Shown: positions 1-64,000 of the stretch, piece after piece
Position numbering within the stretch: position 1 is the stretch's first letter
Layout of the letters: each line of letters opens with the position of its first letter
NCBI RefSeq assembly: GCF_003473485.1
Contig: NC_053046.1
Span: 1,374,001 to 1,438,000, forward strand
Length of the DNA: 64,000 nt
Origin: Medicago truncatula
Taxonomy: Eukaryota; Streptophyta; Magnoliopsida; Fabales; Fabaceae
Direction of reading: 5' to 3'
The notes under the pieces: generated by a model
Databases searched by the model: none
What the model was told of the DNA's origin: nothing
The model's input: only the letters and a program-made list of their open reading frames with translations
Position numbers and translations under genes: made by a program

Positions 1-230
1 TCAGGAGAGTGACGTCGATGAATGGTCACCAGTGAGAGAGTTGTAGAGGAGATAGAGAAGAGGAAGAGGAAGGGGTTTGCAAATGAGAGAGAGGAGAGAG
101 TGTTGTACGTGAGACTATGAGAGTCTAAGAGCAGAAAAAACAAAATAAGAGTATAGGTGAACAGTAAAATACGGTGATGTCGTATTTGTGTCTGCTTTTT
201 TGTGTCCAGTTATCAATTCTCAAAAAACTA
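1..230. other. Left edge, purine-rich stretch, no gene assigned
   Basis: The first ~130 bases are GA-rich on the plus strand, hence CT-rich on the minus strand, like a plant 5' untranslated leader reading leftward out of the window. No start codon with a convincing reading frame is visible, so a leftward gene beyond the edge is only a possibility. Confidence 0.25.
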
Positions 231-236
231 AGGAGA

Positions 237-522
237 CATTTGTTTCAAGTTTACAAAATATAATCTTAGGGTAGGGAATAATTTTTCTAAGAATATAAGG
301 ATGAGAATTTTATTCCCAGATTTACTGAGCAAATGTGTTTGGTTAGTATTTAAAATATTCCTGAGAATAACTGATAAAACGATATTTATAGATTGTAATT
401 AATGATTTTATTCTCACCTTCCTAAGAACTTTATTCTTCCCAATTTTCTTAGGAACAAAACAACATTTCCATAAAAAATTTATTCCCAAAAATAAAATTT
501 TAAAAATTTGAAACAAACATAA
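237..522. mobile_element. MITE-like inverted-repeat element
   Basis: The left end reads ATTTGTTTCAAGTTT and the right end carries AAATTTGAAACAAACAT, its inverted match. The interior is AT-rich and partly self-complementary around the motif TTTATTCCCA. No coding capacity is seen. The class (hAT or other) is not decided because no clean target duplication was found. Confidence 0.45.
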
Positions 523-1485
523 AAATATATCTTTCGTGCTGCTATCATATTCCAGTGAATCTTCAAATATGAATTGAAATAAACACCCATAAGTTTTTTG
601 GGGTAAAAAATGTATAAATCTTTGAAAACAATGAAAGATTCTAATTTGGAAACTATTTCAAATAAACAAGTTAAATATGAATTATAAAGTCAATCTGATC
701 TATTATTCAAATTTTAATATAGCCAGAATTTGATTCAGACCGTAATCTACGCTCACAATAATTGTAGTAAAATCATAAGAAAACTACAAACGTCAATTTT
801 TGCTAAGAAAAATTATTTTTATCATTATCTGTGATATATAACTCACAGATGACTTGTTCACATAATACTACTTTTCTGTATGTAATTAACCAATTACGAT
901 AGTATGATTTTGACATAAGAGGAGGACCTTACCCATTGGAATCAATACATTCAAGGTTTTGTTGAACCACATAAGCTTTCATTTTGGACTTTGAAAAATG
1001 CAACCCTATACGTAATCATAAGTGAATAAATAAGTTTAGGCTGCTCGTATTCAAAGTGAATGACGAAACATATTAATTCAATCCTCTCTCTTTTTTTGAC
1101 CAAAGTATAAATGCAATCTAATGTATACTTATCCTTAAGACTCATTCCTGTCTCAAAATGTACTTATGTCGCTTTAACACATTACATGCAACTTAAATAT
1201 GTTTACCAAAAATACAATAAATTAAAATATGTATCGTAACTCGTAAGTAGTAATTTGGTATGGAAAAAGAAACTTACACTTAATTATAAAATTATCTTTG
1301 ATTAATGATACGAGAAAGAGAAATAAAAATAATTAGAAAAAGAGATTACTCCTTACCTAAAATAAAAAATTACTTCATCCACTCTTTTTTTGGTACAAAT
1401 TACTTCATACACTCTATATTTGTGTATTTATCATTAGCATGCATAATATAAAATAGAATATATTTATTGGAGAGTGATTTATGTT

Positions 1486-1777
1486 GTAATCCTTTCGTCC
1501 AAAAATATAAGTCATTTTAGCAAAATATGTTTGTTCCAAATGTCATTTTACAATTTCAATAAGTTATTAATGCAAACTTTTCCTATTATTCCCTTAGGTA
1601 TTTACTATTACGTACTTTATTATTTTCTATTCTTTTAATTTAGGTTTTTCATATCATTAGTGAATAATATTTTTGTAAAATAACTCATAATTTTTTATTT
1701 TTTTTATAAAATGTCAACTACATTTCTTAATTTATGTAAAATTGTTAAAGCAATTATAATTGCCAAAATGACCTATG
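1486..1777. mobile_element. Stowaway-like MITE, right end eroded
   Basis: The left end has CTTTCGTCCAAAAATATAAG followed by TCATTTTA, the usual head of plant Stowaway (Tc1/mariner) MITEs. The right end holds GCCAAAATGACC, the inverted counterpart of the inner part of that terminus. The outermost right bases no longer match. Confidence 0.5.
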
Positions 1778-2937
1778 AGGCTCGAGTTTTGATCCTCTAT
1801 TTAAGATTTTTCTTTATCTTTCTTATGTAAATTTAGAGAATCAAAAAAGGGAACTCTTGAAAAAAGTTGAAATCTTTTTGGAACAGATTTAGGATGTGAA
1901 AAATCTTGAAAGTGAAAATCATTGGCTTTTAAGAGGGTAAAATACAAAAATTTATGGGACGTTTTTGTATAACATTAAGAACGAAACTTCTTTCGGAAAA
2001 AGTTAGATCAAGTGAGACAAATTCTATCGATCGAGATCATCATAATCAACAAAAAAAAAAATTAAAATACTTTTAAGTAAAATCTATAGACAGAATTTTT
2101 TATCTCAACAAGTATGAAGTTTAGGGTATATTAATGCGGGCTTATGCATGCTAGGTTGCCCGACCAGACTAGCCAATCCCGATGCATCCTTTTCCACTTG
2201 TGATGGACTCTAATTATTTTACTTTGTTGGCTGAATTTTTTGTCCCTATAAATATATCAAATTTTCAATTTAGTTCTTCTACTATAATTTCTTCTGAAAT
2301 TAATTTAGTCTCTATAAAATTTTTAATTATCATTTTTTGTCTTTATTTTTGAGTCAACTCTTACATTGATACATGTTCTTAGTGAACAAAATATGTATGT
2401 AGATTTTATGGCTAAGGAAAGATCAGACATGCAAGGTGCTCTGCTCTCCGCCTTACATGGAATCAGTCATCCCGAGAGATAAGCTTATAACTTAATTTTG
2501 TTTTTTCCCTCTTTTTTTGTTGTTTTTTTTTTTTGCCTCGTTACATTGTAACACTACAAAAAAAAGCATACAATCTCATGATTGTCTTTCTGTTTTTTTG
2601 TTACGTTAATATTTGTAAATTATAAACAATATTTTTCATATGAAAAATTAATGAAAAATAAAAAAGCTGAAGTTTTTGCCTTGCGACTTATTCAAATTTG
2701 AAAATGGTCAGTAAACTCTTGGTAAGTTTCATTGAAGAAGATGAGATCAGGAATTCTTCTAGGCTTCTTATAGGTTGTGTCTCTCATGATCTAAATATTT
2801 TTTTAAAGTAACAGAAAAAAGTGGATATCAATAAACTATACAATGATCGTTATCAAAAACTTTGCTACCTTGACTATTTAATGAATTAAAAAGTTACAAG
2901 TACGTTTTCCAATAACTAGTGTTTGAATCAGATGCAC

Positions 2938-2946
2938 TATAAAATA
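2938..2946 (+). promoter_or_regulatory. TATA box of CYP76 copy 1
   Basis: TATAAAATA lies 85-93 bases before the ATG at 3031. The same box with the same flanks (GATGCACTATAAA, then AGGACACTCTAG) occurs before copies 2 and 3, which supports it as the core promoter. Confidence 0.65.
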
Positions 2947-3030
2947 GGACACTCTAGTGAACCCAAAGCATCACAGCAGAAGTTTTAATAATAATCTTCT
3001 TATATACATCCTTTTTTACTTGTGTTCTAA

Positions 3031-4852
3031 ATGGCAACAATACCATATATGGATTTTCTGAGTTATATACTTATGTTCTTGTTAATATTCATTGTTACAC
3101 AAGTTTTTTACTCATTATTTGCAACCAAAATGAGAAACAAAACTAACTCAAAACTTCCACCAGGACCTTTCCCTCTTCCCATAGTTGGAAACCTCTTTGT
3201 AATGAACAACAAACCACATAAATCATTAGCCAAACTTGCCAAAATTTATGGTCCAATATTAACTTTAAAGCTAGGTCAAGTAACAACCATAGTTATCTCT
3301 TCGCCCGACATGGCCAAAGAGATACTCCAAACACATGATTCTTTACTTTCAGACCGAACTGTACCACATGCTTTAACCGCTTTCAACCACGACCAATTTG
3401 GCGTGGGATTCCTTTCTCTTTCGCCTCTTTGGCGAGAGATGCGAAGGGTATGCAAAAATCAACTATTCTCTAATAAGAGTCTTGATGCAAGCCAATATCT
3501 CAGGCGTGGGAAGATAGATGAACTCATCAATTATGTTTCTCAATGCAGCCTAAAGGGTGAAGCAATAGATATGGGAAAATTAGCTTTTAAGACTTCAATT
3601 AATTTGTTGTCTAATACTGTTTTCTCTGTAGACTTTGCTAATAACAAGGATTTGGTTATGGATATGTCGGAGACGGTTGGATCTCCAAACATGGCTGATT
3701 TTTTTCCATTGTTGAGGTTGATTGATCCACAAGGCATCAAAAGGACCTATGTGTTTTATGTAGGAAAGTTGTTTGGTATCTTTGACAACATAATCGATCA
3801 AAAGTTGAAATTGCGAGAAGGGGATGGTTTTGTCACCAACAACGATATGTTAGACTCCTTGCTCGCTGAAGAAAACAAAAAGGAGTTGGACAGAGAAAAA
3901 ATTCAACATTTACTACATGTATTTTCTAATCTTACTATTTACAATTATGATGTTTGATATCTATTTTTTTTCCACTTTATCCGCATCTCTCTCAATGGAC
4001 TTGGATCCTCTCCGGTCCCTTCCTTTCTCTCAGGCTACTCGACGGTTGCAATTTTATTGGAGAGACAGGAGGGACAATAAAGGATCTAAAAACCTATATG
4101 TGTGTATGTGCGCACATGCGCATATCATATGTCATGTTTTAAATTTTAATAATGTTTTAATAAATTATACCATGAATACTTTTCTAGATTTTATTCACTA
4201 TAAAACTTGCAATCTAATGGTTGGTTTATAATAACAGGATCTACTTGTTGGAGGAACTGATACAACTACATATACATTAGAATGGGCAATGGCTGAACTA
4301 CTTCACAACCCAAATGTAATGTCAAAGGTTAAAAAAGAACTTGAAGAAACCATTGGAATAGGAAATCCGATTGAGGAATCAGACGTTACTAGACTCCCTT
4401 ACTTGCAAGCAATAATAAAGGAAACCTTACGCTTGCACCCGATAGCTCCACTTTTGCTCCCTCGAAAAGCAAAGGAAGACGTAGAAGTCAATGGCTACCT
4501 CATTCCAAAAGGTGCACAAATTTTCGTTAATGTGTGGGCTATTGGTAGAGATCCAAAAGTATGGGACAATCCAAATTTATTTTCGCCAGAGAGGTTTTTA
4601 GGAACAAAGCTTGATATCAAGGGACAAAATTTTCAGCTCACGCCGTTTGGCAGTGGAAGGCGAATATGTCCCGGCTTGCCTTTGGCTATGAGGATGTTGC
4701 ACATGATGTTGGGATCATTACTAATTTCTTTTGATTGGAAGCTAGAAAATGGTATGAAACCTGAAGAAATAGACATGGAAGATGCAATACAAGGACTTGC
4801 CTTGAGAAAATGTGAATCCTTGAGAGTTATTCCAACCAAAATCAGTAATTAA
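3031..4852 (+). CDS. Cytochrome P450, CYP76 type (copy 1)
   Basis: A microsomal heme-thiolate monooxygenase. Exon 1 is 3031-3918, the intron 3919-4237 (GT-AG) and exon 2 4238-4852, giving 500 aa. An N-terminal membrane anchor (about residues 9-30) precedes the proline hinge PPGPFPLPIVGN. The I-helix oxygen-binding motif GGTDTTTY opens exon 2. The ExxR motif is KETLRLHP, the PERF motif SPERF, and the heme loop FGSGRRICPG with the cysteine ligand. Family knowledge: CYP76 enzymes often hydroxylate monoterpenols such as geraniol, but the substrate cannot be read from sequence. Compared with copy 2 it lacks about 9 residues before the FG region (after VDFANN) and 3 near the end of exon 1. It is nearly identical to copy 3. 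All key motifs are intact, so it is probably functional. Confidence 0.93.
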
Positions 4853-4967
4853 ATTCCCTACGTAGCAACTTGTAATTCTTTTACGTGTATTTCAATAAAT
4901 GGCCTGTCAAGGAAATTAGACATAGCAGTGTGAGTAAACATAGACATGATCAATAAATAATAATAAA

Positions 4968-5000
4968 AACTAGATTCTGACCTGCGCGTTGAGCGGATGT
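4968..5000 (-). mobile_element. Possible Helitron 3' end (minus strand)
   Basis: Read on the minus strand, the sequence ends GGTCAGAATCTAGT, matching the CTAG-T terminus and the GGGTCAGAAATCTAGT end near 43200. The stem expected just before the terminus is poor here. The junction falls exactly where the downstream flank shared with copy 2 stops, consistent with an insertion after copy 1. The other end was not located. Confidence 0.35.
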
Positions 5001-5334
5001 CTTGCATTTTATTGTAAGCAAAATGATTACAATGTATCGATTCATTTAAAAATTGTATGGTACATGTGATTTTTTTTATATATATATTCAAATGTATGTA
5101 ACGTGTAGAAGGATATTGAAAAAAAAAATGCAAATAATGAAGATGTGTTTTAGAATAAATCAGACATGTATCATAAATAAATAAATTTGTGATTCCTCAA
5201 GAGAGGAATAAATTTATATAAAAAAATTGTATATACTAATAGCATCTTAGAGTTGACCAAATATTCGGGTATGCACCACCATGTCAAACACTGTAAAAAA
5301 TGGCAAACAAATGTGACATTTATCCGTTGTAGGT

Positions 5335-5660
5335 TACTTATTTTTTGTTTGGAATAACAGGAATCTCGTGGTTCTCATCTTGTGTAGCCGAATACATTGC
5401 AGCATCATTGAGTTCTTGTCAAGCTCTTTGGTTGATGAATTTAATGGAAGAACTTAGTCATGAGAAATGTGACATTGATGATTGATAACATGTATGCCCA
5501 AATGCAATCAATCTAGCCAAGAATCCAATTGCACATGGGAGGGGCATATGCACATTGAGATGTCAATGGGAATTTAGAGACCAAATGGGAATTGAATCAT
5601 TAGAAAACATGAATTAAGCTGGTGTGTTGGAATTAGTATGTGTACTGTCACCAATTATGC
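5335..5660 (+). pseudogene. Ty1/copia RNase H fragment
   Basis: The plus strand reads TGISWFSSCVAEYIAAS followed by SSCQALWLMNLMEEL, and then in a shifted frame an IDN motif and NLAKNPIAHGRGIHIE. This is the RNase H end of a Ty1/copia polyprotein, with acidic residues at the expected AEY and IDN positions. Stop codons and at least one frameshift break it. A TGTTGGAAT that could begin a 3' LTR follows near 5624. No integrase or reverse transcriptase is present upstream, so this is a truncated relic. Confidence 0.75.
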
Positions 5661-5665
5661 AAAAA

Positions 5666-7000
5666 TGTTGAAAATAGAGTTTGTTGAAGATTAATTACAT
5701 ATAAATATATAAATATAATGGAAGCGGATAATAAGCTGCGCCGATTGATCTTTTTGGATGGTAAAATTAATCCTCGTAAATTAACTACTTTTCTTGTTCA
5801 ATTGAGTAGTTGAATTAGAGAATTGATAATTGAATCACAATCTTTGTGAAGCTTATGAGAGAGTTAGATGGTTGTATCTTAAAGTTCTTAAGCATAAAAA
5901 TGGAATTTGACAAGAATTGGATGTCTAATTGGATCCGGAAAAAAAAAAAATGTAATTATCTTTTAATGTCTCAAAAAAAAAAAAAAAAAACCGAAATAAT
6001 TCAGTATATAGTTGAACATTGCCACATCTTCAATTTAGTTTAAGCAACTAGGAGTTAAATTATTCCAATTCCTTTAAAAAAAAATTGTTTTAACTTTTCT
6101 CAAAGGCTATAAATTGGGTTCCCCATTTTTTTTCTCACGAGACAATGGGTCTTTCACACTTTTATTTTGTTATAATGAAGCACGTGTTATTTTTATAAAT
6201 GAAAATTTACCTATTATCTACCAATTATAGAAATTTGAACTTTAACTTAAGTTCAATCATACATGTTAACTGCAAATTGATTGACATAACACGATGGCCA
6301 TTCCTACGGTTCTGTAAGTAAAAAGAGGTCCGTAAAAAAATAAAAACGTATTTTTTTTAAAAGAACAATGTTCTATTTAAATTTTTTATAAGATAAATAC
6401 AAGATGTGGTATATATGCGATACACCTAAATGTGAAAATCACTACCGTATATATGAGGAACCTCATACCACCCTCCCAAAAAAACATCCACCTAACACCG
6501 AATGCTAAGAGGTGTCAATTCCAATAGGCGTAAAACAAGACAACAAAGAGGAAAAGGAAATCAAATTGGGGAAGAAAATGAAAGTGTGATTGAGTGATGA
6601 TCATGGAACACGTGGCATCAGAGAGAAAGAGAAGAATAATTTTTTTTAGTGGGGTAATACTATCCGGTTATAAAAAATTTATGAGACCCATATCTTGGAG
6701 AGGCCCAGCTCCATTGAGCTCTTTGCTCACCCCAAAGCCCGGCCTGCATAACACATGTTAACATCACATCTATTTTTTTTAATGAACTTATTTACTCTAT
6801 TTAGAAGAAAAATAGTCACAAATATTTAAAATAATACAAGACATTGACAAAATTAGTCTTTTCTTGAATATCAACTAATGCAACACGCTGCATGCATTAT
6901 CACTGCATATTTGTGTGGTTGTGTATGAAACTTTGAAATTTGAATATCCACTAGTTAAGAAAGTCACACCCATGCTAGTTTCTGACTATACTAATGAAAT
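5666..7000. other. Intergenic, AT-rich, no gene seen
   Basis: Contains A-runs near 5940 and 5976 and unassigned AT-rich DNA. Short open frames here have no recognisable protein features. Confidence 0.5.
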
Positions 7001-7004
7001 TAAC

Positions 7005-8548
7005 TCATATAATTTTATATATCTGTGCATGTTCAATGATCTTCTGCATGTATTCGATTATGATTGATTTGTTATCAAAGGAAGACCGTACGAAATGGAA
7101 ATAATGCATTCGAGGTTTTATTTCAATATTTTTCGAGCCATGTAAAACATCCATTTTGGACTTTGAATATGAATGCAATCCTATCCTATACTCATTCAAA
7201 ATTGAACGACGGTACATATAATTCCTATACGTACGTATAAGAAAATATATTGACTTTGGGCAATCCTATCTAGAGACTATTATATAATTTAATTTATTAG
7301 CATGTACAATGGAGACTATTATATGCTTTAATTTAGTCTGTAAAAGTTACATCGTTTTTTAAACAACTTATGTTAAAAAAATTGATGTGTCCCTTATGTA
7401 CACTATGTATGTATGTTTAGCCCAAACTCAATGATTGGTATACATGAAGAAGAAAAATATGTGTTGAGTCCTTAATTTGTTGTCAAACTTTTAAAGGATT
7501 TATATGTAGTAACTAGAGTTTCATGACATGTAGATCAGTCATAGAACTTCATGTTTGTACAAGTAAGATAGGCTAAACACACCATTCCTATCATGTAGTG
7601 TAAATAATAAAAAATGTCAACTTTTTATTTATTTTAAAGAATGTGTTTTATAGGTTGACATCAAGGAACTAAATTGTTAAAAAAAAAAAAAAACTAAAAA
7701 TATTAACTTGTTATAAATATCTAAAATAATCGTGTGATGTATTTGACCTAAATTCGTAATATAGTTTCTTGTCGTCGGTAGATTGTCGGTCACGTCATGT
7801 TTGACTTTTGGATTGAGAACAAACAGTTTGTATTTAAGATGGGTAATTTTCATATTTTAAAAATAAAAAACTAGCAAATTCTAAGGTACATTCAAAAATT
7901 TGAGTGTGCGAGTACACAAAAAATATAGTTAATTTATAAATTTATGAAGGAAAAGTACCGGTACACCTTAATTTATAAGGTGTACCGTAGAAGATCCCAA
8001 AAAACTATATTGAAATTTGACCCACACTAATGTTGTGATTGCATTAATATTACAAAATATTTACATCAGGCAATCCAATTTCATACTATTCATAGTTGTT
8101 GAACTTAAAAAACTGTGCTTTTCAATCCCAATTTTTGCTGCAAGTTCATTCAGTAAATTTTATTTGGCAAAATTTTACATAACCTTTTTTTTTACCTAAA
8201 TGTACATGGTAAAAAAAATCTGGGAGCTAAAGTTTTTGCCCGGCCCTGTGATTTACTCAAAATTGATATTTTCTGTTAGTAAACTCTTTGTAAGTCTCAT
8301 CTTAAATTTACTAACAGGCTTCTCATGATCTATGTTGTTTTTAAAAATAAAACTGGATCATAACATAACATTGAATTATTCAATGATCATTAACAAATAC
8401 ATGTGCATATATGATTTTAATGAATTAAAAAATTACTAATGTTTGACTCAGATGCACTATAAATAGGACACTCTAGTGAACACAAAACATCACAACAGAA
8501 GTTATAACAATCTTCTTCCATATACATCCTTTTTTACTTGTGTTCTAA
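7005..8548 (+). promoter_or_regulatory. Upstream region of CYP76 copy 2
   Basis: The block 7070-7200 resembles the block upstream of copy 1 at 930-1040. The last ~330 bases are homologous to the region before copy 1. A short palindrome at 7955-7990 (stem around CGGTACACCTTA) looks like a small MITE remnant. No gene is seen. Confidence 0.5.
8458..8465 (+). promoter_or_regulatory. TATA box of CYP76 copy 2
   Basis: TATAAATA lies about 85 bases before the ATG at 8549, in the same flanking context as the boxes of copies 1 and 3. Confidence 0.65.
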
Positions 8549-9617
8549 ATGGCAACAATACCATATATGAATATTCTGAGTTATATACTTATCTTCTTGT
8601 TAATATTCATTGTTACACAAGTTTTTTACTCATTATTTGCAACCAAAATGAGAAACAAAACTAACTCAAAACTTCCACCAGGACCTTTCCCTCTTCCCAT
8701 AGTTGGAAACCTCTTTGTAATGAACAACAAGCCACATAAATCATTAGCCAAACTTGCCAAAATTTATGGTCCAATATTAAGTTTAAAACTAGGCCAAGTA
8801 ACAACCATAGTTGTCTCTTCGGCCGACTTGGCCAAAGAGATACTCCAAACTCATGATTCCTTACTCTCGGACCGTACCGTACCTCATGCTTTAACCGCTT
8901 TCAACCACGACCAATTCGGGGTTGGATTCCTCCCTCTTTCGCCTCTTTGGCGAGAGATGAGAAAAGTATGCAAAAATCAACTATTCTCCAACAAGAGTCT
9001 TGATGCAAACCAATGTATTAGGCGTACAAAAATAGATGAACTCATCGGTTATGTTTCTCAAAGGAACCTTAAGGGTGAAGCAATAGATATGGGAAAAGTA
9101 GCTTTTAGGACTTCAATTAATATGTTGTCAAATACTATTTTTTCTGTAGACTTTGCTAATAACTCTGCAGGTACTAATGAAAATAAAGAGAATAAGGATT
9201 TGGTTATGAATATGGCAGAGACGGTTGGAAAGCCAAACATGGCTGATTTTTTCCCATTATTGAGGTTGATTGATCCACAAGGCATCAAAAAGACCTATAT
9301 GTTTTATATTGGAAAGTTGTTCAATGTCTTCGACAACATAATCGACCAAAGGTTGAAGTTGCGAGAAGAGGATGGTTTTTTCACCAACAACGACATGCTA
9401 GACTCCTTGCTCGACATTCCTGAAGAAAACAGAAAGGAGTTGGATAGAGAAAAAATTGAACATTTATTACATGTATTTTCTAATCCCTTACTACTATTAC
9501 ACTCAAATTGTTTGATATCTCTTTCTCTTGTGCACTTTGTCTACGCCTCTTTCTATGGACTCGAATTCTCTCCGCTCCCTCCAGTCTCTCGGTCTAATCT
9601 AATCCGTTGGATTAATC

Positions 9618-9654
<37 letters not shown>

Positions 9655-10541
9655 GATCTCTCTACTACTAGATTAATCAGACTGTTGCGTTTTTATTGAA
9701 GAGACATGAGGGACAATAAACATTCTAAATATCTATAAGTGTGCGCGCACTTGCGAGTGTCGATTGATATTATATGTCATGCTTTAATTTTTAATGATGT
9801 TTTAATAAAGTTATATGATGAAGAATCAATTATTTTTTGAACTATATGAACTTTTGTACATTTTATTTATTTATAAAAACTTTCAATCTAATAGATTATA
9901 ACTATTGTTACCATTGTTTATAACAGGATCTACTTGTTGGGGGAACTGATACAACTACATATACATTAGAATGGGCAATGGCTGAACTACTTCACAACCC
10001 AAATATAATGTCAAAGGTTAAAAAAGAACTTGAAGATACCATTGGAATAGGAAATCCACTTGAGGAATCTGATATTACAAGACTCCCTTACTTACAAGCA
10101 GTAATCAAGGAGACCTTACGCTTGCACCCGATAGCTCCACTTTTGCTCCCTCGAAAAGCAAAGGAAGATGTAGAAGTCAATGGCTACACCATTCCGAAAG
10201 ATGCACAAATCTTCGTTAATGTATGGGCTATTGGTAGAGACCCAGAAGTGTGGGACAATCCATATTTATTTTCACCAGAGAGGTTTTTGGGAACAAAGCT
10301 CGATATCAAGGGACAAAATTTTCAGCTCACGCCGTTTGGCAGTGGCAGACGAATTTGTCCCGGTTTGCCATTAGCTATGAGGATGTTGCACATGATGTTG
10401 GGATCATTACTAATTTCTTTTGATTGGAAGCTAGAAAATGATATGAAACCTGAAGAAATAGACATGGAAGATGCAATACAAGGACTTGCCTTGAGAAAAT
10501 GTGAATCCTTGAGAGTTATTCCAACCAAAATCAGTAATTAA
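8549..10541 (+). CDS. Cytochrome P450, CYP76 type (copy 2)
   Basis: Exon 1 is 8549-9472, the intron 9473-9926 and exon 2 9927-10541, giving 512 aa, the usual plant A-type P450 length. The reading frame runs open past the true donor, but exon 1 must stop at ...LLH for exon 2 to continue DLLVGGTDTTTY. The membrane anchor, PPGPFPLP hinge, KETLRLHP, SPERF and FGSGRRICPG are all intact. It keeps the SAGTNENKE segment and the DIP tripeptide that copies 1 and 3 have lost, so it probably keeps the ancestral form. The intron carries a (GA)n tract at about 9622-9652. It lies in direct orientation 3.7 kb after copy 1, a tandem duplicate. The substrate is unknown. Confidence 0.93.
9620..9653. repeat. (GA)n microsatellite in P450 copy 2 intron
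   Basis: About 15 uninterrupted GA units. They are absent from the corresponding introns of copies 1 and 3 and help make this intron 454 rather than 319 bases. Confidence 0.9.
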
Positions 10542-11072
10542 ATTCCCTACGTAGCAACTTGTAATTCTTTTACATGTATTGCAATAAATGGCATGTATAA
10601 GGAAATTAAACATAGTAGTGTGAGTAGACATACATGATGAATAAATATAATGGCTTGACCAAGCCCACTTAGATGTTTAATACATAAAAAATGAATAGTA
10701 GAAGCATATAACCAGAACAAAATTGTCATCCATTTCATGAGTACTAAAATGTGTTGTCTATTAGTAATTTTTGTAGCCATAAGCTCTAATCTGATTTACT
10801 GTTTATAAAGATCAGCAACATAGTTAATCAAACCTTTTAGAAAATTAGAGTAGGCCTTTATGGTTTACCAAGTTACTATGTGAAAAGAAATTTTATCAAT
10901 CTTTAAATATAAAACAGTGCACTAATCTTCAAAACAGATAAATTGTTCAGACTAAGTCTAGTTTAGTTCCTCTATATAACCAACTAAACATACAAACTAA
11001 AAAGGGTCGTATCAGGTTTGAGTAACTAATGACTCACTATGAGATGAGAGACATTATAGTCACCATTTGCTT

Positions 11073-11216
11073 CTAAGTAACAACATCCTGATCAGTTCTG
11101 AAAAGTAAACTATTCCAATCAACAGATCTCTGAACAATCCTACTAGGAACCTGGTCACTGTCTTCCCCGCAGTAGGCCTTATACCCATCACCAGTTAACA
11201 TATCTTTGGTATCACG
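11073..11216 (-). other. Unidentified terminal-exon-like frame
   Basis: On the minus strand an AG acceptor at 11218-11217 is followed by an open frame of 47 codons ending in TAG. It begins RDTKDMLTGDGYKAY and ends NSLLFRTDQDVVT. The composition is protein-like and less AT-rich than its surroundings. No upstream partner exon was recognised between here and the TOM1-like gene. It may be a stranded last exon of a lost gene or a captured fragment. The family is not recognised. Confidence 0.4.
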
Positions 11217-11745
11217 CTGGATATGTTAAAATTAAGGCAACAAACCATGATTTTTCTAAAGCTATACTATGTAACTTCTGCAACCTGATTCTTACATACA
11301 CGCCAAACCATACAATTACATTCGAAAAAGAAAGGGGGTAAAAAATAATTGTGAGTAGTCAAATGACAAAATGTGTAAAATTGATAATTTTTTTTTTTTT
11401 TTTTTTTTTTTTTATGGTTTGTAGGGATGTAGATATAAATGCAGTGGTACAAGGTAAATTTTTCAATTAGTTGATAGGGAGGCTGTCACATATTTTGATA
11501 GTTTTAAAATATAATAAAAGATAGAATGGAAGTGTTTGAATAAAAAAAAAAGTGGTAAAAAAAAATTATACTTAAATTTTATAATTATATAATTAGGAGT
11601 AATAATAAATTGATCTGCAATGAAATATAAGTCGAATTATTGCCACAGACCCATTTTTGTTGGTATTCTGGATTTCAATTTTAATTTTTTTTCTAACAAG
11701 TATACATTTATTTGTGAACAAAATATGTGGGATTCAATCGAATCT

Positions 11746-11951
11746 AAGCCCCATTTGGATTGAGCTTATGAAAAATAACTTATACAAATAAATAAGTTTT
11801 ATGTTAATTTATAAGTCTCATTAACGAAAATTAAATCTTCATCAACTGTTTTTCATAAACCACATTTACAAGCTTATAAATAATACATAAAAGTGTATTT
11901 ATTTACATAAACTGTTTTGCATAAGCTCAAAAATAAGTCAATCCAAACAGA
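11746..11951. mobile_element. MITE with CCAAAC-type inverted ends
   Basis: The left end GCCCCATTTGGATTGAGCTT pairs with the right end, which reads AATAAGTCAATCCAAACAG. The interior is a loosely palindromic AT-rich hairpin. CTAA flanks both ends and may be the target duplication. It is non-coding. Confidence 0.5.
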
Positions 11952-11954
11952 AGC

Positions 11955-12786
11955 TAAATTAGTCTCAAGTTCCTGTTTTTATAAGATCTATATACTCATA
12001 ACTCGAAAGCGTGAGATTTTAGAATCAATAATTTGCAAATTTTGGAATAACCATGCACTTATTCATGATCCAAATATCTGCCATTGAATCTAAATTACAG
12101 AATAAGTAAAGGGATGCAAAGGGACAGGCTTGCAAACAGGAAAATTATGGATTTGGTCTTATCTGTGGCAAAGGTCAGCCTATTCATGCAGAGCCCACGA
12201 TAAATGGTAGGCTACAAAAGACAGCACCCGAGGGTACCATCAACCATGAGTCTACGACAAATAGAAGAGGAGTGACAGTGCAACTGGTGGTGGAGGGTGA
12301 TTTGAAGGCAACTCTAAAAAATAGAAGAGGGTTGTAAAAGAATAAGAGTAGTTTCTTACTAAAAAATATAAGTCAATTATACCCGAATCCGCAGCCAACC
12401 GGTTAACTGAGTCAAGTCAAAATAGCCCAGTGACATTTTTTTTAGCAGCGTAACTCATTGCGTTTGGCCAGAGGCTACAATTTAGAAGCCTAGATAAATA
12501 AGGGAGAGAAAAGGTAGGGGAGTCATAGTAGTCAATAGTCACTAAAGTAACAGATAATAAAGAATATGGATGAAACCCATTGTTTCTTCAGATATCTCAT
12601 CACCTATACCTTGTCAAGAACTTATATACCATATTTCAAACATAAATTGCAGAAAAATGCAATAATTAATAATAACAATCATGGAACCAGCAATCTGAAA
12701 TCATGAAGAAAATTCACAATCAACAACTACGTATGAAAGTAATAGTACGTTAAAGATAGTCCAAGGTCGATTATTAGTAGTGCAGC
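11955..12786. other. Convergent intergenic region
   Basis: Lies between the 3' end of P450 copy 2 and the 3' end of the TOM1-like gene. The last ~200 bases are probably the 3' untranslated region of the latter. Nothing else is recognised. Confidence 0.4.
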
Positions 12787-15700
12787 TTAGAAGGAGATGA
12801 GATCATCTTTAGAAGATTGTTTTTTTGTGTCATGTCCTCCATCTGATGCGCCCCCAACTTTACTCCCAAAAATCATTTCATCAAGATCATCCATCATGTC
12901 ATCATTGTTCCCTCCCTGGACACCAGGTCTTGATCCAGCTGGCTTTCTAATCAAGGAGTCCTCTTTAGCATCATCAAGATGACGAGGTGACTCATCTGGT
13001 TCGACAGCAACAGGTATCATAGCTGGTTCAGGTTGAAGTGGAGCAACTGGAGGTGGTTTCAACTCCTCATACTTGGTAAGAACCTTTAGAATTTCATCAT
13101 TAACATTCAGGGCCTCAAAAAGAATTGCTTCATTGTCCCCAGCAGTTTCAACAATACGCTGGACAGTAATTTGGGAGCGACGACACTGCTGTACAAGTGT
13201 GGCGGTCAAATCATCCTGTAGATGGGAAATAAAGATCACATTTAGGTAACTCACAGATGCCTGATACAATATGCTCATTCCCTAACATGGAACATTGACG
13301 GGCTAATATTTATGTATTCCTCTTTTGGGAAGCTTACAAGGAAATAAACTAATAAGTACGAAACAATTTTCCATTTTGGAAGGGGGAAGATGAATGTACA
13401 GAAATCATACAAGGTCATGATCGAGTTACTATCTTAGCGTTCAGAAATCACACACCGATTTGAAATTGACTGATAATAACTAACTAAACATAGTAGGATA
13501 AGTTCTTCCGTGGGTGTTGTACTTGTCCAATTAAGTAAATAAGTATAAATAGCACATTTCAGTATTTCACTTCAATACCCATTATTATATCCCATATAAT
13601 CAACCCATATAAACAATACCCAACCATGTCTTATTGTGGTCAAGGGGAAAAACTCACAGCCAGAAACTAAAGAAAGTGAATTGTTCCGAAAAAAATCTAC
13701 ATTAGCTATAGCAAACATCAGATGTATATAGACACACCCATAGAAAATATCAATTTCACGCTCAACTATCTCAAAAGAGGACCAATTTTAAAAACTATAT
13801 TTTATTTCACAGCATTATTGTACATTCCCATATTTAAATATTTCAATAACCCTCTAAATAGTCCAATGACCCAAACATTAGAATATGTATAACATCACAA
13901 AACTAACATCATTTGTATACTTTATAACCTCTGCCAAGTACATATACCAAGGCTATGTCGGGCGAAGGGGGGTTGCGAGAGGCATATAGTTATGGCTAGT
14001 TTTTCCCTTGCTCGAGAGATTTATATAGTGGGGAGTAGTGTTTGGGAAATTTTTAGAAACTACTCAAAACCCTGTTTTACTTGTTTTATGGAATTCCCCA
14101 AAATCAGAGGGGTTTTGACTTGCAAACAAGGTAGTCTATTCTTCCTTCCCTTCCTCTAAAGTTATATACATTTTCATCATAGTAGTCAATAGCGGCCGAT
14201 AGCGGCACTATAGCGGCCGCGCGTAGCGTAGCGGCGACAAACCGCTACACTAATTGTCATAGTGGTGCGGTATGAGATAGCGGCGCTATAGCGGCCGCTA
14301 TTTGATTTTAGTTGAAAATTTTCAAATTGACACTATTTTAAAAACATTTTGTTTGGTTTCCAAATGTCTAAATTTATTTTAGGGCATTTTGAGGATTTTT
14401 AAAACCAAATTGACTCTGTTTTACGGTTTCTTTTTTCTTCCTCTGTTTTATGGTTTCTCTTGTTTTATGATTTTTTATTTGTTCCTCTATCTTTTGATTT
14501 TATGATTGTCTCATGAGATTTGAGTATTATAATTAATTTTATATTAAATATAAGTTTTTTTTAGAAATATGTAAGTTTGTTTATATTTTATAACATTATT
14601 CATGTAATTTGTTCAAAAAATAATCAAATATCGGTGACCACTATTTGTCATACCACTATACGCTAACCCGCTATCCCACTTTTGAGGTTGGCCTCTACGC
14701 ACCGCTATCCGAGATTGACTACTATGTTGAATTTTGATTAAGACTTTCGATACTATGTTGAAGACTTTAAAGCTTTCATAAGATTTGGGTGTTTTGTATG
14801 ATTTATGAATGATTCATGAGTAAAAGCTTTCATAAGATTTGAGTGTTTTGTATGATTTATGAATGTTTCATGAGATTTGAATGTTATATTTAATTTTATA
14901 TTAGATATATGTTTGTTTATAATTTATAGTATTATTTACGTAATTTGTCAAAAAAGTTATCAAATAGCGGTCATAGCGCTATGCGCTATCCCGCTATAGC
15001 ATTTTTGGGGTCGGCTGCTACGCGCCGCAATCTGCAATTGACTACTATGATTTTCATTCTATTTCCCTTCCATATCCAACTTCTAAACAATCCCTAGAAA
15101 CAAAGACAAAAACCACAGGCCAAAACAGTTGTCGCGGTCAATGCAACACACATGCTACACCTATTAATTTAAAAGAAGCAAACCATGATCTAACGCAACA
15201 CAACATTCTACTTCAAAACATGCTAATAAAAAGAGTGCATCAAACACAGCACATTAAAAAAAAATGCAACTAACAAAACAAAACAATACAAAAAAGAAAC
15301 CTGCAAAACATCTTGTTGTGGTGAAGATGATAACACAGTAGAAAGAAGCTCGATGCTATTTCTCGCAATATCAAAGGCTTCCTTTGTCTGTTCTTCCGTA
15401 TAACCCTGCACAGGAACATCCTGCTGAAACTGACGCGGAATATCATCCACATGAGGTGGCTCTGGCACAGTAGCTGATCGAGGAGGAGTGAAAATCGGAG
15501 CCAAGCTTTCATTATCACGACCAGGAAACCTAATACCCCTTGATCTCAAACTCTGCAAACAAAAAAAAAATCATCCTCATAAACAACTGCTAACAAGAAT
15601 AGAAATTCAATTAACACTATTAGCATCTATTAAATTTGTTTCAAAAACATCATCATCATCATCATAATTATTTTCATCCAATCATGCTCATTAACAATCT

Positions 15701-16499
15701 TTGTATTACCGGCACTTAAGATTGAAGCCATGTCCAGTGTCAGACACAACACCGACACATGTTTTTACATTCAATTATGCTATTTTTTCAAATTATTAAT
15801 GGTGATGAGGTGTAAGTGTCTAGTGCCTGTGTCAGTGCTTCATAGTTAAAAATTGCTAACAACAATAGAAATTCAATTGCACATAACATAGTTAGCATCT
15901 ACTAAACTTATATCAGCATCATCATAAAAATCAATAATTATAAAATAAAATAAAATAAAATAAAAATAAAAAAGAACCACCTTATAGGTTTCTTCAAAAA
16001 CAGGAAGATATCTAAGTTCACCAGTAGACTCTCCCCAAGCTTCAATCATAACCAAAGCTTTATTCCTATTATTAACAACAGTTTGAGGATCATCAATAAC
16101 CCTAACCATCTCATCAAGAACTCTTTCCGCAGCAACTTCAGAAAACGCTTTTTCACAATTCTTAACAACAGTTTCAAGCAAAACCAAAGCCAAATACTGA
16201 ACCCTAGGAATTTTAATCATGATCCGTTTCTTAATAGCACGGATCAATTCAACACTGTTAACTTTTTCAGTATTGATTAAATCACATAGATCAAGATTCA
16301 TAGCCCAATCAGGCTCTTCATGTGCTTCGGAAGTAGCATCTTCGACGAGCTTATCGACTTGGTTTGGACCGTTGAAGAATTCTTTAACCTTGAAACTCAT
16401 TGAACTCATTCCTTCTGTTACTTTTCTACCTACTTCTACACCCCCGATTTTTAGCTTTTCACCGAACGCGTTCACTTTTTCCATCAAATTATCGCTCAT
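12787..16499 (-). CDS. TOM1-like protein (VHS and GAT domains)
   Basis: Three coding exons on the minus strand: 16499-15981, 15552-15301 and 13215-12787, all joined in phase, giving 399 aa. Residues ~10-150 form a VHS domain (NLDLCDLINTEKVNSVELIR, then VQYLALVLLETVVKNC). Residues ~180-275 form a GAT domain running from EEQTKEAFDIARNSIELL through VQRIVETAGDNEAILFEALN. An acidic tail (MMDDLDEMIFG) ends in DDLISF. Family knowledge: plant TOM1-like (TOL) proteins bind ubiquitin and act as ESCRT-0 substitutes that sort ubiquitinated membrane cargo at the plasma membrane and early endosomes. The length matches the short TOL members, which lack the long Gln-rich tail. Intron 2 is 2085 bases and holds a hAT element. 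All splice sites are GT-AG and nothing appears broken. Confidence 0.92.
14178..15049. mobile_element. Non-autonomous hAT element in TOM1-like intron 2
   Basis: 872 bp bounded by an exact 8-bp target duplication ATTTTCAT (14170-14177 and 15050-15057). The inverted ends are CATAGTAGTCAATAGCGG and its degenerate counterpart TTGACTACTATG. The GC-rich subterminal part is packed with repeats of AGCGGC and GCTATAGC. The 3' third is internally duplicated: 14521-14733 is repeated with changes at 14873-15049, so the right terminus is present twice. No transposase is encoded. Confidence 0.85.
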
Positions 16500-16700
16500 T
16501 TTTTCAGTCTCTGAGAATCAATTGAAGAAATTAAAGAAGAAGAATAAGGTTGAAGAAGGGTTTGGTGGAAAAGTAGAGAAAACGCGTAACGGCGTAACAA
16601 GTGAGTTAAGTCTTGAAGAAGACTCTTTCTTCTCTCTCTTTTTTTTCTTTTTTTCTTTTTTTTTAATAAACACATGTAAGTAGTCCTCTTTCTAAAATTA
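16500..16700 (-). promoter_or_regulatory. 5' leader and promoter region of the TOM1-like gene
   Basis: Upstream of the ATG at 16499 the minus strand is A-rich, then GA-rich, as in a plant leader. No distinct TATA box was fixed. Confidence 0.35.
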
Positions 16701-17829
16701 GTTGAATTGAATATTTAAATAACTTTTATTTTATTTTTTGGACAAATTTAAATAACTTGTATTTTTTTCTTTCAAAAAATAACTTGTATTTTCTTGATCT
16801 AGTAGCTTAGTGACTATAAATTCATCTTTTTAAAGATGAATAAGTGGAAAATAACTTGTATTTAAGATAAGTAAAAGAGAAAAAATAATATCAATAATTG
16901 ATCAATCTAAATGATAAAGAACTTGTGTGATTGATAATTTTCTCTAATGTTAGATTATTGGTTGGTACTTACGAAAAAATACATATTGGAAGAAATTAAT
17001 TCTTCTATAAGAATTAGTCTTCGCAGTTCCACGTAAAGCTATTTTAATTTAAGAGAAAACTTATTACCAGTTGAAATAGAAGAATATTATCGAGTTGGGT
17101 CTCGGCAAAGGTGAGAAATAAATGTTTGAATATTTGTAAATAAAGATATTTATATTTAATGTCAAATGTTTGCGAATTTGATTATATCCAAAGGAAAGAA
17201 TTTATGTGGTGGAAAAAAAATGAAAGGTAACAAGTGAAGGGACACCAAATAACATAATTCTTTTTCGTAAAAAAAAAAATTATATTTGATTTATATGAAA
17301 TATTATAATTTAAAATTAAAATTTCTAAAATTTAAAGATGAATGCTTTCTTATTATTAACTTTTTTTTTTAAAAAAAAAAGTTAAAATGAAATTTATTCA
17401 AATCGCAATTAATCTTAACCAGCACAAGGAATGTTAGGTTAGGAGTCTTAAAGTAACAACATACAAATGATAGATGGGGAGTCCTAATGGAAGACCCATA
17501 CACCCATGAATCAAAGAAAAAAATCCAAAAAACTATAGGAAAAACGCCTCCTAACAAAGGATTATCTCCGAAATTAATAAATAGAAACACCAAAACAAAA
17601 CTAACACCACGATCAACGAAACAACATAATCAAAAGTTATACAAAAATCCTTAAACATCGTCGCAACTGCCACAAAAACAATTTCCACTTTTCACATTCC
17701 GCTGCTCGCACACAACCTCTATTAATTAACTTATTTAAGAGGTTCTTATATTTGTCCTATTAATTATTATAGTTGATTGAATCAATTTGTGTGCCGTGTA
17801 GCTAAAGTAAGGATGTCAGGCCAGTTTAT
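16701..17829. other. AT-rich intergenic region with retroposon pieces
   Basis: About 16797-16845 resembles a tRNA-related repeat also seen at 59257-59300 (motif GACTATAAATTCA). From about 17357 to 17720, read on the minus strand, the sequence ends in AATAAATTTCATTTTAAC before a poly-A-like run, like the 3' end of a LINE. No gene is seen. Confidence 0.35.
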
Positions 17830-17838
17830 GAATTTTCG

Positions 17839-18215
17839 GAATTTTTTTTTTTTCTGCCCTTATTTAATTCCAAAAATACAAAAATGCTCTAGTTTTGAAA
17901 AAAATTGCATAAATGCCCTACTTTTCAGAATTTATTGATACCTTGCAACCCCCACTTGCGGGGTACCTTAAAAAAAATTTAAAAACTAACTACCCCGCAA
18001 GTGGGACTTGCGGCCTCCTTTTTTTTTTTTTTTTTTTTTTTAAAAAAATTAAATAACTATAACTACACTACACGCCTATATTTTTTTTTTTTTTTTTTAA
18101 ATTAATAGATTGCTACCCCCACTTGCGGGGTAGGCTTAATTTTTTTTTTAAATTTTTTTAATACCCCGCAAGTGGGGCTTGCGGGTTTGTTTTTTGTTTT
18201 TTTTTTTTAATTTTT
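17839..18215 (+). repeat. Left terminal inverted repeat of the MULE
   Basis: Starts GAATTTTTTTTTTTTCTGCC and matches 21828-21453 inverted over nearly its whole length, differing mainly in homopolymer lengths. It holds four short blocks of the ACTTGCGGGGTA type. Confidence 0.9.
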
Positions 18216-18343
18216 AAAATAAAAAAAATAATAAAAAAAAAGAAGGAAAAAAAATAATAAACATATTAAATATGATGATATCTACAATTATTATAAATGT
18301 CCGGCTGTCCCACACCCTCGTCTTCGACGATTTCTTCCGCGAT

Positions 18344-19805
18344 TTACTTGAGGGTCATGTTGGTCTTCGTCGTTGTTATCTGCAGCTGATTGTATTTGAC
18401 TACCATAACCAATGACAATGACACATCGTGTTCCCTTGTTGGCCATCCCATATCCAGAAATTGATCACTAGAGTTCAACGAAGCCGGAGAAAAGTGAGAT
18501 AATAGGTTTGTTGGTGTTGGTGGGTGGTTGTAGTTTTGGTTGGTGTACATTGGGTACTGTGGGTTGCTGTAGGGGGGGTAATTGGTGTTGGACGGTCCAG
18601 CTTGGTTTGAGTCATTATAGGAGAAGTAGTTGTTGTTGGATGCGCCAGCTTGGTTTGGGTCATTGTAACCATAAGTTGACTGATAATGGGGCTCATATGC
18701 ATTTCTCGGGGAGGTATATGGTGGTGGTTGGATGATGTTTTGTTGGGGGGTGTCGAGAAATTCATACATTACAGAACCATGAATGTTTTGGGTTGTATGT
18801 GGTTGGGATTGATGATCATGTAGTTGAGAAAAAATGTCTTGATCCCAAAAATCATCATGAATTGGTGTTTGGTTGTTGCGAATTTCAGGTTCATGTTCCG
18901 GCTCTTCGGCTTCGTCTGGATCTGAATTTGATGGGTTTGTTTCAATTGAAATCCTTAGACGTGGGTTGCATGTGGTTGTCAACCACTCAATATACGCATG
19001 AGTGTGGGTGAGTGATCTTGGCCGCATGCGTGGTAAAGTATGGCTCCGTCGGTTGTCCCAATGTTCGCACTCTTCTGGAAAGCGATAACCATTTGATTTG
19101 TACCACGTCTTGAACCGTTTGTCTATTACATGGTACTGTGTCATGTCTCGTGGGGGCCCTGGTATTTCTTGTGGCAGACCAAATTGGAGCTTGACCCTAT
19201 CAGTTGGATGCCATTCAACTTTGTCAAAACATATAAGGTAACTTGTTGCAGTCCACTCCCAATATTCTTCAGGCAAGTTGTGTGGAACATTCTTGTATGG
19301 TCTCCATTTAAACTAGCACAAGAGATAAGATGTAGTGTAAGGTTAACAATTTTGATATATATATATATATAAAGTCATAATTAAAAAATCAATTATAATA
19401 TTACATCATGGGGTAGTATGTCATCAAACTTTTTTCGGTAAGAAATAGTGTCATGGCTTGGATTTTCATAATATCTTGAACCTGCACCTGTCCATCTAAC
19501 AAATGATATAAACAATTTAGTAACTAATTTATCAAATAATAATATTAATAAGAAGTGAGAAAATGTGACGAAATAAATATTAAAAAAAAAATTGATCACG
19601 ATTACTTTAATCCAAGCGGCCACTGGAGTGGGTTATCATTTTTCGGAGCGATATAACTCAACCGACAATATCCCCAAACTTGTAACAGGAAATGACATCC
19701 TGTTAGTGCTTTTATATTTGGGTGTGATGCCTCACACAAGCCACGATAAAGGTAAGTCAACACTGCCGATCCCCAACTATAGTTTCTTGTTAGATTAAAA
19801 TCCAC
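18344..19805 (-). CDS. Plant mobile domain (PMD) protein, N-terminally truncated
   Basis: Three exons on the minus strand, 19805-19606, 19495-19405 and 19312-18344, join in phase to about 419 aa. The conserved C-terminal half of the PMD is clear: NYSWGSAVLTYLYRGLC, LLQVWGYCRL, KWRPYKNVP, then VEWHPTDRVKLQFGLPQ and YIEW. A low-complexity tail rich in Asn, Pro, Tyr and Gln follows (about residues 250-400). Family knowledge: PMD domains (MAIL1/MAIN type and phosphatase-7-long relatives) occur in host genes and in MULE- and retrotransposon-borne copies. The N-terminal half of the domain is missing, cut at the junction with the transposase near 19800. The frame is intact, so the remaining protein could still be made, but no own promoter is evident. 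Confidence 0.8.
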
Positions 19806-20880
19806 AAGAGAACATATGCCTCATTTCTGATAGACATGTGTCGATAAAGAGCGCGTATGATGATCCACAGAATGGATGGCACGATGCTCCGACAAGCCAT
19901 GTTTATTGTGTCCGACACATTGCACAAAACTTTATGAGATCATTCAAGGATGGAGAACTAAAGAAGAAAGTTGAATGCATGGGTAAAAATCATATCTCTT
20001 TCCACGTAAATTCGACATTTTATTTGTTTAAAATGACACATCTAACTTTTTTCAAAACAATGCAGGTTACGCCATGAACATCCCTACATTCGAATACTAC
20101 CGTTCTGAAATTGCTGTTGCAGACCGAAAGGCTTTAGCATGGGTCGACAATATTCCCAAACAAAAGTGGACTCAATCACATGATGATGGTCGACGATGGG
20201 GCCATATGACAAGTAACTTGGTAGAGTCACAAAACAACGTGTATAAGGGTATTCGAGGACTTCCGATCACAGCTATCGTGAAAGCATCATATTACAGGTT
20301 GGCGGCCTTGTTTGCTAAAAGAGGACATGAGGCAGCGGCAAGGGTAAATTCTGGTGAGCCATTCTCCGAAAACAGCATGAAATATCTCAGGAATGAGGTG
20401 ATTAAATCCAACAGTCATCATGTCACTCAGTTTGACCGGGATCGATTTACCTTTTCCGTCCGTGAAACCATAGATCATAAAGAAGGATTGCCAAAGGGAG
20501 AATACAAAGTGGACCTGCAAAATAAATGGTGTGACTGTGGACGGTTTAGAGCGTTACACCTACCATGCTCACATGTCATTGCCGCATGTTCTAGCTTTTG
20601 TCACGACTACAAGACTTTTGTCGATAACAAATTCACAAATGAGTGTGTATACGCCGTATACAACATCCACTTCGACGTGGTTCACCACCAGACATATTGG
20701 CCTAATTATGAAGGACCGAAGGTGGTTCCCAACAAGTCAATGCGTAGGGCAAAGAAAGGTCGTCCACCAATTACTCGCATTAGGACCGAGATGGACGATG
20801 TGGAAACTGAGAGAAGATGCGGTGTTTGTAGGATGACTGGTCATTCCCGCAAAGATTGCATTAATATTAGACATCAGTAG
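19802..20880 (+). CDS. MULE transposase (mudrA type), 5'-truncated
   Basis: Exon 1 is 19802-19982 and exon 2 20066-20880, separated by an 83-base GT-AG intron; together about 331 codons. It starts abruptly at PQENICLISDRH just after an in-frame TAA at 19796-19798. Visible are the catalytic-core block ISDRH followed by YCVRHI, the NLVESQN block, the SWIM zinc finger WCDCGRFRALHLPCSHVIAAC (split pattern CxC...CxH, about residues 238-258 of this fragment) and a C-terminal CCHC knuckle CGVCRMTGHSRKDC. The N-terminal MuDR domain and the first part of the DDE core are absent, so transposition activity is unlikely. There is no convincing ATG at the start; the first in-frame one is in exon 2. Confidence 0.85.
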
Positions 20881-20917
20881 AAATTTAGTCTTTATTTTGT
20901 TTATAGGATGTCTAGTG

Positions 20918-20977
20918 ATTAATATTATTATTATTATTAATATTATTACTATTATTATTATTATTATTAATAATTAC

Positions 20978-21020
<43 letters not shown>

Positions 21021-21080
21021 ATTATTATTATTATTATTATTAATAATAATTACTATTATTATTATTATTATTATTAATAA
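20918..21080. repeat. (TTA)n microsatellite
   Basis: About 160 bases of TTA/TAA repeats with occasional ACT interruptions, between the transposase stop and the nested MITE. Confidence 0.9.
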
Positions 21081-21082
21081 AA

Positions 21083-21447
21083 GGCTAAAATATGGTTTTG
21101 GTCCCTGCAAATATGTCTCGTTTTGGTTTTAGTCCCTGTAAAAAAAAATTGTTGTTTTTGGTCCCTGCAAAATATTTTGTTTTTGGAAATAGTCCCTGCA
21201 GGGACTATTTCCAAAAACAAAATATTTTGCAGGGACCTTTTTCAAAATCAAAAGATTTTGCAGGGACTATTTCTCTAATAAATGGTTCAGTCATCATGTG
21301 ACACGTGTGCAAATTATCACAAAAGTGGAGCCAGGGACCAAAACCAAAATGAGACATATTTGCAGGGACCAAAAACAACAAAAAATTTTTGCAGGGACTA
21401 AAACCAAAACGAGGCATATTTGCAGGGACCAAAACCATATTTTAGCC
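21083..21447. mobile_element. Mutator-type MITE nested in the MULE
   Basis: 365 bp with an exact 9-bp target duplication TTAATAAAA (21074-21082 and 21448-21456). The inverted ends are GGCTAAAATATGGTTTTGGT and its complement. Almost the whole element is built from TTTTGGTCCCTGCAAA-type units in inverted order. It inserted at the edge of the MULE's right terminal repeat. It is non-coding; open frames here are repeat artefacts. Confidence 0.9.
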
Positions 21448-21452
21448 TTAAT

Positions 21453-21828
21453 AAAATTAAAAAAAAAAAACAAAAAACAAACCCGCAAGCCCCACTTGCG
21501 GGGTATTAAAAAAATTTAAAAAAAAAATTAAGCCTACCCCGCAAGTGGGGGTAGCAATCTATTAATTTAAAAAAAAAAAAAAAAAAATATAGGCGTGTAG
21601 TGTAGTTATAGTTATTTAATTTTTTTTTTTTTAAAAAAAAAAAAAAAAGGAGGCCGCAAGTCCCACTTGCGGGGTAGTTAGTTTTTAAATTTTTTTTAAG
21701 GTACCCCGCAAGTGGGGGTTGCAAGGTATCAGTAAATTCTGAAAAGTAGGGCATTTATGCAATTTTTTTCAAAACTAGGGCATTTTTGTATTTTTGGAAT
21801 TAAATAAGGGCAGAAAAAAAAAAATTTC
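21453..21828 (-). repeat. Right terminal inverted repeat of the MULE
   Basis: Inverted match to 17839-18215. Its outer end is AAAAATTTC next to the target duplication. Confidence 0.9.
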
Positions 21829-21984
21829 GAATTTTCGAGGGAACTTCAAACTTCGCTTTCATCTGTTAAAATGTCGTCTAGATTCTTTATTTCGCAAGAT
21901 TATTTTTGTAGGGAATTTTTGTTTTGAATGCATTAATTTTTTCGTAAATAGATAAAATAACAGTAATTATTAAAAACTTACATA

Positions 21985-22085
21985 TATGTCCCCGTGAGCT
22001 TAGCTCAATTGGTGGGGACATTGCATAATTTCGGACACTCCACTTTTCCACATTTAATTGTGTGAGCTTTAACCACTAAGTTAAG
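21985..22085 (+). mobile_element. tRNA-derived SINE-like fragment
   Basis: Contains CCGTGAGCTTAGCTCAATTG, an RNA polymerase III A-box-like sequence. Relatives lie at 43403-43450 and, inverted, at 59300-59375. It is too degraded to be a tRNA gene. Confidence 0.45.
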
Positions 22086-22947
22086 AGACAAAAAAAACTC
22101 ATATATATAAAAGAGTCGTGATTCAAACTCTAATTATAATGTTTAATTTAATAATTTGAACATTTTTATTGATTGAATTCAGATTCGTGGACAAATAACC
22201 TTTAAAAAAAAAATTCGCAGACAAATAAATATATTCTTTGTAGTATAAATGACGTTGGGGTGTTGGATTTGGTAGCAAAGGCGTGTGCAGGCCAGGTCTA
22301 AAGATGAGGTGGAATATCAACACTTGTTCCATTTTCAATTTTTGTCTAGAGGTTTAGTTTATTATTAAAAGAAGAATGATACTATTTGTATGATTGTTTT
22401 GTGATAATTTTTAGAACAATTATATGTTTTATATTGTGTTTTTGTTATGTTTCTCTCTTTATTTTATTTTTGTCTTAAAAAAGAAGAAAGAAAATGTTTC
22501 CCCCAATAAAAGTTGTACAATTAATTATTTATTAAAATGACACATAATTCGTTTGTCTTCTATAACCTACTTCATTTTGAAATGTTAGAAGAAGTCACTA
22601 TGATAAAAGAATGACTAATATTTTATTGGAGTGTGTGTTTAACTTCATCCATGCAAGGGTCGCGTTGTTCAATGATATGTAAGTAAGTTTGTTGGTGTTC
22701 TTTGAGCTTTGAGACATGTTCTAACTTAAATTAACCTTCAGACTCAACTCATTCAAATTAAATAACTTAGAGGATAGTGTCTAGGAATCGAATTGAGTAC
22801 CATATGCTTACACTTCACAAGTTTAACCACCAGGCCACTTCCATTATTGTTGAAATATTGTTGCTTCCAAAAGTGATATACATGATCAACTCATCCAGTT
22901 TGTTATACTTTTTAAATGATAAAGAAATATATATATACACACACACA

Positions 22948-24029
22948 TGGGTAATGCTACAACACACCCATCAATTTAGACGAAGGTGTGTTTTAGCATT
23001 GAACACCTTGTTTGGATCAAAAAACCACAACCTTCCTTTTTGAAAACAAGTCAAGTTGAAGGACAAATATGTAATTCACAATTCATTATTAATTAATATT
23101 TTTTTAAGGGTCATGCTAACCGGTGCCTCTGGGACACGGGTTAAGCATACAAAAAAAAGGAAATTCTTACCATAAAAGGAAGTTTTGTTGACTTTTTTAT
23201 GGATTAATTAAACAATTTTCAATGCAATAATTAACATATAATTTCCCTTCTTATTATCCTTAACCAGTACCCGGGACACCGGTTAGCATTTCTTTTTTTA
23301 ATCTTGCTCTCTCCATAACTCAACTTAGAATCACGCAGCATCTCTTTCTTGGCTCAGTGTTTCCTTCCCAGATCTTCAATGCCGCGCCGCCGCTGCCATC
23401 ACTACTTTCGCATCCTCCTACGTCAAAATCCTTAAATTTTGTCCTTCATCAACCTCCGTCAACAACAAAACTTAAGATGTGTTTGTTTCGGAAAACATGA
23501 CAACCGTTCTTCAATTCCGGAATCCAAACTCCTGTGAAGTGCATGTTTTATTTTTGTATGCGGTGGATGCAGTTCTTATTAAAATCTTATAATAATTTGA
23601 TGTTCTTTTCTTCAATATTTTTATATTTATTTTAATGTTCGATTGGAGTTTCTTTCATAAAAAAAATTATGCTTCATTTTTGTTTTAAGAAAAATGTTTA
23701 AGGAAAGCTTACAAACATCCAAGGAGATAATTTGGTGATAATTAAAACAATAAAAATATAGTGATGAAGGGTATTGGTGAGTATCCCCAATTTTTCTTTC
23801 TCTGTACCTGCGTATGTCTTTGATTGTGGAAGAAGAACTTTTTTGTTTTACAAAAAAGGAGATAAGAGCAAGAATAAAAAAATATTAATAATGAATTGTT
23901 AATTACATATTTGTCCTTCAACTGAACTTGTTTTAAAAAAGAAAGGTTGTGGTTTTTTGGTCAAAACAAGGTGTTCAATGCTAAAACACACTTTCATCTA
24001 AATTGGTAGATGTGTTATAGCATTACCCT
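22948..24029. mobile_element. Inverted-repeat element with ~160-bp ends
   Basis: 22948-23108 (starting GGGTAATGCTACAACACACC) matches 24029-23872 inverted. The repeat extends inward to an ATTAATAATGAATT-like motif. The interior includes a younger nested MITE (23108-23292) and unassigned DNA. No clear target duplication was found around the outer ends, so the superfamily is open. Confidence 0.65.
23108..23292. mobile_element. Small Mutator-type MITE, nested
   Basis: 185 bp with ends GGGTCATGCTAACCGGTG and CACCGGTTAGCATTTC. It is flanked by TTTTTTTAA on both sides (23099-23107 and 23293-23301), a 9-bp duplication, though of low complexity. A relative with the same end design lies at 62405-62596. 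Confidence 0.7.
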
Positions 24030-24258
24030 AAAAAAGAAGAAAGAAAAAATATTAATAATGAATCTGTTTATCATATGGACCAATTGTTATCATTAGGAAT
24101 CTTGGTTTGTTTTTTGGGTAGCAAATAATTTTTTATGAAAAAATTTAGGTACAAGTTTTTCTGAAAGAAAATTTAGGTAAAATTTCTTAGGTGTTATCAT
24201 ATAGTTTTTAACTAAATTTATTATGATTTCCTCAAATCTATAATTTTCTCAAAGTTGT

Positions 24259-25310
24259 TATCTTATACTATATATAAAGAAAACAACCACGTTAAGCTCT
24301 TCTTGGCTGATTTTTTTCTCCTTTCGAAAATACCCTCAATTTTCAATACAAATAAAACATATAATAAATAAATAAGAATAAATTTAAATATTAAAAAAAA
24401 TATAACAAAATATGAATATATATATATATATATAAACCATATGAAAAACAATTTCATTGGACAAGGTTAGCTATATATACAATCTCATTGGACAAGGTTA
24501 ATCTTTTGCGTCACAGTTACCTATATATACAATCTCATTGGACAAGGTTACCAATTCTCGCTTCCTAAAGGATTGATAGAACGAAAGTGCTATTCACAAT
24601 TTCACATTGTTTTTCAATTCTTAGATTTAGGGTTCGTTGTTGGTGGTGTGGACTGTGGACAACCAAGCTGAAATGGATTCAGGTATAAACAAGTCTTCTA
24701 ATCCTATTAACATGGTGAAAGAGGATGCTTTTGGTGCTACAACTAGCATTGATGGGGTTGGTTCTTCTGATGCTATGAACATGGTGAAGGCTTCTTTATT
24801 ACTAGAGAATGATGAAAGTGACATGAACGAAATCACACTTGAAGTAAATCATGTGAGAAAACCCTATATCTAGCTTTTGTGTTTGTTATTACTTATTAGT
24901 TCTAAATTTTATTTTACTATTATTATTATTATTGTTAGTGTTACTCGTCTATTCGTTTTTTATCGCATTTATACATTACATCGCAGGTCATTAATATAAG
25001 TAAAAAATATATACTTTTTTGATTCATTGAAATATTGATATATTTGATCCATATATAGACCAGATGCATTAGATATTTAATGAATCTCAAATTATAGGAC
25101 TACATATTTTGATTAAGATTAAAATGACAGGTATATATATTTTTCTTTTTCAATGACATAAATAATGTAATAAATATAATATAAATTTTTATTTTTTTAA
25201 ATGACACCAATAATAAAACATTAACATGGACAAATTTGTTTGTGGATATAATCAGAAGTGAAAAAGTCATCAAATATATTCCATTTATATATAGTATAGA
25301 TAATAGATTA
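24259..25310. mobile_element. Possible transposon bounded by inverted TATACTATATATAAA ends
   Basis: The left end reads TTATCTTATACTATATATAA and the right end is its near-exact inverse at about 25286-25308. The left end also resembles Helitron 5' termini. Between them lie three direct copies of CAATCTCATTGGACAAGGTT (24440-24560) and a gene-like exon (24673-24855). The class is uncertain. Confidence 0.35.
24673..24855 (+). other. Gene-like first exon, unidentified
   Basis: After a leader-like stretch (CACATTGTTTTTCAATTC, then TTAGATTTAGGG) an ATG opens 61 codons beginning MDSGINKSSNPINMVKEDAF, rich in Asp, Glu, Asn and Ser. A possible donor CAT|GTGAGAAA ends it at 24855. No following exon was recognised. 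It could be a captured exon inside a transposon. The family is not recognised. Confidence 0.3.
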
Positions 25311-26193
25311 TTTTGCTTAAACCCATTGAATGTTGATGTTTTCTTTAGTAAACCTTATTTTGGTCTTTTAATTTGTGAGACACAATTGCTATAGTATCTA
25401 ATTAACCAAAATATTACAAAAATACCTGCAAAATATGTCTCTCATAATATTAACCAATTTAGGCTTCTCAATTGAATTGTATTTGTTGTTATTTAAACAC
25501 CTGTGCACCATATCTACATCTTGAGAGATAAAAGAAAAGGGTGTTCATGAAACATTAATATATGTTATATGTAAGAGGTCAATGTGATACTCAAAGAGAA
25601 ATATAGAGAAAATCAGATGTTGGATGAATGTTGAAGAGGTAAAGTTGCCACAAATACAAGAGCTCTCTTGTTTGCTAATTTAGTCTATGAATTTATATTG
25701 TATTAGTCAATTTAGTGTATCAAATCAGTTATAGAAAGTATACTGAAGGATGTTTTAATATAATTTTCAAGTTTCATTGTCTCACATACTTAATAACCAA
25801 AAATATAAATTTACTCTATTATTATTTTTTGGTATCATGATACTGATTACTGACAATTAAGTTGGAGTTTTTTCGTTGATATTATTATCTATGCTAAATG
25901 GGAAAACAAGATGTTTTAAGGAGGATGATGGCTGCAATGCCTCTAAAATATTGATAGATTATTAACTATGCTTTTGCTCTCTAAAAAAAAACTACGCTTT
26001 TGATATTATAAAGACTATTTCGGCTCCTCTTTTCATTACTCACTAACCTGATAGATTTAGTTTGCATGCTTAAGTGGTTATATAGATGGACTCACTAACC
26101 TTATATTTTATTGTATATATATACTATTAGGCTGATGTGAGGGAATCATTAAGTTTTTTTATAGTACTTCTAGCTATAGTGGTATTATAGGAT

Positions 26194-26237
<44 letters not shown>

Positions 26238-26480
26238 TTCAAATTGATCTTATAAATGATAATATGATAACATACTAACTTATAAACCATAAGAATCTAA
26301 AATCCAAAATCATGTTCTTCATCACCACCTAAAGTGCTCCTAGCTAAAGTACTGTTTTATATGATGTTGGAAAAAGTTAACAAATTTGTTACGTTCAAAT
26401 AACATCACTCATTTACTGTGTAGCTCTAAGAAGAATACAATAGCAAATCATGGAACCGCAGAATTGTAAAATCCAAAGTT
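25311..26480. other. AT-rich intergenic region
   Basis: Contains an (AT)n tract at about 26192-26233. Part of it (25.6-26.3 kb) weakly resembles 44.7-45.3 kb, for example around CTGATGTGAGGG. No gene is seen. Confidence 0.35.
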
Positions 26481-26534
26481 ATGTTCTTCCCCTCCCACCA
26501 TTCTCGGAAACCATATGGAATCATCCTTAAAAAA

Positions 26535-26660
26535 TAACTTCTAGAAGCGGAAAGCAAGGCATGGAAGCTACACTATCGCCCGCAAGAGAGAAGATCTTGG
26601 TTTTGGTATCCATGATTTGCTGGACTCAAGGATTGTACGGTGGTGGTGGAATCTCCTTCC
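26535..26660 (+). pseudogene. Possible LINE reverse-transcriptase tail fragment
   Basis: One frame reads KREDLGFGIHDLLDSRIVRW, recalling the 'GGLGI..L...N.ALLGKW' block at the C-terminal side of plant LINE reverse transcriptases. It is very short and broken. Confidence 0.25.
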
Positions 26661-26954
26661 ATCCCTGAACCCTAACTGGTAGTTCTATTAGGTTGGTGAT
26701 GAGACTTTCATAATCAAAATATTCAATGCAAAATTCTATGTTAACTGAAGTAGTAATCTTAAAAGTAAATTAATTTTGTAATTTATACAAACACAATTAG
26801 TCACATTTGGCGACCTCGTCCCAAATGCTCCAAATTTCATCACAAATTCACATATTATTGCTCCTCGTCAAAGGTGAAAAGCCACCTTCAAATCCTTGCA
26901 AGCAAATCCTAGCTCCCTCAAGAACATAAACAGTGTGCACCAAACTAGGCTACA

Positions 26955-27110
26955 TATCACATTCTTGCTGTCTGCGGGAGATACAGATTATCCGTAAATG
27001 ATCACCAACAGAGGCAAAATACTGCAAAGCGGCCTTTTCTAACCTTGCCTTCAAGCGGCCTGGAAATTGAATTTCAACATTTCTTGAGAACACCATTGCC
27101 ACAAATTGGT
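26955..27110 (-). pseudogene. Unidentified protein fragment
   Basis: The minus strand reads VEIQFPGRLKARLEKAALQY then FASVGDHLRIICISRRQ, ending at a stop. The amphipathic, protein-like composition suggests the end of a real gene, but no flanking exons or family were recognised. Confidence 0.3.
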
Positions 27111-27643
27111 TAAATTGTACCCCGTATTATTATGAGATTTTACAATGATACAATATAACCATCTAAACACCTTGCCGGAAATAAACTCCACTCGAACTTA
27201 ACTCAAAATAGACTTTATATAACAGTTTTATCATATTTTAATTTCAGTATCAGATGTAATCTAAATAATCACAGTAGAGAATCGAAAATTTTACAAAATT
27301 TGTTCTCCAGGGATCCCAGTTATAGCAATGGAAGAAAAAAGTGGCAAGATAAAAAAAATTCCCACTGCACCCCTGAAAGTGAGATGATACATATGCATTT
27401 TTGGTCATTGGTAAGACATACCCTTTGTGGTGACAAATTAAGCGATGAAGGTCCTCAAGTTTCATATGTTCCAGCAAGTTCATACACTAAGCTGACTCTT
27501 GGAGTGAAAGATGCAAATCATAAAGCATACACCTCATAAAGCCAGAAGGCTATCTGAAGTACTCACTTGAGAAGGCTAACCCTGGGCCGAACTCCTCAAC
27601 ATACCAAGAGACCATGTTTAACGAAAACAAAAAATTCCCAAGC

Positions 27644-30600
27644 TCATAATGCCTCCTTGAGATGGAAGGTTCTGGCCATGGTCCTGGCATGATCATATTC
27701 ATTGAGGTCGACAAGTATTTTCTTTAATCGACGAGCTAAATCACTCTCCGGCACATTTCTTCTCTCCAGAATCCTTCCAAGTGACAGCACATAAGCCACC
27801 AAAGGTTGCAATTTGCGGCTGCAATTTAAGAATAGGGAAGGACATGGATAGTATTAGATTTGATCAAAATTACATTAACAGACAGGAAGATGCAATACTA
27901 TTATTGTATGCACTACATATAATAAGGTTACACAGTATTTGAGATCATAGTTGAGTTAAACGACTTCACAACCACAGAAGCAAATTAATTAGGAAGAAGT
28001 TTAATTAAACCTATAATCTCTACTCTAATCCCAATTACCCCCGATGAAGGTGTCAAGTAGGCACTTAATGAATATCCCACCCCATTAACCCCAAGTTATT
28101 TCTGGTATGCTAACTGACAGTAACATGATTAAGAAGAGTAAAGAAAAGAATATACCAATTTCACAACAACTTTGACAAACTACTATAAACATACCTTTTG
28201 TCTCCAGTAACACTTGGGCCAGCCCAAACGCCGGATAGGGAATCAATAATCCGTTCTGTTCTTGTTATTGCATCTTGAACATTTTCCGATATGCTTCTAA
28301 AGTGAGGTAAAACTTTTGCGTACAAAAGCTCATCTAGAGCAAGCTTCTCTAACACTGACATTGCAAATATGTCCTTCCACAAGCAAATATTTCTCAATAG
28401 TCGAACAGACACACCAAATCGATATGCTGCAATTTTTGCAGCGTCTGGAACAGCGGCTAGTACTAGTGGACTCCATGTAGGGACCTACAAACAAGACAAG
28501 ATGGAAATTTTATCATCAAATGCTTCACTGTTTCTAGTTACTAGTTTCTACAAGCCCAATATATAGTATATAAATCACATCGCAAACCAAATGAACAAAA
28601 CAAATACCATATACTGCGTCACTAGTTAATGTAAATGCTAATTGAGCATACCGTAAGATTAGCAACAGCATCAGCTAGACGTGTACGAATCGAAACTAGC
28701 AGACCTGCAAGAGCTTCACTTTCACGAGACACATGCTGCACAATCAATTTTGTAGCAGCAATAGCATTCATTGTCTCTTGTTGACTAAGCATGTCCCAGC
28801 AATGGGAAACTTCATAATGGAGAATAGGAAGTGCAACCTTTTCCACCAAATTCGGGACAAGCTCAAGGTCAGCATCTCCATCATCATGAACAAAATCCTT
28901 TCCATCTTCAGGCAAGCCGTAAGTGAATAACAATTTATACCTAAACATAAAGAGAGAAAGAGTAAAAAAAAAAAAAACTCTACTGTAAATTCAAGGAAGG
29001 TAAACGATAACCATATGAAGTGTAATGAAGTGGCTAAGCAAAACAAGCCATTTCATATCAGATTCAAGAAAGAATACTAAAAATGGAATATATAGAATGA
29101 GTCAATACCATTTCATATCTTGAAAATCTAATCCCTTGTGAAGTGGGTCCCACCTCAGGAGTTCCAATCTTACATATGGAGAGAAGATCAGTGGAAGACT
29201 TAACGAAATATAAGCCTCGTTATAGCTTGACGAATACTCTCTTTTCCATTCTTCCATTCTTGTTTTGACCAGGGATAATTGACTATATTCCTCAGAAGCA
29301 TCACTGAAAATCTCATCAGCAGCCTGCAGCACCAAATCCCGTTGTGACTGATATGCCTGGCTCTCACTATCACTCTCATCAGTGCTCGATTCACCTTCTA
29401 CTTTATGATCATCTATTTCCATGGATGCCGACTTTTTAGAATCAAAAGCTTTGGACCTCCTGCGTTGACGAGCCTCAGCCATCACTTTCATTTGTTTCCG
29501 TTTCTCAAGATTTAAATCTCTACCAAACTCATCTAACTGCACTGGAAAATCTCTTTGTTTTCTGACAGCAGCAAATGCATCCTGAGCTGCACTTCTGGCA
29601 GCCTCCACGTTGTCACCTTTCCTGCTTAAAACTAACATCGCAGCTTTCACAGCTGCTTCTACCTCCACCATTTCGTCGTCATTGTTAGTGGCTCTTTTTT
29701 CAAAAATGGCTGATGCTCGATCTTCGTGAAGTTTCTTCATTTGATCTTCAAGTTCTTCAATGTAGTAAGCTTTATGCTGAAAGTTAAAGTCACAGATAAC
29801 CTTAGTAATACCCTCAAATAAACAATACCCCAAGATGCATTAGCAAAAATTACAAGCAGGTAAATGAGTTTTAAGTGTTAAATATCAATTTGTGAGAAAA
29901 ATACATATTCTTTAACTTTATTAGAAGCATATGTTTTTCAAGTATTACCTCTGTTCCTTTTTATGTGTTGCTTTAAGATTATCGAAACATGCCAACACAA
30001 TCAATAAAATTTGTTGTTTTTGTTGAAATTATTTGTTTTTTCCATGATAACATTGACTGTTATTACCTCATTTCATTTATTTCTCTGTCTCCAATAAATA
30101 GGCAAGGACATTTTTAACAAAACAATAGTTAATATCATTTTGAACTTTACAAATGATAGATAAATAGTAACAAGCAATTCATTAAAAGCAACAAATAAAA
30201 AGGAACGAGGAGAGGCTTTTAAACAGCTTGTACATTTCAGCTCCTAAGACTGTTGGGCAAGGCCAATTTTCGAGCTTAAAGCAGGTAGCTTATAATTATA
30301 TGCTCATTGTTTGGTAACGATGGTAGTCTTACGAGCTTGTCTCATTTACCGACAAGCTTATAGCTTTTCATTTTTTTCTTCTTATTTTTACTCTCAATAT
30401 CTTTTTACATCATTTTATACTTTCCAGCTAGTTCAATAGTTAATTTTACCATAACACTACAAATTAAATCAGCTAGCTTATCCTCTATCTGCTATTTTTT
30501 TACCAAACAAGGCCTAAATCTCTCAAGGCAAAGGTCCAGCTAGGGAATTCATCAAAATCCTAAAAATCCAACACTTAAAATCCTCATTTTACATTCTTCC

Positions 30601-33600
30601 ATCAGCAACCTAAAATAGGAAAACCCATAAGACATACATAAACTAAAGACTAAAGAGTAGTAAGGACGTAAATTTGTGGCTTGAGCAAGGTTCTTAACGG
30701 GATTTTTTTTTTTTTTTTTGGCATATTTGCTGGATGAATTCAAATATTAACAGTGAAGAATATCAAGATGATGAGAAACCTACTGACTGAGTAACTTCTA
30801 TAACAGTTGTATGTAGAATATCCAAACAAAGCTCTGAGTTTATTCTAGGAATTAAGAAGGAATGGAGCAATGCTCATTACAAAATGATAGTGGAAATGAA
30901 GAGAACAACATAAAAGTGATAAGCCCTGCAGTCAAGGAGCCTGTTTCCTGACTCAGACTAGCCCCCGCCAGTGTTTTACAGAAATTCAATGATCCCCCTT
31001 TCCATTCAGTTCCCTCTCTCCATATACCCATTCTCCTTCTCCATCTCTTTCCAGCTGCCTCATGATTCATGTATCCTTTCTGTTCGTGCCACCTCTTTGG
31101 TTATCCCTCTCTCCCTCTCCATGTGTTACCCTCTTCAACTAATTCTATGTGTTACCCTCCTCCCATTAATATCTTCTTAATTTGCTTCTTTCTCTTTTCA
31201 TAAACAGGCACGGCCTATTCTTTAGGCCCATTATTCTTCCCCCTACTCCCCGTCTCCTTATTGGGCCTATCAGATTGCAATTTTGACAACTATGCATTAA
31301 GATAAACCATTACATGGTTAACTAGTCAACCAAGTACTAATATCATACTATGACATTGAGAAGTAATATTCCATCCTACATAGGCAAGAATGTTGTTTTC
31401 ATGTTCTCATTTGCCTTGATTTCTTACATGATTAATTTGTCGAAATACCTATACATCCCTACCACTTTGGACAACAAATTCACCAAACAAAAAAGACCAT
31501 CAATCAATTCAGAATGGACATTTCCTCCCTTCATCAGTATATATTTCACAGATGTCTACCTGCCTAAACTCTGAAGTGTATGTTTTAAGTCGTTGTGGAC
31601 AGAAATATTTACTAGAGAAGAAAGAAGTATATACAAAGAGAAGCACGTGTTAACAGAAAATAGATCAAAGGACTTAAGCCAAAGAGACATTATAAGTAAC
31701 AGATCTCCACAAAGCCTTTCCAATACCAGAAAAATCAATATAGCTACCCCATTACTTCATTAGTAAAATAGAAGGATGTATAGAAGTACAAAAAGAAGCA
31801 ATACTAGTGATATTTTGAGAGGGAAAAACAAACTTCAATATGAAGGAAGATAAGGAACTTGGAAGAATTCAAGAAATATGGTTACCTTACCTGTAAAAAG
31901 TCGCATATATTCGAGATATAATTTCGGAGCTTTTGCATAAATCTGTACTTCTCGTCAGCTACCACTAATGAGCTTTCAAGATCAGTTATCTTCAAAAGGG
32001 AGGCGGATAAATTTTCATCTGTTTTGTTCAAGGATGACATTGTTCTTCCATGTGATTCCTGTCATTTGTGGGGGACACAAAAATGCAATTAAGAAAACAT
32101 ATAAATCCTCAGAAAAATAAAGCTGTATATATTTCATGAAAAAGCAAATACCTATTCATGGTTGTTTTGTGTGAAAATATGCAATTACCTATTTACCTAT
32201 TCATATACAACATAAATGCTTGCAAACGACTGCAGTTGACCCATTTAAGCACAAACATAGTTTTGAAGTGCACGTAAAGCCTATATTATTGGTCCCTCAT
32301 GACAAATATCGCCATTCTTTTCTTTCAACCATCATCTTTTACAACCCTCTGGCTCTGGATCACACAGAGAGAGAGTGCATGGGCCTTCTTTTATCATATG
32401 TAATCGCAGTAAATTGCAGACTGCATCACATGATACAGCCGCAGCATCTGGGTTGCAATGGTCGCTATAATCACATCATGTATTCATGCCTTTATTGCAA
32501 ACCACATCAACAGTTAGCCAACCCCGCCTATTAACCCCTAGTAGCCACAATAAAAACATGACAGCAACTGTAACTTAGAACCCTATATCTATATCTAATT
32601 ATCAACAGGATGATTCATCTGATCAATTGCCAGAACCCCTCAACCTACACTAGGCAAATTTGATCCTTTCTTACCAATATAACCACAATGATTCTTTTGA
32701 TGCCAAAGTCACTTATATGATACACTTAATGGCTCAATATCTCTAACTTCTATCTTATTTTACTTTAATCAGTATCACTAAGATCATAATGCATACATAA
32801 AATGTTAATAAGTGTGGACACCATGCACAAGATCATTAATCTGATAAGTAACAAAAAAACTAAGCCTGAAACAAAGTCAGTATGGTACTATGATATAAGC
32901 AATTCATACCTTAAGCCTCCTAATATTGTCCAGCATAGCTTTTTTCGCAATCTCAGCTTGTTGAGATATAGAAATGACATCCAAAACCGGTGTTGCTGGG
33001 ATTGCTCCTCCAATGCTGGTATTCGCCGATGCTGCTGCTACAACATTTGGGACTGCACCATACACATTTGCAACAGAAGGACCGACAAAATTGGGCTGTT
33101 GAGCAGCTTGCACAACAGGAACTTCACCACCACCACCCACCCTAGCAGACCCTTCATCCCTTCTCTTCCCCAATCCTTTCTTAAACTGCTCTTCTTCCCA
33201 CAATCCATCCTCCTCATCCACCACCACATCGTCAAACCTCTCATCCGCAACCTCAAAAACACCCTTCTTCTCTCCATCTCCCTTCTTGCCACCAAACATT
33301 GCAATCCGGCCTCTATACTCCGGTTCCTCGTCACTCAACCCCTCCGCAGCGCCATGATTACTTCCACCATCCAACGAAATATAATCCGGTGCAGCAGCAC
33401 CCGCCTTCCGCATCCTCTCCCTCTTAGCCTTAGCTGCTTTAATATCCTCTTCACCAGGAAAAAACGAATCTTTCCCATTTTTAATCCCAACGGAAGCAAA
33501 TTTCGCCTCAAATTCCCCGTTTTCTTCAGAATCTGACTCCGGTTCAGACGTTACCGGTTTAAGCAAACCCTTTAAAACGATAACCGGTTCAGAAGAAGGT

Positions 33601-33998
33601 TTGGGTTCAGATGAAATAGGACGAGAAGCGGTTGTAGGAGTGACTAGTGTTCTTGTATTCTTCTGAAGCTCACGAAGTGCTTCTAAGGTGTAGGTACCAG
33701 CTTGAGGTTGAACATTGGAAGGTGAAGGTGAAGGAGAATGTGAAGTTATTCTGTTTTTGTGAGTGGTGATTTTGTGAGAGGAGGAAGAAGAGGGTTTGGG
33801 GCGGTGGTGGTGGGGTTTGGAGGAGCGTGGACGAGGGGTTTCGTTATCGGCGTCGATTTCGTCGTCGGCGAAACTGAGAAGTTTGGGGGGTTTTTTAGGT
33901 TTAGGGGCGGAGGGTTTGGAAGGGACGGTGGTAGGAGTGTCGTCGTCGGAGTTTGTGTCGGTTCGGCGGCGGAAATTGCGGGATTTGGCGGAGGACAT
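27644..33998 (-). CDS. GCFC-domain protein, ILP1 / PAXBP1 family
   Basis: Six minus-strand exons: 33998-32910, 32058-31891, 29776-29109, 28940-28652, 28484-28195 and 27818-27644. All are GT-AG and join in phase to about 892 aa, close to the length I recall for Arabidopsis ILP1. The N-terminus is a basic, Ser/Pro-rich region (MSSAKSRNFRRRTDTNSDDD). Conserved patches follow (LLSFADDE, YTLEALRELQKNT, DYISLDGG), then a coiled coil (HKAYYIEELEDQMKKLHEDR). The C-terminal half is the GCFC domain (LRWDPL, YKLLFTYGLPEDG, LEKLALDELLYAKVLPHFRS, ending ARTMARTFHLKEAL). Family knowledge: ILP1 was described as a repressor of cyclin A2 transcription that affects endoreduplication, and with NTR1 acts in the splicing machinery in the nucleus. 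The gene appears intact. A Helitron-like element begins about 210 bases before the ATG. Confidence 0.93.
29950..30213. mobile_element. Stowaway-like MITE in ILP1-like intron 2
   Basis: The left end CCTCTGTTCCTTTTTATGTG pairs with the right end, which reads AATAAAAAGGAACGAGGAG. A TA dinucleotide borders the left end as expected for Tc1/mariner MITEs. It lies in the 2.1-kb intron between exons 2 and 3. Non-coding. Confidence 0.7.
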
Positions 33999-33999
33999 G

Positions 34000-34207
34000 G
34001 TGGTGGTTAAGGATTGTTTGGTAGCGAATTAGTTACAAAAACGCGATTATTCACCTTGGAATCGATTCTAGTGGAAATTATAGCTTTTGCGATTTGTTGG
34101 AAGAATTGATTTACCCCTTTCGTTTCCCTCGTGTCTGGTGTGTTTCAATATTTTGCTACTATCTCTAGGTTAGAGAAGAGGATTATAATTATTGGGCGGT
34201 ATCTTCT
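34000..34207 (-). promoter_or_regulatory. Proximal promoter and leader of the ILP1-like gene
   Basis: About 200 bases between the ATG and the transposon junction at ~34208. No canonical TATA box stands out. If the insertion estimate is right, all host promoter sequence beyond this lies past 36 kb. Confidence 0.4.
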
Positions 34208-36040
34208 TATCTTCTTATATATTAAATCTGTAAGTCCTAATTTTAACATAACCACGCTCACACCTAATCTCATATTTTTATGAACTGTTTTAATCTTAAT
34301 GCTCACACCTAATCTTCTATTTTCATGAACAACCGTAGTATTCTCACCTAATCTTCTTATATACTAGACTTTCACAAAAACAAATCTCAATGCATATCAA
34401 AGAGAATGAAATATGTGGTCCCAAATATATGCAGATGTTGGAATTCGAACCTCAAACACCACACTTGTTCACCTTAAAAATATTAATTTTTATCAATCGT
34501 GTGTTACTTCATTCTTTTGTTAAATTTATATGTCAATGTTATATTATTGGTATGTTACTTCATCTTTTTTTTTTTGACAAAATGTTACTTCATTCTTTTG
34601 TAAAAATTATATGGTAATGTTATATTATGTACCTAAAAATAGTTCATTTTTAACCTCAACATGTAAAATGTTTTATTTAAATAATTTTCCTTTTATCGAA
34701 TATTTGGCATTTACCGTAAATGATACCCTTTAACTATTTGTTGAAATGTTTCTTCCACCTGTTTATATAGATTGCAAAATTCTTGTGCATTTTGTGGTAG
34801 ATATTTAACAAAGAGAGTTCAGTTCTAATTTGGATGAAAAGTGTAATATTAACAAAAAAAATGTTTCTATAATCTTTCAAAACCCTTTTATTCCAATAGG
34901 GCGATTTGTTTTGTTGAAGAAATAGGACGATTTGTTTTGAAGAAATAGGGGAAATAAAGCGATGCCGATTTGCTTTGTTCATGAACATAGGAGATTAGGT
35001 GTGAGCATTAGGGTTGTTCATGAAAATAGGAGATTAGGTGTGAGCATTAAGATTAAAACAGTAAAATTATGCAATAGAGTTTAGGTTAAAATTAGGGCTT
35101 ACGGGTTAACTTTAATATATAAGAATAACCCGTAAGCTCTAGATTAACCTGAACCCTATTGCATAATTTAACTGTTTTAACCATAATGCTCACACCCAAT
35201 CTCCTATTTTCATGAACAACCCTAATGCTCACACCTAATATTTTTATATATTAAAGTTAACCCGTAAGCACTAATTTTAACATAAACTCTATTGCATAAT
35301 TTAACTGTTTTAACCCTAATGCTCACACCTAATCTCCTATTTTCATGAACAGCCCTAATGTTCACACCTAATCTCCTATATTCATGAACAAAGCAAATCA
35401 GCATCGCTTTATTTTCCCTATTTCTTCAAAACAAATCGTCATATTTCTTCAACAAAACAAATCGCCATATTGGAATAAAAGGGTTTTGAAAGATTATAGC
35501 AACATTTTTTTTGTTAATATTACACTTTTCATTCAAATTAGAACTAAACTCTCTTTGTTAAATATCTACCACAAAATGCACCTGAATTTTGCAATCTATA
35601 TAAACAGGTGGAAGAAACATTTCAACAAACAGTTAAAGGATATCATTTACGGTAAAGGCCAAATATTCGATAAAAGAAAAATTATTTAAATAAAACATTT
35701 TACATGTTGAGGTTAAGAATGAACTATTTTTAGGTACATAATATAACATTAACATATAATTTTTACAAAAGAATGAAGTAACATTTTGTCAAAAAAAGAA
35801 AAGAAGATGAAGTAACATACCAATAATATAACATTGACATATAATTTTAACAAAAGAATGAAGTAACACACGACTGATAAAAATTAATATTTTTAAGGTG
35901 AATAAGTGTGGTGTCTGAGGTTCGAATTCCAACATCTGCAGATATTTGGGACCACATATTTCATTCTCTTTGATATGCATTGAGATTTGTTTTTGTCTGC
36001 TACATCTGCAATGTATATGACCCGTGCGGCAGCACGGGTG
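34208..36040 (+). mobile_element. Non-autonomous Helitron-like element with giant internal hairpin
   Basis: A TC-type start (TCTTATATATTAAATCTG) lies near 34208. The right end has a perfect GC-rich stem-loop CCCGTGCGGCAGCACGGG at 36021-36038, a few bases before ATAG-T, close to the CTAG-T rule. Between them, 34372-35105 and 35184-35998 form a long inverted repeat. The motif CTCACACCTAATCTCCTATT recurs many times in both orientations near 34250-35380. No Rep/helicase is encoded. The class is inferred from the ends only. Confidence 0.5.
34372..35998. repeat. Long inverted repeat (arms about 740-810 bp)
   Basis: The left arm begins CAAAAACAAATCTCAATGCA and the right arm ends with its inverse near 35998. 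Matching continues through a TTCGAA-containing block, GTTACTTCATTCTTTTGT, and the AGGTGGAAGAAACATTTCAA block. The spacer is about 80 bases around 35105-35184. Open frames in one arm are mirrored in the other, which marks them as artefacts. Confidence 0.85.
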
Positions 36041-36060
36041 GAAAATATAGTTTTTTATAA

Positions 36061-37322
36061 GAGAGTTGTTGTTCCCACATTTGATAAGGATGTGGCACAC
36101 AGGTAATTTACGTTTTTGCCCTCTCACTGCCGAGGAATTAGAAATCCGGTTGTAGTTAACTGTCGAGGAAACTTCAAACCTTAATTTTTTTTATTTTTTA
36201 TTTTTACAAAAATCTTATATTGTCATTATTAATATTTATTGATTCTAATACTATTTAATTCATTGTAATTTTATGAGGAAATATAATCAACACTCTTTTA
36301 ATGTTTTGGATTACATTAAAGAATTAAACAAGAAAGTTATGATTTTATGAGGAAACATAATCAACACTCTTTTAATGTTTTTTTTTTTTGACAAATTATT
36401 TCATGAGATATTGTTTTCCAGCTTATCCGTATGATCCTTCAAGATTTATCAAATTTCTTCCATTCTTTTTCGTAAAAATCCTTGTAGAACAACTTGGCTT
36501 TAACTTCTCTTAATAATTCATTTATTTCCTCTATATATGCACATTGACATGGATGGAATCAAGTGAATTAATTATGATTGATGTCATTCAATTGCCGAAT
36601 TAATTCTGATTATTGTAAAAAAAATATCAATTATGACTTTAGTAAGTAGAATAAACATCATTGATGGAAAAGGAATTCACGAAACATTCACAATATAACT
36701 ACAATAAACATCAACATCATTTTAATATTAAAAAAAAATCTAAGACGTTTTTGGCGGAAAAAACGGCAAGGCTAGTGTTTTTCTTGTTTTTCGTTGTAAC
36801 ACTGTTCGTGGTAAAGATCATTTTCCTAGTAAATAATATTAAAATAAATTTTAATATGGTCAAATATGGTTCATGTTTTTATTTGTATGTGATTTAATTA
36901 TTTTTTAATTAATGATTTAAATCAGTAAAGATACACAGCCTTGATTGATAAAATCGAGTATTATTTTTTTGAGTGAAATTTTGATTTAATTACACAATTA
37001 AAGTGCTTTTATTGTTGCTTCTTTTTAAAAAAGAAAATGAAAATCATAACTTTCTTGTTTAATTCTTTAATGTAATCCAGAATATTAAAAGAGTGTTGAT
37101 TATGTTTCCTTATAAAATCACAATGAATTAAATATTATTAGAATCAATAAATATTAATAATGACAATATAAGATTTTTGTAAAAAAAAAAAAAAGGTTTG
37201 AAGTTTCATCGGCAGTTAACTGCAGCCGGATTTCTAATTCCTCAGCAGTTAACTGCCGAGGGGGCAAAAATGTAAATTACTCGTGTGCCACAACCTTATC
37301 AAATGTGGGAACAACAATTTTT
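36061..37322. mobile_element. Non-autonomous Mutator-like element A
   Basis: About 1.26 kb with ~290-bp inverted repeats (36061-36350 and 37322-37035). The ends are GAGAGTTGTTGTTCCCACAT and its degenerate inverse, flanked by TTTTTATAA / TTTTTATAT, an 8-of-9 target duplication. Subterminal copies of GTTAACTGCCGAGG are shared with element B. No transposase is seen; a short open frame at 36661-36897 has no recognisable features. Confidence 0.75.
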
Positions 37323-37442
37323 TTTTTATATAATTTTGCATGGTAAAAAAATAATATTAAAGTTAGTTACTCACTTTCGTTTCCCCCTCACCTTTTGTAC
37401 TTCTTTCTTATTATATATGATTAGGGTTCTGCAGCAGGAGAT

Positions 37443-38310
37443 AGAGCTGTCAAAACGGCGGTCTGGCTCCGTTTAGGGCCGGCCCTAACGGGTTTCGGGC
37501 CGGGCCAAAAAGCCCTGTTGAAAAATGGGCTTGAATATTAAAGCCCATCTTACCTTTTTTTTTTTTTAATGTATGTGTAGTGAATACATAATCCACTTGA
37601 GAACAAAGGGCAGAAACTGCATTTCATTGTGAAGGATTAAAATTTATTCTCATTAACTTGTAGAAAAAAAATGAATAAACTTATGAACATTAACAACAGA
37701 CGTTGCAGCTTCAAAAATCAATTTAACATAATCAAATAAATCCTTTTAACCACATACTCCAAATATTGATTAAAATAATATGCATTAGATCCCAATAAAT
37801 ACATAAACCAGCCACATAGACATAATATTTTTCAGCACAACTTAAGTAATATTAAAGCAGAAATTAAAAATGGAATATAATAGAAATGGATGGAAGAAGA
37901 CGAGTCAATGAAGAACACGAGTTACACGATGACGGAAAACGAGACGAACAGATGACAAATCGACTGCGCAGCTGAAATTTTTATGGTTTGTAAAGTTTCC
38001 ATGGTGAGAGAGTGAATATGAGGGAGAGAGACATGAACTGGTTTCTTTTGTTAGATGGGTAGAAAGCTAGAAATGGCTTATTTTGTTGGATTGGGCCAGA
38101 AAAGTGAAATTGGGCCACACACAACACACAAGCCCAAACAGCAGCTTCATTTTGTAATTTTAATTATGCGGGCTGGCGGGCTAGCCCTAACGGGCTTCGG
38201 ATTTTTACGGGCCGGGCCAAAAAGCCCTATTTAAATTCGGGCTGCCATTTTTAGGCCCAAGCCCTACGTTTTTTTTCGGGCTTTCGGGCCGGCCCATTTT
38301 GACAGCTCTA
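37443..38310. mobile_element. Non-autonomous hAT element
   Basis: 868 bp with an exact 8-bp target duplication GCAGGAGA (37435-37442 and 38311-38318). The inverted ends are TAGAGCTGTCAAAACGG and CCATTTTGACAGCTCTA. The subterminal regions are GC-rich with repeated CGGGCCGGGCCAAAAAGCCC, while the centre is AT-rich. This end sequence is widespread in plant hAT families. No transposase is seen. Confidence 0.9.
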
Positions 38311-38987
38311 GCAGGAGATCCCTTCTTTTGCTTAAAAAAAAAAAACTCACTCCATAACCTATTATATTTTGAAAATTGTTGTTGACACATTACATAAGGT
38401 TGAGACACAGAAGTAAAATACACTTTTGCTCCTTCGACAGTTAACTGCCGAGGAATTCAATAACCGGTTGCAGTTAACAGCCAAGGAAAACCTCGGTAGT
38501 TAACTGTCGAATTTTTTTTATAAGAACAGAACTGACATAGGAGTTTTCAAAACTCCATTGTTATATTTTTTGATCTCCTAGGTGCGATTTTGAGCAATTT
38601 CAAGCAATTCTAAGTCAATTTCAATAAAAAAAACAAGCAAGTTTGTGATTGTTGTTTTGATCTCCTAAGTACGTTTTTTGATCTTCGACATTGTTGTTTT
38701 GTGGTCGAATTGTTTGTTTTTTTTGTTAAATTTCAATTATATAGGTTCGATTATATAGGTTTTATTGATTTTATGATATTTATGATAGTTTATGTTAGAA
38801 TTGTTAGAGAACTTTTATTGAATTGTTAGGTTTAGGTTTTGATGAATAGTTGTAGAATTGTTAGAATTGTTTAGGTTTAGGTGTAGGTTTTGATGATAAT
38901 TTAGGTTTAGGTTTAGTTTTTGATTTTACGATTTTATGGCATTGTTGTTTAGTTAGGTTTTGATCGCCATTTTTTTTTTAATGTAGA

Positions 38988-39228
38988 TATGTCTCAGAAT
39001 CATAATCAACGTTCAGGGTGATGAGAAGAACGAAGAAAAATTGCTATGACATGGCACAGAATTGTTTGTGATGATTCCGAAAAAAAGAAGGGTTCAAAGG
39101 TGCCGGTGTACAATTAGTCTAGGTTGAGGAGGAGCGGGAGGACATGCTATTTTGATCCTCAATCAAAACAAGGTGCCCCAGGGATTGTAGCGAACAACCC
39201 GGTTGACTTGTGTGACGAGGAAGAATGA
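38988..39228 (+). pseudogene. Degraded short coding frame in element B
   Basis: Starts MSQNHNQRSG, then a stop; another frame continues RRKIAMTWHRIVCDDSEKKK to a further stop, and a later piece includes DPQSKQGAPGIVANN. It looks like one former exon broken by frameshifts. The family is not recognised. Confidence 0.35.
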
Positions 39229-39553
39229 ATGTAATGGCTTTTAATGCCTAATTGTTTTGGATTTTTTTATGTTTTATTTTTGCGTCGCGCATATTTTGTT
39301 TGACATTATGGTACTTAGAATAAAATCGTATTTGGAATAATTTTGCTTAAAGTCACGTTTTTGCATAATTGTGTATTCGAATAAAAACTAATTAAATCTA
39401 ACGTGAATTCAACTAATTAAAATTGTGTAATGAATAAATAAATTCGAAAAGTGAATAAATAAGATAATTATTGTTCCATTCAAAACAAAATGAATTATGC
39501 ATATTCAACTATATATGTTATCACATTATATTGCTTTACATTACATTCCAGAA

Positions 39554-39796
39554 TGTACCTTCCAACTGCAACAATTATCTTACCCCTGAATGGGGTAAAT
39601 TCAAACTTGCTAAACAGCAGGACTCTAGCATGCGATGAGCATCTTGAATGATGATATTCAAGTGTCAAAAGAATGTGGTGCATTCCTTGACACTTGAATA
39701 CCATCATTCAAAATGCTCATCGAATGTTGGCTTCCTGCCGTTTAACAAGTTTGAATTACCCCATTCAGAGGAAGAAAATTGTTGCAGTTGGACGTT
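39554..39796 (-). ncRNA. Hairpin 1 (candidate small-RNA precursor)
   Basis: Two ~115-base arms meet at a loop of only a few bases near 39676-39680. The innermost ~40 base pairs (around TTCAAGTGTCAA and TTGACACTTGAA) have only about four mismatches. The strand follows the neighbouring ORF and is assumed. Expression is unknown. Confidence 0.4.
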
Positions 39797-39797
39797 T

Positions 39798-40122
39798 GTA
39801 CCTCCCAACTACAACAATTGTGTTAACTTTGAATGGGGTAAATTCAAACTTGTCAAGCATGACTCCAATATTCGACCGACATTCCCAATGTTCCATTCAA
39901 AAGATTAAATTCTTGTTAGGCTGAGATTAAATGATGGTATTCAAATGTCAAAAGAATGAGGTTCATTCCTTGACACTTCAATACCTTCATTTAAACCAGC
40001 CTAACAAGAATTTAATCCTTTGACAGGAACAATGGGAATGTCGGTCGAATATTAGAGACCTATCGTTTGGCAAGTTTGAATTACCCCATTAAAAGGAAGA
40101 CAATTGTTGTAGCTGGAAGGTG
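39798..40122 (-). ncRNA. Hairpin 2 (candidate small-RNA precursor)
   Basis: A second stem-loop directly adjoining the first, with arms of ~155 bases and its apex near 39960. Outer arm segments (GGGGTAAATTCAAACTTG and CAAGTTTGAATTACCCCA) are the same as in hairpin 1, so the two are diverged duplicates. It begins just after the stop of the minus-strand ORF at 40137. Confidence 0.4.
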
Positions 40123-40136
40123 CATTCACTCCGTAC

Positions 40137-40484
40137 CTAATGACGATCTTCTGGCGGAATCAAACTTTTGATGATATCTTCAGTTGATCTCAGCAACGTC
40201 ACCCGCATATGGATCCACTGGAACATGATGTGCTCCCAAAACATGGTCGTCACGTTTTCGTCGTTCGTTAATTCCACCCAAGTGAATGATACTCTCCCCT
40301 CGTCGAGCGTTGGACGTTTATACCGAACGTGTTCCACCCTCCTTGTGTCTCCGGGGTTGACTCCTTGGTTGAATTCAGTCAGTTCATCATTGAGACCTCT
40401 TAACGTTACACCAAGGCACCGAACCTTCAACCTCTGAGGTTCTCCGCCATTGAATTGTGCATGAATGTCGATCCACCCGGCCAT
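40137..40484 (-). CDS. mudrA N-terminal-like ORF in element B
   Basis: 115 codons from MAGWIDIHAQFNGGEP to IKSLIPPEDRH and stop. The layout (short beta-rich start, LRGLNDELTEF, HVRYKRPTLDEGRVSF, then LTNDENVTTMFWEH) resembles the N-terminal region of MuDR-type transposases, where a PB1/ubiquitin-like fold precedes an 'ND..V..MF..H' motif. The zinc finger and DDE core are absent. An ATG further upstream in frame is less likely because the conserved text starts at MAGWID. Assignment is moderate; it may be a self-standing small protein. Confidence 0.5.
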   Translation of the reverse strand: MAGWIDIHAQFNGGEPQRLKVRCLGVTLRGLNDELTEFNQGVNPGDTRRVEHVRYKRPTLDEGRVSFTWVELTNDENVTTMFWEHIMFQWIHMRVTLLRSTEDIIKSLIPPEDRH

Positions 40485-41326
40485 TGTTTCAAATCTACAC
40501 AATAAGAAATTAAAAAAAATCAATGAAAAACTCATTCAAACATTTCATCAAACACTTGATGTGCAAATTATACATAGACTCTAAAAATCATAAAAATAAC
40601 CCTAAAATTATAAATCATATACTCTTACTAAAATAAAAAAAAATTAATCATATACTATAACATAAATCATTCAACTTATGTTTAACACATTTTTTTTGTT
40701 AAAACGTAAAATATAACAAAATTATTCAACTTATATTTACTCTTTAAATAAATCATATACTCTTACTAAAATAAAATAAAAAATATAAAACATCAAATTA
40801 AAATATAACCCTAAAATTTTAAACTACAACATAATCATCATGCAAACATTTTAACTAAATTAACCAACTAACATATAATCTAAAAATGATTTATAACATG
40901 TAAATCTAATTAAAAACTAAAATAAAAAAATAAATATAAAACACCAAATTAAAATATAAGTCTAAAATTTTAAACTATAACATAGACATCATACAAACAT
41001 TTTAACTAAATTAAGCAACTAACATTTACACTAAAAATGAATTATACTATGTAAATCTACTCAAAAACAAAAATAAAATAAATCTACTCAAAAACTAAAA
41101 AATAAAAACATTTATAACAACTAAAATGTAAGTTAATAGCATTATAATTACTTACTTGTGATTTTGTTGAATAAATTTGGTTGGGTTTTTTAGAGAGATT
41201 TGGAATTTTTTTTTGGAAGATGAGATGAATAATGGATGAGAGAGCTTCTGCTAGATTTGTAAAAGCGTATTTTACTTGTGTGTCTCAGCCTTATGAAATG
41301 TGTCAACAACAGTTTTCTTATATTTT

Positions 41327-42340
41327 TGATGGATCCATGTCGTTTGGACATTTTTACATATATTAGCAAATATATTTAATTTTATTTAAAAAAAGAGAAA
41401 TTATGAAAGATGTTATAATTTTTTTTTTAATAATGACAAGAGAAAAATATATTAAAAGAATAAAAAGAAGATAGAGTAAATTACTATAAGAAGTATGATA
41501 GAAAAAATATCATTGACCATGTATTACTAATTGTAAAATGATTAATAATAAAACACAATTTTTTTTTTCAAATATCTTATCTCTTATTCCTTAAAGTTAT
41601 TAGGTTTGCATCAAGTTAACCCTAAAGATTTGGAGCCAAATTAGCAGCAATTAATGCTAATGAGTTAACCTTAAAATAATTTGGCTCCAAAGTATTTGAC
41701 TGTTTGAATTCAAAATAATGCAATTATTGTGGTCTGCTTAGTTTACCGTGTTTTATGTAAACCTTTAGTTTTCCATTTAGTTTGTATTTGTATTTCAAAA
41801 TTCCCCTTGCTTGAATACAACACAACATTAATCAAGGGCTATTGAACTTTCGTTTTGAAAACCAACACATCTATCCATATGTAATCCTCTTTTTCCCATG
41901 CATATTAACACAATCATGCACCTTATTCCCTCTGTATATATACACATGCCTGACTGTTTCCGTTTTACTCATCTGTTTCTAAACTTTCTTCAATCTTAGC
42001 AGTTAAACTTGGTGTGCATGGAGCTGTGATTTGCTGGAGTTTGATGGTCGTTTTTTTGGAAGTTTTTCAATGTCTTTGTTTCCTTTTATTTTATTTTTGG
42101 AGCATGTTGACTCCTTTTTTTGCTTTGTGTTGTTGAAATTTGCCAAATCTATTTTGTTCAAGACTATATCTGTTTAATTAAGTATCCAGTTTCATTTCAA
42201 TTCCATTTATATTTTGCCCTAAGTAATTCTCTGTTGATGGTTAATGATACAGTTAAACAATTTTATTTATATATATGCTTGATACCATGTTTAACAGTTT
42301 ATATGCATTAAAAACTAAGCTTTAAGAATCAATTTAAGGT
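41327..42340. other. Intergenic, no gene recognised
   Basis: AT-rich. A leader-like CT-rich patch lies near 41930-42000. Open frames here are short and carry no family signature. Confidence 0.4.
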
Positions 42341-42346
42341 GATAAC

Positions 42347-42501
42347 TAGGGTACCCATGGAAAAATGGTGGGTAATTTACCCCAACTAATAAACATTCAC
42401 CTTTTTGGGTGGTATCCATAAACTATCTTGATCCCACCAATAAATTACTCATTATGATTGGTTGGTGGATAAATTACCCACCATTTTTCAAAGGTAATCT
42501 A
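42347..42501. mobile_element. Short MITE
   Basis: About 155 bp. The left arm GGAAAAATGGTGGGTAATTT and the right arm, its inverse (TAAATTACCCACCATTTTTC), extend to ends TAGGGTACC and GGTAATCTA. A TA on each side may be the target duplication. Confidence 0.65.
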
Positions 42502-43187
42502 GAAAAAACCTCAATTTAATGAACAACTACACATCTATTATAATATGGAAAACCATAACAAGTTGTATGAAAAATGCATATTAAATAAATGCTTTTTTTT
42601 ATTTAAAAAAAAAAAATTAGTATAGAAATGGAGGCATGTATTTGGGGTGTGAATTAAATTTAACAGCTTACCTATGGACTTGGCGTTAAGTTTTAGTTTA
42701 ATTGTTTTTTTGGAATTTCAACAAGTGCTTTGTATTGTGCAGTTTATTTTTGCTCCCTTGCAGTTATTTTTTATTGTGACTATATAAATGCACACGGTCC
42801 ATTTATTGTGATGGCACAAGTTTTATAGGAAACTAAAGAATACAAATTTTGAAGCACGGACTTAAAAATGTTGGCCTACACCTATAGACCAACTCCCCTA
42901 TTTTTACATGGACAACTATATTGTTGTTTCAAGAGTTACCTCAAAAGAAGAGTTAATGATACTCATCACTGATGAAACAACAAAGATATCAATTTTACAT
43001 CTACTGTTGTTTATGAGAAAGTATTCTGTAATATTTGATAGTATCATTATTAATATAATGTAAGTGATAATCAACTTTAGTTAGACCGTTTGTTGAAGTT
43101 AAATTTATATCTCTGTCTTTTAGTATTCTAACTATATCACATCAATTTTTTCTATATTATGTAACATTATACAGCTCATAAAACCCG

Positions 43188-43212
43188 TGCGGCACACGGG
43201 TCAGAAATCTAG
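43188..43212 (+). mobile_element. Helitron 3' terminus
   Basis: The stem-loop CCCGTGCGGCACACGGG is followed nine bases later by CTAG and then T, the canonical Helitron end. The 5' TC end was not located with confidence, so only the terminus is annotated. Confidence 0.6.
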
Positions 43213-43402
43213 TAACTTCAAATGAAACTCGAAGGTAAAGAGTTTTTCAAACATTCACAATTTTGGTCAGAATGATTGACCAAATATAGAAGGTCATTCA
43301 TAAAACTTTTATTCTCAACACAATTCAAATTATTTTTATGGCAAATTGTCATTTTTATACCAAGATACATAATGAGTAATTCAATATGGTGTAATTTGTT
43401 CT

Positions 43403-43455
43403 CGTGAGCTTAGCTCAGTTAGTTGGTTCGAGGTTCAAACTCTGGACACTACCAA
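43403..43455 (+). mobile_element. tRNA-derived SINE-like fragment
   Basis: CGTGAGCTTAGCTCAGTTAG (A-box-like) is followed by GGTTCGAGGTTCAAACTC (B-box-like). Same family as 21985-22085. Confidence 0.5.
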
Positions 43456-45000
43456 AAAATAATTTGTTTAATTTCTAAGTAGTTTATGGCTATACATTAT
43501 GTTAGTCAAATAATTTCTCAGACTTATAAAATTAATTAAAAATAGTTATGTCCAATCTGAGACAATTTTGTAACTTTACTACCGCATAATCAAACACAGA
43601 TGAAAATTCGACACACTACTTTCCCTAACTTTCATGTCTAATTAAAATTGATTCATATACAAGACAACACATTTCATGTAACGTTGTCCTTTTTCTTCTT
43701 TGTCCATAGATAAAGTGGTAACGTCATTAATACTCTCACTCACAGAACTGCAAGGTCGATGTTCGAACTAACATGAAGGTTTCCAACTTAACAACACACA
43801 AAATTGTAAGGTCGATTTTCCTAAAAAAAAACGGTAAGGTCGATGTTCGAACCAACATAAATGTGTCCAACTTAATAATTTTAACACGATTAAGTGAACT
43901 ATGCTTTAATAGTCGTGGTGATGAATGTCCAATTCCTAGCTTTGTGTACACATCGCTCCAAGAGGATTGGGCTTCTGATGCCCATTCTATTATACTAGCA
44001 TAAAGACCGCCACTAACATCTTTTCAATCTTATTAGCCAGAAATGCTAAAATGGTAAAAAAATAAATAAATAAAGGGTAATATTGAAAGAAAAGATGATA
44101 CATCAAAACACAATATTTTTTTGTACATAAAGTCAATATAAGATTTTTTTTTTAGTGTTCAATATTGTTCCTATTGTTGCAGACTCTTTCTCCTATTATT
44201 GCGGATTGTTTCGATTAACCACAGTCCACAGTACGTACATGTTTGTGAACCATGGGCTTTGGGATTGCATTTGAATGCACATAGAATTGTTTGTTATTAA
44301 GATTTGCATAGAGGAATTCAATACTTGGCTATTCCAACTTTGAAATTTTATTGTAGCTTTCCTGGATGGTTTGTGTCTTTGTGATGATGGCATGCATATT
44401 ATCCAAGAAATATACTTTTACCTACTCTTGGGAAAACTAAATTTATCAACTATTAAGCCATGTCTTGGTACTTAGTTGTTCTTCGATTATTTTAGTACTA
44501 TTATGTAAGCAATGGATCAATAAGGTTCTACAAGATATGAAACACAGACACCAGATATGACATGAGCCGTAGACGCAAACATCGTTAAAATAATTTGAAA
44601 AATTAAAATGATTGAATGTAATTGCATGTGTCATTATCAATATAAAGTGTCGGTGCTACATTATAGCTTTGAGCTTTGATGAAAATTCCACTGTCAAGGT
44701 TAACCGGTGATGGGTAAGAGGCTTCCAACGTGCTATATACCCTGAATTAACCAAAATTACAAAAACATCATTAACTATAGTCTCTCATTAATCACTTTGG
44801 TCTTCCATTATGTTTATTGCTAGTTAATTATTTGGTCTTTGAATGTATTTTCCATTAGTCAAGTTGGTATATCAAATTTTTAAGAGCAGACTTCAGTGTT
44901 CCAGTACACAAAAACTAGTCTTAGTCTGAACAATTTTGAAGATATTGTTATATATTAATTATTGTGCTGATTTGAGGGGACCATTAATTTTTTTATATTA

Positions 45001-45158
45001 CCTTGTTGTCATGTGACTAGAAGGTCACGGGTTCAAGTCCTGGAAACAACCTCTTATATAAAAAATAGAGTAAGTTTGCGTACAATACACCAAATGGTGG
45101 GACCCTTTCCTGAACCCTGCATATGCGGGAGCTCTAGTACACCGGATTGCCCTTTTTT
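45001..45158 (+). mobile_element. AU-type SINE, 5'-truncated
   Basis: A B-box GGGTTCAAGTCC is followed by the body AGTAAGTTTGCGTACAATA and the 3' signature GGGAGCTCTAGTACACCGGA then TTGCCCTTTTTT. This is the recognisable layout of the angiosperm AU SINE family. The A-box portion is missing. Confidence 0.75.
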
Positions 45159-45364
45159 ACCCGTATCTACTGTGTGATATTCCAGGATAAAGCATATACT
45201 CATTCAAATAGACTTATAAATAATAATAAATAATAACATGACAAGAATTTAGTGTATTGTTTTATATTAAAAGAATGATCCATGATTGTTCACATACTAA
45301 CACGAGAAACCATAAAAGCTTATTATTGATCATCTAAGTGGGCTTGGTCAATCAATTCTTTTAT

Positions 45365-46148
45365 GAGTAAATTACACTTCCATCTCTTTAAAGATGCTTG
45401 AGTTACACTCCCCTCACCTCTTATGTTAAAATATACACTCATCTCTCCTCTTATTCAAAATATATTAGGAAATATTTCACTCCACTCTCTTAATAGAATT
45501 CAAAACATATTAGGAAATATTTCACTCCCCTCCCTTAATAGAAGCTTGAATTACATTCCCCTCCCCTCTTAAGTCAAAATCTACACTTTACTCCAACAAT
45601 AATTTTTTTATTTCTAATAATCTAGCAAAAAAAAAAATTGAACACACTTTGAGAAAAATAGTATTGCGGGTCTATTTTATTATTATCAAAATTTGAATAC
45701 ATATTTTTCGCTATTTTTTATTAACATATAGTTTAAACCCTATTATAAAATATGAAACAGTCAAAAATAAAATTAAAATATGTAAACAATTACTAAAGAC
45801 AATAAAGTATGGTTGCTTAAAAGTTAATTTTATACTCTAAATTATAAAATTAATAGTAAAATATTTAAATTTAATTATCATTGACACTTAAATTATAAAT
45901 TAATTAATTTATTTTACTTAAATGATGGTTCAAAATTGGTATATATTATAAAAATATTTATTTATCTTAAAATAGATTAAAGTTTAGTGTATATTTAATT
46001 ATTAAGGGTGAGAATTGTAATTCAAGCATCTTATAGGCGAGGGGAGTATAAATTTTATTTTTCAATGGAGGAGAGTGTATATTTTAACATAAGAGGAGAT
46101 GAGAGTGTAATTCAAGCTTCTCTTAGAGAAGGGGAGTGTAATTTACTC
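45365..46148. mobile_element. Inverted-repeat element in the 3' flank of CYP76 copy 3
   Basis: 784 bp with ends GAGTAAATTACACTTCC and the inverse GTGTAATTTACTC. The subterminal motif AGGGGAGTGTAA and relatives recur in both orientations. TCTTTTAT on the left and TCTTTTTAT on the right look like a target duplication with one indel. It separates sequence shared with the downstream flank of copy 2 (GACCAAGCCCACTTAGATG, here inverted near 45340) from the gene. Confidence 0.7.
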
Positions 46149-46241
46149 TCTTTTTATTGAATGTCTATGTTTAATTTCCTTACAGAGGCCAAATAGAATT
46201 GAAATACACGTAAAAGAATTACAAGTTGCTACGTAGGGAAT

Positions 46242-48063
46242 TTAATTACTGATTTTGGTTGGAATAACTCTCAAGGATTCACATTTTCTCAAGGCAAGTC
46301 CTTGTATTGCATCTTCCATGTCTATTTCTTCAGGTTTCATATCATTTTCTAGCTTCCAATCAAAAGAAATTAGTAATGATCCCAACATCATGTGCAACAT
46401 CCTCATAGCCAAAGGCAAGCCGGGACATATTCGCCTTCCACTGCCAAACGGCGTGAGCTGAAAATTTTGTCCCTTGATATCAAGCTTTGTTCCTAAAAAC
46501 CTCTTTGGCGAAAATAAATTTGGATTGTCCCATACTTTTGGATCTCTACCAATAGCCCACACATTAACGAAAATTTGTGCACCTTTTGGAATGAGGTAGC
46601 CATTGACTTCTACGTCTTCCTTTGCTTTTCGAGGGAGCAAAAGTGGAGCTATCGGGTGCAAGCGTAAGGTTTCCTTTATTATCGCTTGTAAGTAAGGGAG
46701 TCTAGCAACGTCTGATTCCTCGATCGGGTTTCCTATTCCAATGGTATCTTCAAGTTCTTTTTTAACCTTTGACATTATATTTGGGTTGTGAAGTAGTTCA
46801 GCCATTGCCCATTCTAATGTATATGTAGTTGTATCAGTTCCCCCAACAAGTAGATCCTGTTATAAACCAACCATTAGCTTGAAAGTTTATAGTGAATAAA
46901 ATCTTGAAAAGTATTCATGGTATAATTTATTAAAACATTATTAAAATTTAAAACATGACATGTAATATGCGCATGCGCGCACATACACACATATAGGTTT
47001 TTAGATCCTTTATTGTCCCTCTTGTCTCTTCAATAAAATTGCAACCGACGGGTAGCCTGAGAGAAAGGAAGGGACCGGAGAGGATCCAAGTCCATTGAGA
47101 GAGATGCGAATAAAGTGGACTAAAGAAAGAGAGATCAAACATCATGATTGTAAATAGTAAGAGATTAGAAAATACATGTAGTAAATGTTGAATTTTTTCT
47201 CTGTCCAACTCCTTTTTGTTTTCTTCAGCGAGCAACGAGTCTAACATATCGTTGTTGGCGACAAAACCATCCCCTTCTCGCAATTTCAACTTTTGATCGA
47301 TTATGTTGTCAAAGATACCAAACAACTTTCCTACATAAAACACATAGGTCCTTTTGATGCCTTGTGGATCAATCAACCTCAACAATGGAAAAAAATCAGC
47401 CATGTTTGGAGATCCAACCGTCTCCGACATATCCATAACCAAATCCTTGTTATTAGCAAAGTCTACAGAGAAAACAGTATTAGACAACAAATTAATTGAA
47501 GTCTTAAAAGCTAATTTTCCCATATCTATTGCTTCACCCTTTAGGCTGCATTGAGAAACATAATTGATGAGTTCATCTATCTTCCCACGCCTGAGATATT
47601 GGCTTGCATCAAGACTCTTATTAGAGAATAGTTGATTTTTGCATACCCTTCGCATCTCTCGCCAAAGAGGCGAAAGAGAAAGGAATCCCACGCCAAATTG
47701 GTCGTGATTGAAAGCGGTTAAAGCATGTGGTACAGTTCGGTCTGAAAGTAAAGAATCATGTGTTTGGAGTATCTCTTTGGCCATGTCGGGCGAAGAGATA
47801 ACTATGGTTGTTACTTGACCTAGCTTTAAAGTTAATATTGGACCATAAATTTTGGCAAGTTTGGCTAATGATTTATGTGGTTTGTTGTTCATTACAAAGA
47901 GATTTCCAACTATGGGAAGAGGGAAAGGTCCTGGTGGAAGTTTTGAGTTAGTTTTGTTTCTCATTTTGGTTGCAAATAATGAGTAAAAAACTTGTGTAAC
48001 AATGAATATTAACAAGAAGATAAGTATATAACTCAGAATATCCATATATGGTATTGTTGCCAT
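46242..48063 (-). CDS. Cytochrome P450, CYP76 type (copy 3, inverted)
   Basis: Minus strand. Exon 1 is 48063-47176, the intron 47175-46857 (319 bases, as in copy 1) and exon 2 46856-46242, giving 500 aa. It differs from copy 1 at only a few residues in exon 1 and shares the same two small deletions. In exon 2 it has some residues typical of copy 2 (NPNIMSK, LEDTIG, ENDMK). The I-helix GGTDTTTY, KETLRLHP and FGSGRRICPG are intact, but the PERF motif reads SPKRF: a G-to-A change turns the conserved glutamate into lysine. That residue belongs to the ExxR/PERF region that stabilises the heme pocket, so folding or activity may be reduced. The frame is otherwise open. Confidence 0.92.
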
Positions 48064-48154
48064 TTAGAACACAAGTAAAAAAAGGATGTATATGGAAGAA
48101 GATTATTATATCTTCTGTTGTGAATTGTGATGCTTTGGGTTCACTAGAGTGTCC

Positions 48155-48162
48155 TATTTATA
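48155..48162 (-). promoter_or_regulatory. TATA box of CYP76 copy 3
   Basis: On the minus strand TATAAATA lies about 90 bases before the ATG at 48063, within the same context as in the other two copies. Confidence 0.65.
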
Positions 48163-50150
48163 ATGCATCTGATTCAAACATCAGTTATTGGAAAACCTAC
48201 TTGTAATTTGTTAATTCATTATATAATCAAAAGTAGCAAGTTTTTTATAACGATCACTGTATAATTGAATGTTATCCACTTTTTTATCATAAAAAACACA
48301 TGGAGATTTAAACAAAACAAATATATAGATCATGAGAAAAACAACATATATAAGAAGCCTGGCTAGAAGAATTCCTGATCTCAGCAAAGGTTTTGCAATG
48401 AAAATTTCAAAATTGAATAAGTCACAGGGCCAAGCTGGTAAAGCAAAAATTTCAACGTTTTTTCTTTTATTTTATTTTTTAGGTTTTTAGTTAATCATAA
48501 ATAGAGACGGCGTACTTCTCCTAGCCTGGATTCGCATATTGGTTTGCCACATTGTAAGAGTTTATTTCCTTTCGCTAGACTCATTATTGTTGGTTTGAAC
48601 AAAGTTTATATTGATTTTTTTGATTGTCTGTACTCTAGACAAATAGTTGTCTCATGATTTAATGAGGAACAAAAATTCATGTTTTTATTTAGTTCCATGC
48701 TACTTATTTTATCCAATGTCACGATCAATTTTTAAATCAAAGTTCAAAAAAATTGTCTAATTTAGTCCCTTATTTTTTGAGAAATTAAACATGCACAAGT
48801 GGAAAAGGATACACCATGACGGGCTAGTAAGGTTGGACTAGTAAGGGTAGCCTACTACATAAACTTGCAATAATAAAACCATAAAACTACATTATGGGTT
48901 ATTCCGGCTTGAGTTTGAATCTAAACTATTTTTTTCTTAAAATAATTATCACTTTGAATTGTTGAAGCACAATTAATTATATATTTTTTTAACTATAACG
49001 TCTAAGTAATACTATAATAAAAATTACAATGTATTATTTTTCATAAATGAAAATACAAAAGATATTAAAAAATTGAGAGTGATAATGATAATATAAATAA
49101 TATATTTTTCATTCATATTGTATAATAATTACATTAATATCTTTTTTGTTGATAATACAAAATACATATTTAAATTACCCTATAAAAAATTGTCTTCCTT
49201 TTAATCACACATCAACATCTTTTTTCCCCTTTTCTTTTAATCTAATAAATAAGTGATTTTCACATATATTAAATTTTTTCTTTTGTGTTTTTTTTTTTTT
49301 TTTTTTTTTTTTTTGTGATTTCGTCGTCTAAGTGCGGTGTTGTATTAGTTGTTGTTTTGTCGCGATGTTCGTTTAGTTCATATTAAAAGATCGACATCAA
49401 TCAATTACAAATTCAATCAATGATTTATGCGTCAATGTTGCAGATCCGAAAACATGAATATTTTAGTGACTTAGATTTAATCATATTATTTGAAGATATT
49501 TTGCCGTTGTACGCTATTAACTTTTGGATGGTGTGAATTTATTCATAGATTCAGCTTTTATGTTTTTAGCGATGTTTGTATCTGATGTACTCTACCAATT
49601 TGAATAAATGAATATCGTTTTGTTTTTGTCGGAAAAAAAATCATGTACCATGCTAAATGGACATATATTTTGAGAGACAGTGTAAAACATAAGATAGTTT
49701 CTCCTTTAAAAAAAAAAAAGATAGTTTCTATTCTAGATAGGTATAAATAGGATTGAATTTATACTTTTAATAAAAAACAAGATAGGATTAGATTTATACT
49801 TTCAAAGAATTGAAAATTTTGGTCAAAAGAAAAAAAGGATTGAAATACAAAACCTTGAATACATACATTAATTCCAATGTTGAATCAGTCACAGGTCGTC
49901 CTCTGTTGACAAAATCACAATCTTTAGTCGTTTACCTATCGAAGGTATATATTTGGAACCAGTCACATATATGCTATATGTTTTGCGTGTGGATTACGTC
50001 TTGAATTTAATCAACACAGATAATAATAAAATAACATTAACCTTGTTCTGTTAACTTGTGCAGTTTCGTATGATTTTACTACAATTATATTATGAACGTT
50101 ACGGTCTGAATCAAATACATAAAATTGATTATACGATTCCAATTTAATAT
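48163..50150 (-). promoter_or_regulatory. Upstream region of CYP76 copy 3
   Basis: Inverted homology to the copy 1 upstream region: near 48163-48400, 48790-48850 and 49840-50100. A retroposon-like insert (about 49270-49640) interrupts it. No gene is seen. Confidence 0.5.
49270..49640 (+). mobile_element. Retroposon (LINE-like 3' end)
   Basis: Begins after a T-run and ends with CAATTTGAATAAATGAATAT, then CGTTTTGTTTTTGTC and a poly-A run. A diverged second copy with the same order of motifs (GATTTATGCGTC versus GATTTAGGCGTC; CCGAAAACATGA) lies at 58945-59460. The A-tail points to retroposition, but no coding part is present. Confidence 0.45.
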
Positions 50151-50159
50151 TTTTATTTG

Positions 50160-51149
50160 AAATAATTTCAAAATCACAATCTCTCATTGCTTTCAATGAT
50201 TTTATATTTTTATTTGAAATAATAAAATAATAATATTCTTAGTTTTGTTTTACTCACAAAAATCTTCTCTTAGTTTTTTTTTTTGTTTACAAATCTTCTC
50301 TTAGTTGAGACAACGCGTAAAGCATACTGTATATATTGACATCTCTTCATTTAAAATAAATAGTGTATGTTTGGATCCTTCTAAAGTGATAAAATTTGAT
50401 TCTAAGTTTAATTGTTTTTGTGTAAAATTGATTTTGCTTTCATATTTTTATTTTGAAGAAGCTAAATTAGCCTACCCAATTGACACCACAGAGAATCGAA
50501 CTGAGACCTCGAGGAGGAGCACACTCCCATATCCCAAGTCAATACCACCAGACCAACCCAATTTTAACATGAAACTAGAAATTGGATTTTTTAATTTTAA
50601 AATTGATTTTCACACCAAAATTTATTATTCCACTAACTTTTAACCAAAATCAATCTAACAGAATCAATTTTTATCACCGTGGAACTGGTCATACACATCG
50701 ACACATTGGATAAAGGTATAATTTATAAACATATTACGTAGTGTTTATCAGACTCTTTATTTTATTATTTTAAGATTTACCATGTAGTGTATTGTGTTTG
50801 CTATGTTAATTAATTTACAAGAAGAAAAACTAACATAATAATTAACATATTAACATTTACCATTAAAAAAGTTGCGAGTGAGAAATTATATGATAGAGCA
50901 CCAGAGTCTTGGACCTTTTTGGTGGCTGCCAACCATGTAACTACCAAGCATTTAGTTTTGTTCTATATTTTCCATTTGGATTATATTTCTTACTCATTTT
51001 ACCATTTACTTGCTTAACTATAGGATGGCAGCTCCCTATTTTTGATTCCAATACTTGGGGTTTAGCCATTTCATATGCATATATTGCATAAAATTAGTTA
51101 TCATCATTACCATATTATTGTAATACAATTGATTTGAGAGTGATGAAAG
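50160..51149. other. Intergenic, no gene recognised
   Basis: AT-rich with short uninformative open frames. Confidence 0.4.
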
Positions 51150-51600
51150 TCAGGGCCATTTCTGAGGAGGTGCAAACAGCTCTATAGAGCTGGGCCTCCC
51201 CAATTTTGGAGCCTAAAATATATATATATTTTATATATATAATGTCCTAAAACTATAATATATAGACATAGCATCGTAGCTATATCACCATTAGATGCGC
51301 GCCCCAATGAAAAATCTTTGTAGTATTATGTAGGGTGGCTCCGGTTCATGAGATGGTAGTTTTTTCATTATTTTTTTTCTTCCAGCATAATATGATCTCT
51401 TTTGGGCCTATTTTTTTTCTTATTTATTTAGAGCACTCTTAATTTTTTTGTATATACTCGTTGTATATAATCACAAAGTTCTAACCACAAACATTATAAT
51501 TATTTTCTAAAAAAATATTATAGTTTTTTTTTTCTCTTCTAAATAATGGGGCCTAATTTTACTAAGAGAGCGGGGTCTTCGATTTCACAGGGACAGCCCC
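51150..51600. mobile_element. Short hAT-type element
   Basis: 451 bp flanked by an exact 8-bp duplication GATGAAAG (51142-51149 and 51601-51608). The degenerate inverted ends are TCAGGGCCATTTCTGAGG and CAGGGACAGCCCC. No coding capacity. Confidence 0.7.
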
Positions 51601-51624
51601 GATGAAAGTAGTACTATTAGTTAG

Positions 51625-52565
51625 ATGGTAGGATCTCCATCTGATCTAATTTTTGTGGTGTCAAACAGACCAAATGCTTTATACAAAATGATATCACTTA
51701 TTGAAACTCTCGAAGGAAAGACTCTTAACTTGAAAATTTTGGATGAAAGAGATATCACATTCACAGTCCATACGACTGATATTGTGTCATTCTGCTATAA
51801 AATGTAGTCTCGGGTGAATGCATGCAACTTTCAAAGGATGCAAGTTAAGTCTGATGTTGTGTTTCCATCAAGGCTTACAACACAGGAAAAACATTATCTA
51901 AGGAAGATTTCGAGTGATGTTGCTTATGACTAAACCAATATTTTAATCTAATGTATAGAAAAACAACATTAGACTTGATTACAAGTTTTCCTCTCTTGCT
52001 TCTATCCTTTGGATTGAAAAAGGTATACATTCACCAGAGACTACATACATTTTCATAGCAAAGTTTTACAATGTGAGTCTCATGGACTATGATATTTCTT
52101 TCATCAAAAGGTTGTCAAGTAGAGAGTCTTTTCGACGAGAGCTTCAAGAAATGATATCTACTAGGTCATTATCAAATCATTTTCATCCCTAATGAATAAA
52201 GCAAGTGGTCTCTTAGTCACAAGATCAAATAAAGGAGATCCGAATATGTTGTCTCCTAACATAGGATATGTAATATTTGGACCCTTTTCAACTAGGTTCA
52301 ATGTTTATCTTCAAGGTTTCTTATGTATCCTTCATGTTCCTCTCGAGACAAATTAAGGAAGAAAAGAAAAAGCCAAATTGTTAAACAAATTGAAAAGGAA
52401 GTTCGAAGGATTCTTTCTTCGAATAAAGATATTTCATTTGTCTTTCAACCAACTTCACTTTTGACTCAAACTCCTCCACGCGTTCTTCAATTTGTTTCTC
52501 TTTTAAGTTCAGCTCCAGTACCCGTCCTTCAAACAATCATCAACAACCCAATGAAAAATGGATAA
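51625..52565 (+). pseudogene. Degraded long coding region, family not recognised
   Basis: Successive protein-like segments lie in different frames: MVGSPSDLIFVVSNRPNALY at 51625; RLTTQEKHYLRKISSDVAYD near 51880; a block beginning SSLASILWIEKGIHSPETTY near 51990; GYVIFGPFSTRFNVYLQGFL near 52265; and RKKRKSQIVKQIEKEVRRIL near 52365, ending NNPMKNG. Stops and frameshifts separate them. The order and spacing suggest one former protein of roughly 300 residues. An LTR-like sequence follows. I do not recognise the family, so no function is given. Confidence 0.45.
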
Positions 52566-52900
52566 ATTAGTTATGTTTCATTTGACAAACTTCCTTATTA
52601 AGTTGTAAAATATGGTTGAGAGTGGAACTATTTGTTTGTAGTGTGTGTGAATTGAGAAATAAAGTAGTTAGATGAACTATATAATACTACTAGTCTTTAA
52701 GATGTTACAGTACCAAAGCAACTAACTTTCACATCAACGAGTTTAAGGATCTTGAAAGTTCCACATCCGATTTAAACCTCACATACATGGATGAAACTAT
52801 GAAGTAGTAAGGGGAAGTGGAGAATCAAGAGTTGCCAATGCCATGAAATATGACAATAGGAAGACACTTATTTTTTGTAAAGAAATGTAAAGACATGAAG

Positions 52901-54000
52901 TGTTGGAACCCTGGTGTATATTGGGCAAAAATTTGGAGTATACTAGTTGTTATGTGGAGCCTTTGGAATGTAAACACAAGGATGAAGAAACTAGTGTAAA
53001 GTGTGAATTGAAAATTTTATGTCCCACATTGAGTAGATCACACACTCTAGTAGTGTTTATATATGTGGGATATCACTTCCAAGGGCTTGCGCCCTTGGGG
53101 TACCCACTTTTGTGAACGGAGTGAGCGCTTGCCAAAAATTATATATAAGACGCGCGACGACGACGCCGTCCGACCAGGCTTGGGCTTGGGCTTCAAAGAA
53201 ATACATTTTTTGGTGCTCAGAAAAATGAAAAAATAATTTTTTATAAGGACCAAGTCTCACACGTTTTCCACACGCGCACGTTTCCGCGTCGTGGGTTACC
53301 GTTACTGGGTCGTGGGCTAAGTTTGGCGGGTCGCGAACCGGGTCGTGGGCTAAGTTTGGCGGGTCGCGAACCGGGTCGGCGGAGTAAACGGAGTGAGCGC
53401 TTGCCAAAAATTATATATAAGACGCGCGACGACGACGCCGTCCGACCAGGCTTGGGCTTCAAAGAAATATATTTTTTGGTGCTCAGAAAAATGAAAAAAT
53501 AATTTTTTATGAGGACCAAGTCTCACACGTTTTCCACACGCGCACGTTTCCGCGTCGTGGGTTACCGTTATTGGGTCGTGGGCTAAGTTTGGCGGGTCGC
53601 GAACCGGGTCGGCGAAGTAAACGAGGTCAAATCCCCTCTATAAATAGAGAGCTCGGGAATGGGATTCTTCACTCCAAAACCGAGAATCGAATCCTCTTAT
53701 CTGGTTTTCTCCCCTTCTCATCTCCCTCGGTTTGTGTTGACGAACCGTTCTTTTCTTCCTCCTTCTTTGGTTTCTCGAGTGGTCTGCTACCATATTAGAG
53801 TGGTTTTTCGAAACCATATTGAGGTGTTATTCTCGAGCGATTTCTGGCAGTGCAGCCTTTAATCGTACAGTTAGAATCTGAGTTGTTTTATCTTGGAGAC
53901 GGCGCGGTTGCTAGTCTACCTTGCACAACTTAGGTAGTGCCGCGAAACGTCTTAAAGAAAGCGACCTGATCGTGACTCACCCCAGTAATAGTTTCAAAGC
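52901..54000 (+). mobile_element. Putative LTR-like sequence with duplicated promoter
   Basis: Starts TGTTGGAACCCTGG, an LTR-type TG start. It contains a stress-promoter-like GTCCCACATTG, two TATATATAAG boxes (53140s and 53410s), and a leader-like region to about 53990 with GGCAGTGCAGCC and GACGGCGCGGTTGCTAGTC. It resembles the U3-R-U5 order of plant copia LTRs, but the CA end, target duplication and primer-binding site were not fixed. Confidence 0.4.
53115..53625. repeat. GC-rich tandem duplication, period 272 bp
   Basis: 53115-53386 is repeated at 53387-53625 with few changes; both start AACGGAGTGAGCGCTTGCC. The first copy also contains an internal 33-base duplication (GGGCTAAGTTTGGCGGGTCG), which is single in the second. 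The block is CpG-rich against an AT-rich background. Confidence 0.9.
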
Positions 54001-54474
54001 TTTGTCGTAATTTTTCAAATTACAAAAACAACATGAAGTTTCACAGTAAGACTGCACTTATATATATTTTGACAATATATCAAGGATAAATTTAACAACA
54101 TTAAACTTCTATAACAAGAAATAGAAAGGGGAATAAAATACAATGGAAGCTTGAAAATAAAGGAAAACAAGCTAGCTCCATAATCAACATTATATATCAG
54201 ACACCTATATTTTATATGCTAATGTGTGTGAAGTTCGTGATACTTTTCCCCAAGGCCATAGTCAGTCATGTAAGAAGTTGAATAGGATAACAGTGCTGCT
54301 AAAAGAAATAAAGGCCTATCTATATGGTTTTCTACTTCCATTTTTTATTTTCCGGTAAAAATAAAAACATTTAACAAAGTGACATTTTTTCTTGTTAATG
54401 ATATCGAAAATCACAAATGAAAATAAAAAATATTCCCAATGTTGCCAAAAAATAAGATATGTATCATACCTTAT

Positions 54475-55025
54475 TTGCATTATGCCGAAAACCCATTAAA
54501 ATGTTTCCGGGCTTTATATCACGATGTAGAAGACACTGAAAGTGCATATACTCCGCTATGTTTATCTTAATGAAGTGGTATCATATTGAAGGCAAATCAG
54601 AAAAAACACTTTAACTTCATGTAAAAAAAAAAATGGTTTTCTTGATATTAAATCTATATTATTAGTTGAATTGCAAGCATCAAACTGTTTTTAACGAAAA
54701 CTTAATGTTGCAAAAGTTAAACAAGTTGTCGCGACTTGGTCCAAGAAATTCCAATAAGGTCAATAACCATGACCCTGTTGGACCAAGTCTCGATGATTTG
54801 TTTAACTTTTGCAACCATAAGTTTTCATTAAAAACAATGTTGATGATTGCTAATCAACTAGTAAGTATAGCTTTAATTTCAAGAAAATCAATTTTTTAAC
54901 ATGAAATTAAAGTTTTTTGTTTCTTTTCAATTTTCTTTCAACATGGTTACAAATTCATCTACATAAACGTAGCGGAGTATCGTGATAGAAAGCCCGAAAA
55001 AATTCTAAAGGGTTTAAGCCATAAT
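54475..55025 (-). ncRNA. CK1-derived inverted repeat, unit 1
   Basis: The minus strand of the left arm reads [20 protein letters not shown], and the plus strand of the right arm reads [20 protein letters not shown] then LMIANQLV. Both are hallmark casein kinase 1 blocks. The arms (about 54475-54740 and 54775-55025) are inverted copies of the same fragment, exon plus intron, around a ~35-base spacer. The right arm lacks about 22 bases near the HRD codons. It cannot encode a kinase. It is listed as a candidate precursor of double-stranded RNA; expression is unknown. Confidence 0.5.
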
Positions 55026-55029
55026 ACAA

Positions 55030-55615
55030 AAAAGATACGATTCATTAGATACCTTAATTGCATTATGGCCTAAACCCATTAGAATGTTTTTAGGCTTTAT
55101 ATCACGATGTAGAAGACCCTGAAAGTGCATATACTCCGCTATGTTTATCTTAATAAAATGGTATCATATTGAATGCAAATCAGAAAAAACAATTTAACTT
55201 CATGAAGAAAAAAAAAAAAAAGGTTTCTTGATATTATTAGTTGAATAGCAAGCATCAAACTGTTTTTAACGAAAACTTTATGTTGCAAAAGTTAAACAAG
55301 TGGCCGCGATTTGGTCGAAGAAATTCTAATAAGATCAATAACCATGACCTTGTTAGACCAAGTCTCGAGGACTTGTTTAACTTTTGCAACCATAAGTTTT
55401 CATTAAAAATAGTGTTGATGATTGCTAATCATCGAGTAGTAAGTATAGCTTTAATTTCAAGAAAATCATATATATTTTAATACGAAGTTAAAGTGTTTTA
55501 TTTTTTTTTATTTTCCTTCAATATGGTTACCAATTCACCTACATAAACATAGTGGAGTATATGAACTCTCGGGGGTCTTCTACATCGTGATATAAAGCCC
55601 GAAAATATTCTACAT
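55030..55615 (-). ncRNA. CK1-derived inverted repeat, unit 2
   Basis: A tandem copy of unit 1 with a period of 583 bases, diverged by roughly a tenth. It has the same arms: CATCAAACTGTTTTTAACGA on the left, and [20 protein letters not shown] read on the plus strand of the right arm. The right arm here keeps part of the region deleted in unit 1. Confidence 0.5.
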
Positions 55616-55683
55616 CCCAGTAAATAGGTTTGCATATAAATAAATAATAAAACCTAAACGGATCACAATAAAATAATTAATAC

Positions 55684-56110
55684 CTTTTTAACTGTATCGC
55701 AAAGCAAGTTGTCTTTGAGCGTTCAAAAAATGATTTCAACTATGGCTTCCACGGTTTCACGTAACCTAAAAATTATTCAAGACAACAACAAAAATTACTT
55801 AGTTTTAAAATATTCAAATGTAAAACAACTATAAATACCTTTTCATAAGAAGTTATGCACGACGAAAACAAATCGGTTGCAGATTGATAACAGAAAATCT
55901 ATCCAAAAAACCGCGAAATGGTGCAGATGGATAACACAAGATGTGGATCGTGTTTATGATACATGGATGATGATATGATGCAAATCACGAGAGAGATATG
56001 GATCTTGTTTTGGAATGATGAAGCACTATGGAGCTCTGAATGAGAGCGAGAAGAATGTGTATGTATGGTGGTGTGCTAGAGAAATTCTAAACCCTAATTC
56101 TTTGAAAAAA
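55684..56110 (-). other. Spliced leader-like exons upstream of the CK1 hairpins
   Basis: On the minus strand a leader beginning near 56100 (GAATTAGGGTTTAGAATTTC) runs to a donor AAAAG|GTATTT at 55839. A 73-base intron ends TTTTTAG and is followed by an 82-base exon 55765-55684 that closes with a donor AAAAG|GTATTA. This arrangement would carry transcription into the two inverted repeats. No long reading frame is present. It may be the 5' part of the ancestral kinase-related gene. Confidence 0.4.
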
Positions 56111-56149
56111 ATATATATAACTTCACCTAATTTTCTTGTACTCGTTTTA

Positions 56150-57190
56150 TGAGTTGGTGTCGGTATTTATATAATTATTAAGGTGTAGCTGACAAGGTAA
56201 AGAGATACTAAATTGATTGTAAAATAAATTACAATTGAAAATGTAATTACTGAAGTTAAAGTGTTAATTACTGAAATTGGTAAGGAGAGGATCCTAAATC
56301 CCTTTTTCTAAATAAATTGAAAATGTTAATTACTATAGTTTTGAACAAAACAAATAATATTACTGAATTCGAATGGTTAGTGATATGAGGTTCGACACAG
56401 TTGATTTTGCCCCGTGGTTGCTTTCAACCATACTTGTCCATATATTACTGAATTTGGACTTATTATCTCCGCTTGAGAAATCTGCTTAGGTTGATGTTTA
56501 AACTCTAATGTTAAGTTTAATCGGCAACAAATAAATTAGGTAGTTTACGCCCTTGCGGAAGTTGTCACATTATTAGCTAGTCCCATTACTTATTTTATTG
56601 TACCTCATTGTATTGAACATTTGATTTTTAATAAAATATTATAAACACGTTTTATTCAAAAAAATAAAATATAAATGCACATATTTCTGAAATTGGAGAC
56701 ATTCTATTGTAAAATAAATTACCATTAAAGCGATTTTGTATTACTATTATTTTCTTTCCTTTCACTGATTTTCCTTCCTTTGTTTTGTGCGGCGTGATGA
56801 ATGCATATAGTTCCATAGAGAGAGAGAGAAAAAACTTTTCTTTGTGATTGAATATTCCCTTATTTTTCCTTCAAAAAGAATATTCTCTTATTTTAGCTAT
56901 GCCTAGATTTATAATTTCTTTATTTATTTTTAAAAAATTGTATAGACATATAGTCCACAACTCCTAACTCAACTAATAAAAATAAGAAAATTGTTATCAA
57001 ACGTTTATCAATAAAAAAATAATTGTATCAAACATTATTTTCTTTTCGATGGATCTTACTATTTCATTTATCAAAAAAATTGTTTTTGCATGGACAACAT
57101 TTTTTTCTCCAACTTTGGGTTAGTTTGTGATTGGAATCTTCGGGACTATAATAATTGAAAACTGAAAACTAGGTAAAAAAATAAATATAA
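56150..57190. other. AT-rich intergenic region
   Basis: A short (GA)n patch lies near 56816-56831. No gene or well-bounded element was recognised. Confidence 0.4.
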
Positions 57191-57269
57191 TCGCATAATT
57201 AAATTTCTAAAATATCCATATGGCAAACGGAGTTAATAACTTTTTGATTTTCGCATATAATCGCATATA

Positions 57270-58827
57270 TCCATATAATCACATAATCTTTGTCCCTGTA
57301 TCTTTTTTTGTTCTAAAACAACCCCCTGTAAGTTAATAACTTTTTTATTTTCGTCCCTCCCGTCAACTTCCGTTACAATACCGCACATGTGGCAAACGGA
57401 GGATGACGGGACAGTGTCTGACGTGGCAAACTTATTGATGAGTCACACAGTGAGAGGGACCAAAACCAAAAAATGAAATTTGTAGAGGGACCAAAGCCAA
57501 AAAAATAAAATTCGTAAAAGGACCAAAACCAAAAAGCGAGAAAAAAAATAGCTTTCTTCATCTTCTTCCTTCCACCTCTTTTACATCTTCATCATTGTCT
57601 TCATAAATTCATCAAAAAACCCACGAAAAAAATACTCAGAAAAGAGATAAAAAAAAAACTCAAAATCATCATCTCACTCTCAATAGACAACTTCTCACAA
57701 ACCCAATCAAAATCCCCATTGACAATGGTCAGATTGACATCTCAACACTAAAATCCACAATGTTCATAGTCCTAAATAAACTTTTATTGATAATATCAAA
57801 ATCAAATTATAACAACAAAATCCTCACTGTGAATGCTCGAATTCCCAATATTGAAAAAATTCACAAAATTCTCAAATTGAAAAACCTAAAGAATGATTTT
57901 TTTTTCATTACCAACTCTCGTCTCATCATTGATCTCGCATCTCTGCTGTTTCTTGGTCACTCCAAATGCCTTCTTCGTCAATTCTTTGAACTCTAATCTC
58001 ATCATTTTTATTTCGAACATTTGGGTCGTGTTTTTTTTTCCGGTTGATTTGGAAGATTGTTGTGTGAAATTGGATTATAAGAGAAAGGTTCAAGTTTGAT
58101 ATGAATATTCTTTTCATTTGAAGATCTAGAAGGATAATAAATAGAATTGAAAAATATGTTGGAATGTTGAATTGAGATAAGTTTTATTTTAAACGATTTT
58201 AAAGTGTGTGAAATAGGATTGCACGTTGAACAGTGGGTATATTGGTTTAATTTGATTTTGTTATTTGTGAGAAGAAATAAAAGAGAAGTTATCACATGAA
58301 GGTATAATTGAAGGTGTTGGATTGAGTTTGTTGTTGTTTTGAGTTGATGGATTTTTGGATTTTGAAGTGATGAATTTCTGTGTTTGTTTGATGATGATGA
58401 TGAAGTTTATGAAGACAATGATAGTAATGAAGAAGAAGATGTGGGAAGAAGATGAAGAAATGTAATTAAATTTGAATTTTTCGTCTTCTCGTTTTTTTGG
58501 TTTTGGTCCCTCTACAAATTTCGTTTTTTGGTTTTGGTTTTTAATTTGATCCCTTTAAGAATTTTATTTTTTTGGCTTTGGTCCTTCTACAAATTTCGTT
58601 TTTTGATTTTGGTCCCTCTCACTGTGTGACTCATCAATAAGTTTGCCACGTCAGACACTACCACGTCATCCTCCGTTTGCCGCATGTGCGTTTTTGTAAC
58701 GGAAGTTGACGGGAGGGACGAAAATCAAAAAGTTATTAACTTATAGGGGTTGTTTTAGAACAAAAAAAGATACAGGGACGAAAACAAAAAACACGTCAAA
58801 TTACAGGGACGATTTACATATTTAAGC
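57270..58827. mobile_element. Long palindromic element, Mutator-MITE type ends
   Basis: 57280-57550 matches 58800-58480 inverted. Shared blocks include GTTCTAAAACAACCCC, GACGGGAGGGACGAAAAT (inverted on the left) and GAGGGACCAAAACCAAAA. The pairing continues inward through the CTTCATCTTCTTCC / GGAAGAAGATGAAG segments. The right end reads AAATATGTAAATCGTCCCTG when inverted. The left end lacks this and is scrambled (57190-57280). An AATTAAATTTCT repeat at both outer flanks may be a target duplication. Confidence 0.65.
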
Positions 58828-58944
58828 CACTAACCAATTAAATTTCTACTGAGAAAGGGTGATTTAGAGTCAATTTCGACCTAAAATCCCCTCCATATTG
58901 TTTTTGTTTCTCTTTTAGTTAAGTAAGTGATTTTCAGTCTTCTT

Positions 58945-59460
58945 CCTTTTTTTTTTTTTTTTTTCGTCATCTTAGCACGTCATTGTTTGTTTTCATTTTT
59001 CGTCTTTGTGCGCTGTATTTTTTAATTTACGTCTTAATGCGGTGTTTATTTGATTCAGGTAAATACTAGTTTTGATTGAGTGAAAATACACTCAATGATT
59101 TAGGCGTCGTCGACGTTGCAAACCCGAAAACATGAGTATTACGAAAACATGAATATAGTCGTATTTGTAGGCATATGTATGCTGCAGTTTTATTCTATTA
59201 ACATGTATATTGTGAGTTTGTTCGAATATTCGTACTTTTATTTTTTTGTCAAGTAGTCTAATGGCTATAAATTCACATTTTTTAAAATGAATATGTGGAA
59301 TGCTTGGGGTTCAAACTTCGACCCCTGCATATATTATGTAATGTCCCCAACAGTTGACCAAAGATCACGGGGACTCGCGTATTCATACTACTCTATCAAT
59401 TTGAACTATTCGTACTCTATCAATTTGAATAAATAAATACCGTTTATTTTTAAAAAAAAA
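58945..59460 (+). mobile_element. Retroposon-like copy related to 49270-49640
   Basis: Starts after a T-run, contains GATTTAGGCGTC and CCGAAAACATGA, and ends CTATCAATTTGAATAAATAA, then ATACCGTTTATTTTT and an A-run. It is interrupted at 59257-59375 by an inverted tRNA-like fragment (GTCCCCAACAGTTGACC). Confidence 0.45.
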
Positions 59461-60118
59461 ATCAAATAATCAAATAAATGGATATATATATTCTCCCACA
59501 ACATAATTTTTTCTCTCAGGAATAAGTTGTCTAAAATATCAAATATTAATTTGCACAATAAATTGTATAAGATCAAAACTTAATCAATATTATAAAAGTT
59601 TGTCCTATATTTTATGTCTTGTGTTGTGTTGTTCTATTTAGTATTTACTGTTTAGCTGTTCAAACGCACCCAAGAACAAAAATTTAGAAAATCGATACTA
59701 TTGCAACTTGCAAGTGGATAGGAAAAAGATAGACTTACAAGTGTAGACGATGTCACAAAAAAAAAAAAAACAAGTGTCAAGAAAAAAAACAGTATTTTTT
59801 TCACTCTTAAATTTTGTCACGAAGTACTGTCATAAATAATTATTCTTGTGGTTTTTGTTGTTTGGTTTCTTTTACATACATGCTTTCGTTCATTATCATT
59901 TTACCTTCATTATCATAAATAATTATCGTTTAGATCACAAGACTCAAATGATTTTTATTGAGAGGATGACTCTGATGATTACCTTCCAATTAAAAGATAA
60001 GTGAATGATTTTGTTTTCATAGAAAACAAACATGGAGAAATTTGTTTTTTCTTTTTGTTTTGGTTTTCCATTTTTAATGTTTCCTTTCTATCTACAATTT
60101 AATAGTAATTATTTTAGG

Positions 60119-60399
60119 GGTAATAATCATTTTGGCCACAATTTATCGAAATTCCAAAATAATTATTGATTGTACAATCCGTTAGTTAAAGTATTCTCAT
60201 TGTGCAATTCGTTAGTTAAAACAGTCTCTTATGTTAAAATAATCCTCCAATATTGATATTATGAACGAAACATTTTAACTTAAATGACTATATTTACTAA
60301 CATAGTATACAATCAGAGACTATTTTGAAACGTCGATACATTAAAGAATTATTATGATTATTTGTTACATTTTCAGAGACCAAAATTATTATTATTACC
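60119..60399. mobile_element. MITE with GGTAATAAT ends
   Basis: The left end GGTAATAATCATTTTGGCC pairs with the right end GACCAAAATTATTATTATTA plus CC. The interior is AT-rich with a repeated CCGTTAGTTAAA. No target duplication was seen. Confidence 0.5.
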
Positions 60400-60770
60400 G
60401 ATTTTTTTTTTACTATTGTAGAAAAAAACTATATAGTAACTAAAAACTGGATACATTGTTTTTCCTCTTTTCCGGGACAATGTTTTTCCTCTTTTATTGA
60501 TTGATATCCAATTAAAAAATTGTTTTTTAGATTTATTGAACAACTTATGTATTTGGTCTATAATATAGATAAGATACATCAATTATTAAATAAATTTAAA
60601 ATGCGATTTTTTTCTTATAATAGTGACCGAATGAAGTATATGTTGTTCTTTTTTTTGTTTGGGAGGCATTATGTGTAGTTCTTCTTGCTGCAATTATGCA
60701 ATTCTATATTTTCCAACAATAAAAATCGATTAACTCCTATTTTATAATTAAAATAAACAAATAAAATTTA

Positions 60771-61490
60771 GACTGGTGCTAGTCACACCCCAAAAAAAAC
60801 TAGTTACCTCCAAATTTATTTAAAATTTTACAATAATACCAAAATTGCCCTTTTCATGTAAAATTTTAAAAACCCATCTTTTATGATCATTCTGAACCCT
60901 TACCCCCTTTCATCCACAAATCACGCAACCAATATCTGAATCAACATCTTTGTTATTGATCTGTACTATATTCATAAAGGTTAGTGAATTTCATGAATTT
61001 CATTTTCAATGAGTTTCTATTTGTTTATTGTTTGTTTTGGTATAAAATATGTTCAATTTAGGTTAGTGTAAATTAAGTTTACTTGTGTTCAATTTAGGTT
61101 AATGTAAATTTAGTTTACTTATGTCAATGTAAATTAAGTTTACTTATTATGTTCAATCTAGGTTAATGTAAATTTAGTTTACTTTACGTTCAATCTAGGT
61201 TAGTGTAAATTCAGGTTTACATGTATATAAGAGGTTAGTGTAAACTCAGTTTACTCAATCTAGGTTAATGCAAATTAAGTTTACTTATTCAATCTAGGTT
61301 AATGTAAATTCAGTTTACTTATTCAATTTAGGTTAATGTAAATTTAGTTTACTTATGTTCAATGTAAATTAAGTTTACTTATGTTCAATTTAGGTTAATG
61401 TAAATTTAGTTTACTTATGTTTAACTTAGAGGTATATTAGTCATTCTGGGGTGTAACTTGTTTTTTTTTTGGGTGTGACTAGCACCAGTC
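60771..61490. mobile_element. Mutator-type element carrying a minisatellite
   Basis: 720 bp with an exact 9-bp target duplication TAAAATTTA (60762-60770 and 61491-61499). The inverted ends are GACTGGTGCTAGTCACACCC and its inverse. Its right half is a tandem array (61040-61430). No transposase. Confidence 0.88.
61040..61430. repeat. Minisatellite of ~25-40-base units
   Basis: Around ten imperfect direct repeats built from TTCAATYTAGGTTAATGTAA and ATTTAGTTTACTTATG, with unit lengths varying by omission of short blocks. Confidence 0.85.
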
Positions 61491-62404
61491 TAAAATTTAT
61501 TAGCACTAAATTAAAATTTCTATATTTGTCAATCAAAATCAGATATGGCTAAAACCATGGAGATAAAGAAAACTACTATTAAAAAAAATTATTTAATATA
61601 ATCCAAAAATATCTGCAAATATATTTTCTTTCTTATTTTAAAAGTAACAACTAGTAATAACGCGCAAAACAAAGTTAACAATAAGACTTGCCTATAAAAA
61701 GGAATACATACGTGAAAAAACAAAGTTAACAACAATTACTTGTCTTCTCTCCAACAAGTTCACAAACGTGACAAGCTGGTAGCTTCTGTTCTTTTTTCTT
61801 TTTCTTAATCTTTGCTCTCTTGTTTTTCTCATGCCCTATTTTCTTTACTTTTTTATACCACCATATTTAATTTGCCTCTGTGTTAACTGAATATGCTATG
61901 TTTTTTTTAGAGAAACTGAATATGCTATTTGTAAAATAAAAAAAAACTGAATATGCTATAAAATTGTTTTTTTTGTTTAAGGTTGACCGCATTGTTTCCA
62001 TTGCTTCTAATTCTTGTTCCTTATTTTTACCTTTTTTTTTTTTTTTTTTGTTAAACCTTATTTTTATGTTTTGTTGATTTTAAAAATATATATATACAGT
62101 CTTAATGTTTGTTATAAAGGACTAAGGGTTTTATAGACAATAGACAATACTCCTTAGGGTTTTTTTTTTTTTTTTTAAAGAACATCTTAGGATTTGTTAT
62201 AAGGGAGTGGTTACGGTTGAGTTTGGTTTTTTTTTTTTACTTGAAAAAGCATTTAAGAATCTTTTTGGGCTCTTGAAATCGGGAAAGGATCATATTCATT
62301 TATCAAAATAAATGGAGTATGCAATTTGGGGAGAGATAGAAAGAAAAAAAAAAAAATAGATATTGGATACTACCGGCAAGTGGGTCCCACTATCATTAAT
62401 TGTT

Positions 62405-62596
62405 GGGTCATGTTAATCTGTGTCCCAGACACTCGTTAAAGAGTTAAATATAGTATATTTGCATTAAATGCTTAAATAATGGCCCAACAAAGGTAATATT
62501 TGCATTCAAAGTTGGATAATCAATGCATTGAATGCTTACTCTTTTGGCTTAAAATCTTCTCTTTTGGCTTCCTTAACCGGTGCCTTAGCATTATCC
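62405..62596. mobile_element. Mutator-type MITE related to 23108-23292
   Basis: 192 bp with ends GGGTCATGTTAATCTGTGTC and a right end whose inverse starts GGATAATGCTAAGGCACCGG. It is flanked by TTAATTGTT / TTAATTATT, an 8-of-9 target duplication. Size and end design match the MITE at 23108. Confidence 0.6.
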
Positions 62597-63146
62597 TTAA
62601 TTATTTTATGTTTTTTCAAACTTTTTTTTTTTTTTTTTTGTGTATTTATCTCTCTCTCCAAATGGAATAAATTGAGAGAATCATAAATGAGGAGAATCCT
62701 AATTCCTTGAAATCACATTTAAATATTTGTTTTGAATTTTCTAAAAATAAAACCGAATTTTATTATGTTTTCTTATCATTTATATTTATTATTATATATG
62801 CATAATTGCAATCCTTTTTGTAAATAAAAGTAGCATAGCTTGCATAACTTTCATGAAAAATGCCACCAATGCTTGTTAGCAAATATTGACCAGAAAATGG
62901 AAAACAATGTGTATACTCCATTAGGAGAGAGGTGCAGAAAAGTGGAAGAATAGATGAGGAACTAATTCTGAATTAGAATCACAAAAAACACATCTGAAAA
63001 AATGTAACTTAGACACTGAAAACTGAAAATTGTACACTCTCTTCCACTAGACACATTTATGCCACTCTCTTCACTATTTTGTTATATTCGTTTGCACTGC
63101 TTTACCTATACAGTTATTAATTTTATCTCTATATTTCTTTTCAGGG
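62597..63146 (+). promoter_or_regulatory. Promoter and leader of the GATA-type gene
   Basis: A splice acceptor TTTCTTTTCAG|GG lies two bases before the ATG at 63147, so the leader contains an intron that ends here. The upstream non-coding exon was not fixed. CT-rich stretches near 62645-62660 and 63035-63075 could belong to the leader. Confidence 0.45.
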
Positions 63147-64000
63147 ATGGAGGCTCTTGATTCTGTCGATGACCTATGGGGTTTCTTATCTGACATTGGT
63201 GAGGATGATTATGACAAATCTAGGAAAGCCTTTCCTTCAGTGGACCTGGATGATACCAACCATTCATTTTCTGTAAGTTTAACCTTTCCAAAATGCTTGC
63301 AAGGCCGTGAGAAAATTATTGAGTATGTTGAGGTGTGATCAATAAAAAGATTGGTTTGAATCAATTAGAATTGTGATATATTATATTGTTTTTGTCCAAA
63401 GTAGAATTTTAGCAAGTACTCCAGATTTTTACTTGTCTTCCTTTTAGCATGAATGAATTGGCAATCTGAGATTTCAGTGCCTCCGGTGCCAACGACAGAT
63501 TCTCTCTTTGCATCAAAGTTTCCATTTACTTGTGATCACTGTTTCAAGGTTTCCATGTTGTGGAGCCGGATCTCTCTCAGTGTGAATACTAATGTCTTGA
63601 TTGAAAATTAATGTGCCGTTTTTTTTTTCTTTCTTTTTTCGAATGGCAAAATATATATATATAGATAAACGATACGAAAAAGATCGAACAAAATTAATGT
63701 GCTGCTTGTTTTCATGTTCCAGGAGTTTGCAGTAGAGGATCTTGAATGGCTATCCAACAAAGATGCGTTTCCAGCTGTTGAAACATTTGTTGACTTTTCC
63801 TGTATTCAACCAGATATTTCGCAGAATCAAAAGATAGCACCAATTGTCGAGAACAGCACAAGCAGTAGCAACAGCAATAACAGTTCCAACAGCATTACAC
63901 TCTTAAGTGGCTACAATCACGTAAAGTTCCCTGTCCGTGCACGGAGCAAGTCTCGTAGTAAGCCTCGCCTTGGCATTTCTGATACCTGGAACCATCAATT
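63147..64000 (+). CDS. GATA-type transcription factor, N-terminal part (runs off the window)
   Basis: Exon 1 is 63147-63272 (42 codons from MEALDSVDDLWGFLSDIGED), the intron 63273-63722, and exon 2 starts at 63723 and is open to the window edge. Exon 2 begins EFAVEDLEWLSNKDAFPAVE, followed by an Asn/Ser-rich stretch and the basic segment KFPVRARSKSRSKPR. The acidic 'ELEWLS' block and the later PVRARSK segment are typical of plant subfamily GATA factors that carry one C-terminal zinc finger (C-X2-C-X18-C-X2-C). The finger itself would lie beyond 64000, so DNA binding at GATA sites is inferred from the N-terminal pattern only. Confidence 0.72.

Follow-up and report, generated by a model that had tools for sequence, protein, structure and literature searches.

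Can a fragment of a protein-coding gene that was copied beside itself in inverted orientation, and then copied again, act as a source of small regulatory RNAs, or is it a by-product of duplication that is now decaying? This question is raised by a block of casein kinase 1 (CK1)-like sequence in the window, i.e., the whole stretch of 64,000 nucleotides of Medicago truncatula DNA that was analyzed. A preliminary description had put forward the interval 54475..55615 as a young candidate small-RNA locus, in which a CK1-like fragment is present as an inverted repeat that is doubled in tandem. The block is real, although the homology already begins near 54456 and its clear part stops at 55612.

Architecture and duplication history of the block

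The region 54456-55612 consists of four arms of alternating orientation: L1 (54456..54760, minus strand), R1 (54762..55048, plus), L2 (55045..55336, minus) and R2 (55336..55612, plus). When the arms are aligned in one direction, each of them comprises the GPSL exon, an intron and the HRDIKP exon of one CK1-like gene stretch, with homologous blocks of 273, 255, 265 and 290 nt, respectively. L1 carries a frameshifted GPSL exon, the intron and the HRDIKP exon up to the gt donor that follows ...NANK. R1 is its inverted copy, with an open GPSL exon, a gtaagt donor and an HRDIKP exon that is 24 nt shorter. L2 and R2 are the tandem copies of L1 and R1, and R2 has a frameshift before HRDIKP that was noticed by eye. 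The direct copies lie at 54447-54633/55030-55216 (88% identical, spacing 583) and 54656-54863/55231-55438 (92%, spacing 575). The inverted arms lie at 54686-54744/54778-54836 in unit 1 (88%, with a spacer of 33 nt) and at 55259-55322/55350-55413 in unit 2 (81%, spacer 27 nt). The inverted repeat and its tandem doubling, as described earlier, are thus found in the sequence, and a segment of a protein-coding gene that lies next to its own inverted copy is the anatomy of an hpRNA or proto-MIRNA locus.

The assignment of both exons to CK1 holds on matches to solved structures. The GPSL exon of R1 (54780-54860, plus) matched 38 distinct PDB sequences at E-values up to 1, the best at 1.6e-8, and the names listed among them all belong to the CK1 family or to yeast or fly relatives. 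For the HRDIKP exon of L1 (54470-54565, minus) the top match is the CK1-like chain 3sv0 (E 2.9e-5), which we take to be a rice chain; many other kinases rank behind it, because the motif is common to kinases. Pfam gave Pkinase for this exon at E 2.4e-5, below the cut-off (24.3 vs 31.7 bits), and no family for the 27-residue GPSL exon. The same PDB comparison shows that the protein letters of the arms depart from those of solved CK1.

A further CK1 exon (YMTDYGLGEKYHELHTH*HIKYR, with one stop) was found by tblastn at 54272-54204 on the minus strand, outside the hairpin and downstream of L1, in gene order. With an approximate plant CK1 sequence as the query, the match scores E 1.5e-4 (34.7 bits) with BLOSUM62 and E 7e-6 (39.6 bits) with PAM70; under both matrices, all of 300 shuffled queries stayed below it (best shuffles 33.5 and 32.8). 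As a search with 21 of its residues found nothing in the PDB up to E 10, the support for this exon consists of the tblastn score and its position. Upstream of R2 (55660-56500), the tblastn search for CK1 exons gave nothing better than E 9.5. The minus strand therefore reads as part of a CK1-like gene, in the order GPSL exon, intron, HRDIKP exon, intron, DYGL exon. Because L1 is collinear with the further exon, it is probably the founder, i.e., the best candidate for the original copy, lying in what appears to be a local CK1 pseudogene remnant.

The order of events can be read from the divergences. Between arms of the same type, the share of aligned sites that differ is 8.8% for L1/L2 and 11.7% for R1/R2 (K2P 0.093 and 0.128). 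Between L and R arms, the differences are 17.1% for L1/R1 and 16.5% for L1/R2 (K2P 0.194 and 0.187), and 20.7% for L2/R2 and 20.9% for R1/L2 (K2P 0.243 and 0.245). Since the L-R distances exceed those within a type, the inverted duplication is the older step and the tandem duplication the younger one, which is the order that the preliminary description implied. The four arms align in 229 columns free of gaps. Of these, 166 are invariant, 18 set the two L arms apart from the two R arms, 36 are private to one arm and nine show other patterns; not a single column separates L1 and R1 from L2 and R2, or L1 and R2 from R1 and L2. These columns thus give no hint that the arms of a hairpin were converted or changed in pairs, with the low power that four arms allow; paired change is the sequence signal that would speak best for kept pairing. 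Repeats, alignment, collinear exon and divergences together support an origin in which a fragment of a CK1-like gene was duplicated first in inverted orientation and later in tandem. The epithet young has to be qualified, as the arms within the hairpins are already 17% (unit 1) and 21% (unit 2) apart and have arm-specific frameshifts, deletions and lost splice donors, noticed in part by eye. Substitution rates in common use for plants are 0.7-1.5e-8 per site per year; at these rates the divergences would correspond roughly to 6-17 million years within a hairpin and 3-9 million years between arms of the same type, figures that give a scale only.

The same divergences could also be explained if the L and R arms were not copies of one sequence but two CK1 paralogues placed head to head, with exons that had already been conserved when the two came together. 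The exons indeed differ less than the intron in each of the four L-R pairs (GPSL 14-18%, HRDIKP 14-16%, intron 20-30%), and such origins have been proposed for some MIRNA loci, according to an excerpt of one report (PMC1790633). However, the difference between exons and intron is mostly not significant and the L-R changes in the exons mainly alter amino acids (15-20 nonsynonymous vs 5-7 synonymous), and we consider this alternative decidedly unlikely.

Predicted folding and the sequence surroundings

RNA from the block is expected to form a long stem beyond chance. Folding of each unit, a check that had been proposed for the locus, gave -230.3 kcal/mol for unit 1 (z -20.7) and -221.8 kcal/mol for unit 2 (z -21.4) on the plus strand, and none of 100 shuffles was as good in either case. 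On the minus strand, the whole block is predicted to fold as one nested palindrome of 1.1 kb, with an MFE of -482.6, a figure that stands without a shuffle control at that length.

A third, compact structure arises where R1 meets L2. This junction stem-loop (54979..55108, annotated on the minus strand; either strand folds) has arms at 54979-55037/55050-55108 that are 83% matched, a 10-nt terminal loop and the size of a pre-miRNA. The minus strand of 54960-55130 folds at -69.5 (z -11.7), and none of 200 shuffles was as good. Assignment to a known miRNA family was considered and rejected: the whole window has no Rfam match at the gathering score, and the junction matches below it are scattered over several different miRNA families and owe their scores mainly to pairing (best mir-2513, 45.2 vs 89 bits needed). 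A match to a known precursor family is not required of a new MIRNA gene. Tandem doubling might in this way have been a shortcut from a long hpRNA to a compact miRNA precursor, with the stem-loop of ~126 nt (54981-55106) formed between the older hairpins. The locus could then be midway in a shift from mixed siRNAs to a DCL1-cut miRNA aimed at the HRDIKP exon of CK1-like mRNAs, an idea that we regard as a long shot.

The stability of both units and of the junction relative to shuffles speaks for a working proto-MIRNA or hpRNA locus, whose diced small RNAs would keep at least one CK1-like gene of that genome in check. Moreover, each arm reproduces an exon, the intron and the next exon of CK1, sequence that resembles a leader is visible by eye on the minus strand, and the route is established, as Arabidopsis MIRNA loci show signs of an origin by inverted duplication (PMC1790633, in excerpt). 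The putative promoter- or leader-like stretch (55684..56173, minus) has TATATAAATA at 56173-56164, 5'-UTR-like sequence and gt/ag-like exon borders near 55838, 55766 and 55683, all noticed by eye. The minus strand of the window carries TATAWAWA at 89 sites, which makes TATATAAATA a weak promoter lead. The region 55600-57000 contains 36 ORFs of at least 25 amino acids; the one that was scanned (55899-56072, minus, in the leader) matched no Pfam family. A scan for bacterial-type promoters and terminators, which is of no use for plant DNA, gave 11 promoter-like sites vs 13.9 expected and was set aside. Upstream of the leader-like stretch, 56251-56265 is a perfect 15-nt inverted match to the L1 intron (54605-54619), which may be chance in AT-rich DNA.

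Strong hairpins are common in the window. Among 212 overlapping plus-strand segments of 600 nt (median -118.4), the one at 54601 ranks fourth (-228.0), behind those at 39601 (-303.3), 34801 (-268.5) and 21001 (-259.5). The listing of palindromes, which covers pairs with centres less than 1500 apart, includes one of 1.6 kb at 34374-35996 that is 91.8% self-complementary and exceeds the CK1 hairpins in both length and quality of match. Just to its right, at ~36010-36050, lies a small GC-rich hairpin that by eye presumably resembles a Helitron 3' end. Two adjoining palindromes (85% and 83%) occupy 39561-40124, where the 39601 segment is the strongest of all folds, and at 20032-21469 a fragment of a SWIM zinc-finger protein is followed by a self-complementary tract of 411 nt (71%) with 31-nt tandem repeats.

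Several of these features would suit an origin in which a transposable element (a MITE, Helitron or Pack-MULE) captured the CK1 fragment and the palindrome is the body of the element: there are several other large palindromes, and the SWIM-domain fragment (20032-20877, by Pfam) is, we assume, MULE-transposase-like. On the other hand, CK1 gene order runs on past the left edge of the hairpin, no inverted repeat longer than 60 nt encloses the block (self-comparison, E 1e-5), and a finer scan of 53600-56600 found only pairs of 15-18 nt around it. Elsewhere in the window, the other arms aside, just two short stretches match the L1 region, both weakly (17 and 36 nt; E 0.009 and 0.033). Capture by an element is quite improbable on this evidence.

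Other duplications and genes were observed in the window as well. A cytochrome P450 gene region is present twice in opposite orientation (2724-4925, plus, and 48406-46165, minus; 94.5% identical, ~41 kb apart). The self-comparison also shows it a third time, at 8365-10651 (85-87%), and P450 was identified by Pfam. Some 850 nt to the left of the CK1 block, 53115-53611 holds 1.8 copies of a 266-nt tandem repeat (96%) with a perfect 33-nt repeat inside. About 1.7 kb from the block, inverted repeats of ~240 nt (57289-57527/58545-58782, 93%) enclose ~1 kb and are possibly those of a non-autonomous transposon. Lastly, Pfam places a Plant mobile domain protein among the genes of the window.

Constraint or decay in the four arms

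Sequence change within the arms bears on whether the locus has been kept. Pairwise dN/dS ranges from 0.48 to 0.98 over 47-58 codons with few changes. By eye, both L arms have a common frameshift in the GPSL exon, whose splice donor is lost, and both the 24-nt deletion of R1 and the frameshift of R2 fall inside the HRDIKP exon. When gap columns were kept, three of four comparisons gave longer runs of invariant columns than the shuffles did. With gap columns removed, they were not clearly longer in any of seven comparisons (smallest fraction 632/10000), and the idea of a conserved core was dropped. In L2/R2, the exons vary less than the intron does (p 0.023, uncorrected), which would fit a kept similarity to a CK1 target; the other six comparisons gave p-values of 0.066-1.0. 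Changes that keep G-U pairing make up 14 of 22 transitions if the minus strand is transcribed and eight if the plus strand is (p 0.29). L1 has three private changes vs 12 in L2 (p 0.035, uncorrected). Exact 21-mers are shared by L2 and R2 (seven) and are absent between L1 and R1, the two arms of one hairpin; at the HRDIKP motif, L1, L2 and R2 have five 21-mers in common. No coding or pairing constraint is detected in the separate divergence of the four arms. Taken together, the tests look like neutral decay, at a power that is low for weak constraint.

These results weigh against a working proto-MIRNA or hpRNA locus: no paired change is seen, the arm protein letters depart from solved CK1, and L1/R1 lack a common 21-mer, though L2/R2 have their seven. 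Such a function is unlikely in our judgment. The locus is not filed as a MIRNA gene; its anatomy is that of an hpRNA. A regulatory role is unproven, and trans regulation of an intact CK1 gene, while possible, is not what the sequence suggests.

The reading that we favor, and consider fairly probable, places the block among inverted-duplication loci of the kind already known. It would be a side effect of duplication that can yield small RNAs incidentally and is by now in decay. In the proposed course of events, the first part of a CK1-like gene stretch on the minus strand would have gained an adjacent inverted copy, R next to L. The hairpin would then have been doubled in tandem into L1-R1-L2-R2, after which the four arms would have diverged separately. 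If the block is transcribed, the minus strand would be favored, from the leader-like sequence near 56173. Its RNA would form long, imperfect dsRNA, to be cut by DCL2/3/4 into mixed siRNAs of 21-24 nt, which perhaps act mainly on the locus itself via DNA methylation. As a counterpoint to decay, the predicted stems would still be strong dicing substrates.

If transcription and dicing do occur, the block would illustrate, in ordered steps, how a fragment of a plant gene turns into a source of small RNAs: an inverted copy, then a tandem copy, with a compact junction hairpin as by-product. If not, it would be a useful caution that hairpins made from genes can form and decay while having no function, and three other places in the same 64 kb give stronger folds.

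Comparison with known inverted-duplication loci

Among the matches listed in a literature search, none was earlier work on a casein-kinase inverted repeat. An exact pattern search for plant relatives in a collection of genome contigs gave no matches, and 18-mer matches in six viral contigs were taken as chance. Comparable systems are described in papers of which excerpts are drawn on here. According to these, both MIRNA and siRNA loci have been born by inverted duplication of gene sequences (PMC1790633, PMC3237417); within a set of 48 non-conserved Arabidopsis families, signs of such an origin from protein-coding sequences are seen at 16 MIRNA loci (PMC1790633). Like the loci of Fahlgren 2007 (PMC1790633), the CK1 block has hairpin arms with extended similarity to a coding gene, in this case with the intron included, but its arms are 255-290 nt long and tandem-doubled, and any small RNA, DCL dependence or target of the block is putative. 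Arabidopsis IR71 shares the long fold-back RNA that is expected to feed DCL2/3/4, and perhaps local hairpins of the DCL1 type. IR71 gives ~3 kb of dsRNA from which mainly 22- and 24-nt RNAs have been demonstrated, whereas the CK1 block is a 1.1-kb sequence (PMC12825306). The siRNA loci SULF of Antirrhinum and YUP of Mimulus are similarly taxon-specific and derive from inverted or incomplete duplication of coding genes, but both have targets and phenotypes, which sets them apart from a block described at the level of its DNA (PMC12371187). Mu killer of maize is likewise a partial inverted duplication, the hairpin RNA of which has been proposed to come from read-through transcription. Its source is a transposase gene and its silencing has been demonstrated, whereas the source of the CK1 block is a kinase gene (PMC3440606).
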